This document shows positions 1 to 45,370 of a stretch of 45,370 bases of DNA, one piece after another. Source of the stretch: Euzebyales bacterium (GTDB lineage: Bacteria > Actinomycetota > Nitriliruptoria > Euzebyales > JAHELV01). The stretch is taken from assembly GCA_036374135.1 (NCBI GenBank), contig DASUUK010000013.1, positions 1 through 45,370 of the forward strand, in the 5' to 3' direction. Below the pieces are notes generated by a model. That model was not told where the DNA came from, did not search any database, and saw only the letters and a list, made by a program, of their open reading frames with translations. The position numbers were made by a program, and so were the translations under genes. Positions within the stretch are counted from its first letter, which is position 1. The number at the start of each line of letters is the position of its first letter.

Positions 1-372
1 GAAGATCGTCCACTGCAGCGGGATGAACAACGCCGTCCCGAACGTCGTCAGCATCACCACGAGCGACCCGGTCGAGGTGTGTTCGGTGAGCCGTGCCACG
101 GCCAGGCGGTCGATGATCAGCTCGGCACCGATGACGAACAGCAGGCCGGCGATCACCGACAGCGGGACGGCCTCGGCCAGGTCGCCGAGGAGCAGTACGA
201 GCAGTGCCAGCCACACCGCGGCGAACACCCTGCCCCAGCGGCCGTCCGCACCTCCGCCGACCGAGATCCCCGTCCGCGTCAGCGAGCCCCCGGTCGGCAT
301 CGAGGTCGTGCAGCCGCCGGACCCCGACTTCCCGATCCTCACACCCGCCGACCCGTCTTGACGGCCGCCCAT
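1..372 (-). pseudogene. SulP-family anion transporter, N-terminally truncated remnant (runs off left edge)
   Basis: Reading the minus strand gives an open frame that covers the last membrane segments of a SulP (SLC26-type) transporter. The family signature MPTGGSLTRTGISVGGGA is followed by three hydrophobic stretches (VFAAVWLALLVLL, VIAGLLFVIGAELII, LVVMLTTFGTALFI). It aligns with the MPVGGS...INVGAGA region of the intact SulP on the other strand just to the right, but is a different sequence. Homology starts near position 327. The first eight or nine membrane helices that should precede it are missing, and the DNA there is the start of the divergent intact gene. The ATG at 370-372 is open but adds only non-family residues. 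The frame continues past position 1, so the C-terminus is not visible. I infer a gene cut by a deletion or inversion; a functional half-transporter is unlikely. Confidence 0.65.
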
Positions 373-414
373 CGCACCTGGACGATCTCCGAACGACCGT
401 GCAAGGTCCCGACC

Positions 415-2199
415 GTGAGCGGTGACACGGGGCGGGATCGCGTTCGACGGTGCTGGGCGCAGGTCCGCCCGCCACCCGGCGCACTGGGTCCTGCCTCCAC
501 GGCCGGCATCACCGGTGCCATCGGCGGCGTTCCGGATGGCATGGCCGCGGCCACGCTGGTCGGGGTCAACCCGATCCACGGGCTGTTCGCGACCGCGGTG
601 GGCCGCATCGCGGGCGGGCTGACCGCCAGCTCGCAGCTCATGGTGGTCACCACCACCAGCGCTGCGGCGCTGGCGGCCGGTTCTGCGCTCGCGCCAGTCG
701 CAGGCGAGGACCGGGTGCCCGCGCTCTTCCTGCTGACGATGGTGGCCGGCGCCGCGATGGTCGTGGCCGGCGTGTTGGGATTCGGTCGGCTGACCGGATT
801 CGTCTCACACTCGGTGATGATCGGGTTCCTGACCGGCGTGGCGCTCAACATCATCTTCGACCAGATCCCGAAGATCGCCGGCGTCGACGCCACCGCCCCG
901 AACGCGATCGGGCGGGCGGCCCAGGTCCTGGCCGATCCCAGGCAGGCGCAGCTCGCCTCGGTGGTCGTGGCGGCGACGGCCGCGGCGATCGTCATCGGCC
1001 TCGGCCGCACGCGCTACGCCGGCCTCGCCGCGCTCGCCGCCCTGGTCGTCACCGCCGCCGGTGTCTGGGCGGCCGACGGCGCGGACGTCCAACTGGTCAG
1101 CGACATCGGCGACATCCCGCGTGGCCTGCCTCCGCCGGCCCTGCCCCGGCTGGGTCTGCTGTCGTTCGACCTGCTCGCGGACGCTGCGGCGGTCGCGGTG
1201 ATCGTGCTGGTGCAGGGCGCTGGGGTGGCCGAGTCGGCACCGAACCCCGATGGCAGGCGCGCGGACGCCGACGCCAACTTCGCCGCACAGGGCATCGCGA
1301 ACCTCGCCGCTGGGCTCTTCCGTGGCATGCCCGTGGGAGGATCCGTCGGCCAGACGGCCATCAACGTCGGCGCCGGCGCACGCGACCGCTGGGCGACGAT
1401 CGCATCCGGAGTGTGGGTGCTCGTCGTCCTGGTGGCGTTGTCACCGGCGGTCGGGCTGGTGCCGATGCCGACGCTCGCCACGCTGCTGGTCGTCGCGTCG
1501 GCCGCGGCGATCCGTCGACGTCAGATCGCGACCATCTGGCGCGCGGGCCGGCAGTCCCAGATCGCGATGATCACGACGTTCGCCAGCACCCTGCTGCTGC
1601 CGGTCGCCGCAGCCGTCGGGATCGGCGTGGCCATCTCGCTGCTGCTGCAGGCCAACCGCGAGTCGATCGACCTGCGGGTCGTCGAACTCGTCGGCCTACC
1701 GGACGGCCGCTTCCGAGAGCAGGCGCCGCCCGCCACCCTCCCCGACGACGCCGCGACGGTGCTGGACGTGCACGGCAGCCTGTTCTACGCCGGCGCGCGC
1801 GCACTGGAAGCCTCGCTGCCGGACACCGCCGGTGTACACGCCCCCGTCGTCGTCCTGCGAATGCGGGGGCGAGCGACCCTCGGCGCCACCGCGTTCACGG
1901 TGCTGGCCGGCTACGCCGCACGGCTGGACGTGCAGGGCGGACGGCTGTACGTCAGCGGCGTCGATCCGCGACTGGTCGCCAGGTTCCACCACGTCGTCGA
2001 CGCCGACGTCCAGCGGCGCATGGACGTCTACGAGGCGGAATCGGTACTGGGCGACTCCACGCGCCGTGCTCTCCACGACGCCGAGGCCTGGCTGCTCAGG
2101 GCGAGCCCCGACGCAGCCGACGAGGGCGACACACCGCCGCGCGCCGCGCCGCTGACCCGCGCATGGCGCTGGGTCCGGGACCGGTCGCTCCGGCGGTGA
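415..2199 (+). CDS. SulP-family sulfate/anion permease with C-terminal STAS-like domain
   Basis: This 594-residue integral membrane protein resembles SulP permeases, which take up sulfate, bicarbonate or other anions. The N-terminal family region (GVPDGMAAATLVGVNPIHGLFA, residues about 40-60) is present. Many hydrophobic helices follow, then the MPVGGSVGQTAINVGAGA signature near residue 305. A C-terminal STAS-like segment (TVLDVHGSLFYAGA..., residues about 445-530) regulates transport in this family. The open frame extends upstream to position 79, but that part is antisense to the SulP remnant. I chose the GTG at 415 because it has AAGG eight bases upstream and gives a normal-length N-terminus. 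The substrate cannot be told from sequence. No sulfate-assimilation or carbonic anhydrase gene is adjacent. Confidence 0.85.
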   Translation: MSGDTGRDRVRRCWAQVRPPPGALGPASTAGITGAIGGVPDGMAAATLVGVNPIHGLFATAVGRIAGGLTASSQLMVVTTTSAAALAAGSALAPVAGEDRVPALFLLTMVAGAAMVVAGVLGFGRLTGFVSHSVMIGFLTGVALNIIFDQIPKIAGVDATAPNAIGRAAQVLADPRQAQLASVVVAATAAAIVIGLGRTRYAGLAALAALVVTAAGVWAADGADVQLVSDIGDIPRGLPPPALPRLGLLSFDLLADAAAVAVIVLVQGAGVAESAPNPDGRRADADANFAAQGIANLAAGLFRGMPVGGSVGQTAINVGAGARDRWATIASGVWVLVVLVALSPAVGLVPMPTLATLLVVASAAAIRRRQIATIWRAGRQSQIAMITTFASTLLLPVAAAVGIGVAISLLLQANRESIDLRVVELVGLPDGRFREQAPPATLPDDAATVLDVHGSLFYAGARALEASLPDTAGVHAPVVVLRMRGRATLGATAFTVLAGYAARLDVQGGRLYVSGVDPRLVARFHHVVDADVQRRMDVYEAESVLGDSTRRALHDAEAWLLRASPDAADEGDTPPRAAPLTRAWRWVRDRSLRR

Positions 2200-2206
2200 T
2201 CCGCGA

Positions 2207-2224
2207 CCGCCACAGCTTCGGCGG
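2207..2224. terminator. Weak hairpin between convergent genes
   Basis: CCGCC and GGCGG form a 5-bp stem with an 8-base loop in the 37-bp gap between the convergent SulP and S66 genes. No T-tract is visible, as is common in high-GC actinobacteria. The call rests on position as much as structure. Confidence 0.25.
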
Positions 2225-2236
2225 CCGCAGACGGCC

Positions 2237-3286
2237 TCAGTAGGTCACCGTGATGCGTTGCTGCTGCGGATCCACAACGACCCGCCCGCCGTGCGGCATG
2301 ACGAACTGCGGATCCGTGTGACCGATGTCGACGTCGGTCACGACGACCGCGTCGGGGTTGTACTCCTCGACCGCGCGGAGCACTGCCTCGCGCTGCTGCC
2401 GGGCGTACTCGGCCTTCCGCGCCGGTGGGTTCGGCTGCTCGAACGACCACGCCTTGGCACGCCCCCACAGGATCGCCGGGAACATCTGGAGCAGGCCGCG
2501 CTCACCCATGGTCATCAGCACGCGGTAGACGTACGTCGCGTCCGGTAGCTCCTCGGATGTCTCCAGGAACAGTACGGATCCTTCGTACTGCCACACGTCC
2601 CGCAGGTAGCGCCCGACGCGCAACTGGAAGTCGACGATCTCCAGGCAGCCGCCCCACGCGGGGCCATCCACCGAAGATTCCGATCCGTGCCACGACCAGG
2701 GCGAAGCCACCTGTGCCGGCGGCTCCTTCTCGAGGGTGGTGGGGTCGGCCCAGTCGCGGTCCTCGTCGGTGTACGTGGCTGGTGTAGACAGCTCGAAGTC
2801 GCCGTGGGTGAACAGCGCACGGCGCAGCGATTCGCTGGTGTCCGGGTGCATCGCGCCCGCCCGACCCCACTGCACCATCACCGCCCCGCCGTGGTAGCCC
2901 ACGATCCCGATGTCCCAGAGCAGGTGGAGCACGTTGGTGTTGTCGCTGAAGCCGAAGAACGGCTTGGGGTTGTCGCGCAGCACCGCGCGGTCCAGATGAC
3001 TCAGCAGCTTGATCTCGTCGTCGCCGCCGATGCTGGTGATCACCGCGGCGATGTCCGGATCGGCGAAGGCCGCATGCACGTCGGCCGCGCGGGCCTCCAG
3101 CGAGGCGCCCATCTGGCGGGTCGTCGGATACTCCACGGGCTCGAGGCGGAAGTCGTCGCGCATCCGCTGCAGACCGAGGTCGAACGGTGCCGGGAACATG
3201 CCGGGCAGCCCTGAGGAGGGTGAGAGGACCGCGACGCGGTCACCCGGGGACGGCTTGGACGGATGGATGAATTCACGGCCGGCCAC
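2237..3286 (-). CDS. S66-family LD-carboxypeptidase (MccF/LdcA-like)
   Basis: This 349-residue cytosolic serine peptidase belongs to family S66. The family cleaves L,D bonds of peptidoglycan tetrapeptides (LdcA) or detoxifies aminoacyl-nucleotide antibiotics such as microcin C (MccF). The N-terminal PGDRVAVLSPSSG and the IGGDD segment (residues 87-91) match the family. The expected catalytic residues are visible: Ser114 in GFSDNT, Glu242 in LFLETSEE and His323 in DIGHTDPQ. The start is GTG, with GGGAGGG seven bases upstream. The neighbours are unrelated genes, so it looks monocistronic. Subfamily (cell-wall recycling or self-immunity) is not decided by sequence; the MccF-like long form with an inserted loop seems closer. 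Confidence 0.85.
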   Translation of the reverse strand: MAGREFIHPSKPSPGDRVAVLSPSSGLPGMFPAPFDLGLQRMRDDFRLEPVEYPTTRQMGASLEARAADVHAAFADPDIAAVITSIGGDDEIKLLSHLDRAVLRDNPKPFFGFSDNTNVLHLLWDIGIVGYHGGAVMVQWGRAGAMHPDTSESLRRALFTHGDFELSTPATYTDEDRDWADPTTLEKEPPAQVASPWSWHGSESSVDGPAWGGCLEIVDFQLRVGRYLRDVWQYEGSVLFLETSEELPDATYVYRVLMTMGERGLLQMFPAILWGRAKAWSFEQPNPPARKAEYARQQREAVLRAVEEYNPDAVVVTDVDIGHTDPQFVMPHGGRVVVDPQQQRITVTY

Positions 3287-3461
3287 GCCACTGCCCTCCC
3301 AGCGTCCAAACTCGACGTCGATGGATCATAGAGCCGCCACACGGACGTCAGCGCACCGACCAGCGGCACATGGGCGAGGGCCAGCCACCAAGCCCTCGAC
3401 AGCGACGCCGTCCGGTGCAAGCATGAGCGCACCATCGGGGTCGGTTTCGGGAGGTCGTCCC

Positions 3462-4997
3462 ATGTCGCGCTTCCGTCTGTGGATCCGTTCGGCTCTGCTC
3501 GCCGCTGCTGTCACGCTGCTCATGGCCATCGGCGCCGTCGCCGGCGCCGCCGATCCGATCAGTGGTCTGAGCCCCTATCCCGACGGCGGTGAACCCACCG
3601 ACCCCCAGGCCGTCACGGCGTGCAACGGCGCACCCCAGACCGGCGTGCTGTACCGGAACAGCGAGACCGAGCCGTACATCGCGGTCAACCCGACCGACCC
3701 GCTGAACATGATCGCCGCGTGGCATCAGGACCGGTGGAGCAACGGCTCCGCCCAAGGCGTCGGAGCCGCGTACACAACCGACGGCGGCACGACCTGGACC
3801 TTCGTCAACATCCCGTTCACCCGCTGCTCGGGCGGCCAGCCGGGATCGGCCGGTGACTTCGAGCGCGCGTCGGATCCGTGGGTCAGCTTCGGACCGGACG
3901 GCACCGCCCACTACATGGCGCTTGTGTCCAACAACTCCAACAACGAGAACGGGATGGCGGTCGCCCGCTCGACCAACGGTGGCATGACGTGGACAGCACC
4001 GCAGATCATCAAGAAGAACCCTGCGCAGGACCCGGTGGGTGCATCGCTGTTCCACGACAAGAACACCATCACCGCGGACCCACACGACCCCGATCTGGTC
4101 TACGCCACATGGACGCTGTTCCGGGGAGGATCGTGGTCACTGGTCGTGGCGCGTTCGACTGACGGCGGCGAGACGTGGGGCCCCGCGCGCCCGGTCAGCA
4201 CGATCGAGCCCATCGACCCGTCGCAGGTGGCGTTCTTCCGCCAGGGCGCCCAGATCGTGGTCCTGCCCGACGGCACCCTGATCAACGCGTTCTTCCGCAT
4301 CCTGCTCGACCAGAAGAACGTCATGATCGACTTCGAACAGGCGATCTTCCGGTCATTCGACCAGGGACGGCACTGGGAGCGGATGGACACCGTCGTGAGC
4401 GACTTCGTTCCGGCATCCGCGTTCGACCCTGAGTTCGAGATTCCGGTGCGCGACGCCGGCGAGCTCCCCGACATCACGGTCAACCGGGAGTCGGGTGACC
4501 TGTATGCGACGTGGCAGACCCAGAGCAGCGAGGGTCTCGTCAATGTCGTCGTGGCACGTTCGACCGATGGCGGCAGCACCTGGTCAGCGCCGGTGCCCGT
4601 CAGCATCGACCCGAACGTGCAGGCCTTCCTGCCAGCGGTGTCGGTCAACGACGACGGCACCGTTGGCGTGCTGTTCTACGACTTCCGACGCGACACGCTC
4701 GGCGATGACGTGCTCAGCACCGACGTCCACCTGGCGCTGTTCAACGCCGACCTGTCGACACGGGACGAGCAAACGTTGACGTCGATGTCGTTCGACATGC
4801 GCCAGATGCTGCTGACCGGTGACCGCGGGTACTTCCCCGGCGACTACGTGGGCCTGGACACGGCGGACGGCGACTTCGTCGCGGCGTTCACGGTGGCCAA
4901 CAACCTCGGGTTGCCGGTCGACTTCCCGCAGCCGGCCGGGCTGTTCGTCGACATCAACAACCGTCAGGACATCGTGTTCACGCGCGTGACGCCGTGA
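3462..4997 (+). CDS. Secreted Asp-box (BNR/sialidase-type) beta-propeller protein
   Basis: This 511-residue protein has a Sec-type signal peptide: basic residues (MSRFRLWIR), a hydrophobic core (LLAAAVTLLMAIGAVA), then Ala-rich cleavage near residue 30. The mature part is a beta-propeller with five Asp-box motifs of the S/T-x-D-x-G-x-x-W type (TTDGGTTW near 105, STNGGMTW near 170, STDGGETW near 232, SFDQGRHW and STDGGSTW). Asp-box proteins include sialidases and many non-catalytic propellers. I do not see the arginine triad or FRIP motif that would support sialidase activity, so no enzyme function is assigned. The start ATG has GGGAGGT ten bases upstream. An open frame reaches back to 3009 but overlaps the S66 gene. 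It is transcribed away from the S66 gene. Confidence 0.8.
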   Translation: MSRFRLWIRSALLAAAVTLLMAIGAVAGAADPISGLSPYPDGGEPTDPQAVTACNGAPQTGVLYRNSETEPYIAVNPTDPLNMIAAWHQDRWSNGSAQGVGAAYTTDGGTTWTFVNIPFTRCSGGQPGSAGDFERASDPWVSFGPDGTAHYMALVSNNSNNENGMAVARSTNGGMTWTAPQIIKKNPAQDPVGASLFHDKNTITADPHDPDLVYATWTLFRGGSWSLVVARSTDGGETWGPARPVSTIEPIDPSQVAFFRQGAQIVVLPDGTLINAFFRILLDQKNVMIDFEQAIFRSFDQGRHWERMDTVVSDFVPASAFDPEFEIPVRDAGELPDITVNRESGDLYATWQTQSSEGLVNVVVARSTDGGSTWSAPVPVSIDPNVQAFLPAVSVNDDGTVGVLFYDFRRDTLGDDVLSTDVHLALFNADLSTRDEQTLTSMSFDMRQMLLTGDRGYFPGDYVGLDTADGDFVAAFTVANNLGLPVDFPQPAGLFVDINNRQDIVFTRVTP

Positions 4998-5028
4998 CCT
5001 GAACGGGCGATCCTCACCGACGATCGGT

Positions 5029-5056
5029 GTGGTGGTCGCGACCCGGGTCGCGGCCA
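5029..5056. terminator. Bidirectional hairpin between convergent genes
   Basis: The 14-base sequence GGTGGTCGCGACCC is followed at once by its near-perfect reverse complement GGGTCGCGGCCACC, with one mismatch. It sits in the 71-bp gap between the convergent propeller and VOC genes. The stem is very GC-rich and lacks a T-tract. Its placement fits a bidirectional terminator. Confidence 0.55.
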
Positions 5057-5068
5057 CCATCCCGGTGG

Positions 5069-5470
5069 TCAGCGTGAGCTGTGCGGCGCGCGGTCGGCCG
5101 GCTGGAACAGCTCGACCAGGTTGCCATCGGGGTCGGTCAGCAGGATCTGGCGACCACCGGGGCCCTCGACCGTCTCGCCGCGGAAGGTCAGGCCCGCGTC
5201 GCGCAACCGGCCGATCTCGGCGTCCAAGTCGTCGATGACGAGGTGGATGCGGTTGCGGCCCGCGGTCGCGGCGTCATCGGGCGTGGCGCGGGCGCCGGAG
5301 CTCGCGGGACCGGACAGCAGCAGTCGCAATCGGCCGCGGAGCACGTCGGCGAACGCGGGTGCGACGTTGGTGTTGACGCGGAAGCCGAGGTGGGTGGTGT
5401 AGAAGTCGACGGCGCGCTGTACGTCGTCGACGACGTACCGAACGCTCGCGTACTGATCTGACGTGGTCAT
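5069..5470 (-). CDS. VOC-superfamily (glyoxalase/bleomycin resistance-like) protein
   Basis: This 133-residue protein has a single vicinal-oxygen-chelate fold: an N-terminal beta-alpha half (VRYVVDDVQRAVDFYTTHLGFRV) and a C-terminal half ending in LTDPDGNLVELFQP. His and Glu residues at family metal positions (RIHLVID and NLVELFQ) are present. The ATG overlaps the last four bases of the ArsR-ArsC fusion gene (ATGA), so the two are translationally coupled. That linkage suggests a role in arsenic handling or detoxification. Characterised VOC proteins next to ars genes include the C-As lyase ArsI, but I do not see its cysteine pair: no Cys occurs in this protein. Function therefore remains open. 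Another VOC role, such as thiol conjugation or binding, is equally possible. Confidence 0.75.
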   Translation of the reverse strand: MTTSDQYASVRYVVDDVQRAVDFYTTHLGFRVNTNVAPAFADVLRGRLRLLLSGPASSGARATPDDAATAGRNRIHLVIDDLDAEIGRLRDAGLTFRGETVEGPGGRQILLTDPDGNLVELFQPADRAPHSSR

Positions 5471-6252
5471 GGTGCAGGCTCCTGACGGTCGTGTGCGGCC
5501 ATCGCCGCGAGCAGGTATCTGATGCGGGCATCGATGTCTGCTGCGATGCGCTGGAAAGCGGGGTACCCGCCGTCGTCGATCCGCGCCGGGTCGGGGATGC
5601 TCCAGTGGGCGCGGCGTGGGCGGTGGGGGAACACCGGACAGACCTCGCGAGCCCTGTCGCACAGGGTGATCACGCGGTCGAACTCGCGATCGGTCAGTGC
5701 GTCCAGGCTTCTGGGCCGCTGGCCGGTGATGTCGATGCCGAACGCCTCGCGCAGCACGCGGATGGCGTCGACGTGCAGGCGGTGCCCGGGCCGGCTGCCA
5801 GCGCTCGCCGCCCTCACCCGGCCGGCTGTGCGATGGCGCAGCAGCGCCTCGGCGATCGGTGAGCGGGCGGTGTTGCCCGTGCACACGAACAGCACGGTCG
5901 TGTCCCGGACCGCGGTGTGGGCGACCGGAGGCGTCGGTGGCGTAGCGATCGGGCCCAGCGCCGGGTGCAGCGCACGACCGCTGTCATTGAGCGCGCCCGC
6001 ACACCGGTCGAGATCGAGACGGTAGTAGCTCTCCCGACCGTCGAAGCTGCTGCGCGTGGCGGTGACGAGGCCACCGTCACGCAGCAGCCGCAGATGGTAG
6101 GACACCAGGTTCTGCGGCTCGTCGATCCGCGCAGCGAGCTCACGGACCCGGTAATCGCTCTCGCCGAGCTCGGCCAGCAGTGACCAGCGCAGCGGGTGCG
6201 CCGCCAGCTGGATGAACGCCGGCGGCGTTGACACTCGAGGCGAACGACCCAT
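5467..6252 (-). CDS. ArsR-type HTH fused to thioredoxin-type arsenate reductase (LMW-PTP fold)
   Basis: This 261-residue protein has two domains. Residues 10-105 form a winged-helix ArsR domain (HPLRWSLLAELGESDYRVRELAARI; recognition part NLVSYHLRLLRDGGLV). Residues 117-255 form an LMW-phosphatase-fold ArsC with the P-loop C124-TGNTARS, the relay cysteines C198 and C205 (TLCDRAREVCPVFP) and Asp221 in IPDPAR. The seven-residue spacing of the second and third cysteines matches Cys82/Cys89 of thioredoxin-coupled ArsC, which reduces arsenate to arsenite. The HTH domain lacks the ELCVC metal-binding cysteines of classical ArsR, so sensing may depend on the enzyme domain (inference). It leads a two-gene operon with the overlapping VOC gene. 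A palindromic operator lies just upstream. No arsenite efflux gene is in the window. Confidence 0.88.
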   Translation of the reverse strand: MGRSPRVSTPPAFIQLAAHPLRWSLLAELGESDYRVRELAARIDEPQNLVSYHLRLLRDGGLVTATRSSFDGRESYYRLDLDRCAGALNDSGRALHPALGPIATPPTPPVAHTAVRDTTVLFVCTGNTARSPIAEALLRHRTAGRVRAASAGSRPGHRLHVDAIRVLREAFGIDITGQRPRSLDALTDREFDRVITLCDRAREVCPVFPHRPRRAHWSIPDPARIDDGGYPAFQRIAADIDARIRYLLAAMAAHDRQEPAP

Positions 6253-6261
6253 GTGTCGGAC

Positions 6262-6300
6262 GATACATCAAACGAGACTGATGTATCAACTCTAATTGAT
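6262..6300. promoter_or_regulatory. Probable ArsR-type operator upstream of the arsR-arsC fusion
   Basis: Two inverted repeats lie 10-48 bp upstream of the fusion gene's start. GATACATCA (6262-6270) and TGATGTATC (6279-6287) are perfect 9-base arms around an 8-base spacer. ATCAA (6285-6289) and TTGAT (6296-6300) are 5-base arms around six bases and share the last bases of the first palindrome. The AT-rich arms stand out in this GC-rich DNA. They fit a dimeric winged-helix repressor, most simply the product of the adjacent gene acting on itself. No clear -35/-10 pair can be separated from the repeats. Confidence 0.65.
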
Positions 6301-6425
6301 GGAATGTCGAGGAACGACCATCGTCCGCAACCCGCTGGGACGAAACTCGCGTCACGCGCGGCATGGGATGCTCGACGAACGCGGCTGACCCGGCGTGCGG
6401 GGTGCGGGGTGCGGGGGTGCAGCGC

Positions 6426-8609
6426 TCACGGTGTGCGGAACTCGACGTGTAGCACGGGAGCTGCCGCCGCGAGTCCGTCGGACGACACGGCGACGCGTTC
6501 GCCGGTCCCCTCCACGATGAGCGCCAGCGGGTTGCCGGACGACCATCCGGGGCGCGCCACGACCTCTTCGACGACGGGCGCCAGCTGAGCGGTGCGCTGT
6601 GCCAACGTGCGGCTGCCCTTGGTCCACGGCGGTGGTTGCCACGCGACGGACGCGTTCGTCCTCGGTCGCGCCGTGATCGAGTACTTGACCGTCGTGAACT
6701 CAGGTGCGTCGTCCGCTGCATCGCCGGTTATCGTCAGGGCCGTCGCCACCGACGTCGTCTTGTCCGCCTGGAACTGCACGTAGGCATCGAGGATCGTCGC
6801 GCCCGGAGGAATCGTCACCCCGGCGAAGCGCAGACCGACAGCCCGTTGATCGTCACTACCGGTGGACGTGACGTCTGTCATGAGATCGAGGTTCGACTGC
6901 GAGGTCCAGATCCGACCGTTGGACCGTTCCTCGACGTCGCCCATGGATGTGTCGATCGGAATGTCCAGCGTCTGCGGGATCACGGGGTCCGGCGCGTTGT
7001 CGACCCCGACGTTCACCGGTGTCGACGTCACGCTCGTGCCGGCAGCGTTCGTCGCGACCGCAGTCAACGTGTGCTCGCCGTTGACCACCGTCCGCGTGTT
7101 CCAGTCCACCGACCAGCCGTCGCCGGCGTCCGTGTCCGTTCCGATGCTCGACTGGCCGGCGAGGAACTCGACGCTGACGACGTTCGCTGCCGTGGCGGTC
7201 ACGGGAACCGTCCCCGCCAGCGTGCTCCCGCCAGCAGGGCCGGAGATCGACACCGTGGGCGCGGCTGGCGGGGGCGGCGCCGAGGCCGCTCGCACGACCT
7301 GACGCCACATCCGCTGTGCGACACCGCGGTCGTCGACCATCAGCAGCAGGTCCGCCGCGGCGGAGACGGGATCGCGTGGCAGTGGAAGCCTGGTGTCGTA
7401 GATGTCCTCGGCCACCGGATCGCTGACCTGGAACACGCGTAGCTTCGACCACCTCTCGTCGCGGTCCGTCAGCGCATCGATGGGCGCATACCACAGCTCG
7501 GCGTGGGTGCGCGCCGTCGTACCGGCCGTCACGACGAGGAGTCGGGAGGCCGCATCGACAGTGATGACGGGCCGCTTCTGGTCGTTCGCTGTCGTGGAGT
7601 ACCGCTGGATCACGTGCTTGAGCCACCCACCCTGCGCCCGGCGTTCATAGACGATCAGCTGCGGGCGCGCCTTGGACCGGGCGTCGCCGAGAGGTTCGGT
7701 CTCGATGACGACGAACACGCGGTTCTCGAAGACGACCGCGGACAGTTCGTCGTCAGCGCGCTCGCCGCCCTCCCACGCCGGGAGGATCCCCGTCTCATCC
7801 GTCCAACTCGCCGGCGCGCTCCAGTTGGGTTGGTTCTGGTCCATGTGGAGGAAGTGGACGCGGGCCTGGCCACCGGGCGCCGTGCCGTTCTCCGTCGCGG
7901 CGAACCCCACGTGGGTCGCGCCCCCGACGGTGAACAGCACCCAGTGCCCCTCGCCGGCGGCGGCTGTCGTCTTCAGCGCCACGGGGTCGGGCCACGAGTC
8001 GCCCCCGTCCGTGGAGCGCGAGACGAGCAACTTGTTGTCGTAGTTGACGCCGGCCCACAGGTGGCCGTTCGGCGACTTGACGATGGTGACGCGTGCGCCG
8101 CCACGTAGCATGGTCGGGGCGGCGACCCCGCCCTTGCGGCTGGTCTCCACGTACCGGTCGGTGGCGGCATCGTACGAGAAGCGGCGGAATCGCGATGTTC
8201 CGGAGTTGCCACGCGAGAAAAAGGCGTACAGCGTCTTCGATCCGTCGTCCCAGTAGGCGTCCGGCGACGACGCCTTCGAGGTCTCGGCGAGCGCCACTGA
8301 CTTCGGTGAGCCGCCGAGGTCGTGCCACAGCCACCACTCCGACGAGCTCGCCGCTGGCGGCGACGCGGTCGGCATGAAGCCGTCCCAGCGTCGCCGTGCG
8401 GCATTCCACCAGTAGTTGCGCTGGTTGTTGTTCGCGTAATGGCCACCCAGCCCCGCGATATCGGTTCCGACGACCGGTTCGTTGAGGCCGAACGCGTTTT
8501 CGAGTGTGGGCTCAGCTGACTGGGCGCGCGCGTTCGGCGGCGCCGAGACGGCGACCGCGAACGGAACGACGAGCAGGAGCGCGACGACAGCGCGCATGGA
8601 TCGCTGCAT
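6426..8609 (-). CDS. Large secreted propeller protein with Ig-like and DNRLRE-type C-terminal domain
   Basis: This 727-residue protein starts with a signal peptide (MQRSMRAVVALLLVVPFAVAVSA, cleavage near ARAQSA). Residues about 45-440 look like a beta-propeller with one clear Asp-box (STDGGDSW) and repeated Trp/Tyr-rich strands. A Pro/Ala linker (ASAPPPPAAP) leads to an Ig-like domain near 445-535 (TVSISGPAGGSTLAGTVPVTATA, then GEHTLTAVATNAAGTS), as in many surface proteins. The last 190 residues (LDIPIDTSMGDVEE... VTIPPGATILDAYVQFQAD) resemble the jelly-roll domain found at the end of secreted enzymes and adhesins. No catalytic site was recognised. A role in binding extracellular polymers is inferred only. 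AAGGGG lies seven bases before the ATG. Confidence 0.75.
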   Translation of the reverse strand: MQRSMRAVVALLLVVPFAVAVSAPPNARAQSAEPTLENAFGLNEPVVGTDIAGLGGHYANNNQRNYWWNAARRRWDGFMPTASPPAASSSEWWLWHDLGGSPKSVALAETSKASSPDAYWDDGSKTLYAFFSRGNSGTSRFRRFSYDAATDRYVETSRKGGVAAPTMLRGGARVTIVKSPNGHLWAGVNYDNKLLVSRSTDGGDSWPDPVALKTTAAAGEGHWVLFTVGGATHVGFAATENGTAPGGQARVHFLHMDQNQPNWSAPASWTDETGILPAWEGGERADDELSAVVFENRVFVVIETEPLGDARSKARPQLIVYERRAQGGWLKHVIQRYSTTANDQKRPVITVDAASRLLVVTAGTTARTHAELWYAPIDALTDRDERWSKLRVFQVSDPVAEDIYDTRLPLPRDPVSAAADLLLMVDDRGVAQRMWRQVVRAASAPPPPAAPTVSISGPAGGSTLAGTVPVTATAANVVSVEFLAGQSSIGTDTDAGDGWSVDWNTRTVVNGEHTLTAVATNAAGTSVTSTPVNVGVDNAPDPVIPQTLDIPIDTSMGDVEERSNGRIWTSQSNLDLMTDVTSTGSDDQRAVGLRFAGVTIPPGATILDAYVQFQADKTTSVATALTITGDAADDAPEFTTVKYSITARPRTNASVAWQPPPWTKGSRTLAQRTAQLAPVVEEVVARPGWSSGNPLALIVEGTGERVAVSSDGLAAAAPVLHVEFRTP

Positions 8610-8758
8610 GGGAGGTCCCCTTGACGAGCAGCGCGCCCGCCTGCGCGTTGCATTACCGGAACCTATCGGTCGGGCCGTAGCCGCGCCTACCGGAAATCAG
8701 TGAACTATTGCCGCCGACGGATGCGCGGACGTCGTCGCCGACCAGAGGAGGATGACCC

Positions 8759-9223
8759 ATGATCCGTCCGTACGTAGCGGCGGACCTCGAGTCACTGCTC
8801 GACGTCTGGTACCAGGCGTCACTCATCGCGCACGCGTTCCTGCCTGAGGAGTTCCTCGCCGCCGAACGGGAGGACATCGCGGACGTCTGGATGCCGGTCG
8901 CCGAGACGATCGTGTACGAGGACGACGGACAGGTCGTCGGCTTCCTCTCGCTCGTGGGCAACGAGGTCGGAGCTATCTTCGTGCACCCCGAGCATCAGGG
9001 CAGGGGCGTCGGTCGGGCGCTGATGGTCCGGGCGCGCGCAGCGCGCCCGGACCTGGAACTCGACGTGTTCGAGGCCAACGCCATCGGCCGACGCTTCTAT
9101 GACGCCTACGGGTTCACATTCGTCCGCCGCCACGTCCACGATGAGACGGGACGCATGCAACTGCGGCTGAGACTCGGCGGCGAGCGCCCGCCGGGGGCGG
9201 CTCCGGTCAGCGAAGACGGTTGA
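8759..9223 (+). CDS. GNAT-family N-acetyltransferase
   Basis: This 154-residue single-domain GNAT protein would transfer an acyl group from acyl-CoA to an amine. The acetyl-CoA binding motif A (IFVHPEHQGRGVGRALM, residues about 74-90) has the Q/R-x-x-G-x-G/A core. The C-terminal motif B is also clear (LELDVFEANAIGRRFYDAYGFTFVRR). The layout resembles YjaB/AttT-like small acetyltransferases, but the substrate is unknown. A strong ribosome site (GAGGAGG) lies just upstream of the ATG. It stands alone, divergent from the large propeller gene and convergent with the TfoX-like gene. Confidence 0.85.
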   Translation: MIRPYVAADLESLLDVWYQASLIAHAFLPEEFLAAEREDIADVWMPVAETIVYEDDGQVVGFLSLVGNEVGAIFVHPEHQGRGVGRALMVRARAARPDLELDVFEANAIGRRFYDAYGFTFVRRHVHDETGRMQLRLRLGGERPPGAAPVSEDG

Positions 9224-9318
9224 CGCTCGACGTGCACCACGCACCGAGGGCGCCTCGTTCCCACAGACCGGCATGCCGAGCTCGCCGCTGGCCACGACGT
9301 CGCTCGGGGTCGCGCCCT

Positions 9319-9687
9319 CTACCGCCGCTTCGTCCTCGGCTTCTTCGGCTTCTTCGGCGGGAACGCGGCGACGTGCTCCAGCGCACGACGCACCCACGGA
9401 GCCGCCTGCGCGGGATCGGAGACCGCGGCCAGCGGCAGTGCCACGTAGCCGCCCATCGGCCGCTCCACCGGCCCGAACGGTCCGGCGCCGTCGACCGACA
9501 GCAACTCCTCGCGGGCGTCATCCGGCAGCTTGACACCGACGTCCGCCCCGAACAGACCCATGAACATGTTGCCATTCACGAATGCGCCGAGGTTGCCGAA
9601 CATCGGCTTCGTCTCCACCCGCGGATCGTCGGGCACCAGCGCACGGAACCGGGCCTTGTCGGCCTCGGTCGGCTTCGGCACCTGCAT
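9319..9687 (-). CDS. TfoX/Sxy N-terminal domain protein
   Basis: This 122-residue protein matches the stand-alone TfoX N-terminal domain: RVETKPMFGNLGAFVNGNMFMGLFG, then VGVKLPDDAREELL and PMGGYVALP. In gammaproteobacteria TfoX/Sxy controls competence. Stand-alone N-terminal domains in actinobacteria have no established role, so I do not infer competence. The C-terminus is a Lys/Arg/Pro-rich tail (PPKKPKKPRTKRR) that could bind nucleic acid. ATG 9687 was chosen over GTG 9690 because AGGAGG lies seven bases before it. Confidence 0.8.
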   Translation of the reverse strand: MQVPKPTEADKARFRALVPDDPRVETKPMFGNLGAFVNGNMFMGLFGADVGVKLPDDAREELLSVDGAGPFGPVERPMGGYVALPLAAVSDPAQAAPWVRRALEHVAAFPPKKPKKPRTKRR

Positions 9688-9962
9688 CACACGACCTCCT
9701 CGTCGCTGCGGCCCGGACAGTGGACGTCATCGCCGCGAAGCCGGCTCCCTGCGCTGTCCACGGTCCCACGAGGGCTCGTCGGACAGCGCGTCATCGCGAT
9801 CGTCACCTTGCGCCACCGTGCCCGATCGAGACGGAGCAGCGCGTGATGGCGCCGATGAAGCGCTTCGGTCGTCCGCTGCTCATCCAGAACGTCGCGCCCG
9901 GCTGACGCGTGGAACGGTCCTGACAGGCAGTGGACGGACGGCCAGGATGCCGGCGTCGTGCG

Positions 9963-10781
9963 TCATGTGGACCGCTCCAAGTCGCGTGCACCGTCGGGTC
10001 CGTGCGAGTCGTCGCTCGTCGAGGCTCCGACCGGTCCGGTCGCATCCCGTCGGCGGCGACGCGGGTGCGTCAGCGAGTACAGAGTCGTCCTGACCATCGA
10101 GTTGGCGCGCAGGTTGCGCCAGTAGCGCCACTGCCTGCTGTGGTCCACGCAGATGCGGGTCATGGTCGGACGCGCTCCACCCGCGCCGACCCTGGCGGCC
10201 AGGTTGCGCAGCACCGTCCGCCACTGCCAGTCCTCGCCCCGGTGACCGCCGAGCGGCATGAGCAACTCATAGAAGGGATCGCTCGTCCGGATGAGTACGT
10301 CGATCGTCGCCGTTGGCGCATCACCCGCGCCGTCGCGGTCGACACTGAAGGTGATCCAGCCTGCGAAGCTGTGTCGTTCGGGTGTCATGAACGTGAAGCT
10401 GCGGTCGTCCTCGTACAGGACCACCACGCCGGTCGACCACAGCACGAGGGGTCCGATCCCGATGTTGATCAGCATCGAGTCGCCGACGGTCACGACCTCC
10501 TCGCCGCCGTAGATGTGCGCGGTGCGTGGCCAGAACGTGGCGAACTCCGCCTTCCAGATCGCGACGACCTGCTCCGGTGTGAGCGCCGCACCGTCGAGCG
10601 GCACCTGGTAGGTCTTGCGCCACAACTTTCCGAAGCCCTGGATCGGTGACGTGAGGTCGAGGTCCGCGACGTTGCGGACAAGTGCTCCCTCGGGGCGCCC
10701 GGAGAAAGAGATCCTCGATGAAGGCGACCACCGCCCCGCCTTCGGGCGACCCGCTCTGTCGGTGGGCGGCGTCGTGCTCAT
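9963..10781 (-). CDS. Conserved hypothetical protein, possible DUF1990/SRPBCC-like
   Basis: This 272-residue protein is the last gene of the minus-strand phosphatase-STAS operon. Its start overlaps the end of the second STAS gene by four bases (ATGA), so it is translationally coupled and may work with the partner-switching module. The core (residues about 40-215) is beta-rich, with IGIGPLVLWSTGVVVLYED, FTFMTPERHSFAGWITFSVD and IDVLIRTSDPFYELLMPL. That order loosely resembles DUF1990/SRPBCC-type lipid- or ligand-binding folds; this is a weak impression. Both ends are low-complexity and basic or acidic. No signal peptide, membrane helix or catalytic motif was recognised. Confidence 0.6.
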   Translation of the reverse strand: MSTTPPTDRAGRPKAGRWSPSSRISFSGRPEGALVRNVADLDLTSPIQGFGKLWRKTYQVPLDGAALTPEQVVAIWKAEFATFWPRTAHIYGGEEVVTVGDSMLINIGIGPLVLWSTGVVVLYEDDRSFTFMTPERHSFAGWITFSVDRDGAGDAPTATIDVLIRTSDPFYELLMPLGGHRGEDWQWRTVLRNLAARVGAGGARPTMTRICVDHSRQWRYWRNLRANSMVRTTLYSLTHPRRRRRDATGPVGASTSDDSHGPDGARDLERST

Positions 10782-11155
10782 CGCCGCGACCCCGTCGCGG
10801 CGAGCGCGGCGGTCTCGTCGTCGTACAGCTCGATCGCCTCGTCCAGTCTCGTCAGCGCGAATATCTGGCGATAGTGCCTGTCCAAGCCGAAGGCGACGAG
10901 CCGCTGCCGTTGGCGGTTGGCGCGCACGAGCAGGGTGACCAGCAGTCCGATGCCACCGCTGTTCATGTAGTCCAGGCCCGTGAAGTCCAGCCCGACGGTG
11001 TCGATGTCCCCGTCGCTGGCACGCTCGAACGCGGCGGTCATCGCTGCCTCGGACCGTGACGTCACCTCAGGCGGCATCGCGATCACCAGTAGGCCGCGCG
11101 TCGGACGGCGGGTGTCCACCGGCGTCGGTGATGATGGGACGGTCGTGTCGGTCAT
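10778..11155 (-). CDS. STAS-domain anti-anti-sigma factor-like protein
   Basis: This 125-residue protein has one STAS domain (residues about 20-115). The key segment is LDFTGLDYMNSGGIGLLVTLLVRA, where Ser66 is at the position phosphorylated by RsbW/SpoIIAB-type kinases in SpoIIAA/RsbV homologues. It overlaps both neighbours by four bases (ATGA at each end). It is the second STAS protein of the operon and shares the ending RQIFALTRLDEAIELYDDE with the preceding gene product (REVFAVTRLADYIEVFDDE), so the two are paralogues. An upstream in-frame extension to 11335 overlaps that gene and was rejected. Likely role: reversible phospho-switch with the HATPase domain encoded first in the operon. Confidence 0.85.
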   Translation of the reverse strand: MTDTTVPSSPTPVDTRRPTRGLLVIAMPPEVTSRSEAAMTAAFERASDGDIDTVGLDFTGLDYMNSGGIGLLVTLLVRANRQRQRLVAFGLDRHYRQIFALTRLDEAIELYDDETAALAATGSRR

Positions 11156-11577
11156 GGTGCGCCTCCTGCCTGCGCATCGCCTGATGCATTCGGATCCGGT
11201 TGTCGTTCTGCGTCCGCGCCGGCGGACGAACCGCCCAGCCCGTGTAGTGCCTGCTGCTCGTCGTCGAACACTTCGATGTAGTCGGCCAGGCGTGTCACGG
11301 CGAAGACCTCGCGGTAGTGGGGGGTGAGGCCGCATGCGGCCATGCGTCGGCCCTTCCGCCGTGCTCGCGCGAGCAGGCTCACCAGCACCGCGATGCCGGT
11401 GGAGTTGATGTACTCGACCTCGGCGAAATCGAGCAGCAGGGCGTCGGGGCCCATGGCGACCGCGATGTCATACGCCTCGGTCAGGTCATGGGTCGCCTGT
11501 CCGGTCACGTCGCCTGACAGCGTCAGCACCGCCACCGACCACAGGTGACGCACACTGACGTCAACGGTCTTGAGCAT
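11152..11577 (-). CDS. STAS-domain anti-anti-sigma factor-like protein
   Basis: This 141-residue protein has a STAS domain at residues 5-110. Ser59 in EYINSTGIAVLVSLLA is at the canonical phosphorylation site. It starts inside the last 17 bases of the phosphatase/kinase fusion gene and ends in a four-base overlap with the second STAS gene. A Ser/Gly/Asp-rich tail of about 25 residues follows the domain. In the Bacillus and mycobacterial partner-switch paradigm, the unphosphorylated protein binds the anti-sigma kinase and the PP2C phosphatase resets it. All these parts are encoded together here. No sigma factor gene is in the window, so the final target is unknown. Confidence 0.87.
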   Translation of the reverse strand: MLKTVDVSVRHLWSVAVLTLSGDVTGQATHDLTEAYDIAVAMGPDALLLDFAEVEYINSTGIAVLVSLLARARRKGRRMAACGLTPHYREVFAVTRLADYIEVFDDEQQALHGLGGSSAGADAERQPDPNASGDAQAGGAP

Positions 11578-13183
11578 TGCGTCCTCCTCGACGTGTGGTG
11601 GCCACAGTCAGCTCGACCGTGTGCTGGTGATTGCCGTCGATGACATGTACGTCGTCGACCATGTTCCGGATGAGGAACAACCCCCAGCCACGCGCGTGCT
11701 GGAGGCCCGCCAGCTTGGCGTCGAGGTCCGGCTCCTCGAGCGCGACGCCGTCGGTGCCCTGGCCGTGGTCGGTGACGCGCACGATGACGCTGTCGTCGTC
11801 GGCGCACACCTCGACGCGCACGGACAGGTGCGGATCGTTGCCGTTGCCGTGCTCGATCGCGTTCATCGTCGCCTCGCCAACAGCCGTGGCGAGACGCTCG
11901 AGCACGATCCCGTCGAGATCGCGCCCACGCAGTGCATCAGTGACTCCAGCGATGGCCCGGCGCTCGTTGCCGGGCGCGCTCGGGAGCGTGAAGTCCGCCA
12001 AGCGGATCGGCGCGCGCGCCTCGGGGACGGCTCTCCCGGACCGGGCGACCGTGACGAGCGTGATGTCGTCCTCCTGCTCGGCGCCGTCGGGAACGAACAC
12101 GGCGAGCGCCTGGAGCACCGTGTCGATGAGTCGGCTGGGGTCGGCGTCGGACCCGACCAGCTCCGCCAGACGATCGAAGCCGAACATCGACCGGCCCGGG
12201 CCGTGTGCCTCGGCCACGCCGTCGCTGTGGAGCAGGACCTGGTCGCCTGGTGCGAGCACGGTCTCGGCCTCGTCGTACCGCATGTCGGGCAGCAGGCCCA
12301 GTGGCATGCCGCGGGCCCTGAGCTCGCGCACGGTGCCGTCGGTCGCACGCACGTACGGGACGGGGTGCCCGGCGTTGGCGAATCGAAGCACACCGGTCGC
12401 CGGATCCAACACGGCGTACATGCAGGTGACGAACATGTTGGCGGGCATCTCGGAGACCAGGAGCTCGTTGGCGCGCGCGAGCACGTCTCCGGGTGCGGGC
12501 AGCCTTGGTGCGTCACCGCGCAGGATCGAGTGCGTCTTGGCCATGATCAGGGCCGCGGGGACACCCTTGTCGGTGACGTCGCCGACGACGATGCCGAGCC
12601 GTCCGTCGGGGAGTTCGATGAAGTCGTAGAAGTCGCCGCCGACCTCACGCGCCGGGCGGTAGAACGCCTCGACGTGCCAGCCGTCGAGTCGGGGAAGCTC
12701 GCGGGGCAGGAACTGCTGCTGGATGAGTGTGGCGACCCGCAGCTCCTGCTCGATCCGCGACCGCTCCCGCACCTGGTCGTCATGCTGGCGCACCAGTTGG
12801 GCGATGCGCACCGCGGGTGCGGCGTGGCCAGCCAGCTCCTCCAGCAGCCGGCGGTCCTCCGACGAGTAGCTCTGCTCGGAGCGCCGTGGCCCGAGGTTGA
12901 GCAGACCGAGCAGCTCACCCTGCGTGACCAGTGGGACGACCAGCACCACACCTGCGTCGCGCAGCGCGCGGACGGCTGGGGTGTCGAGCTGGAGCTGCTG
13001 CAGGTCGACCGGCCCGCCCGCACGTGCCATGTAGGCCAGCAACGGATCATCGTCTGCGATGTCGACCGCGTTGGCCGGCGCGGGCTCGTCGAGGACCGTC
13101 GCGGGCTCGGTCACGCTCGCCGACCGGGCATCATCGGCCCGGACGCGTCGCCCCCACCAGCGAAGTCTCATCGCCGCACTCAT
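11561..13183 (-). CDS. RsbU-like PP2C phosphatase fused to RsbW-like histidine-kinase-type ATPase domain
   Basis: This 540-residue protein has three parts. A short GAF-like N-terminus (residues about 45-130; LVVPLVTQGELLGLLNLGPR) leads through a coiled-coil linker to a SpoIIE-type PP2C domain (about 165-365). That domain has VGGDFYDFIELPDGR and GDVTDKGVPAALIMAK, with Asp184 and Asp202 as expected metal ligands, plus EDDITLVTVAR. The C-terminal HATPase_c domain (about 400-535) has an N-box (AVGEATMNAIEHGNG), DHGQG and a GWGLFLI segment. It therefore carries both the phosphatase and the anti-sigma kinase activity of a partner switch. ATG 13183 was chosen because GAGGAGGG lies 11 bases upstream; ATG 13171 is possible. 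It heads the four-gene overlapping operon. Confidence 0.88.
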   Translation of the reverse strand: MSAAMRLRWWGRRVRADDARSASVTEPATVLDEPAPANAVDIADDDPLLAYMARAGGPVDLQQLQLDTPAVRALRDAGVVLVVPLVTQGELLGLLNLGPRRSEQSYSSEDRRLLEELAGHAAPAVRIAQLVRQHDDQVRERSRIEQELRVATLIQQQFLPRELPRLDGWHVEAFYRPAREVGGDFYDFIELPDGRLGIVVGDVTDKGVPAALIMAKTHSILRGDAPRLPAPGDVLARANELLVSEMPANMFVTCMYAVLDPATGVLRFANAGHPVPYVRATDGTVRELRARGMPLGLLPDMRYDEAETVLAPGDQVLLHSDGVAEAHGPGRSMFGFDRLAELVGSDADPSRLIDTVLQALAVFVPDGAEQEDDITLVTVARSGRAVPEARAPIRLADFTLPSAPGNERRAIAGVTDALRGRDLDGIVLERLATAVGEATMNAIEHGNGNDPHLSVRVEVCADDDSVIVRVTDHGQGTDGVALEEPDLDAKLAGLQHARGWGLFLIRNMVDDVHVIDGNHQHTVELTVATTRRGGRNAQDR

Positions 13184-13371
13184 GCTCGCTCGGTCCCTCC
13201 TCGGCCTCGCCCGGCAGGGGCGACGACGTGGGACGAGCATGCGGCCACATCGCAACGAGAACGTGACGGGCCGCGACAGTGCGCCGATTCCTGTGCGAAC
13301 GGCGACGCTGCGACCGTCGCGGCCGCGGCGCCGTAACGACTCCGGAACGCCCGCCGACCATCATCGGCTCC

Positions 13372-14652
13372 ATGACCTCCACCACGAGCGCTGCCGCCCC
13401 AGACCCCGTCGATCGCACGCTGTCGCGCCTGTCCTGGGTGGCGCTCGCCGTGATCGTGGCGGTCACATTCTCCGCCGGCTCCGTGAGCCTGTGGCTGGCA
13501 GGCGGCGTGGATCCGTTCATGTTCGTCATGCTCGTGTTCCCGGCCGTGGGGGGTCTGGTGGCGGCACGTCGACCGCGCAACACCATCGGTTGGATCCTGC
13601 TGCTGATCGGGGGCGTGCTCGCGGTGGGCGCGCTGCTCGACGTGTACAGCCTCGTCAGCGTGACGACGGGTGCGGACCTGCCGTGGGCCGACGTGGCGGC
13701 GAGCCTCGCGCAGCACCTGTGGATCCCGGGCATCGGGCTGATCGGTACGTTCCTTCTGCTGCTGTTCCCCGACGGTCACCCGCCGTCGCCGCGTTGGCGG
13801 CCGGTCGCGTGGGGCGCGGCCACCGGGCTCACGTTGAGCTACGTGGGCCTCACGGTGTCGCCGGGCCTGCTGGACATCGCACCCGGTGTGCGCGTGCCCA
13901 ATCCGCTCGCCGTCGGCCTTCCCCCCGTCGAGCCGCTACTTGCTGGCCTCATCGCGCTCGTCCCACTCTCGATCGCCGCGTGCACGGCCGGGCTCGTCGT
14001 GCGGTTCCGGCGGGCACAGGGTCAAGAACGGCTGCAACTGCAATGGCTGACCACCGCCGCCGCCCTCACGGGGTCGGTCTACGTGACGCTGGTCGTGGCC
14101 AACCTGCCGTACATGTTCTCCGACAACGCCGTCCCACGCTGGATGGAGGCCGTCGGTGAGGTCAGCGTGTTCGCGTTCGTGCTGATCCCGGTGGCGATCG
14201 GCGTCGCGATCCTCCGCCACGACCTGTATGACATCGACGTGGTCATCAACCGCACGCTCGTGTACGGTCTGCTCACGGCGGCGTTGACGAGCACGTACGT
14301 CGTGATGGTGACCGCGCTGCAGCGGGTGCTCGAGCCACTCACGGGGCGGTCCGACCTCGCCGTCGCCGGTTCGACGCTCGCCGTGGCCGGGCTGTTCCAA
14401 CCGGTCCGCGTGCGGGTGCAGGCGCTGATCGACGGCGTGTTCTACCGTCGCCGCTACGACGCCAGACGCACGGTACGCGCATTTGCGGCACGCGTGCGCG
14501 ACGACGTCGATCTCGATGTGGTCACCGACGACCTCGTCGCCGTGGTCCGCGACGTCATCCAGCCCGTTGCCGCGACGCTGTGGCTGCGTGGTGGCACCGA
14601 GCGAGCAGGGCGCGACCCGGGATCGGCACATGAGACTACCTCGCCAGCATGA
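13372..14652 (+). CDS. Multi-pass membrane sensor-like protein lacking a kinase domain
   Basis: This 426-residue protein has about eight hydrophobic helices in its first 330 residues (for example VALAVIVAVTFSAGSVSLWL, TIGWILLLIGGVLAVGALL and LIGTFLLLLFP). It then has the segment RHDLYDIDVVINRTLVYGLLTA and ends with a cytosolic RRYDARRTVRAF...DLDVVTDDLVAVVRDVIQP...LWLR stretch. That ending is shared with actinobacterial membrane sensor histidine kinases, where dimerisation and ATPase domains would follow. Here the protein stops instead, so it is an orphan sensor module that may act through a partner. The start ATG at 13372 follows no strong ribosome site. It is divergent from the RsbU-like operon across a 188-bp gap, so shared regulation is possible. 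Confidence 0.7.
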   Translation: MTSTTSAAAPDPVDRTLSRLSWVALAVIVAVTFSAGSVSLWLAGGVDPFMFVMLVFPAVGGLVAARRPRNTIGWILLLIGGVLAVGALLDVYSLVSVTTGADLPWADVAASLAQHLWIPGIGLIGTFLLLLFPDGHPPSPRWRPVAWGAATGLTLSYVGLTVSPGLLDIAPGVRVPNPLAVGLPPVEPLLAGLIALVPLSIAACTAGLVVRFRRAQGQERLQLQWLTTAAALTGSVYVTLVVANLPYMFSDNAVPRWMEAVGEVSVFAFVLIPVAIGVAILRHDLYDIDVVINRTLVYGLLTAALTSTYVVMVTALQRVLEPLTGRSDLAVAGSTLAVAGLFQPVRVRVQALIDGVFYRRRYDARRTVRAFAARVRDDVDLDVVTDDLVAVVRDVIQPVAATLWLRGGTERAGRDPGSAHETTSPA

Positions 14653-14809
14653 TCCCCCCGATCGGGTTGCACGTTACCGCCGCGCAATGACACGACGCCG
14701 GCGGCAGTCATCGGGCGTACGCTGCACACGGATGCGCTGGAGGTGATCCCGGACGATCGGCCACATGCTGCACGAGCCGCGCTCCGCCCCATCGGTGGAG
14801 GCGCGCGTC

Positions 14810-17689
14810 ATGCGGCTGTCCGTCCTCGGCCCGCCCGTCGTCGAACGCGACGGAGCCGTGGTGGCCTTCGACACGCGCAAGGCCATCGCACTGCTGGCCT
14901 ACCTCGCCGTGACCGGCCGCCCATGCCGGCGCGAGACCCTCGCCGGCGTCGGTTGGCCGGACGCGGCTCCGGACCGGGCTAACGCGTCGCTTCGACGCAC
15001 GCTGTCGACGATCCGCCGCGTCGCCGGGGCGGATGTGCTCACGGCCGACGGCGGCACGATCGGACTCGACCGGTCGGCGATCTGGGTCGATGTGGACGCG
15101 GCACGCGACGCGGTCGCGGTAGCATCCGCGCATCCGCACGGTGCGGGCGTGGCGTGCACGGCCTGCGTGCCGCCGCTCACCGCGGCAGCAGTGCTCCATC
15201 GCGGGCCGTTCCTCGAGGGGTTCGGCCTTCGCGACAGTCCCGAGTTCGACGAATGGGCCCTGCGCACGGCCGACGCGTTGCAGCGTGAGCTGGCCGATCT
15301 GCTGGCGCTGCTCGTGGATGCCCACGTCCTCAACGGCGACCTGTCTGCGGCAGCCCAGCTCGCGCAACGTCATCTCGCACTGGACGCGCTGCACGAGCCG
15401 GCCCACCGCACACTGATGCGGCTGTACACATGGCAGGGCCGCCGGGGCGCCGCCCTGCGGCAGTACCGCGAGTGCGTGCGGGTCCTCGAACAGGAGCTCG
15501 GCGTGCCGCCGGTCGACGAGACGACGCGGCTGTACGACGACATCGTCGCCGACCGGCTCCCCCCATCCACGCGCTCCGCTGCACCAGGTCACGCCGCTGC
15601 CGCACCTGTACCGACGCCCGTGCAGCAGCCCGCCGGCTCATCACGCGCCGCGCCCTTCGTGGGGCGCGACGACGAACTGGCGACGCTGGCCGAAGCGATC
15701 GAACAGCCCGGCGCGCTGATCGTCGTCGAGGGCGAGGCGGGGATCGGCAAGACGCGATTGCTGGATCAGGTCTGTGGCACCGTCGGTGAGCCACAGCCGG
15801 TGCGGATCACGTGTAGGCAGGACGAATCGACGCTCGCCTTCGGAGCCGTCGTCGAGGCGCTGCGCAGACCAGGGGTCCGCCCACGCCTGCGGGCGCTCGC
15901 CGAGCACACGCGACGCGAGCTCGCCCGCGTCCTTCCCGAACTGGCGGACCGCGCCAACCCACCGCCACCGGCCGACGGGCCGGGTGCCACGTGGCGGCTG
16001 CACGATGCATTGTCCGAAGCCTTGGTCGCCGCGGTCAATCAGCAGGGCGGAGCCCGCCCAGGCGTGCTGATCGTCGACGACGCCCACTGGCTGGACGAGT
16101 CCTCGCTCGACGTCATCGCGCACCTCGGCCGCCGGCTCCGGGACCGGCCGGTGTCGATGGTGCTGGCGTGGCGGATCGAGCTCGTTCGCGCGGACCATCG
16201 ACTCCGACGTCTGCTCACCGACGCGACCCGTCAGGCTGCCGCATGCGCCATCGTGCTGGACCGCTTGGACGAGGTCGCCGTGCGCACACTGGTCGCGGAC
16301 CGTGCCGGCGATGGGGCACCGGACCTCGACGCGCTGACCGACCGGATGATGGCCACGACCGAGGGCGTACCGCTGCTGGTCGTCGAGTACATGGCGGCGC
16401 TGGAGCGCGACGCGCGCGCATTCGAGGGGCCTACGCCACCGGGCGCCAGGGATCTGTTCGCGGCTCGACTCGGGTCGGTCAGTGACGTCGCGCGTCAGGT
16501 CCTGACCACGGCAGCGGCGATCGGCGGGCCGTTTGATCCGGACCTCGTGCGACGCGCGAGCGGGCGGACCGAACAGGAGACCACCGATGCGCTGGAGGAG
16601 CTCGCCTCGGCGAAGCTGATCGGCGAACACGACGACGGACCACTCGCGTACGACTTCGCGCACAGCCGCATGCGGGCGATCACGTACGAGTCGGCGGGCC
16701 CCGCCCGCCGGCGCCTGCTGCACCGCAGGATCGCAGCCGCGCTCGAGCGCCGGGACAGCACCGTCAACGCCGAACGATCCCTTGCGCTCGCCGTCATGAT
16801 CGCGGGCCACCACCGGGCAGCGGGCGATGACGCACGGGCTGCCGACTGGTCGCACCGAGCAGCCCGCGGCGCACGCGATCTGCTCGCGGTACCCGACGCC
16901 GTCGCGCAGTACGAGGCTGCGCTGATGCTGGGCCACCCCGACACCGCCGACATCCACGCTGCACTGGGCGAGTTGCACACGCTCACCGGCCGTTACGACG
17001 AGGCGCTGCGACACCTCGAGGCGGCCGTCGCCCTGGCAGGCGACGAACAGTTCGCAGATCTGGAGCACCAGATCGCTGCCGTCCACGTGCGATGGGGCAA
17101 GTGGGTGCTGGCCGACCAGCACCTGGGGATCGCGCTCGACGCGCTCGACGATGGCGGAGGTGCGGCCGACGGCGCGCTCCGTGCGCGGCTGCTGACCGAT
17201 CGAGGTCTCGTCGCGCACCACCTCGGCCAACATGGTTCCGCGAAGGCACTCGCCACCGACGCGTTGGCTGCGGCCGAGGCCTCCGGCGATCTGGGTGCGC
17301 TCGCCGAGGCGCACAACCTGCTCGGCGTCGTGCACAAACGCGACCTCTCGGTGGCGCGTCTCCACCTGGAGCACGCGCTCGCACTGGCACGCCGCACGCA
17401 CGACGTGGCAACCGAGGTCGCGGCGGCCAACAACCTCGCCCAGGCACATGCCTGGGCGGGGGCGGTCGACCTGGCGCTGCCGCTCGCGGAGTCGGCGCTG
17501 CAGCGGGCGGCACGACTGGGCGATCGCCACCGGCAGGCCGCCCTGCACAACAACCTGGCAGACCTGCTCCACACCCTCGGTCGTCATGACGACGCGAGGA
17601 CGCACCTCACCCGCGCCGTCGAGCTCTTCGCCGACATCGGAAGGTCGGACGTACCCGAGCCAGAGGTTTGGAAGCTGGCTGAGTGGTGA
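14810..17689 (+). CDS. SARP/BTAD-family transcriptional regulator with AAA ATPase and TPR domains
   Basis: This 959-residue cytosolic regulator has an N-terminal OmpR-like DNA-binding segment (residues 1-85; LAYLAVTGRPCRRETLAGVGWPD, ASLRRTLSTIRR). A BTAD domain follows (about 90-245; FLEGFGLRDSPEFDEWA, PAHRTLMRLYTWQGRRGAALRQYREC). Next is an AAA/NACHT-like ATPase with Walker A GEAGIGKTR (near 308) and Walker B VLIVDDAHWLDE (near 420). The C-terminus is TPR-rich (about 690-950). Such large SARPs often control secondary metabolism or stress genes. No biosynthetic cluster is next to it here. ATG 14810 was chosen because GGAGG lies eight bases upstream; the ATG at 14765 is an alternative. It is monocistronic or follows the orphan sensor. 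Confidence 0.88.
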   Translation: MRLSVLGPPVVERDGAVVAFDTRKAIALLAYLAVTGRPCRRETLAGVGWPDAAPDRANASLRRTLSTIRRVAGADVLTADGGTIGLDRSAIWVDVDAARDAVAVASAHPHGAGVACTACVPPLTAAAVLHRGPFLEGFGLRDSPEFDEWALRTADALQRELADLLALLVDAHVLNGDLSAAAQLAQRHLALDALHEPAHRTLMRLYTWQGRRGAALRQYRECVRVLEQELGVPPVDETTRLYDDIVADRLPPSTRSAAPGHAAAAPVPTPVQQPAGSSRAAPFVGRDDELATLAEAIEQPGALIVVEGEAGIGKTRLLDQVCGTVGEPQPVRITCRQDESTLAFGAVVEALRRPGVRPRLRALAEHTRRELARVLPELADRANPPPPADGPGATWRLHDALSEALVAAVNQQGGARPGVLIVDDAHWLDESSLDVIAHLGRRLRDRPVSMVLAWRIELVRADHRLRRLLTDATRQAAACAIVLDRLDEVAVRTLVADRAGDGAPDLDALTDRMMATTEGVPLLVVEYMAALERDARAFEGPTPPGARDLFAARLGSVSDVARQVLTTAAAIGGPFDPDLVRRASGRTEQETTDALEELASAKLIGEHDDGPLAYDFAHSRMRAITYESAGPARRRLLHRRIAAALERRDSTVNAERSLALAVMIAGHHRAAGDDARAADWSHRAARGARDLLAVPDAVAQYEAALMLGHPDTADIHAALGELHTLTGRYDEALRHLEAAVALAGDEQFADLEHQIAAVHVRWGKWVLADQHLGIALDALDDGGGAADGALRARLLTDRGLVAHHLGQHGSAKALATDALAAAEASGDLGALAEAHNLLGVVHKRDLSVARLHLEHALALARRTHDVATEVAAANNLAQAHAWAGAVDLALPLAESALQRAARLGDRHRQAALHNNLADLLHTLGRHDDARTHLTRAVELFADIGRSDVPEPEVWKLAEW

Positions 17690-17940
17690 CACGTCGCGCA
17701 CACCCCACGGGCCGGCCCACGCTCCGCCACCGGAGGCTGCGCGACGCAGGCTTACCGGGTGCGCCGACGTGCGTCGTAACAATGCCGAGACGCGCGCCGC
17801 GGACACGGCCCACACGAACGGACCACGGAGCAACGGCTGGGTGACGGCGCCGCAGCGCGTGCGTCCCGGCGGGTCATGGCGTGTGGCCCCCCGGAGCGCG
17901 TGAGGCCAGCGTGACGGTCGGCCAGCAGTACAGTTCCGGC

Positions 17941-18583
17941 ATGGCGTTGCCGGCGGAGTACGAGGTCCGAGGACCGACCTGGCATGACCTCAACGCGTGG
18001 CCGCCGTGCTCGTCGCCGACGACATGGATGACGTCGGGCTCGCCATCCTGGACTCCGACTTCCTCCTTGCGCAATGGAACCGGGCTGGCTTCGAGCTCAC
18101 GACCGATGCGTGGGTCGTCTGCCGTGGTGCGGACGGAATCATCGGGTACGGCCAGGCCCACGCCGCGCAGCCGGGGATCGTCGAGTCCTGGGGCGTCGTC
18201 CACCCCGGAGACCGCGACCGCGGCGTCGGCTCGGCCCTCCTCGACCTCATCGAGGAGCGGGCGCGCAGTCCGGCGCTCGACGCGACCCTGTGGCTGCGGC
18301 GAAGGATGGGCGCGAGCCCGTGGGTGCGTTGACTGCCAACGTGTGGAGCGACCGGGGCTGGCTGGATGAACTCGGCGTCGTGGGCACGCACCGCGGTCGC
18401 GGGATCGGGACCGCCCTGCCGCGTCGCTCCTTCGCCGTGTTCGCGCATCGCGGCCTGGCGCGCGTGATGCTGAACGTCGACGCGGCGAACCCCACCGGCG
18501 CGCCCGCTCTCTATGAGCGCGCGGGCATGCATGTCGTCCGGCGCTGGGAGGTGTGGGAGCGCTCGTGGGGTCGTCCCACGTGA
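17941..18583 (+). pseudogene. Tandem-GNAT acetyltransferase, broken by frameshifts and internal deletion
   Basis: Pieces of a two-domain GNAT protein lie in three frames. The first frame gives MALPAEYEVRGPTWHDLNA from the ATG at 17941. Losing one base near 17993 moves the reading to VAAVLVADDMDDVGLA...AWVVCRGADGIIGYGQAH...WGVVHPGDRDRGVGSALL, the acetyl-CoA motif of the first GNAT domain, which stops at 18332. A third frame then supplies EPVGALTANVWSDRGWLDELGVVGTHRGRGIGTAL...AANPTGAPALYERAGM, the second GNAT domain, up to 18583. About 90-100 residues that normally join the domains (end of the first, start of the second) are missing. Two independent lesions argue for a decayed gene rather than a single sequencing error. 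Confidence 0.75.
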
Positions 18584-18758
18584 TCGCGACCCCGGCTCGC
18601 TCGTTCGGTTCCGACAGCGCCCCTCGCCCGCAGCCTCCCGCTCCGGCCGCGCGCCGGCGAACGTGCCGTATGTCCCGCGATCGAGCACACGCCTTCTCAT
18701 GGGGCCTGCGCTGGACTATCGTCCGCGCAGGGACTCTTCGGCGGGCGGAAGGTGGACC

Positions 18759-19718
18759 ATGCCACACGTGACGTTCATCCATGGGATCGGGAACAAGACC
18801 TCGGCGGACGAGTTGTTGGACGGCTGGCGGGGCTCGCTCGCGGGCCACGGCCTGGATCTGACGGCTGTCGGGGCGACGTCGTCGATGATCTACTGGGCGG
18901 ACCTGCTGTACCCCTCGCCCGGCCGGGCCGAGGTCGCGTACGAGTCCGCAGGCAGGACCGAGGATCCGTCCGTTCCGGACATCGGCATGCGCTGGGCCGT
19001 CGAGGCCGAGGGCGAGGAAGCGCGGTTCATCGAAGGCCTCGCGTCGGCGATCGGCTTCGCTGAGTTCGCGACGGACGAGCCGCTGGAAGTGGCCCCACCG
19101 GTCGAGCGCGGCGCAGCGCCCGTGGACGCCACCGGCTTCGAGCGGATCCCGCTACCAGGATGGCTCAAGCGCCGGCTGATGAAGATCCTGCTGCGCGACG
19201 TACATCACTACCTGTTCGACGCCGAGTTCAGCCCTCGCCCCGGCGAGACGTACCGGATCCAGCGAACCATCCGCAAGCGGGTCGTCGACGCACTGGAAGC
19301 CGGTGCGCAGGCCGACGGGCCGCACGTGGTCGTCAGCCACAGCATGGGCACGGTCATCATCTACGACTGCCTCAAACGCGTCGACGGCTGCCCACCGGTC
19401 GATGGGTTGATGACGATCGGCAGCCCGCTGGGGCTCGACGACATCCAGGACGGGCTGAAACCGGAATGGACCCGGTCAGACGGCTTCCCGCCGAAGTGCG
19501 GCGGCCACTGGGTCAACGTGTTCGACCGACTGGACCCGGTCGCGGCGCTCGATGCCGGTCTGGCCAACGACTACCAGCGGCGGGGATCTCCCGTGATCGA
19601 TGATCTCCACGAGAGCAACTGGGGCACCTGGCGCCACGACATCGCCAAGTACTTCGCCGGCACGAACCTGCGAGCGCGCCTCGAGTCGCTGCTCACAGCA
19701 TCCGCCGACGGCCCATGA
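18759..19718 (+). CDS. Alpha/beta-hydrolase (lipase/esterase-like), cytosolic
   Basis: This 319-residue protein begins directly with a hydrolase strand and oxyanion loop (VTFIHGIGNKTS, residues 4-15) and has no signal peptide. The nucleophile elbow SHSMG (Ser195) sits in HVVVSHSMGTVIIYDCLK. Candidate acid and histidine residues are in VNVFDRLDPVAAL and DDLHESNWGTWRHDI. Between them the protein has a long charged insert (about 60-185). The substrate is unknown. The fold is close to the PGAP1/lecithin-type group that acts on lipids. GGAAGGTGG precedes the ATG; an open frame to 18513 runs through the GNAT pseudogene and was rejected. It is the first plus-strand gene of the possible defence/stress cluster. 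Confidence 0.75.
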   Translation: MPHVTFIHGIGNKTSADELLDGWRGSLAGHGLDLTAVGATSSMIYWADLLYPSPGRAEVAYESAGRTEDPSVPDIGMRWAVEAEGEEARFIEGLASAIGFAEFATDEPLEVAPPVERGAAPVDATGFERIPLPGWLKRRLMKILLRDVHHYLFDAEFSPRPGETYRIQRTIRKRVVDALEAGAQADGPHVVVSHSMGTVIIYDCLKRVDGCPPVDGLMTIGSPLGLDDIQDGLKPEWTRSDGFPPKCGGHWVNVFDRLDPVAALDAGLANDYQRRGSPVIDDLHESNWGTWRHDIAKYFAGTNLRARLESLLTASADGP

Positions 19719-19977
19719 CTGGAGTCCCCGCACGTCGCCCGCACATCTGGTCACAGCGCAGCGATGAGCTCCTCGAGCGCCCGTTGGACATCAGGGTCCT
19801 CATCTCCGAGGGGGCTCGCTGAACATCACACGTGTCCGGTCGCCCACGTCGGACGTCGGGCGCCGACATGTATCAGTGTCGCGCCATCACCGTCTGGTTC
19901 CATGCGGGGCTGCCCGCCCTCGACGGTGTGACGGTCTCGGCCATGATCCTGACACGGCAGCAGACGAAGGCTCCGCA

Positions 19978-21579
19978 ATGACCGGTGTCACCGCGCTCAA
20001 CGGCGCCGTCCTCGGCCTGTTGATGATCGCAGCGATCATGTCGTGGCCGTTGACCTGGTGGTTGTTGCGCCGCTACAGAAGGACCGTCGTCCGCGCGATG
20101 CAGCGGAGGTCGGCACACGCGACGTCCGACTGGGTGCCCGCCATCAACGACGTGGGATTCACCCGCGTCCCGTCAGATGCCGACGGAACGGTGACCGCAG
20201 CCGACGAGCCATCCCAGCTCACGCGACGGGCGGCACAAGCCTCGGTCGACGACGCTCGTCTGCTGCGGCGGGATGTCTGGCGTCGGTACGCGCTGGCGGG
20301 CTGCATAGCGGCGACCGTCCTGACCGTGGCGACCTTCCTGTCGGCGGGGATCGAGTTCCTCCCGTGGCGGACAGCGATCGTATGGGTCGTGTACGCCTGG
20401 CCGCTCGTGCTGACCGCAGTGATCCTCTCCGGCTTCAACCGCGGGACCGTGGTGCGTGCGGTCATGGTCCACTTCGCGATCCTCCTCGCGCTCGCCGCCG
20501 CGGCCGGCAACACCATGGGAGGTGTCCTCCTCTGGCTGCTCATGGCCGGACCCCCGACCGCCGTGGTCGCGCCGTACCTCCATCGGTCAGTTCGGGCCGT
20601 GGGGGTCATCGTCGTGCTCTTCGTACTGGTCGGACTGCTCGGCGCGGACGCGCTCGTGTCCTTCGTGGGCGGGTCCGATGAGCGCATCATGTCCGTGGCG
20701 ACCATCGCCTCGGGGCTGGGTGTCGGCGGTGTTGCGGCGTTCGTCGCGTTGATCGCGATCGGCTTCCTCGTCACTTCCGTGCTCGCATGGTTCGGGCTCG
20801 ACCGGCTCGGGCACGCGTATCGCGAAGGCCTGCCCGACCAACTGGTACTGATCGGCGCCGTCTGGGGGGTCTTCGCGGCCGCCCAGGGCATCCCGCTGGC
20901 ACACGAGTCCCTCGCATGGGCGGCGACGACCCCTGTCGCCTTCATCGCCTTCTGGCTGGTCGCGTCACGACCACTGGGCAGGCACCGGATGACAGCCGCG
21001 CCCCGACTGCTGGTCCTGCGCATCTTCTCGCTCGGCAGGCAGAGCGAGGATCTCTTCCGCCGCGTCGTCACGGACTGGCAGTACGTCGGACCCGTACGCC
21101 TGATCGGTGGCCCGGATCTGGCACGGACGACGGTCGAACCCGACGAGTTCCTCACGTTTGCCGCCGGCAAGCTGGAACAACTGTTCATCGCCACGCCGGA
21201 GCAGTTCGAGCAGCAGCGCACCACGACCGACGCGACCCGCGACCGTCACGGCCGCTACCGGGTCCAGGAGTTCCTGTGCTTCGACAACACCTGGCGACAC
21301 GTCGTACGTGGCCTGATGCGCGACTCCGACCTCGTGCTCATGGACGTTCGAGGGTTCGCCGCCGGAAACGATGGCGCCCGGCACGAACTGACGATGCTGG
21401 CGCGGGCCGGGATGCTGGAGCGCACGACGCTCGTCATCGACGGCAACACCGACCGGGAACTGATCGCCGCCGCGATCGTCCAAGGTGGCGGTGCGGTCGC
21501 ACAGGCGACCCTCATCACGCCGCCGGGCGACGACGGGGTCTCAGGCACCGACCTCGTCGGCGCCCTGCCCGCCGCATAG
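19978..21579 (+). CDS. Polytopic membrane protein with conserved cytosolic C-terminal domain (possible nucleotide-binding effector/sensor)
   Basis: This 533-residue protein has about seven to eight membrane helices (near residues 11-30, 104-122, 133-152, 160-195, 207-230, 245-272, 288-305 and 315-330). A C-terminal cytosolic domain of about 150 residues follows (343-495). That domain has LLVLRIFSLGRQSEDLFRR, VRLIGGPDLARTTVEPDEF, EFLCFDNTWRHVVRGLM and SDLVLMDVRGFAAGNDG. The alternating strand-helix pattern and a conserved acidic DxRGF motif look Rossmann- or TIR-like, but I cannot assign a named family. Its neighbour contains a TIR-like domain, which supports a shared pathway (inference). The start ATG has GAAGG seven bases upstream. 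An in-frame extension to 19876 has no ribosome site. Confidence 0.7.
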   Translation: MTGVTALNGAVLGLLMIAAIMSWPLTWWLLRRYRRTVVRAMQRRSAHATSDWVPAINDVGFTRVPSDADGTVTAADEPSQLTRRAAQASVDDARLLRRDVWRRYALAGCIAATVLTVATFLSAGIEFLPWRTAIVWVVYAWPLVLTAVILSGFNRGTVVRAVMVHFAILLALAAAAGNTMGGVLLWLLMAGPPTAVVAPYLHRSVRAVGVIVVLFVLVGLLGADALVSFVGGSDERIMSVATIASGLGVGGVAAFVALIAIGFLVTSVLAWFGLDRLGHAYREGLPDQLVLIGAVWGVFAAAQGIPLAHESLAWAATTPVAFIAFWLVASRPLGRHRMTAAPRLLVLRIFSLGRQSEDLFRRVVTDWQYVGPVRLIGGPDLARTTVEPDEFLTFAAGKLEQLFIATPEQFEQQRTTTDATRDRHGRYRVQEFLCFDNTWRHVVRGLMRDSDLVLMDVRGFAAGNDGARHELTMLARAGMLERTTLVIDGNTDRELIAAAIVQGGGAVAQATLITPPGDDGVSGTDLVGALPAA

Positions 21580-21686
21580 CGTCACGCCACGCAACTCGCG
21601 CAAGTTCCGTGTATCTGCGGCGCAGCCTCGCCCTCTCACTCCCACCACGACCGCACGAAACCCTGCGATCGCCGGGGTGAGCCACG

Positions 21687-22790
21687 ATGACGGAGACCAT
21701 CACCACATTTGCTGAGCGGCTGACGCACTTCGCGCTGTCGGTCGACATCGTCACAGACGACACGTTCGACCGGGTGCGCGACCTCGTCGTCGACAACATG
21801 CGAAACGAGCTCGAGACGGCCTACTTCGGCCTGATGGAGTTCACGAGCGTGGATGGCCAACCTGGCCTGCGCACCATCTGGAGCAGTGCCGGGATGGATG
21901 GCTCGACGACCATCGGCGACGACGACGACAACTACAAGCAACAGGTGTGCCTCGCTTTCGACAGGGGCATCGCGCTGTGGGTCGTCGAGAAGGGCGGCGG
22001 GGTGCTCGAGCCCGACGCCGAGTACGTCGACATGTGGTCCTCCTGCGACTCGCTGCCGCCCTATCAGCCACCACTGCGGGGCAAGGAGATGCGGACGTCG
22101 ATCATGGTGCCGCTCGAGCGCGGCAGGACGAAGCTCGGCGTCATGTACCTCGAGTCCACGGCATACGTCGAAGCGACTGACATCGCCCGTCGCGAGATGG
22201 AGCAACTTGCCACCGCGATCTCGACGCTGATCGAACTGCGCAGCGTCAATCGCCTGCAGGCCCAGAGCACCAAGAAGGCCGTCGCCCAGCTGAGCAAGTT
22301 CGTCGGCGATGCACAGTTCCCTCGCCTGACGAAGCCGAACCTGTTCGTGGCGTCGTCGAGCAAGGCCGACGGCGACGTGATGGAGATCATCCGCGAGGTG
22401 CTCGGTGACTATGACAAGAAGGTGAACGTGATCGACTGGACGAGGATCGAGGAGTCCGGTGCGATCACGGTCCAGATCGCCAACAAGATCGTGCGGTCCC
22501 GATTCGGCATCTGCTACTTCTCCGAGGCGACGACCGACGGGGACTTCGCGTATGCCGACAACCCGAACGTGATCTTCGAAGCCGGCATGCTCCACGCACT
22601 GATCAACTCGCCGGATGCTCCCCCGTCCGGGTGGATCCCCGTCCGGGAGAAGAACGCACCACCAGCGCCGTTCGACTTCGCCAACGAACGGATCGAACCG
22701 GTGCCGCGCGACGATCGGGGCAAGCTCGAACAAGACCAGTTCCGCCGAAGGATCCGGCGCCGCATCGAAGACCTGCTGAGCGCGGCATGA
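21687..22790 (+). CDS. GAF domain fused to TIR-like nucleotide-binding domain
   Basis: This 367-residue cytosolic protein has two domains. A GAF sensor domain occupies residues about 15-185 (TSIMVPLERGRTKLGVMYLES). A TIR-like domain occupies about 216-330 (KPNLFVASSSKADGDVMEIIREVL, ANKIVRSRFGICYFSEAT, NPNVIFEAGMLHAL), followed by a C-terminal helix. The NxxFExG motif with Glu298 corresponds to the family's conserved glutamate in predicted nucleotide-binding TIR-like proteins. In several bacterial immune systems TIR domains cleave NAD+. The GAF domain suggests small-molecule (for example cyclic-nucleotide) or redox gating. Both links are inference. It lies 107 bp downstream of the membrane protein gene and 64 bp upstream of another membrane protein gene, all on the same strand. 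No toxin-antitoxin partner is seen. Confidence 0.78.
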   Translation: MTETITTFAERLTHFALSVDIVTDDTFDRVRDLVVDNMRNELETAYFGLMEFTSVDGQPGLRTIWSSAGMDGSTTIGDDDDNYKQQVCLAFDRGIALWVVEKGGGVLEPDAEYVDMWSSCDSLPPYQPPLRGKEMRTSIMVPLERGRTKLGVMYLESTAYVEATDIARREMEQLATAISTLIELRSVNRLQAQSTKKAVAQLSKFVGDAQFPRLTKPNLFVASSSKADGDVMEIIREVLGDYDKKVNVIDWTRIEESGAITVQIANKIVRSRFGICYFSEATTDGDFAYADNPNVIFEAGMLHALINSPDAPPSGWIPVREKNAPPAPFDFANERIEPVPRDDRGKLEQDQFRRRIRRRIEDLLSAA

Positions 22791-22854
22791 CCACACGTAT
22801 CTGCACGGGTCGCCAGGACTCTCTCCATCAACGGTGCGACGCACGAGGTGCATC

Positions 22855-23877
22855 ATGAGCAGCACGCCGAGGCAGACGGTGGCCGGCGCCGATGGGGACA
22901 CTGGTCGCAAGGGGAAACGGTCGCGCAGCAGGTACCGCAGGGTCGTGTGGCTGGCCACGCTGTGGACGCTGACGGTCCTCGCCTTCACCGCCTGGGGCCT
23001 GTACGACGTCATCCGGGCGCGGAGCACAGCGGGCGCGCATGCTGTCGATCACGGCAGTGACTACCGCTACGACGCGACCGCCCCCGAGGTACCGGCACAG
23101 CTGACGCCACGCGGCGATCCCGAGAACCTCTCGGCCGTGTTGTTCCATCGTGACCTGTCACAACGGATCCGCGAGATCGAGTACGAGGCCAGCGTCCCGC
23201 AGGAAGCTGGTCAGTCGCGCTTCAGCCTGGTCATCCCGGACGGTCCACTCGAGACGCGCATCGGGCAGTTCGCAGACGCGTCCGTCAGCCGAGAGTTGGA
23301 CAAGGACTACATCACCGCCGACGCCGAAGTGCGGCAGAATCGTGTGCTCCTGCGTGTCGCGTTCGATCGGCGCAGCGCAGCGTTGGGAAGTCCCGGCTCC
23401 TACCTCGGCACGATCAGCGTCGTCGATCCCCGGGTTGAACGGGTCGACATCCCCTTCACGGTGTCGCTCGCGTACCCGTGGTGGCAGTTCGTGTGCGTGC
23501 TGCTGCTCCTGATGCTCCTGCCCGCGACGTTGTACCTGTGGTTCCTGCGCGGCAGCTTCTCACAGGAAGGCAATCTGTCGCTCGCGGGCCTCCAGAACTG
23601 GTTGTTCAGCCGCAACGCGCTGATGTCGATCGGTACGGGCATCGCGGCCGCCGTCAGCGTCTGGATGGCGACGTACTTCAGCAGTGATTCGTGGGGCGTC
23701 AGCGTCACGGCCGCGACGGCGATGTTCGGAGCGACGTTCAGTTCCTTCATCGCGGCCGCGAGCGCCGTGACCGCCGCCGGCGCCGAGGAGCCCACCACAG
23801 CGCAGGGTGGCGAGGACCTCGCCGTCGATGGCGTGCCAGCCAACACGCAGGCGGCGCCAGACCCCGTCCCGGCGTAG
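22855..23877 (+). CDS. Membrane protein with extracytoplasmic beta-rich domain and four helices
   Basis: This 340-residue protein is not recognised as a named family. A basic N-terminus (RKGKRSRSRYRR) precedes helix one (about 30-52). A 150-residue extracytoplasmic domain follows (55-205) with strand-rich Ig-like character (FSLVIPDGPLETRIGQF, EVRQNRVLLRVAFD, YLGTISVVDPRVERVDIPFTVSL). Three further helices are near 209-231, 254-274 and 282-306. The C-terminus is Ala/Glu-rich. GAGGTG five bases before the ATG decides the start over the ATG at 22834. The gene is 64 bp downstream of the GAF-TIR-like gene. I infer a membrane partner or sensor of that cluster; no catalytic motif is visible. Confidence 0.65.
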   Translation: MSSTPRQTVAGADGDTGRKGKRSRSRYRRVVWLATLWTLTVLAFTAWGLYDVIRARSTAGAHAVDHGSDYRYDATAPEVPAQLTPRGDPENLSAVLFHRDLSQRIREIEYEASVPQEAGQSRFSLVIPDGPLETRIGQFADASVSRELDKDYITADAEVRQNRVLLRVAFDRRSAALGSPGSYLGTISVVDPRVERVDIPFTVSLAYPWWQFVCVLLLLMLLPATLYLWFLRGSFSQEGNLSLAGLQNWLFSRNALMSIGTGIAAAVSVWMATYFSSDSWGVSVTAATAMFGATFSSFIAAASAVTAAGAEEPTTAQGGEDLAVDGVPANTQAAPDPVPA

Positions 23878-24181
23878 AAGGCGATCCAACGATCTCGCTG
23901 GAAGATGCTCGTGTGGGCAGTGGCGCACAACCGAAGAAGGACCATCTCGCGCACTGGCTGGTGAATCGACGCGCGCACCGACAGTGCCCCGGATGCATCA
24001 CATGTCACCGTCCGAGCACTCACGCCGGACGGCTTGACATGAACGAACCGGTGGCGGACAGTCGGACCACGTCACCATGCGCGGGGCATCGTGATCCCGT
24101 CCACCTGCGGAGCAACTCGCCCGTGAACGGGCGACGATCCGCACGCGGCCGTGTCGCCAATCGCTCGAGGAAGGTGGCGCC
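23878..24181. other. 304-bp gap with possible promoter
   Basis: No gene-like reading frame with family resemblance was found here. TTGACA occurs at 24034-24039, 142-147 bp before the giant propeller gene, but the only -10 candidate at the right distance (GACAGT) is weak. The shadow frames on the minus strand are antisense only. The gap probably holds the propeller gene's own promoter. Confidence 0.4.
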
Positions 24182-27100
24182 ATGCCAACGCCAGAGGATG
24201 CCAACAACGTTCCGGAGCGGATCGAGCCACTCGAAGGACCCAACGAGCGCGACCGGGCGTTCCTCGAGGAACGCATGGCGCGCATGGTCGACAAGGCCGA
24301 CGTCACGGCGGACGAGGACGAAGGTGACGACGGGGATGAGGACGAAGGTGACGACGGTGGCGAGGGTCGCGGTGGTGAGCCCCACGGCCCCGTGACGCCC
24401 TCGACTCCCGGTGGCTCCCGGGAGGCGATCCCTGCGTCCGACGGTGTCGCCGAACGGCGGCGTGAGGCCTTGAACGAGGCGCACGCGCGTCGTCGCGCCC
24501 AGCTCACGCCACCTCCCGCCGAGCGCCGCGATGCTCCGCGTCCCGACCAGCCACGCGAGCAACCGCCTGCGCCACCGGCCAACTCCTGGGTACCCATCGG
24601 GCCGGCCGTGCTCCGCAGGGGACAGGGTGCGACGCTGCCGGCGACGAGCGGGCGGGTGGCAGGGTTGGCGCCGCTGGCCGGGGGTGACCGGATCTACGTC
24701 GGCTCGGCGAACGGCGGGGTGTGGCGTTCCGAGGATGGCGGGTCGACCTGGCACTCGTTGATGGACGCGTTCGACCTCAACCCGACGACGGCGGCGTCGG
24801 ACTCACTCGCGGTGGGCGCGCTCGAAGTGGTTCCGGGCGCGACAGCCGCACAGGACACGGTCTACGTCGGCACCGGCGAGGGTGCGAGTTCGGCGTACTT
24901 CGGCGTCGGGCCCGTCGTGTCGACCGACGGGGGGACCAACTGGGTCACCGAGCCCGTGTCACCGGGCAGCAGCAGTCTCAGCGGCAGTGCGTTCTACGCG
25001 CTCGCGGTAGACCCGGGCGACAGCCAGCGTGTCGTGGCAGCCACGCAGCGGGGCCTGTACCGCCGCGAGCCGGACGGTGCGGGCGGGTTCCACTGGGACA
25101 GCAAGGTGCTGCCCGGCGCGGTGTTCGCCTTCGTCACCAGCGTCGTCGCCTGCCGCCAGGGCGGCACGACGACCTTCTACGCGGCTGAGTGGGGCGGCCG
25201 CATCTACGCGTCGACGGATGGCGCGACGTGGACCACCGTCGGCACCGGGTTCCCGACCAACCGCATGGGCCGGATCAGCCTGACCGCCCGACCCGGTGAC
25301 CCATCCGTGGTCTATGCACTCGCGGCGTTGTGGGATCCCGCCGGATCTCCCGCACCACCGCCGGGTACCGCGCTGAGCGGCAACCTGCACGGGCTGTACC
25401 GCCTCGACACCGCCGACGGGACGTGGCGCCTCGTCACGGGAGTCCCCGCCACCCTGTTCGGTACGAACCCCACGGTGCGGCGGGGGCAGGGATCGTACGA
25501 CAACGCCGTCGAGGTGGATCCCAACGATGCGAACCGCGTGTTCGTCGGCGGCTCGACGGCGGCGAGCTCCGGGGAGTGGTCGGGGTCGATGTATCGGTGT
25601 GCCATCACCGTGAGCGGCACCGTTCCCTCAGCGACCGCGACGTACATCGGCGCATCGATCCACGCCGACGTGCACCGGGCCCGGTTCACACCGGGGGACG
25701 CGACGAGTCTGTGGGTCGGCTGCGACGGCGGCGTGTTCCACTCCGCCAATCCGGCGGGCAGCGGCAACATCTTCCGGTCGCGGAACACCGGCCTGGTCAC
25801 GTTGACACTCAACAGCTTCAACCAGCATCCCACCGAACCGGCCGTCGTGTTCTCCGGCAGCCAGGACAACGGCGGGATCCGCTACACCGGCGAGGAGGCG
25901 TGGCTGTACTCCTCGCACGGCGACGGCGGGGCGCAGGTGATCGACTGGAACAACCCCTATCGCGTCCTGAGCATCTGGACCTCCGGCGTTGTCCGGCGGT
26001 CGACGAACGGCGGCCTTCGCGACAGCTACAACGACGTGTCACCGCCGCTGGCCATGAACGAAGGCGTGCTCTTCTACAACCCGATGGTCGGCACGCCGTT
26101 CAACCCGGCGTCGCCCGCGCAGGCCAACCGTGTCGCGCTCGGCTCGACCAGGGTGTGGGTGACGAACGACTTCGGGACGAGCTGGGCTTCGATCCCCGGC
26201 AACACCACCGGCGACAACCTCGGCACGGACCCGGGCTTTCGCATCCGCAGCCTTCTGTTCACCCGCACGAGCCGGCTGTTCGCCGGGACGATGAACGGCC
26301 GGGTGTACCGCTACGACGAAGGTGCCGGCGGATGGGGCGCTCCGACCCGCATCGACAACCTTGGAACAACCCAGCTACCGTTCGCGGCGCCGGTCACCGA
26401 CATCGCGGAGGATCCCGCGGACCCGACCGGCGGGTCCATCTTCGTGACCTACGGCGGTACCGGTGACTACCGCCACGTGTGGCACTGGAACGGCACGACG
26501 TGGCAGCAGCGGTCCGGACCGCCCGGCGCCGCCGCGGCACAGCTGCTGGACGTCAACCACACGGCCATCGTGGTCGACCCGGCCGATCCCTCGATCGTCT
26601 ACGCCGGGGCGGACATCGGGGTGTGGCGGTCAACCGATGCGGGCCAGAACTGGGCTGCCTTCTCGGCCGGCCTGCCCGACGCGGGCGTGATGGACCTGAA
26701 GATCCACGCCGGTCGGCGCCTGCTGCGGTGCAGCACGTTCGGCCGCGGCATGTACGAGGTCGAGCTCGACCGAACCCACAAGCAGGGCATCGAGCTGTAC
26801 GTGCGGGACACCCAGCTCGACCAGGGTCGGTACACGACGGTCAACGGGCTCGACGACCCCACCCGGCAGGGCCAGACGGTCGCGCACTGGCGGGGCCCCG
26901 GCATCAAGCTGGACACGCCCGACGTGAGCGGCGACTACGAGTTCCCCCTCGTCGGTGGCATCGACTTCCTCGACTTCACCGACGGGTTGACCGACGACGC
27001 GCGCGGGGTCGCGACGCACGCGACGGCGACGATCACGACGAAGGTGTACGTGCAGGTGCACAACCGCGGGACCGGGCCGGCAGACAACGTGCGCGTGATG

Positions 27101-28369
27101 CTGCTGCTGGCCAACGCGTCGACCGGCCTGCCCCCGCTGCCGGCCACCCTGGCAGCCGATGTGCAGGCGGGAACCCCGATCACGACAATGGATTGGCGGA
27201 CGGTGGGGATCACGACGCTGCACGATGTCAGGCCCGACGCCCCGAAGATCGCGGATTTCGACCTGACGTCCGATCTTCTTCCGCCGCCGGCGAACCTCGC
27301 GGGCAACAACCACCACTGCGTCCTCGCGTTGCTGCACCATGCCAACGACCCGTTCACCTCGACGGTCGTGAACACCGACCAGATGAGCAGAGGCGAGCGC
27401 AAGGCTGCGCACAAGAACCTCACCGTTGTGCAGTTCACCGGTACGGTCCCCACGCCGGCACCGGTCGCCGTGCCGCTCCGGCTGCACAACCCCGGGCGGG
27501 GCGGGCCGGAGCTGTTCGACCTCGAGATCGACGTACGTCGCTACCGCGGGCACGTCCGCCTGTACCTGCCGCCGGTGGAGACCGACGGTGACCTCACCGA
27601 CCTGGCGGAGGGCCTCAAGCGCGGGACGGACTTCCTTCCGTTCAGGGAGTGGGCACGTGACTTTCGGAGTCGTGTGCGCCGGGACCACGACGCGGGCAAC
27701 ACGTGGGACGCGGCGTGGACCGACGAGGCGCTCGGGAACATCGACGCTGTCCTCAGCAGCGGCGCGATGTTCGACGCCACCGCAGACGTCCACGCCGCCC
27801 TGCGACGACTGGTGCTGGAGCCCGCCCAGTCGTTGACCGCGTACCTCCTGTTCGATCGCCCGCCGGACGCCGGCGTCGGCGACACGTTTCCTGTTCGCGT
27901 CCGGCAGTTCGAGTCCGAGCGCGAAGAACTGGTCGGTGGACTGGACATCCGGTTGGAGGTCCAGCCGGAGCCCCTGATCGACGACGATGACGACCGTCCG
28001 CAGCGGTGTGACTGGATCGACGGCGTGGCCTTCCGAGGCACGGTGCGCCCACGTTCGCGGCAGAGGTGGACGTCGGCCGGATGGCCCGCGGATGCCGACG
28101 TTCACTGGGCGGTCATCGTCCGGGAAGCCGCACTCCGAGACCCAACGGTCGCATGGATGGTGGTTCCGAGTCGCGGGCACGACGGGGACATCACCTACGA
28201 CATCACCGTGTCGAACCTTGGACGTCGGGACGTGGAGGTGGAATGCCGGTTCGCGGTGGATGCGACCGAGGCGGACCCTGCCGCGGTCGAGCGGAGCATC
28301 ATGCTCGAGTCGCTGCCGTCCACCGCCCTTCCCGCCAATGGACCACCTGACGAGCTGACCGGTCGCTGA
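24182..28369 (+). CDS. Giant Asp-box/Vps10-like beta-propeller protein without signal peptide
   Basis: This 1395-residue protein has an acidic, disordered N-terminus (residues 40-70 are mostly Asp/Glu/Gly, encoded by a 24-bp tandem repeat) and no recognisable signal peptide or membrane helix. Residues about 137-860 form one or two beta-propellers with Asp-boxes (SEDGGSTW, STDGGTNW, STDGATW, TNDFGTSW, STDAGQNW) and spaced VGSANGGVWRS-like repeats. It resembles sortilin/Vps10 and xyloglucanase-type propellers, though no catalytic residues were recognised. A CARDB-like segment follows (about 950-1085; HNRGTGPADNVRVMLLLA). The last 300 residues are unassigned. GGAAGGTGG lies just before the ATG. 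Either it is exported by a non-Sec route or it acts inside the cell; both are inference. Confidence 0.75.
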   Translation: MPTPEDANNVPERIEPLEGPNERDRAFLEERMARMVDKADVTADEDEGDDGDEDEGDDGGEGRGGEPHGPVTPSTPGGSREAIPASDGVAERRREALNEAHARRRAQLTPPPAERRDAPRPDQPREQPPAPPANSWVPIGPAVLRRGQGATLPATSGRVAGLAPLAGGDRIYVGSANGGVWRSEDGGSTWHSLMDAFDLNPTTAASDSLAVGALEVVPGATAAQDTVYVGTGEGASSAYFGVGPVVSTDGGTNWVTEPVSPGSSSLSGSAFYALAVDPGDSQRVVAATQRGLYRREPDGAGGFHWDSKVLPGAVFAFVTSVVACRQGGTTTFYAAEWGGRIYASTDGATWTTVGTGFPTNRMGRISLTARPGDPSVVYALAALWDPAGSPAPPPGTALSGNLHGLYRLDTADGTWRLVTGVPATLFGTNPTVRRGQGSYDNAVEVDPNDANRVFVGGSTAASSGEWSGSMYRCAITVSGTVPSATATYIGASIHADVHRARFTPGDATSLWVGCDGGVFHSANPAGSGNIFRSRNTGLVTLTLNSFNQHPTEPAVVFSGSQDNGGIRYTGEEAWLYSSHGDGGAQVIDWNNPYRVLSIWTSGVVRRSTNGGLRDSYNDVSPPLAMNEGVLFYNPMVGTPFNPASPAQANRVALGSTRVWVTNDFGTSWASIPGNTTGDNLGTDPGFRIRSLLFTRTSRLFAGTMNGRVYRYDEGAGGWGAPTRIDNLGTTQLPFAAPVTDIAEDPADPTGGSIFVTYGGTGDYRHVWHWNGTTWQQRSGPPGAAAAQLLDVNHTAIVVDPADPSIVYAGADIGVWRSTDAGQNWAAFSAGLPDAGVMDLKIHAGRRLLRCSTFGRGMYEVELDRTHKQGIELYVRDTQLDQGRYTTVNGLDDPTRQGQTVAHWRGPGIKLDTPDVSGDYEFPLVGGIDFLDFTDGLTDDARGVATHATATITTKVYVQVHNRGTGPADNVRVMLLLANASTGLPPLPATLAADVQAGTPITTMDWRTVGITTLHDVRPDAPKIADFDLTSDLLPPPANLAGNNHHCVLALLHHANDPFTSTVVNTDQMSRGERKAAHKNLTVVQFTGTVPTPAPVAVPLRLHNPGRGGPELFDLEIDVRRYRGHVRLYLPPVETDGDLTDLAEGLKRGTDFLPFREWARDFRSRVRRDHDAGNTWDAAWTDEALGNIDAVLSSGAMFDATADVHAALRRLVLEPAQSLTAYLLFDRPPDAGVGDTFPVRVRQFESEREELVGGLDIRLEVQPEPLIDDDDDRPQRCDWIDGVAFRGTVRPRSRQRWTSAGWPADADVHWAVIVREAALRDPTVAWMVVPSRGHDGDITYDITVSNLGRRDVEVECRFAVDATEADPAAVERSIMLESLPSTALPANGPPDELTGR
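24314..24357 (+). repeat. 24-bp tandem repeat encoding an acidic tract
   Basis: A 20-base unit at 24314-24333 recurs identically at 24338-24357 (period 24). It encodes DEDEGDDG twice in the disordered N-terminus of the giant propeller protein. Slippage in this tract could change its length in frame. Confidence 0.8.
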
Positions 28370-28501
28370 CGCGCGCACCGCGCCGGTGACGCGCGGCCAC
28401 CGCCTGCCGATCGGTCCGACACCGTGCGCTCCCGCGCGATGCGGACCACCGCTAGGCTGCGAGCCGGAGGACGACCCGCATCCACGAAGGAACGACGCGC
28501 G

Positions 28502-29977
28502 GTGCCAGTTGGGCCCGGTGATGTGATCGGTCATCGCTACCGGGTCGACGCACGACTCGGGCGCGGCGGCATGGCCTCCGTGTACGCGGCCACGGATCTG
28601 ACGTTGGACCGGTCGGTCGCGCTCAAGATCTCCTCGTGGCATGCGGACGACGAGCCGCGCGCCGCCGAGCGGTTCCGCCGGGAGGCGCGGGCCGCTGCCG
28701 CGCTGCACCACCCCAACATCGTCACGGTGTTCGACGTCGCCGAGCACGACGGCGTGACGGTGCTGGTCATGCAGCGCGTGGACGGCCCGACGCTGGCGTC
28801 GCGGATCGGCGAACGTGGGCCACTGCCCGTCCCGGAGGCGGCCGATGTCGCGGCGCAGATCTGTGACGCGCTGGCCGCCGCCCACGCCGCGGGGATCGTG
28901 CATCGCGACGTCAAACCGTCCAACGTGCTCTTCGCAGCCGACGGGGTCGTCAAGCTGAGCGACTTCGGGATCGCGCGCGCGACCGAGGCGTCGCTGACGA
29001 TGACATCCGTGCACGGATCGGTCGGATACATCGCACCCGAGCAGGCGCGCGGGGAACGTCCCGATCCGCGCAGCGACCTGTATGCCCTTGGATGCACGCT
29101 GTTCGAGATGCTCACGGGCCACCGGCCGTTCACCGGCGACACGATCGCCGCGGTGCTGTCCCAGCACCTCCACGAGCCGGCGCCTGAGGTGCACAGCGTG
29201 CGTCCCGAGATCCCCGACGCGCTGGACGCACTCGTCACGCGGTTGCTCGCGAAGGATCCCGGGGAACGACCGCCGAACGCCGAGGATGTCAGCACCCGAC
29301 TCCGTCAGATCGCCGACGGCGGCACGGCGTGGGCGATGGCCGGCGGCACTCGTGCGTTCGTTCCCACACGGACCGAGCCGGTTGCCGCCGTCACGCCACC
29401 CGACGGGGCGTCGTCACGGCGCGCCGCGCAGCGGTCGCCGCGACGGCGGCCTGCCGTGCTGATCGCCGCCGCCGTCGCGCTCGCGGCGCTGCTGTGGCTG
29501 CGCGGCGCCTGGGGGCCGACGCCGACGGCCGACGCCGGGTCGTCGCCGGAGACGGTCGCCGCAGGCGGCGGTGGCGACGACGGCGGCAACGGTGCCGACG
29601 ATGACGCTGGCGCGGGCGCCCCTGGGGATGCCGCCGGGGACGACACAGCGGGCGCATCCAGCGGCGGCACCGACGACACTGGCACCGGTGACCGGTCCAC
29701 GGGCCCTGCGTCACCCGTGACGCGGGTGCGACGCCTCGTCGTCCAGGCGCGAACCGACGGTCGCATCAGCGCCCGCGGCGTCGAGGAGATCGAGAAGCGC
29801 ATCGCCGAGGTCGTCAAGCAGGGCCGCGAGGACAAGCCCGACAAGGCACGCGAGCAGGTGGGCAAGCTCCGCGAGAAGCTCGACCAGCTCGTCGAGGACG
29901 GCGACGTCGACCCTGACCTCGCACAGCAACTGCGGGTACGTCTCGTCGCCCTCGCGCGCGGGTCCGGCTCGACCTGA
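28502..29977 (+). CDS. PknB-like membrane serine/threonine protein kinase
   Basis: This 491-residue protein has an N-terminal Hanks-type kinase domain (residues about 10-275). It has a glycine loop (LGRGGMASVY), the catalytic lysine (Lys42 in ALKI), HRDVKPSN (HRD near 135), the metal-binding DFG in LSDFGIAR and GYIAPEQ in the activation segment. A juxtamembrane stretch leads to one helix (AVLIAAAVALAALLWL, about 318-333). The outer part is a Gly/Asp/Ala-rich linker ending in a charged coiled coil (about 420-480) rather than PASTA repeats. It could sense an envelope partner through that coil (inference). GTG 28502 follows AAGGA; an ATG at 28439 is possible but adds a non-family extension. Confidence 0.88.
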   Translation: MPVGPGDVIGHRYRVDARLGRGGMASVYAATDLTLDRSVALKISSWHADDEPRAAERFRREARAAAALHHPNIVTVFDVAEHDGVTVLVMQRVDGPTLASRIGERGPLPVPEAADVAAQICDALAAAHAAGIVHRDVKPSNVLFAADGVVKLSDFGIARATEASLTMTSVHGSVGYIAPEQARGERPDPRSDLYALGCTLFEMLTGHRPFTGDTIAAVLSQHLHEPAPEVHSVRPEIPDALDALVTRLLAKDPGERPPNAEDVSTRLRQIADGGTAWAMAGGTRAFVPTRTEPVAAVTPPDGASSRRAAQRSPRRRPAVLIAAAVALAALLWLRGAWGPTPTADAGSSPETVAAGGGGDDGGNGADDDAGAGAPGDAAGDDTAGASSGGTDDTGTGDRSTGPASPVTRVRRLVVQARTDGRISARGVEEIEKRIAEVVKQGREDKPDKAREQVGKLREKLDQLVEDGDVDPDLAQQLRVRLVALARGSGST

Positions 29978-30178
29978 CCGCGACCGTCGTCACTGCGGGG
30001 CCGCGGCACCGGGCGACGGACGGACCGGGGCACGCACGTGCCTGTCGTCACGCGGGCGCGTCGTCGTCTCCTGGGACCACCCTTGGGGCGGGGCGGGGCA
30101 TCCCGTAGGGTTGACGACGGCCCGTCGTCGGGGGACGGCGGCCGTGGGGTCCGCCAGCACCGCCGGGAGGCGATGACG

Positions 30179-32170
30179 ATGGTCGACATGCTGGAGCGTG
30201 GACGCGAGGCGTTCCGGCGACGCGAATGGGAGGTCGCCTACGCGCAGCTGTCGGCCGTCGATGCCGAGGACGCCCTGGCGCCGGGGGATCTCGACCGGTT
30301 GGCACGCGCGGCTTACCTGACCGGTCGGGACGCCGAGTGCGAGGACGCCTGGGCACGAGCCCACCAGGGGTTCGTCGACCGGAACGAGGTGGAGCAGGCG
30401 GTCCGCTGCGCGTACTGGCTCGGGCTGGTGTTGTTCAACCGCGGCGAGGAGGCCCGCGGCGGCGGCTGGATCGGCCGTGCCGGCCGCCTGGTCGCCGAGA
30501 TCGGACGGGACTGCGTCGAGCAGGGCTACCTGCTGCTCCCGGCGGGCCTGGGACGCCTGGGCGCCGGCGAGCCGGCGGAGGCCGTCGCGTTGTTCGACCG
30601 CGCGCTGGACGCCGCCGACCGGTTCGACGAGCCGGACCTCAGGGCGCTCGGGCGGCTCGGGGCCGCACAGGCGCTGATCGCGCTGGACGAGCCCGACCGC
30701 GCCGTCCGGTCACTGGACGAGGCGATGGTCGCCGTGGAGACCGGCGAGGTCGAGCGTGCCGCGCGCTGCGCGTTCCGGTTGGGGTTCATGCTGATCAACC
30801 GCGGGGAGGAGGTCCGCGGCGGCGGCTGGATCGCCCGCGCGGACCGGCTGGTCGCCGACGGAGCACGCGACTGCGTCGAGCAGGGCTACCTGCTGCTCCC
30901 GGCGGCGCTGGCGCGCCTGGGCGCGGGTGACGCCACGGCGGCGTACGAGCTCTTCGGTCGCGCCCTCGACGTCGCCGAGCGATTCGACGAGCCGGACCTG
31001 CGCGCGCTCGGTCGCCTCGGATCGGGACAGGCGCTGATCGGGATGCACCAGCCCGATCGGGCCGTCCGGTCCCTCGACGAGGCGATGGTCGCCGTGGAGA
31101 CCGGCGAGGTGTCGACGGTGGTCGCGGGGATCGTCTACTGCGGCGTGATCCTGCAATGTCAGCGGCTCCTCGATGTGCGTCGGGCGCAGCAGTGGACGAA
31201 GGCGCTGAGCGCCTGGTGCGACGCGCAACCCGATCTCGTGCCCTACCGCGGCCAGTGCCTGGTCCACCGGTCGGAGCTGGCGCAGATGCGCGGCGACTGG
31301 GCCACGGCGATCGCCCAGGCGCAACGCGCGTGCGCGCGACTGGCCGACCCGCCGGGGCAGCCGGCGATCGGGATGGCCTACTACCAGCGGGCGGAGCTGC
31401 ACCGTCTGCGCGGCGAGTTCGCCGACGCCGAGCGCACGTACCGCCTGGCCAGCCGGGCGGGTCGCGGCCCCCATCCCGGGCTGGCGCTCCTACGCCTGGC
31501 GCAGGGACGGCTCGACGACGCGAGCGGCGCGATCCGCCGCGTCGTCGAGGAGGCGCAGGAACTCGGCCAACGCGCGAAGGTGCTCGCCGCGTGCGTGGAC
31601 ATCATGCTCGCGACCGGCGACGTCGACGCGGCCCGAACTGCCGTCGACGAGCTGTCACAGATCGCCGCCGAGCTCGACAAGCCGCTGTTGTGGGCCATGT
31701 CGGCGCAGGCGGACGGCGCCGTGCGTCTGGCCGAGGACGAGCCGCGGACCGCGGTCGCCGCACTGCATAGCGCGCAGTCGTTCTGGCACGAGCTGCGGGC
31801 ACCCTACGAGGTGGCCCGCGTGCGGGTGCTGTTGGCGGCGGCGTGCCGTCAGCTCGGCGACGACGACACCGCACGCATGGAGGAGGAGGCGGCGCGGGAG
31901 GTCCTCACGGAGGTCGGCGCCCGCCCCGACCTCGCACGGCTCGGCGAGCGCACCGGCGGCGGTTGGGCCGAGGGGGCCGCTGGGCTGACCGCGCGCGAGG
32001 TGGAGGTGATCCGGCTGGTCGCCGCAGGGCTGACCAACCGGGAGATCGCCGATGAGCTCGTCATCAGCGAGAAGACCGTTGCCCGGCACCTGAACAACAT
32101 GTTCACCAAGCTCGGCCTGTCGAACCGCGCCGCCGCGACCGCCTACGCCTACAAGCACGAGCTGGTGTAG
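30179..32170 (+). CDS. TPR-repeat LuxR-family transcriptional regulator with internal tandem duplication
   Basis: This 663-residue protein has TPR-like helical repeats across residues about 1-590 and a LuxR/GerE-type HTH at the C-terminus (about 602-660; GLTAREVEVIRLVAAGLTNREIADELVISEKTV). It lacks the ATPase domain of large LAL regulators. Residues about 72-191 and 192-311 are near copies (for example DCVEQGYLLLPA, FDEPDLRALGRLG and RAVRSLDEAMVAVETGEV occur in both). I remember relatives with only one copy, so the duplication looks recent. The first ATG (30173) is two bases after GGAGG. I prefer 30179, eight bases after it. It is transcribed alone, 201 bp after the kinase gene. The controlled genes are unknown. 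Confidence 0.87.
   Translation: MVDMLERGREAFRRREWEVAYAQLSAVDAEDALAPGDLDRLARAAYLTGRDAECEDAWARAHQGFVDRNEVEQAVRCAYWLGLVLFNRGEEARGGGWIGRAGRLVAEIGRDCVEQGYLLLPAGLGRLGAGEPAEAVALFDRALDAADRFDEPDLRALGRLGAAQALIALDEPDRAVRSLDEAMVAVETGEVERAARCAFRLGFMLINRGEEVRGGGWIARADRLVADGARDCVEQGYLLLPAALARLGAGDATAAYELFGRALDVAERFDEPDLRALGRLGSGQALIGMHQPDRAVRSLDEAMVAVETGEVSTVVAGIVYCGVILQCQRLLDVRRAQQWTKALSAWCDAQPDLVPYRGQCLVHRSELAQMRGDWATAIAQAQRACARLADPPGQPAIGMAYYQRAELHRLRGEFADAERTYRLASRAGRGPHPGLALLRLAQGRLDDASGAIRRVVEEAQELGQRAKVLAACVDIMLATGDVDAARTAVDELSQIAAELDKPLLWAMSAQADGAVRLAEDEPRTAVAALHSAQSFWHELRAPYEVARVRVLLAAACRQLGDDDTARMEEEAAREVLTEVGARPDLARLGERTGGGWAEGAAGLTAREVEVIRLVAAGLTNREIADELVISEKTVARHLNNMFTKLGLSNRAAATAYAYKHELV
30391..31110 (+). 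repeat. 360-bp in-frame tandem duplication inside the LuxR-type regulator
   Basis: Unit one (30391-30750) and unit two (30751-31110) are each exactly 360 bp, or 120 codons. Long identical blocks occur at the same offset, for example GACTGCGTCGAGCAGGGC and the codons for EAMVAVETGEV. Other parts have diverged, so the copy is not brand new. Confidence 0.9.
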
Positions 32171-32184
32171 CCACGGCCGCGTCC

Positions 32185-32904
32185 CTACTGCTGCGGTTGG
32201 TTGTCCTCGGCGAACGCGGCCTCGCACGCGGACGCGACGGCCGTCAGGGACGCAGTCGCGCCGTCGATGTCGCCTTCGCCGAGTTGCCCGACCGCGGTCA
32301 TCGCCCCGGATGCGCACGTCCGGGCGGTCTCGGCCAGCGCAACCGCCTGGTCGCGTTCCGCCACCGCCGTCTCCAGGTCGCCCCGGGCATCGGCCAGCGC
32401 GTCGTTCGCGGCCTGGAGCGCGGCGGTGCTGTCGGCGACCTGCTGGTCGCCGATCTGTCGTTCGTCGGCGAGGATTTCGAGCGCCGCCACCGCCTGATCG
32501 ATGGCCTGCTGGGCCTCCTGCGACAGCTGCTGCGATTGCCGCTGCAGGCCGGCGTTCTCGTCCTCGAGCGCCGCATTGTCCTCCTCGACCGCGGCGATCT
32601 CGTCCCGCAGCGCGGCATTGTCCTGCGCGAGGGTCGCATTCTCGTCCTCGAGCGCGGAGACCTGCTCGGTGAGGCCTTCGACCTCGGTCTGCAGCGAGAT
32701 GATCTCCGACGTGGCGATGTCCTCGTCGGACCGCGCATCGTTGTAGAGCGTGAAGACCCAGATCGCGAGCGCGACCGCGGCGATGGCGAAGACCGCGGTC
32801 AGGACCTGCCAGACGGTGGTGGTCCGTCGTGCCGACGAGGGCGGTGAGGCCCTGGTGGGCCGGTCGGGCGGAGGTCGCGGCCTCGACGTGCCCCGGTCGG
32901 TCAC
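32185..32904 (-). CDS. Membrane-anchored coiled-coil protein
   Basis: This 239-residue protein has a short basic/Pro-rich cytosolic N-terminus and one helix (VLTAVFAIAAVALAIWVFTLY, residues about 35-55). A long coiled coil follows (65-190) with repeated ENATLAQDNAAL/ENAGLQRQ patterns. The C-terminus contains a Cys pair (ARTCASGA and ASACEAAF) that could form a disulfide outside the cell. The GTG start has AAAGGAG just upstream; an ATG at 32937 gives a longer form. The sequence resembles actinobacterial envelope proteins of unknown role. It is convergent with the LuxR gene, with 14 bp between the two stops. Confidence 0.72.
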   Translation of the reverse strand: MTDRGTSRPRPPPDRPTRASPPSSARRTTTVWQVLTAVFAIAAVALAIWVFTLYNDARSDEDIATSEIISLQTEVEGLTEQVSALEDENATLAQDNAALRDEIAAVEEDNAALEDENAGLQRQSQQLSQEAQQAIDQAVAALEILADERQIGDQQVADSTAALQAANDALADARGDLETAVAERDQAVALAETARTCASGAMTAVGQLGEGDIDGATASLTAVASACEAAFAEDNQPQQ

Positions 32905-33180
32905 GCGCGTCTCCTTTGCGAGTGGCGCCGCCGTCACGAAAGAGCGTAGATGATCGTCATCCGTTGGGTTCAGGGTCGTACCGACACCTCACGGTGCCCG
33001 CCTGCCGCGGCTCCAGGTCGGTGGTCCTGGAGCTGCGGGGTCCCTCGGCGTGCGAGCCGTGACGGACCAGATGTCCCGAGGTTTCCGGTCGCATGGACGT
33101 ATCGTGCCGGGTGCGCCCGCGCGATGATGTGACTGGGTGCTGTCCGTGCCCGGCAGTCCGAACGAGTCCGAGGGATGCCG

Positions 33181-33477
33181 ATGTGTCGACGCTGGGTGAT
33201 CGCGCTGCTGCTGCTCATGCTCGTGGCCGGCTGTGCGCCGGGGGTGAACCCGGAGGTCGGCACACCTGACGCCGAACGGGTGATCGCCGGCTTCTGGCTC
33301 GGGCTGTGGCACGGCGTCATCGCGCCCGTGACGTTCCTGATCTCGCTGTTCATCGAGGACATCAACATCTACGAGGTGCACAACAGCGGCAACTGGTACG
33401 ACTTCGGGTTCATGCTCGGCATCGGCGCGCTGGCCGGCGGTGGATCCTCAGGCTCCCGGTACGGACGACGCCGCTAG
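33181..33477 (+). CDS. Small lipoprotein-like membrane protein
   Basis: This 98-residue protein has a signal-like N-terminus ending in a lipobox (LVAGCAPG, Cys at residue 19), so it may be lipid-anchored. A second hydrophobic segment (FWLGLWHGVIAPVTFLISLF) and a short Tyr/Gly-rich C-terminus follow (NSGNWYDFGFMLGIGALAGGG). The pattern IAGFWLGLWHGVIAPVTFLISLF...GNWYDFGFMLGI occurs in small membrane proteins of many bacteria whose function is unknown. ATG 33181 follows GAGGG by six bases; ATG 33175 is an alternative. Confidence 0.6.
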   Translation: MCRRWVIALLLLMLVAGCAPGVNPEVGTPDAERVIAGFWLGLWHGVIAPVTFLISLFIEDINIYEVHNSGNWYDFGFMLGIGALAGGGSSGSRYGRRR

Positions 33478-33693
33478 ACCTCGACGTCGCACTGCCTCGC
33501 GACGCCAGTCACTCTGCCAGGCGTGGCGTGGCGGCGAAAGGCGAACCGGCAAGGCGTGGCCGGGACATAGGCCCTTGCCCCAACCGCGGGGAGCGACGAG
33601 GCTGTGCAACACACGATCCCACTCGTCGAGGGATGCCAACGGCAGCATCTCGGCCACCGTCGACGCCGCGACCACCGGCACGGGAGCACCACC

Positions 33694-33906
33694 ATGAAGA
33701 CGCTACACGCACGACCGGGCGACCGGCTTGTTGTCAGACGACACCGGGTCGGCGAACCCGACCGCGACGCCGAGATCCTCGAGGTGCGGGGGCCGGACGG
33801 CACACCCCCGTACGTCGTCCGCTGGGCGGACGACGGTCGCGTCGGCTACCTGATCCCCGGCTCCGACGCCTTCGTGGAGCGACTCGGAGATCCTGACAAC
33901 GCCTGA
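33694..33906 (+). CDS. DUF1918 domain protein
   Basis: This 70-residue protein matches the actinobacterial DUF1918 family from end to end: MKTLHARPGDRLVVRRHRVGEPDRDAEILEVRGPDGTPPYVVRWADDG...IPGSDA. The fold is a small beta-barrel resembling SH3 domains. Its role is not established, though family members often sit near stress genes, as here with a tandem Usp gene 140 bp downstream. GGAG precedes the ATG. The upstream extension to 33604 lacks family residues. Confidence 0.9.
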   Translation: MKTLHARPGDRLVVRRHRVGEPDRDAEILEVRGPDGTPPYVVRWADDGRVGYLIPGSDAFVERLGDPDNA

Positions 33907-34046
33907 GCCTCGGCCCACGCCGCGCCACCTTCGTCCAGCACGGATCACCTGCCGACGCGCGGTGGGACCTTCGTCCCTGCGCCGGTCGCCACGTGGCGGC
34001 ATGCTGCTGCAGTGGGCCCGTCGTGACCGCGGACGAGGTGAGCGTG

Positions 34047-35027
34047 ATGGGTGAAGTGGTCGTCGGGGTCGACGGATCGGATGGCGCGAACACCGCGCTG
34101 TCGTGGGCGGTCGACGAGGCTCGGCGGACGGGCGACGAGCTCACCGTCGTGACCGTCCGGCAGTTCTCGGGCATGCTGACGGCGGGGGCAGCTCTGCGGG
34201 ACGCCTACGGGGAACGCCTCCAGACCGTCGCGACGGAACGCGCCGAGGCGATCCTCAGGGACGCACTCGCCTCGTGTGCCGACGCCGGCGTGCCCACGAC
34301 GTCGGAGGTCCTTCGGGACGGGGCGCCCGCGTGGCCACTGGTCCGCAGGACGGCGAACGCGACGATGCTCGTCGTCGGGTCGCGCGGTCTGGGCAACGTG
34401 CGCGGCCTGCTGCTCGGCTCGGTCAGTCATCAGGTGGCTGTGCACGCTGAGACGACCGTCGTCGTCGTCCCCGAGCCGACAGATCCCGACCGCCGCGACG
34501 ACAAGGTCGTCGTCGGCGTCGACGGCTCGTCGCATGCGCGCGCGGCACTACGTCGAGCTGCGTACGAGGCGACGCTGCGGCACTGCGAACTTGAAGCCAT
34601 CCTCGTGCCCCCGCCACCACCCACGATGGCCCCACGCTCTCGGAGCCAGTCCACGGTGGACGCCGCCGTGTGGACCGGGGTGCTGTGGCCCGAAGGACGC
34701 CATGGCATCGAGGAACGTCAGCGTGCGTACGACGAGGCCCTCGCGCACTGGCGTCACGCCGCCGAGTCCCACCTCGCGGACGAGCTCGCGCTGATCGGCC
34801 ACGACCAGCTGCCCGACAAGGTGACGCCAACCGTGTTCAGCGCACGGCATCCGGCCCGCGCACTGCTCGACGCCGCCGCATGGGCGCGGCTGCTCGTGGT
34901 CGGGCGCCGTGGCCGCGGGGGCTTCAGCGGGATGCTCCTCGGTTCGGTCAGCCAGCACTGCGTCCGCCACGCGACCGCGCCGGTGATGGTCGTTCCGCCC
35001 GACGCCGGGGCGGCCAGCGCCGACTGA
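34047..35027 (+). CDS. Tandem universal stress protein (UspA family)
   Basis: This 326-residue cytosolic protein has two Usp domains. The first begins VVVGVDGSDGANTALSWAVDEA and has the ATP-binding motif GSRGLGNVRGLLLGSVSHQV (near residues 110-130). The second begins KVVVGVDGSSHARAALRRAAYEA and has GRRGRGGFSGMLLGSVSQHC (near 290-310). The G-x2-G-x9-G-S/T motif in both domains predicts ATP binding. The second domain carries a longer insert (VPPPPPTMAPRSRSQ...). GAGGTG lies seven bases before the ATG. Usp proteins help survival under hypoxia or stress in mycobacteria; no partner gene is linked here except the DUF1918 gene. Confidence 0.9.
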   Translation: MGEVVVGVDGSDGANTALSWAVDEARRTGDELTVVTVRQFSGMLTAGAALRDAYGERLQTVATERAEAILRDALASCADAGVPTTSEVLRDGAPAWPLVRRTANATMLVVGSRGLGNVRGLLLGSVSHQVAVHAETTVVVVPEPTDPDRRDDKVVVGVDGSSHARAALRRAAYEATLRHCELEAILVPPPPPTMAPRSRSQSTVDAAVWTGVLWPEGRHGIEERQRAYDEALAHWRHAAESHLADELALIGHDQLPDKVTPTVFSARHPARALLDAAAWARLLVVGRRGRGGFSGMLLGSVSQHCVRHATAPVMVVPPDAGAASAD

Positions 35028-35241
35028 GAACGGCGGTCGTGGTCAGGACAACCCGTCGTCTCGGCGTGTGCCCACGAACGCGATCGACAGCCTCGCCGAG
35101 TCGCGGATCGGGCACACCTGCTGACAGCAGGAATGCCGCTGCCGACGGGCTCGACGATCACCTCGTGTGACAGGGCCGCCTGGCGGAACTCCTCCTCATC
35201 CAACAGCACCGGTGGAATCCGCGAGACTGGTGCGAACAGCG

Positions 35242-36327
35242 ATGGACGACCTGACGATCGCGCGTTGGCGCATGCACACGCTCCGCCTGGCCGGTGAGCC
35301 GTTCGCGTCACCGACGGCGGCGGTCGGCGGGCTGCTCGGCGTCCAGGCGGAGAACCACCCGCAGGCCTCGTGGGCGGTCGCCGCGCGGACACGCGGCGCC
35401 ACCGAGGACGAGTTCCAGCGCCTGTTCGACGCCGGGCAGATCCTGCGCACCCACGTCCTGCGGCCGACGTGGCACTTCGTCCTGCCGGCGGACATCCGCT
35501 GGCTGGTCGAGCTGACCGGCCCCCGGATCCGCCCACAGCTGCGGCAGGTCCAGCGGTCGGCCGGGATCGACGACGCGATGCTGGAACACTCCGCCGCGGT
35601 CATCGTCGACGTCCTGTCCGGCGGGACGCACCTGACCCGCGACGAGCTCGCTGCCCGGCTGCGGGACGCCGGCATCACGACCGACAACGGTCGTCTGGGT
35701 GTGCACGTCTACCACGCGGAGACGGCGGCGCTGATCTGCAGCGGCGCGATGAAGGGCACCGACCACACCTACGCGCTGCTCGACGAGCGGGCCCCGGCCG
35801 CCCCCCGCCTCGACCGTGACGAGGCCGTCGCGGAGTTGGTCCGCCGCTACTTCACCGGGCACGGTCCGGCGACCGAACGCGACCTGTCGTACTGGGCGTC
35901 GATGACGCTGACCGACATCCGCGCCGGCCTCGCCGCGGCCGGTGACCAGCTCGACCGCGTGGAGCACGACGGCCGCACGTTCTGGTTCGCCGACCCGCCG
36001 CTCAGCACCGATCCGGCGCTGAACCCGCGCGCCCATCTGCTGCAGATCCTCGACGAGTACCACAACGGCTACCAGGACTCGCGCGGCGTGCTCGACATCG
36101 CGGGCATCGTGCCGCCCGGGCGTCCCGCCAACCTCGGCATGGCACTGGTCGACGCTCAGATGGTCGGGGGCATGCGGCGCACGCTGCGGACCGGTCACGT
36201 CAGCTTCGACATCAACCTGTTCCGCGATCTGGATCCCGACGAACATGCCGCGTTGCAGGCCGCCGCCGCACGGTACGCCGACTTCCTGGGCCGCGACACG
36301 ACACTGACCGATGTTGAACGGACATGA
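35242..36327 (+). CDS. Winged-helix (HTH_42, AlkZ/YcaQ-like) DNA-binding protein
   Basis: This 361-residue protein matches HTH_42 proteins: LTIARWRMHTLRLAG, LLGVQAENHPQASWAVAART, ILRTHVLRPTWHFVLPADIRWL, then tandem winged helices and the ending NLFRDLDPDEHAALQAAAARYADFLG. The family includes AlkZ/AlkX glycosylases, which unhook interstrand crosslinks made by DNA-alkylating natural products. Their catalytic motif is Q-x-Q or Q-x-D; here the site reads Q-A-E, so activity cannot be assumed. ATG 35242 was chosen; GTG 35230 is possible. The stop codon overlaps the start of the next small ORF (ATGA). Confidence 0.82.
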   Translation: MDDLTIARWRMHTLRLAGEPFASPTAAVGGLLGVQAENHPQASWAVAARTRGATEDEFQRLFDAGQILRTHVLRPTWHFVLPADIRWLVELTGPRIRPQLRQVQRSAGIDDAMLEHSAAVIVDVLSGGTHLTRDELAARLRDAGITTDNGRLGVHVYHAETAALICSGAMKGTDHTYALLDERAPAAPRLDRDEAVAELVRRYFTGHGPATERDLSYWASMTLTDIRAGLAAAGDQLDRVEHDGRTFWFADPPLSTDPALNPRAHLLQILDEYHNGYQDSRGVLDIAGIVPPGRPANLGMALVDAQMVGGMRRTLRTGHVSFDINLFRDLDPDEHAALQAAAARYADFLGRDTTLTDVERT

Positions 36328-36527
36328 GAGCGGTCATCCGCACCGAGTACGGGCCCGACGTTCTCATGCTGGCGGACGTCCCGCCGGCGTCCGCCGACAC
36401 GCTTCACGGCCTCGCGGTTGAACCGCTGCTGGCCGCTGCCCGGGACCTCGACATCGCCGGCAGGTCGCGAATGGATCGAGACGACCTGATCGGCACGATC
36501 CGTCCGGCGGGCTGGGTCGCGGACTGA
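36324..36527 (+). pseudogene. Chimeric small ORF: oxidoreductase N-terminus joined to Rho_N-like segment
   Basis: The 67-residue reading frame is a patchwork. Residues 1-22 (MRAVIRTEYGPDVLMLADVP) match the N-terminus of zinc-independent quinone oxidoreductases and resemble the intact one at 39.5 kb (MRAVVMTEFGPPKVLVVTEVP). Residues about 30-62 (VEPLLAAARDLDIAGRSRMDRDDLIGTIR) match the Rho termination factor N-terminal/SAP-like helix-turn-helix. I infer a deletion that joined two former genes. The frame is open, starts at an ATGA overlap with the HTH_42 gene and could still be translated, so a new small protein is not excluded. Confidence 0.6.
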
Positions 36528-36674
36528 CCGCGGTCCTTGTGATCCTGGCCCCCGGTCGCCGCACGGTTCGTTGCGCTCGTGGACACTTCGGACTCGCTGG
36601 CCACGGACGCGACGGTCGCGGGAACGCGGCGCGCACATCGACCGCCTGTCCGTAACCGCGGATACCGGCGCGCT

Positions 36675-37022
36675 TCACAGCGCCAGATGCAGTCGAAGTG
36701 CGTCGTCGAGGCTGTCCATGAGTGATGGCGGCACCCGCCCGATCGTCGCTCCGACGCGTTCGACCGCGATCGAGCGCACCTGCTCGGCCTGCGCCTTGGA
36801 GTCCCGCTGCAAGCCGCTGTCCTGCGCAGGCAAGAGCACTTGGAACGGGTAGACCCGTTTGATGTTCGAGGTGACCGGGACGACGGTGACCACCCCACGC
36901 CCGAGCCGCGCCGCGGTGGTGTTCGCGCCGTCGTTGCTGACGATCACCGCCGGTCGCCGCCTGTCCGCCTGTGACCCGCGCACCGGTTCGAGGTCGACGG
37001 TGCAGATGTCACCTCGACGCAC
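36675..37022 (-). CDS. mazF: MazF/PemK-family endoribonuclease toxin
   Basis: This 115-residue protein has the MazF fold signatures: VRRGDICTVDLEPVRGSQADRRRPAVIVSND, VVTVVPVTSNIKRVYPFQVLL, DSKAQAEQVRSI and a C-terminal SLDDALRLHL helix. MazF cleaves RNA at short sequences to arrest growth. Its GTG start shares one base (the G at 37022) with the antitoxin's TAG stop, so translation is coupled. An upstream in-frame extension to 37064 runs inside the antitoxin gene and was rejected. The specificity is unknown. Confidence 0.9.
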   Translation of the reverse strand: MRRGDICTVDLEPVRGSQADRRRPAVIVSNDGANTTAARLGRGVVTVVPVTSNIKRVYPFQVLLPAQDSGLQRDSKAQAEQVRSIAVERVGATIGRVPPSLMDSLDDALRLHLAL

Positions 37023-37246
37023 TACGCATCCGCCGTCAGGCCGTCCCCGGCGGTGGCATCCCACGCCTCCTGGTCGTGCTCAGGCCACTCGTCCCAGGCC
37101 GCCGCGTAGTCGGGTCCCAGCTCACTTGCGTGCAGCAGTCGAATCGCTTCACGTATGACTGCGGATCGCGAATTGATCCCTCGGCGCCGGGCGTAGACAT
37201 CGACGTACTCGACGTCGTCGTCCGTCAGGCTCACACTGATCTTCAT
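37022..37246 (-). CDS. Ribbon-helix-helix antitoxin (MazE/CopG-like)
   Basis: This 74-residue protein begins with an RHH DNA-binding domain (MKISVSLTDDDVEYVDVYARRRGINSRSAVIREAIRLL). The acidic C-terminus (DYAAAWDEWPEHDQEAWD) would bind and block MazF. This is the usual antitoxin order, upstream of the toxin. No ribosome site is visible; TAGCAT ends eight bases before the ATG, which fits a leaderless mRNA. Direct repeats upstream are the likely operator. Confidence 0.88.
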   Translation of the reverse strand: MKISVSLTDDDVEYVDVYARRRGINSRSAVIREAIRLLHASELGPDYAAAWDEWPEHDQEAWDATAGDGLTADA

Positions 37247-37253
37247 ACCGGAG

Positions 37254-37275
37254 ATGCTACTGGTATGCTACCTGG
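37254..37275 (-). promoter_or_regulatory. Direct-repeat operator/promoter of the RHH-MazF pair
   Basis: ATGCTACTGGT and ATGCTACCTGG lie head to tail with an 11-bp period, about one helical turn, just before the antitoxin start. On the minus strand each contains TAGCAT, which could serve as a -10 box. An RHH dimer-of-dimers binding such repeats fits autoregulation (inference). Confidence 0.5.
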
Positions 37276-37392
37276 TCGCCGGCCCTCGGCCCCGCGGGCA
37301 ACGGCCCGGAGCTGTTCGACCGCTGCGCCTCATCGGATCGTCTGCTCGCGACCGGCCGATGAGTCCTGACCCGCCCCGACGTCTGTACCGAC

Positions 37393-38259
37393 ATGGAGAC
37401 CCACACACTCACGACCGACGAGGTCGACCTCGTCTACGACGTCCACGGCCCGATGCCACCCACCGAGGACCGGCCGCCGCTGCTGGCGATCGGCCAGCCG
37501 ATGGACGCCAGCGGCTTCGTCACGCTCGCGTCGCAGTTCCCCGACCGCACCGTGGTCGCCTACGACCCGCGAGGGCTCGGCCGCAGCGTCCGCCGGGACG
37601 GCCGAACCGACCACGTGCCCGAGGTCCAGGCAGCTGACGTGCACGCGCTGATCACCGAGCTCGACGCGGGGCCGGTCGAGCTGTTCGCGAGCAGCGGCGG
37701 CGCAGTGACGGCGCTCGCCCTCGTCGCGACCTACCCCGACGACGTCACGACACTGGTGGCCCACGAGCCACCGCTGCTGTGCGTGCTGTCCGACGCCGAC
37801 GCCGCCGAGCGCGCGTGGGCCGGCGTCCGGGACGCATACGACGCGCGCGGGTCGAATGCCGGCATGGCGGCGTTCATCGCGATGACGTCGTGGCAGGGCG
37901 AGTTCACCGACGCCTACTTCGCTCAGCCGCCGCCGGACCCCGCCGCGTTCGGGATGCCCGCCCAGGATGACGGTGCCCGCGACGACCCGCTGCTGTCGGA
38001 CCGGTCGACGGCGATCATCGTCTACCGCCCCGACGTGGCGGCATTGCGGGCCGCGCCGACGCGGATCGTCGTCGCCGTGGGCGAGGAGTCCCTCGGCGCC
38101 TTCACCGGCCGCACATCGGTGGCGACCGCCGAACTGCTCGGCCAGGAGGCGACGGTCTTCCCCAGCCACCACGGCGGCTTCCTCGGCGACGAGTCCGGCT
38201 ACCCCGGCCAGCCGGAGGCCTTCGCGCGCAAGCTCCGCGAAGTCCTCGCGGGTACCTGA
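37393..38259 (+). CDS. Alpha/beta-hydrolase
   Basis: This 288-residue cytosolic hydrolase has the nucleophile elbow ASSGGAV (Ser near 107) after the strand PVELFA. The first strands are PPLLAIGQPMDASGF and TVVAYDPRGLGRS, and the final catalytic His is in FPSHHGGFLGD near residue 265. It resembles the haloperoxidase/esterase group. The substrate is unknown. It is divergent from the toxin-antitoxin pair with a 146-bp shared gap. No strong ribosome site precedes the ATG. Confidence 0.83.
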   Translation: METHTLTTDEVDLVYDVHGPMPPTEDRPPLLAIGQPMDASGFVTLASQFPDRTVVAYDPRGLGRSVRRDGRTDHVPEVQAADVHALITELDAGPVELFASSGGAVTALALVATYPDDVTTLVAHEPPLLCVLSDADAAERAWAGVRDAYDARGSNAGMAAFIAMTSWQGEFTDAYFAQPPPDPAAFGMPAQDDGARDDPLLSDRSTAIIVYRPDVAALRAAPTRIVVAVGEESLGAFTGRTSVATAELLGQEATVFPSHHGGFLGDESGYPGQPEAFARKLREVLAGT

Positions 38260-38387
38260 CGACGCACCGAGTCCTCACCGTCGCCTGGACCCACCTTCAG
38301 TGAAGGAGCCACGGACCCAGATCGGCGAGGGCGGGTTCCGCGGTGCGGCATCGGCCCAACTCGCCGTTTCGCGCCTGCTGACTCGGA

Positions 38388-38403
38388 GATATATGCATGT
38401 ATC
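38388..38403. promoter_or_regulatory. AT-rich palindrome, candidate MarR operator
   Basis: GATATATGCATGTATC is a 16-base palindrome with one mismatched pair, 30 bp before the DUF3224 gene, and TATCAT/CATACT follow directly. It is an AT-rich island in GC-rich DNA. The downstream MarR-type regulator could bind it, as these proteins usually control their own operon (inference). Confidence 0.5.
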
Positions 38404-38433
38404 ATACACTGATCTGTTTGGGAGGAACTCGAC

Positions 38434-38823
38434 GTGCGAGCTGAAGGAACGTTCGAGATCGCGGCCTGGGACGAGGACGCCTACACGGAGATGGACGGCA
38501 ACAGGAAGCTGTCCCAGGCAGATGTCACCCAGCACTTCACCGGTGACATCGAGGGCTCGGGAGACGTCCGATGGCAGATGTGCTACCGCCCCGACGGCAC
38601 CGCCGATTGGATCGGCATGCAACACGTCGACGGCCGCATCGGTGACCGATCCGGCTCCTTCGTGTTGCAGAGCATTGGCACCTTCGACGGCGCCAAGGCC
38701 ACGGGCGAGTGGACCGTTGTTACTGGATCCGGCACCGGGGCATTCGAGAACCTGGCCGGCAGCGGGCGCATGGAGGCGCCGCTGGGCGGCGCTGCGACCT
38801 ACGTCCTTGACTACGAGCTCTGA
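38434..38823 (+). CDS. DUF3224 domain protein
   Basis: This 129-residue protein matches the DUF3224 family: TFEIAAWDEDAY, VTQHFTGDIEGSGDVRWQMCY and SFVLQSIGTFDGAKATGEWTVVTGSGTGAFENLAGSG. The fold is a small lipocalin- or allene-oxide-cyclase-like barrel of unknown role, possibly ligand-binding. The GTG start has GGAGGA seven bases upstream. It ends just inside the start of a MarR-type gene, so they form a two-gene operon behind the palindrome. Confidence 0.87.
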   Translation: MRAEGTFEIAAWDEDAYTEMDGNRKLSQADVTQHFTGDIEGSGDVRWQMCYRPDGTADWIGMQHVDGRIGDRSGSFVLQSIGTFDGAKATGEWTVVTGSGTGAFENLAGSGRMEAPLGGAATYVLDYEL

Positions 38824-39343
38824 GCCCGTCGCCAACCGGCTCGGCGCGCTGGCGTTGCGGATCACCGACCGCATGCAGGCGGCCATCAGCACGGACGGTC
38901 GATCGCTGTCGTCGGCGACGGCGCTGTCAGCACTCGATCGCTTCCTCGACGCTCCGAGCATCGATCAGCTGAGCAGCGTGCTCGGACTGTCGTCCTCGGC
39001 GACGGTACGCCTGGTCGACCGCCTGGTCGCCGAGGGCTACGCCACCCGGGCATCGACGTCCGACGGTCGCGTATCGGTCGTCGAGCTCACCCGCGCAGGC
39101 CGCGGGGAGGCGACCCGCATCGTGGCCGCACGTGCCGATCTTCTCGAGGACATCGTGGCGCCGCTGTCAACAACCGAACGCGCCGCGCTGGGCGAGCTTG
39201 TCGAGACGCTGCTCATCGGGTTGATCCGCGGACCTGCGGCGAAGGCCTGGATGTGCCGGTTGTGCGACACCCAGGCGTGTGGTGCCCGGCCTGGACAACC
39301 GTGTCCCGTCACGATTGCGGCTCTCGTGGAACCGCCGTCATGA
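38807..39343 (+). CDS. MarR-family regulator with C-terminal cysteine cluster
   Basis: This winged-helix MarR protein has about 178 residues. Family segments are ALALRITDRMQAAI, SIDQLSSVLGLSSSATVRLVDRLVAEGYATRASTSDGR and LVETLLIGL. The C-terminus carries CRLCDTQACGARPGQPC, four cysteines in C-x2-C-x4-C-x7-C spacing. These could bind metal or sense oxidation, a feature I recall from a MarR subgroup. The start is uncertain: no ATG or GTG with a ribosome site is in frame. A TTG at 38807 overlaps the DUF3224 stop by 17 bases and fits family length. Confidence 0.75.
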   Translation: MTTSSEPVANRLGALALRITDRMQAAISTDGRSLSSATALSALDRFLDAPSIDQLSSVLGLSSSATVRLVDRLVAEGYATRASTSDGRVSVVELTRAGRGEATRIVAARADLLEDIVAPLSTTERAALGELVETLLIGLIRGPAAKAWMCRLCDTQACGARPGQPCPVTIAALVEPPS

Positions 39344-39497
39344 TGTGACGGCGGCAAGGCTGGACGGCCAGTCCCAGGTCGCCCTGCAGGCTGCGGCAAC
39401 TCAGTCGCTGTGCCGGGTGGAGGCGGCGGCGCACGACGAGGGCGATGGCAAGCATTGCGAGGGCGTTGACGGGTGCAGGCCTGCGGGAGGCGCGGAG

Positions 39498-40493
39498 ATG
39501 CCGGTGATGGCGATGAGCGATGATCGTCCGATGCGCGCGGTCGTGATGACGGAGTTCGGCCCACCGAAGGTCCTCGTCGTCACCGAGGTGCCGACGCCGG
39601 TCGCCGGCCCTGGTGAGTTGGCGATCGATGTCGAGGTCGCGAACATCACATTCGTCGAAACCCAGCTGCGCGCGGGTCGCCCGCCCTTCCCTGGGATGCT
39701 GCCAACGCTCCCGGTCATCCCGGGCAACGGAGTCGGCGGGGTGGTGGCAGCGGTCGGGCCAGGTGTCGACGCGGACATGATCGGCCACCGGGTCGTGTCG
39801 GGCCTGCACGGCTCCGGGGGCTACGCCGAGCGCGCCGTGGCCACGGCGACGGACGTGCTGGAAGTGGCCGACGGGGTCGACACGCGCGACGCGGTCGCCG
39901 TGCTCGCCGACGGCCGCACCGCGATGCTGCTGCTGCGGCGCGCACGGGTGCGGACGGGCGAGACCGTGCTCGTCGAGGCGGCTGCCGGCGGCGTCGGGTC
40001 GTTGCTGGTCCAACTCGCGCGCCGGGAGGGTGCGCGGGTGGTCGCCCTGGCGGGCGGGGAACAGAAGCTGGCCGTCGCCCGTGACCTGGGTGCCGACGTC
40101 ACCGTCGACTACCGCGTGGTCGACTGGCCCGCAGCGGTGCGCGCGGCCGTCGACGCGGTTGACGTGGTGTTCGACGGCGTCGGCGGCGCGATCGGCGCGG
40201 CGGCGTTCGATCTCGTGCGCGACGGTGGGCGGCTGTGTGCGTACGGCGCCGCCAGCGGCGAGTTCTCGTCGGTGTCGTCGGAGCGGGCACGTGCGCGCGG
40301 CGTCACCCTCACGCGCGCGTCGGCCGAACGCGACGAGCTGCTCGAGCTGTCGCGGGTCGCCCTGCACGCGGTCGCCGACGGATGGCTGCGGCCGGTGATC
40401 GGGCAGACGTTCGCGCTCGCCGACGCTGCCGCTGCCCACACCGCCATCGCCGCCCGCCGGACGGTCGGCAAGACGCTGTTGATCGTCAAATGA
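39498..40493 (+). CDS. Quinone oxidoreductase-like (zeta-crystallin type) MDR protein
   Basis: This 331-residue protein belongs to the medium-chain dehydrogenase/reductase superfamily and probably reduces quinones or enones with NADPH. The N-terminal catalytic domain (MRAVVMTEFGPP, VIPGNGVGGVVAAVGPGV) lacks the zinc-binding cysteines of true alcohol dehydrogenases. The nucleotide-binding loop is VEAAAGGVGSLLVQLA near residue 165, and the ending is RRTVGKTLLIVK. ATG 39498 follows GGGAGG by seven bases. Its N-terminus resembles the fragment at 36.3 kb. Confidence 0.87.
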   Translation: MPVMAMSDDRPMRAVVMTEFGPPKVLVVTEVPTPVAGPGELAIDVEVANITFVETQLRAGRPPFPGMLPTLPVIPGNGVGGVVAAVGPGVDADMIGHRVVSGLHGSGGYAERAVATATDVLEVADGVDTRDAVAVLADGRTAMLLLRRARVRTGETVLVEAAAGGVGSLLVQLARREGARVVALAGGEQKLAVARDLGADVTVDYRVVDWPAAVRAAVDAVDVVFDGVGGAIGAAAFDLVRDGGRLCAYGAASGEFSSVSSERARARGVTLTRASAERDELLELSRVALHAVADGWLRPVIGQTFALADAAAAHTAIAARRTVGKTLLIVK

Positions 40494-40569
40494 GCCCGCC
40501 CGACCCTCGCGGTCCTTGCGACCACTCCAGGGGTGCGACGGCTCGCCGGCCGGCGAGGGACGCCGCCGC

Positions 40570-40719
40570 ATGGGGACGTGGACGTCCGGGATGCTGCGAG
40601 ACGGTCGCATCGTCGTCGGTGTGACCGCTGGCGCGCATCTGGCCGTGCCGCTCGCGGTCGCAGGGCGGTACGGCTATCACCGGGACGAGTTGTACTTCCT
40701 CGAGCCATTCTTCCGGTGA
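40570..40719 (+). pseudogene. Glycosyltransferase-39-like membrane protein, N-terminal fragment
   Basis: The 49-residue frame ends in VTAGAHLAVPLAVAGRYGYHRDELYFL. That matches the first helix and the HRDELYF loop of ArnT/PMT-like glycosyltransferases, which normally continue with over 400 more residues. A stop follows eight codons after the Arg-Asp-Glu motif region, and no downstream continuation was found in any frame before the WS/DGAT gene. The rest was lost by deletion (inference). Confidence 0.65.
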
Positions 40720-40734
40720 CACCGCCCGCCAGCG

Positions 40735-42081
40735 TCAGCGCAGCGCCGTCGCTCGCAGCTCGTCCTCGACGGCCGCAACGAACACGTCGAGGTCGGGGTA
40801 GGCGTCGGCGTCGGCGACGACCATGAGGTTGAACTGGCCGGCGTAGGACAGCGCCGCCACGCCGAGGGATACCGTCCCGATGAGGTTCACCAGCGGGAAC
40901 ACCTCGAGGAGCCGGGCGCCGGCGAAGGACAGCGGCGCGGGCGGGCCGGGCAGGTCGGCGGTCACGACGTTGACCCGTTGTCGCGCGACGAGCTTGAGCA
41001 TCACGCCGGCCAGCGGCCGGCTGCGGAACATGGCTCCGAGGGGCGGCCGCACCATGGCCTTGCGCCTGGCTGTCTCGGCGGCGATGTGCCGCAGCCGCTG
41101 GCCGGCGTCGGCGATGTCGAGTGGGAGCGGCACGACCATCTGTGTGATCAGGTTCCCGACCGCCTGACCGGAGTGTTCACGCCGAAGCGAGACCGGTACG
41201 TAGACCGGCACGACCACGTCGTCTACCGGCTCGGCGCGGCGCGCCAGCAGCCGTCGGAGCCCGGCGGTGGCCACGGTGAGCAGGACGTCGTTGACGGTCG
41301 CGTCCTGTGCCCGCGCCACGTCCCGCACCACGTCGAGGCGGCCGCGGACGAGCGCCAGACGGCGGTGCGGGCCGATCACGCGACCAAGGCTGGTCTGCGG
41401 TCCGGGTTCTGCGACGAGCAGCTCATGCGCGGCGGGCCAGGCGCCCCGCAGGCCCCGAAGCACGTCACCAGGGTGCCTCAACCTCGCGACGGCACGCCGT
41501 GTTCCGGCGGCGCGTCGCCGGAGGTTGTCGCCCAACAGGGCACGCGACGACGGCCACGCCGCCGGCACCCATGGCTGCGTTGACGCCGCCGTCGCGTCGG
41601 CGTCGCCTCCGAGAAGGGCCGCCACGCTCGCGATGCCTGCGAGGCCGTCGGCGACGACGTGGTGCAGCCGGACGAACATGCCGATGCGCCTGGCGGGCAG
41701 ACCCGGCAGCAACCACATCTCCCACAGCGGTCGGGAGCGGTCCAGACGCCGCCGGCGGATCTGCTCGACCGTCTCCAGCAGCTGCGCGTCACCGCCTGGC
41801 GGGACAACCGGGGCGACCCGCACGTGCTCGCGGAGATCGAACGCCGGCGCGTCGACCCACAGGGGGCCGCCGAGGCCTCGCCGGGGCACGTGGAGCACCT
41901 GCCGGAAGCGGGGCACGAGGTGGATCCGACGGCCGACCGCGTCCCGTGCGGCATCGATCCGGACGCCGCCGTCCGCGTCGAGGAGGCTGCTGCCTTCCAG
42001 GATCGCCAGCGCGCCGACGTCCTGCGGCCAGACCTCGTCGGGCCAGAGGATCAGCCGGTCGTCAGCGGACAACCTGTCCAT
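40735..42081 (-). CDS. Wax-ester synthase/diacylglycerol acyltransferase (WS/DGAT)
   Basis: This 448-residue enzyme joins acyl-CoA with alcohols or diacylglycerol to make storage lipids. The condensation-type motif HHVVADG (His140, His141, Asp145) is intact. Other family blocks are PLWEMWLLPGL, ATVNDVLLTVATAGLRRLL, VPVSLRREHSGQAVGNLITQMVVPLP and NVVTADLPGP. The ATG at 42081 follows GGGAGGTGGG. It is divergent from the serine hydrolase gene across 175 bp. Confidence 0.92.
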   Translation of the reverse strand: MDRLSADDRLILWPDEVWPQDVGALAILEGSSLLDADGGVRIDAARDAVGRRIHLVPRFRQVLHVPRRGLGGPLWVDAPAFDLREHVRVAPVVPPGGDAQLLETVEQIRRRRLDRSRPLWEMWLLPGLPARRIGMFVRLHHVVADGLAGIASVAALLGGDADATAASTQPWVPAAWPSSRALLGDNLRRRAAGTRRAVARLRHPGDVLRGLRGAWPAAHELLVAEPGPQTSLGRVIGPHRRLALVRGRLDVVRDVARAQDATVNDVLLTVATAGLRRLLARRAEPVDDVVVPVYVPVSLRREHSGQAVGNLITQMVVPLPLDIADAGQRLRHIAAETARRKAMVRPPLGAMFRSRPLAGVMLKLVARQRVNVVTADLPGPPAPLSFAGARLLEVFPLVNLIGTVSLGVAALSYAGQFNLMVVADADAYPDLDVFVAAVEDELRATALR

Positions 42082-42256
42082 GTCCCACCTCCCGGTCCGA
42101 CCAGCATCCGCGTGCAGTCCCCGACCGCCAAGGGTCACCCGGCCTGGGCGCACCGGGCCCGACGCCTCGTGCACGTCCACGCAGGTCGGAGTTGGATCTG
42201 TTGTGCCTGTGACAGGCCGTCATCCGACCGAACGCGCCATTGGGGCGGAGAATGCC

Positions 42257-43792
42257 ATGTCCCACGACGTGCTCGACCTCGAGGCCCGGGTCACGGAGAT
42301 CCTCAACCGACGACCCGCCGTCGGTCTTGCCGTCGGGATCGTCCGCGACGGCGCACTCGCGTCATTCTCAGCGCGCGGGGTCGCCGACATCGCGACGAGC
42401 CGGCCCGTCACGCAGACCACCGTGTTCCGCATCGGGTCGATCACCAAGACCTTCACGGCGGTCGCCGTGATGCAGTTGTGTGAGCAGGGGTTGGTCGACC
42501 TCGAGGCTCCCGCCAACGACTACCTGCGCGCGTTCAGGCTGGTGCCCGCGAGGGATGGGTGGCGGCCGGCCACGGTGCGGCACCTGCTGACGCACACCGC
42601 CGGGGTTCCCAAGCTGGTCCGGCCGTCGCGCGCCGTGTTCAGCGGGTGGCCGGGCGAGAGCGTCCGGCTCGACCATTCCGTGCCCGGTCTCGGCGAGTTC
42701 TACGGCGGTCGGTTGCGGCTGATGGCCGAGCCGGGAGCCACGTTCAACTACTCCGACCACTCGCTCGCCGCGGTCGGACAGATCGTCGAGGACGTCAGCG
42801 GACAGCCGCTGGACCGCTACCTGCGCGAACACATCTTCGAACCGCTCGGGATGGACGACAGCGACCTGCTCCGTTCGGCGCACGTCACCTCTCAGCTGGC
42901 GACCGGCTACAAGCTGGGCGCCCACGGTCCGATCGCGGTGACCGACCGCCACTGGGTCACCGCGGCCGCCTCGTCGATCTACTCCACACCGGCCGACATG
43001 GCCCGCTACGTGGCCGCGTTGCTCGACGGCGGCGCAGGCGGGCACGCGTCGATCCTCAGGCCTGAGACGCTGGCCATGATGTTCCGGCCGCACTGGCAGC
43101 CCGATCCACGGATCCCAGGCATGGGGTTGGGGTTCTTCCGCGACGTGCTCGGCGACCAGCAGGTGGTCGAGCACCAGGGGATCCTTCCGGGCTTCAACGG
43201 ACAGCTGTACCTCGCACCCGACGACGGGGTGGGCGTGCTCGGCTTCACCAACGGCGCCCGCAACGCGGTGGTGTGGCTGACCGCCGAGATGGCACGGCTG
43301 CTCGGCGACCTCAGCGACGCCCCACGCGACGCCATCCGCACAGACGTCGCGCACCACCCCGAGATCTGGGGCGATCTGTGCGGCTGGTACACGCCGATCG
43401 CGCAACGTAACGACACCATGGTGTGGGCCATGGCCGGGGCCGGAGCTCAGGTACGTGTCCGTCGCGGCCGGCTGATGTTGCGGGCCATCAGCCCGCTGCC
43501 CGCGGCGTACCGGGGGTTCGAGCTGCACCCCGACGACGAACACGACCCGTACGTCTTCCGCATCGACCTGGGCTCGTACGACCTCGGCACCGCGAAGGTC
43601 GTGTTCGACCGCGACGACCAGTCGACCCGCGTGCATCTCGGCGGCTCCGTGCCGCTGTCCGCCGCGAAGCGACCCGCCGCGCCGCGCCGGAGGATGTGGA
43701 CGACCCGGACAGCCGGCGCACTGGCGGTCGCCGGCGCCGCCGCAGCCGTCCACCGCCGGCGCGCATCGCCAGGCGCCGGGAGGCACCGATGA
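42257..43792 (+). CDS. Serine beta-lactamase-family hydrolase (class C/esterase-like)
   Basis: This 511-residue protein has the serine-hydrolase S-x-x-K motif (Ser61-ITK64), HTAGVPKL and HQGILPG in the expected order. The second motif reads Tyr165-Ser-Asp instead of the usual Tyr-Ser-Asn. A DUF3471-type C-terminal extension follows, then a hydrophobic, basic tail (AGALAVAGAAAAVHRRR) that may contact the membrane. No signal peptide is visible. Esterase or peptidase activity is likelier than drug resistance. It overlaps the amidase gene by four bases (ATGA). Confidence 0.85.
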   Translation: MSHDVLDLEARVTEILNRRPAVGLAVGIVRDGALASFSARGVADIATSRPVTQTTVFRIGSITKTFTAVAVMQLCEQGLVDLEAPANDYLRAFRLVPARDGWRPATVRHLLTHTAGVPKLVRPSRAVFSGWPGESVRLDHSVPGLGEFYGGRLRLMAEPGATFNYSDHSLAAVGQIVEDVSGQPLDRYLREHIFEPLGMDDSDLLRSAHVTSQLATGYKLGAHGPIAVTDRHWVTAAASSIYSTPADMARYVAALLDGGAGGHASILRPETLAMMFRPHWQPDPRIPGMGLGFFRDVLGDQQVVEHQGILPGFNGQLYLAPDDGVGVLGFTNGARNAVVWLTAEMARLLGDLSDAPRDAIRTDVAHHPEIWGDLCGWYTPIAQRNDTMVWAMAGAGAQVRVRRGRLMLRAISPLPAAYRGFELHPDDEHDPYVFRIDLGSYDLGTAKVVFDRDDQSTRVHLGGSVPLSAAKRPAAPRRRMWTTRTAGALAVAGAAAAVHRRRASPGAGRHR

Positions 43793-45198
43793 CCGCCACG
43801 CCCGGCACGGAGCTGTGGCGCATGAGCGCCACGGAGCTCGCCGGGGCCATCAGGTCGCGGCAGGCGTCGAGTCGCGAAGTCATTGAGGCCCACCTTGGTC
43901 GGATCGGGGCGGTGAACCCCGCCATCAATGCCGTCACCGTCGTCCTCGACGAGCGGGCCCTCGAGGCGGCGCGGGCAGCCGACCGCGCGGTCGTCGCGAA
44001 CCACGAGCCGCCGCCGCTGCACGGCGTGCCGTTCACGGTCAAGGAGAACATCGACCTCGTGGGCACCCCGACAACCATCGGGCTGAAGGCCCTCGCCGAG
44101 GCGTACCCCCAGCGGGACGCACCCGTTGTCGAGCGGATGCGCGCCGCCGGCGCGATCCCCATCGGCCGCACCAACTGCCCGGCGTTGGCCGTCCGGTGGC
44201 ACACCGACAACGAACTGCGCGGCGCGACCGTCAACCCCTGGGACCGCTCGCGGACACCGGGCGCCTCCAGCGGCGGCGAGGCGGCCGCCGTCGCGTCCGG
44301 CATGAGCCCGCTGGGACTCGGCAACGACGGGCTCGGCTCGCTGCGCTGGCCCGCCCAGTGCTGCGGCGTCGCCGCGCTCAAGCCGACGCTCGGCCGCATC
44401 CCGCACGCGACGAGCGCGCCGGCGGGTGAGCCGATCGGCCCGCAGCTCACCACTGTGCAGGGCCCGATGGCACGCCGCGTCGCGGATCTGCGCACCGCCT
44501 TGGAGGTGCTGGCGGGACCGACGTGGCGCGATCCCTGGTCGGTGCCGGCGCCACTGCGTGGACCGGCACCCGCCGCGCCCGCGCGCGTGGCCGTCGTCGT
44601 CGACCCCGCCGGCCACGGGACGGCGGCCCAGGTCCGCGCTGGCGTCCGCAAGGCGGCCGACACGCTCGCAGCCGCGGGCTACGGCCTCGACGAGGTCGAG
44701 CCACCATCGATCGATCTGGCGGCGAGGACGCTGCTCGACATGCTCAACACCCCGGAGATCCTGGCGGGCTACGACGCGTTCACGACCTCGATGCCGGCCG
44801 ACACCCAGCGGTTCTTCGCCGCGTTCTACGACGTCGCGGGCCCGTCCGATCCCGTGGCCTCCGTCGCGAGCTTCATCACCAGGCACGAGCTGCTGCGGGC
44901 GTGGGGCGAGTTCCAACAGACCCACCCGCTGATCGTCGCGCCGATCTACACCGACATCCCGTTCCTGGCTGGCACGGACCTCGACGACGGCGCCGTCGCC
45001 GCCATCCACGGCATGCGCATGGCCATCGCGGTCAACGCGCTCGGCCTACCGGCCGTCGCGGTTCCCGTCGGCATCGATGACGGCCTGCCACAGGTGGTGC
45101 AGATCATCGGCCCCCGCTACCGCGAGGACCTGTGCCTGGACGCCGCGGCGGCGATCGAGGAGCGGCTCGGGACGATCACGCCCATCGATCCTACGTAA
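43789..45198 (+). CDS. Amidase-signature-family amidohydrolase
   Basis: This 469-residue enzyme belongs to the amidase-signature superfamily, which hydrolyses amides. The Ser-cisSer-Lys triad is visible: Lys85 in PFTVKENID, the GASSGG serines (160/161) and nucleophile Ser184 in GNDGLGSLRWPA. The substrate is unknown; members range from aryl amidases to aspartyl-tRNA transamidases, but no gatB/C is linked. It is translationally coupled to the serine hydrolase gene. Confidence 0.9.
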   Translation: MTATPGTELWRMSATELAGAIRSRQASSREVIEAHLGRIGAVNPAINAVTVVLDERALEAARAADRAVVANHEPPPLHGVPFTVKENIDLVGTPTTIGLKALAEAYPQRDAPVVERMRAAGAIPIGRTNCPALAVRWHTDNELRGATVNPWDRSRTPGASSGGEAAAVASGMSPLGLGNDGLGSLRWPAQCCGVAALKPTLGRIPHATSAPAGEPIGPQLTTVQGPMARRVADLRTALEVLAGPTWRDPWSVPAPLRGPAPAAPARVAVVVDPAGHGTAAQVRAGVRKAADTLAAAGYGLDEVEPPSIDLAARTLLDMLNTPEILAGYDAFTTSMPADTQRFFAAFYDVAGPSDPVASVASFITRHELLRAWGEFQQTHPLIVAPIYTDIPFLAGTDLDDGAVAAIHGMRMAIAVNALGLPAVAVPVGIDDGLPQVVQIIGPRYREDLCLDAAAAIEERLGTITPIDPT

Positions 45199-45222
45199 CA
45201 ACATCGTGCGGGAGGTGTCGCC

Positions 45223-45370
45223 ATGACAGCCACGACGATCGAATACGTCCACGCGTCCAGGTTCGGCAACGGCGCCAAGGTGGCCGACGAGTTCACGCAG
45301 CGCATGGCCGCCCGAGGGGTCAGCGTCGCTGTGCATCACATCCGGGACGTCGCTGCGGACCGGCTGCCGC
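45223..45370 (+). CDS. Flavodoxin-like protein, N-terminal part (runs off right edge)
   Basis: The visible 49 residues begin TTIEYVHASRFGNGAKVADEF, in which ASRFGNG matches the phosphate loop of flavodoxin-like FMN proteins. The helix FTQRMAARGVSVAVHHIRD follows as in that fold. GGAGG precedes the ATG. The C-terminus and therefore the subfamily are outside the window. It is 24 bp downstream of the amidase gene. Confidence 0.75.
   Translation, partial: MTATTIEYVHASRFGNGAKVADEFTQRMAARGVSVAVHHIRDVAADRLP

Follow-up and report, generated by a model that had tools for sequence, protein, structure and literature searches.

The window, which is the whole 45,370-nucleotide stretch of DNA that was analysed, carries on its minus strand a gene for a fused repressor and reductase, arsRC, followed by a gene for a VOC protein and preceded by a promoter with an inverted repeat in its spacer. 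The features are as follows.

5467..6252, minus strand: arsRC, an ArsR winged-helix repressor joined to a thioredoxin-type ArsC, 261 aa (ORF, Pfam, NCBIfam, alignment, model)
5959..6252, minus strand: ArsR half, residues 1-98 (Pfam HTH_20/HTH_5, model secondary structure, alignment)
5503..5904, minus strand: ArsC half, residues 117-250, LMW-PTP fold (Pfam, alignment, fold search)
5069..5470, minus strand: VOC (glyoxalase/bleomycin-resistance fold) protein, 133 aa (ORF, Pfam; directly downstream in 10 of 12 orthologous loci)
6260..6289, minus strand: predicted promoter, -35 TTGATA, 18-nt spacer, -10 TATCGT (promoter scan)
6264..6285, no strand: operator O1, perfect inverted repeat TACATCA-N8-TGATGTA (genome pattern scan; 12 of 12 orthologues)
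6282..6303, no strand: possible imperfect operator O2, 3 mismatches, overlapping O1 and the -35 (pattern scan; adjacency only)

The arsRC gene and its operator

Residues 18-64 of ArsRC match HTH_20 and HTH_5, and residues 120-248 match LMWPc, all above Pfam cut-offs, placing an ArsR and an ArsC in one chain as in the actinobacterial ArsR-ArsC fusions. Twelve orthologues of the window's class were found (the window, its congener G029, Nonomuraea, Thermocrispum, and eight further genomes of the phylum or class). They are 44-65% identical, and the two halves share a reading frame in every one, which shows the fusion to be real; chance read-through or a frame error was ruled out. The initial annotation, which had placed an ArsR HTH fused to ArsC at 5467-6252 and an operator at 6262-6300, was borne out on both counts. 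The best NCBIfam matches were thioredoxin ArsC (E 1.8e-21) and HTH_metalloreg (3.4e-13), with a weak match to BigR, a thiol-sensing ArsR, and the TIGR02691 equivalog model scored 75 bits against a cut-off of 174; because all NCBIfam scores fell below the NCBI cut-offs, ArsRC is considered a divergent family member. An AlphaFold model of the window ArsRC as a monomer was built with 41 related fusions, producing a prediction with pLDDT 92 and pTM 0.88, confident in both halves, with the helices and wing of an ArsR/SmtB winged helix, the recognition helix at residues 47-59, and alpha5 at residues 81-95. In a fold search, the matches listed were taken up by the ArsC half, with arsenate reductases (Z 20-21) ahead of LMW phosphatases (Z 17-18.6) and pI258 ArsC the closest of those listed (Z 21).

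The promoter scan of the region found one promoter against 0.1 expected, and O1 fills the spacer between its -35 and -10, an inverted-repeat operator over the gene's own promoter of the ArsR/SmtB kind, assigned here by sequence only. O1 is a 14/14 inverted repeat, and no other site with fewer than 3 mismatches was found in the 3.98-Mb genome; a wider O1 regulon there was accordingly rejected, the reversed control pattern having given more matches. The search pattern was derived from the window and Thermocrispum, so the remaining ten orthologues are independent tests of O1, which was found upstream of 12/12 orthologues 150-186 bases ahead of the HTH motif and with 11-14 matches to the 14 pattern positions, while none of 2000 random windows per locus matched as well. 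Because O1 is conserved at the same promoter position in all 12, ArsRC very likely represses its own operon. In the Microbacterium sp. A33 study of Achour-Rokbani and co-workers (2010), ArsRC2 is likewise said to repress its own operon. O2 overlaps O1 by four bases, which suggests cooperative binding.

In G407 and G154, arsRC and an APC permease gene are transcribed divergently, with O1 between them. An APC-type permease, 62-75% identical between genomes, neighbours ArsRC in four of them and, in one more, an ArsC1'-like gene (L077:5807, L078:8072, L079:6069, L073:4323, L046:374), and may be an overlooked arsenic-linked transporter; an orthologue in the window genome was rejected, the match there being 27% only.

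The VOC start ATG overlaps the arsRC stop (ATGA), and the same VOC gene, 57-79% identical across arsRC loci, lies directly 3' of arsRC in 10/12 of them; in G087 it is seemingly truncated after about 78 residues. The VOC protein has neither the usual first metal-ligand histidine nor any cysteine, and no cysteine is conserved in its family. Assignment as an ArsI C-As lyase was rejected, as it is without the cysteine pair and without a match to CadI.

No arsenic transport or detoxification genes were found beside arsRC within the window, and Acr3/SBF, ArsB, ArsP, and ArsJ were not found in the 96%-complete window genome (G000), so the arsenic link of the window protein rests on homology. Three of the 12 orthologues are found among arsenic genes. 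Those of G407 and G154 are close to arsR-acr3-arsC-cadI, and that of G024 adjoins an aquaporin gene and another fusion, one of the sister class. An ars-type aquaporin in the window genome was rejected; its sole MIP channel adjoins a dihydroxyacetone-kinase-like gene and is therefore read as a glycerol facilitator. Elsewhere in the window, positions 10778-13255 on the minus strand encode, by reading only, a SpoIIE-type phosphatase with a serine-kinase-like C-terminus, then two anti-sigma-factor-antagonist-like genes. A search of the window with Rfam gave no structured RNA.

Cysteines of the two actinobacterial classes

The window ArsRC has four cysteines, whose codons are listed below with their conservation as counted by alignment; the comparison took in about 45 relatives overall.

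6001..6003, minus strand: Cys84 codon, start of alpha5; 11 of 12 orthologues, 0 of 30 sister-class fusions
5881..5883, minus strand: Cys124 codon, P-loop nucleophile, equivalent to Cys10 of pI258 ArsC; 41 of 41 fusions
5659..5661, minus strand: Cys198 codon, equivalent to Cys82 of pI258 ArsC; 41 of 41 fusions
5638..5640, minus strand: Cys205 codon, equivalent to Cys89 of pI258 ArsC; 8 of 12 orthologues, 0 of 30 sister-class fusions

Cys124, Cys198, and Cys205 align with the catalytic cysteines of the thioredoxin-type ArsC of D. indicus, B. subtilis, and S. aureus pI258, and the window protein has the CX5R P-loop that goes with them in the pI258 type; the orthologue alignment shows Arg130 of this loop and the HW(S)xPDP motif to be preserved. 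Among the 12 orthologues, Cys124 and Cys198 are present in 12/12, Cys84 in 11/12, and Cys205 in 8/12, with the absences of Cys205 falling at three places in the tree (Thermocrispum, Nonomuraea, and the G407/G154 pair); the residue was lost about three times in this class. In an alignment of 41 actinobacterial fusions (11 of the window's class, 30 of the sister class), Cys124 and Cys198 are invariant and no other cysteine column is common to all, none in the HTH included, while Cys205 occurs in 8/11 of the window's class versus 0/30 of the sister class. A conserved third cysteine as the key to ArsRC was thus ruled out, and since Cys205 is missing in 4/12 orthologues and 30/30 sister-class fusions, a three-cysteine redox cycle is not the conserved basis of sensing. 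The statement in the initial annotation that the ArsC domain keeps all three redox cysteines therefore describes the window protein and 7 of the 11 other orthologues, not the class. Its other statement, that the HTH is without metal cysteines, holds for the known sites: the ELCVCDL position reads DYRVREL, cysteine-free, and none of the known three-cysteine As(III) sites (types 1-3, ArArsR; PMC11868830) was found in the ArsR half. The HTH half does have a cysteine of its own, Cys84, kept in 11/12 orthologues, which had been overlooked and is a candidate partner.

The Cys10-Cys82 step of the pI258 ArsC mechanism is independent of Cys89. The pI258 C89L mutant, crystallised as a disulfide intermediate (PDB 1lk0, entry title), is a laboratory counterpart of the fusions without Cys205.

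Sister-class fusions are frequent in Actinomycetes and in the taxonomic class to which the window belongs, and are found with acr3, aquaporin, cadI, or trxB. By alignment, they have the equivalents of Cys124 and Cys198 in 30/30 and those of Cys205 and Cys84 in 0/30, and in 22/30 the Cys124 and Cys198 equivalents are the only cysteines of the protein, so that any thiol-based arsenic response in those 22 must go through these two. At 22/30 sister-class loci, a separate ArsC that has the full set of three cysteines follows downstream, and at one more it is cut by the locus end, which argues that the third cysteine was dropped by the fused domain and not by ArsC generally. Taken together, the two counts make the fused ArsC look like a sensor, not a working enzyme.

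The window genome holds a second fusion, of the sister class (G000:C57:8059-8757, 232 aa). About 14 bases after it lies a Cg_ArsC1'-like ArsC, helical in its N-terminal region and with all three cysteines, the pair spanning G000:C57:8059-9427 (L005); this genome, 96% complete, thus has two ArsR-ArsC fusions and one ArsC1'-like reductase, with no recognised arsenite exporter found. Next to this cassette and transcribed away from it (L005:4675-7744, minus strand) are a gene for a response-regulator domain joined to a thioredoxin-reductase-like flavoprotein, whose reading frame is apparently broken near 6419-6734, and a sensor-kinase-like gene.

Known systems and independent fusions

The ArsR-ArsC fusion architecture is already known, and what is new here is the comparative evidence on how ArsRC works. 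That similar fusions exist in actinobacteria, as stated in the initial annotation, agrees with PMC6514093, which classes ArsC by cofactor and notes fused clusters (C4 and C7), and with PMC6205960, which also lists them. These fusions, matched here by architecture, share the domain order (HTH, then thioredoxin-type ArsC), and the known ones stand in arsenic loci, whereas the window's class has a VOC partner, its own operator, and a conserved Cys84, and is often away from arsenic genes; in the accessible portions of the two papers, neither loss of the third cysteine nor a proposal of ArsC as sensor was found. In Leptospirillum ferriphilum, too, one gene within an ars locus encodes both an ArsR and an ArsC part, and the expression of this ArsRC is raised from 30 min after arsenite shock onwards; it belongs to another phylum and lies with arsU and arsB, the comparison being by description only (PMC4443643).

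Compared with S. aureus pI258 ArsC, B. subtilis ArsC, and D. indicus ArsC2, the ArsC half has the same fold (Z 20-21), the HW..DP motif, and, in the window copy, the three redox cysteines, but those proteins are stand-alone enzymes, and the fusions can do without the third cysteine. With R773 ArsR, AfArsR, CgArsR, and ArArsR, which read trivalent arsenic through the repressor's own cysteines (PMC11868830), ArsRC shares the winged helix, autorepression, and a promoter-overlapping operator, but it has none of their cysteine sites, and ArsC would take the place of the sensor. ArsR-family repressors suggested to answer arsenate itself include TtSmtB of Thermus thermophilus, an arsenate sensor (PMC5658604), and ArsR of the V. 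cholerae var operon, a proposed As(V) sensor (PMC9601151); unlike ArsRC, both are of plain ArsR/SmtB type, and neither is described with an ArsC domain. No proposal of an ArsC domain as a repressor's arsenate sensor was found in the literature searched, which took in few subscription journals.

On Rhodobacterales plasmids, an ArsRC heads arsRC-gapdh-arsJ (L085, L086, L087, L088). The fused ArsC domains of these proteins group with stand-alone proteobacterial ArsC, apart from the actinobacterial fusions (98-100% bootstrap), which indicates that the ArsR-ArsC fusion arose at least twice. GAPDH-ArsJ removes arsenate as an arsenylated sugar phosphate and does not need arsenite (PMC9601151, PMC6205960); since the pathway acts on arsenate itself, a repressor in front of gapdh-arsJ should answer arsenate. 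The Neotabrizicola ArsRC has all its cysteines, three, within ArsC. In two other fusions of this group, the ArsR half retains a CC...C like that of AfArsR, and there the HTH may therefore sense arsenite itself.

Candidate signals and mechanism

That ArsC senses and ArsR acts is the simplest reading, because the HTH is without a known arsenic site, ArsC alone has a recognised arsenate pocket, and Cys124 and Cys198 alone are universal. On sequence evidence, we give an even chance to the ArsC half being the arsenic sensor of the autorepressor ArsRC through a Cys124-Cys198 half-cycle. The one-protein sensor suggested by the initial annotation survives in this form, with ArsC as sensor supported by the 41/41 conservation of the two cysteines and by sister fusions, many with no further cysteine and many with a separate complete ArsC alongside; a relay through three cysteines does not, as it is not conserved.

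For the ligand, the chemistry, and the allostery of the switch, we infer the following sequence of events. ArsRC would autoregulate the operon formed by the two genes arsRC and VOC, transcription most probably being blocked by a dimer bound to the inverted repeat in the promoter spacer. Arsenate would enter the P-loop (Cys124, Arg130) and react with Cys124, after which Cys198 would attack, as in the first half-cycle of ArsC, and the resulting Cys124-Cys198 disulfide, or a cysteine-bound arsenic state, may alter the ArsC conformation. This change could pass through the linker and alpha5 (with Cys84 in the window's class) and weaken the hold of the HTH dimer on DNA. With Cys205, which the window protein has, full thioredoxin-dependent turnover and reset may be possible, and where it is missing, the domain would act as a single-turnover latch. 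More tentatively, ArsC may have been made the repressor's sensory half by at least two independent fusions, reading arsenate(V) through half of the reductase cycle, with the two-cysteine forms as single-turnover disulfide latches that release DNA.

A different signal, which we regard as unlikely but take most seriously among the alternatives, is arsenite bound at an unusual site, with As(III) held jointly by Cys84 and by Cys124/Cys198, these coming from the ArsC half or from the partner chain; the As(III) would be made by ArsRC or another ArsC, and the fusion would merely shorten the path from product to sensor. Cys84 is kept in 11/12 orthologues, including all four without Cys205, the AfArsR site (Cys95/96/102) also lies on alpha5, and new As(III) sites arose repeatedly on ArsR (PMC11868830). 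However, one HTH cysteine alone cannot make the usual three-coordinate site, Cys84 is present in 0/30 sister-class fusions, and the orthologue G099 has Tyr at this position.

A response to thiol oxidation or an electrophile instead of arsenic, with the ArsC half as a redox switch and the VOC protein handling the electrophile or binding a toxic compound, is less probable still. It would fit the VOC gene being the only constant partner in most orthologous loci (10/12), the weak match to the thiol-sensing BigR, and the window genome, in which a recognised arsenite exporter was not found, but 3/12 orthologues lie within arsenic loci, the retained Arg130 and HW(S)xPDP would be needless for a pure thiol switch, and the VOC family is without a conserved cysteine. 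Least probable, and only slightly credible, is a plain bifunctional protein in which ArsC is the operon's arsenate reductase, the HTH is constitutive or answers an unrelated ligand, and the fusion has no signalling meaning, since Cys205 was lost about three times and is missing in the sister class while Cys124 and Cys198 never vary, and a separate complete ArsC stands beside most sister fusions, although Cys124, Cys198, and Cys205 are all present in the window protein and in 7 more orthologues, and such fusions are annotated as thioredoxin-dependent ArsC in PMC6514093. The same set of cysteines is a point against ArsC as sensor, as the window ArsRC might be no more than an enzyme; so are the window locus, where no arsenic gene was found nearby, and the two Rhodobacterales fusions with CC...C in the ArsR half.

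Sensing by the ArsC half is an idea that the two-cysteine sister proteins make directly testable. If it is true, ArsRC would sense arsenate specifically, in contrast to known ArsR proteins with their sites for trivalent arsenic, and would be a simple part for arsenate biosensors. An enzyme would then have been reused as a detector by keeping half its catalytic cycle, which would bear on how bacteria sense arsenate (PMC9601151).
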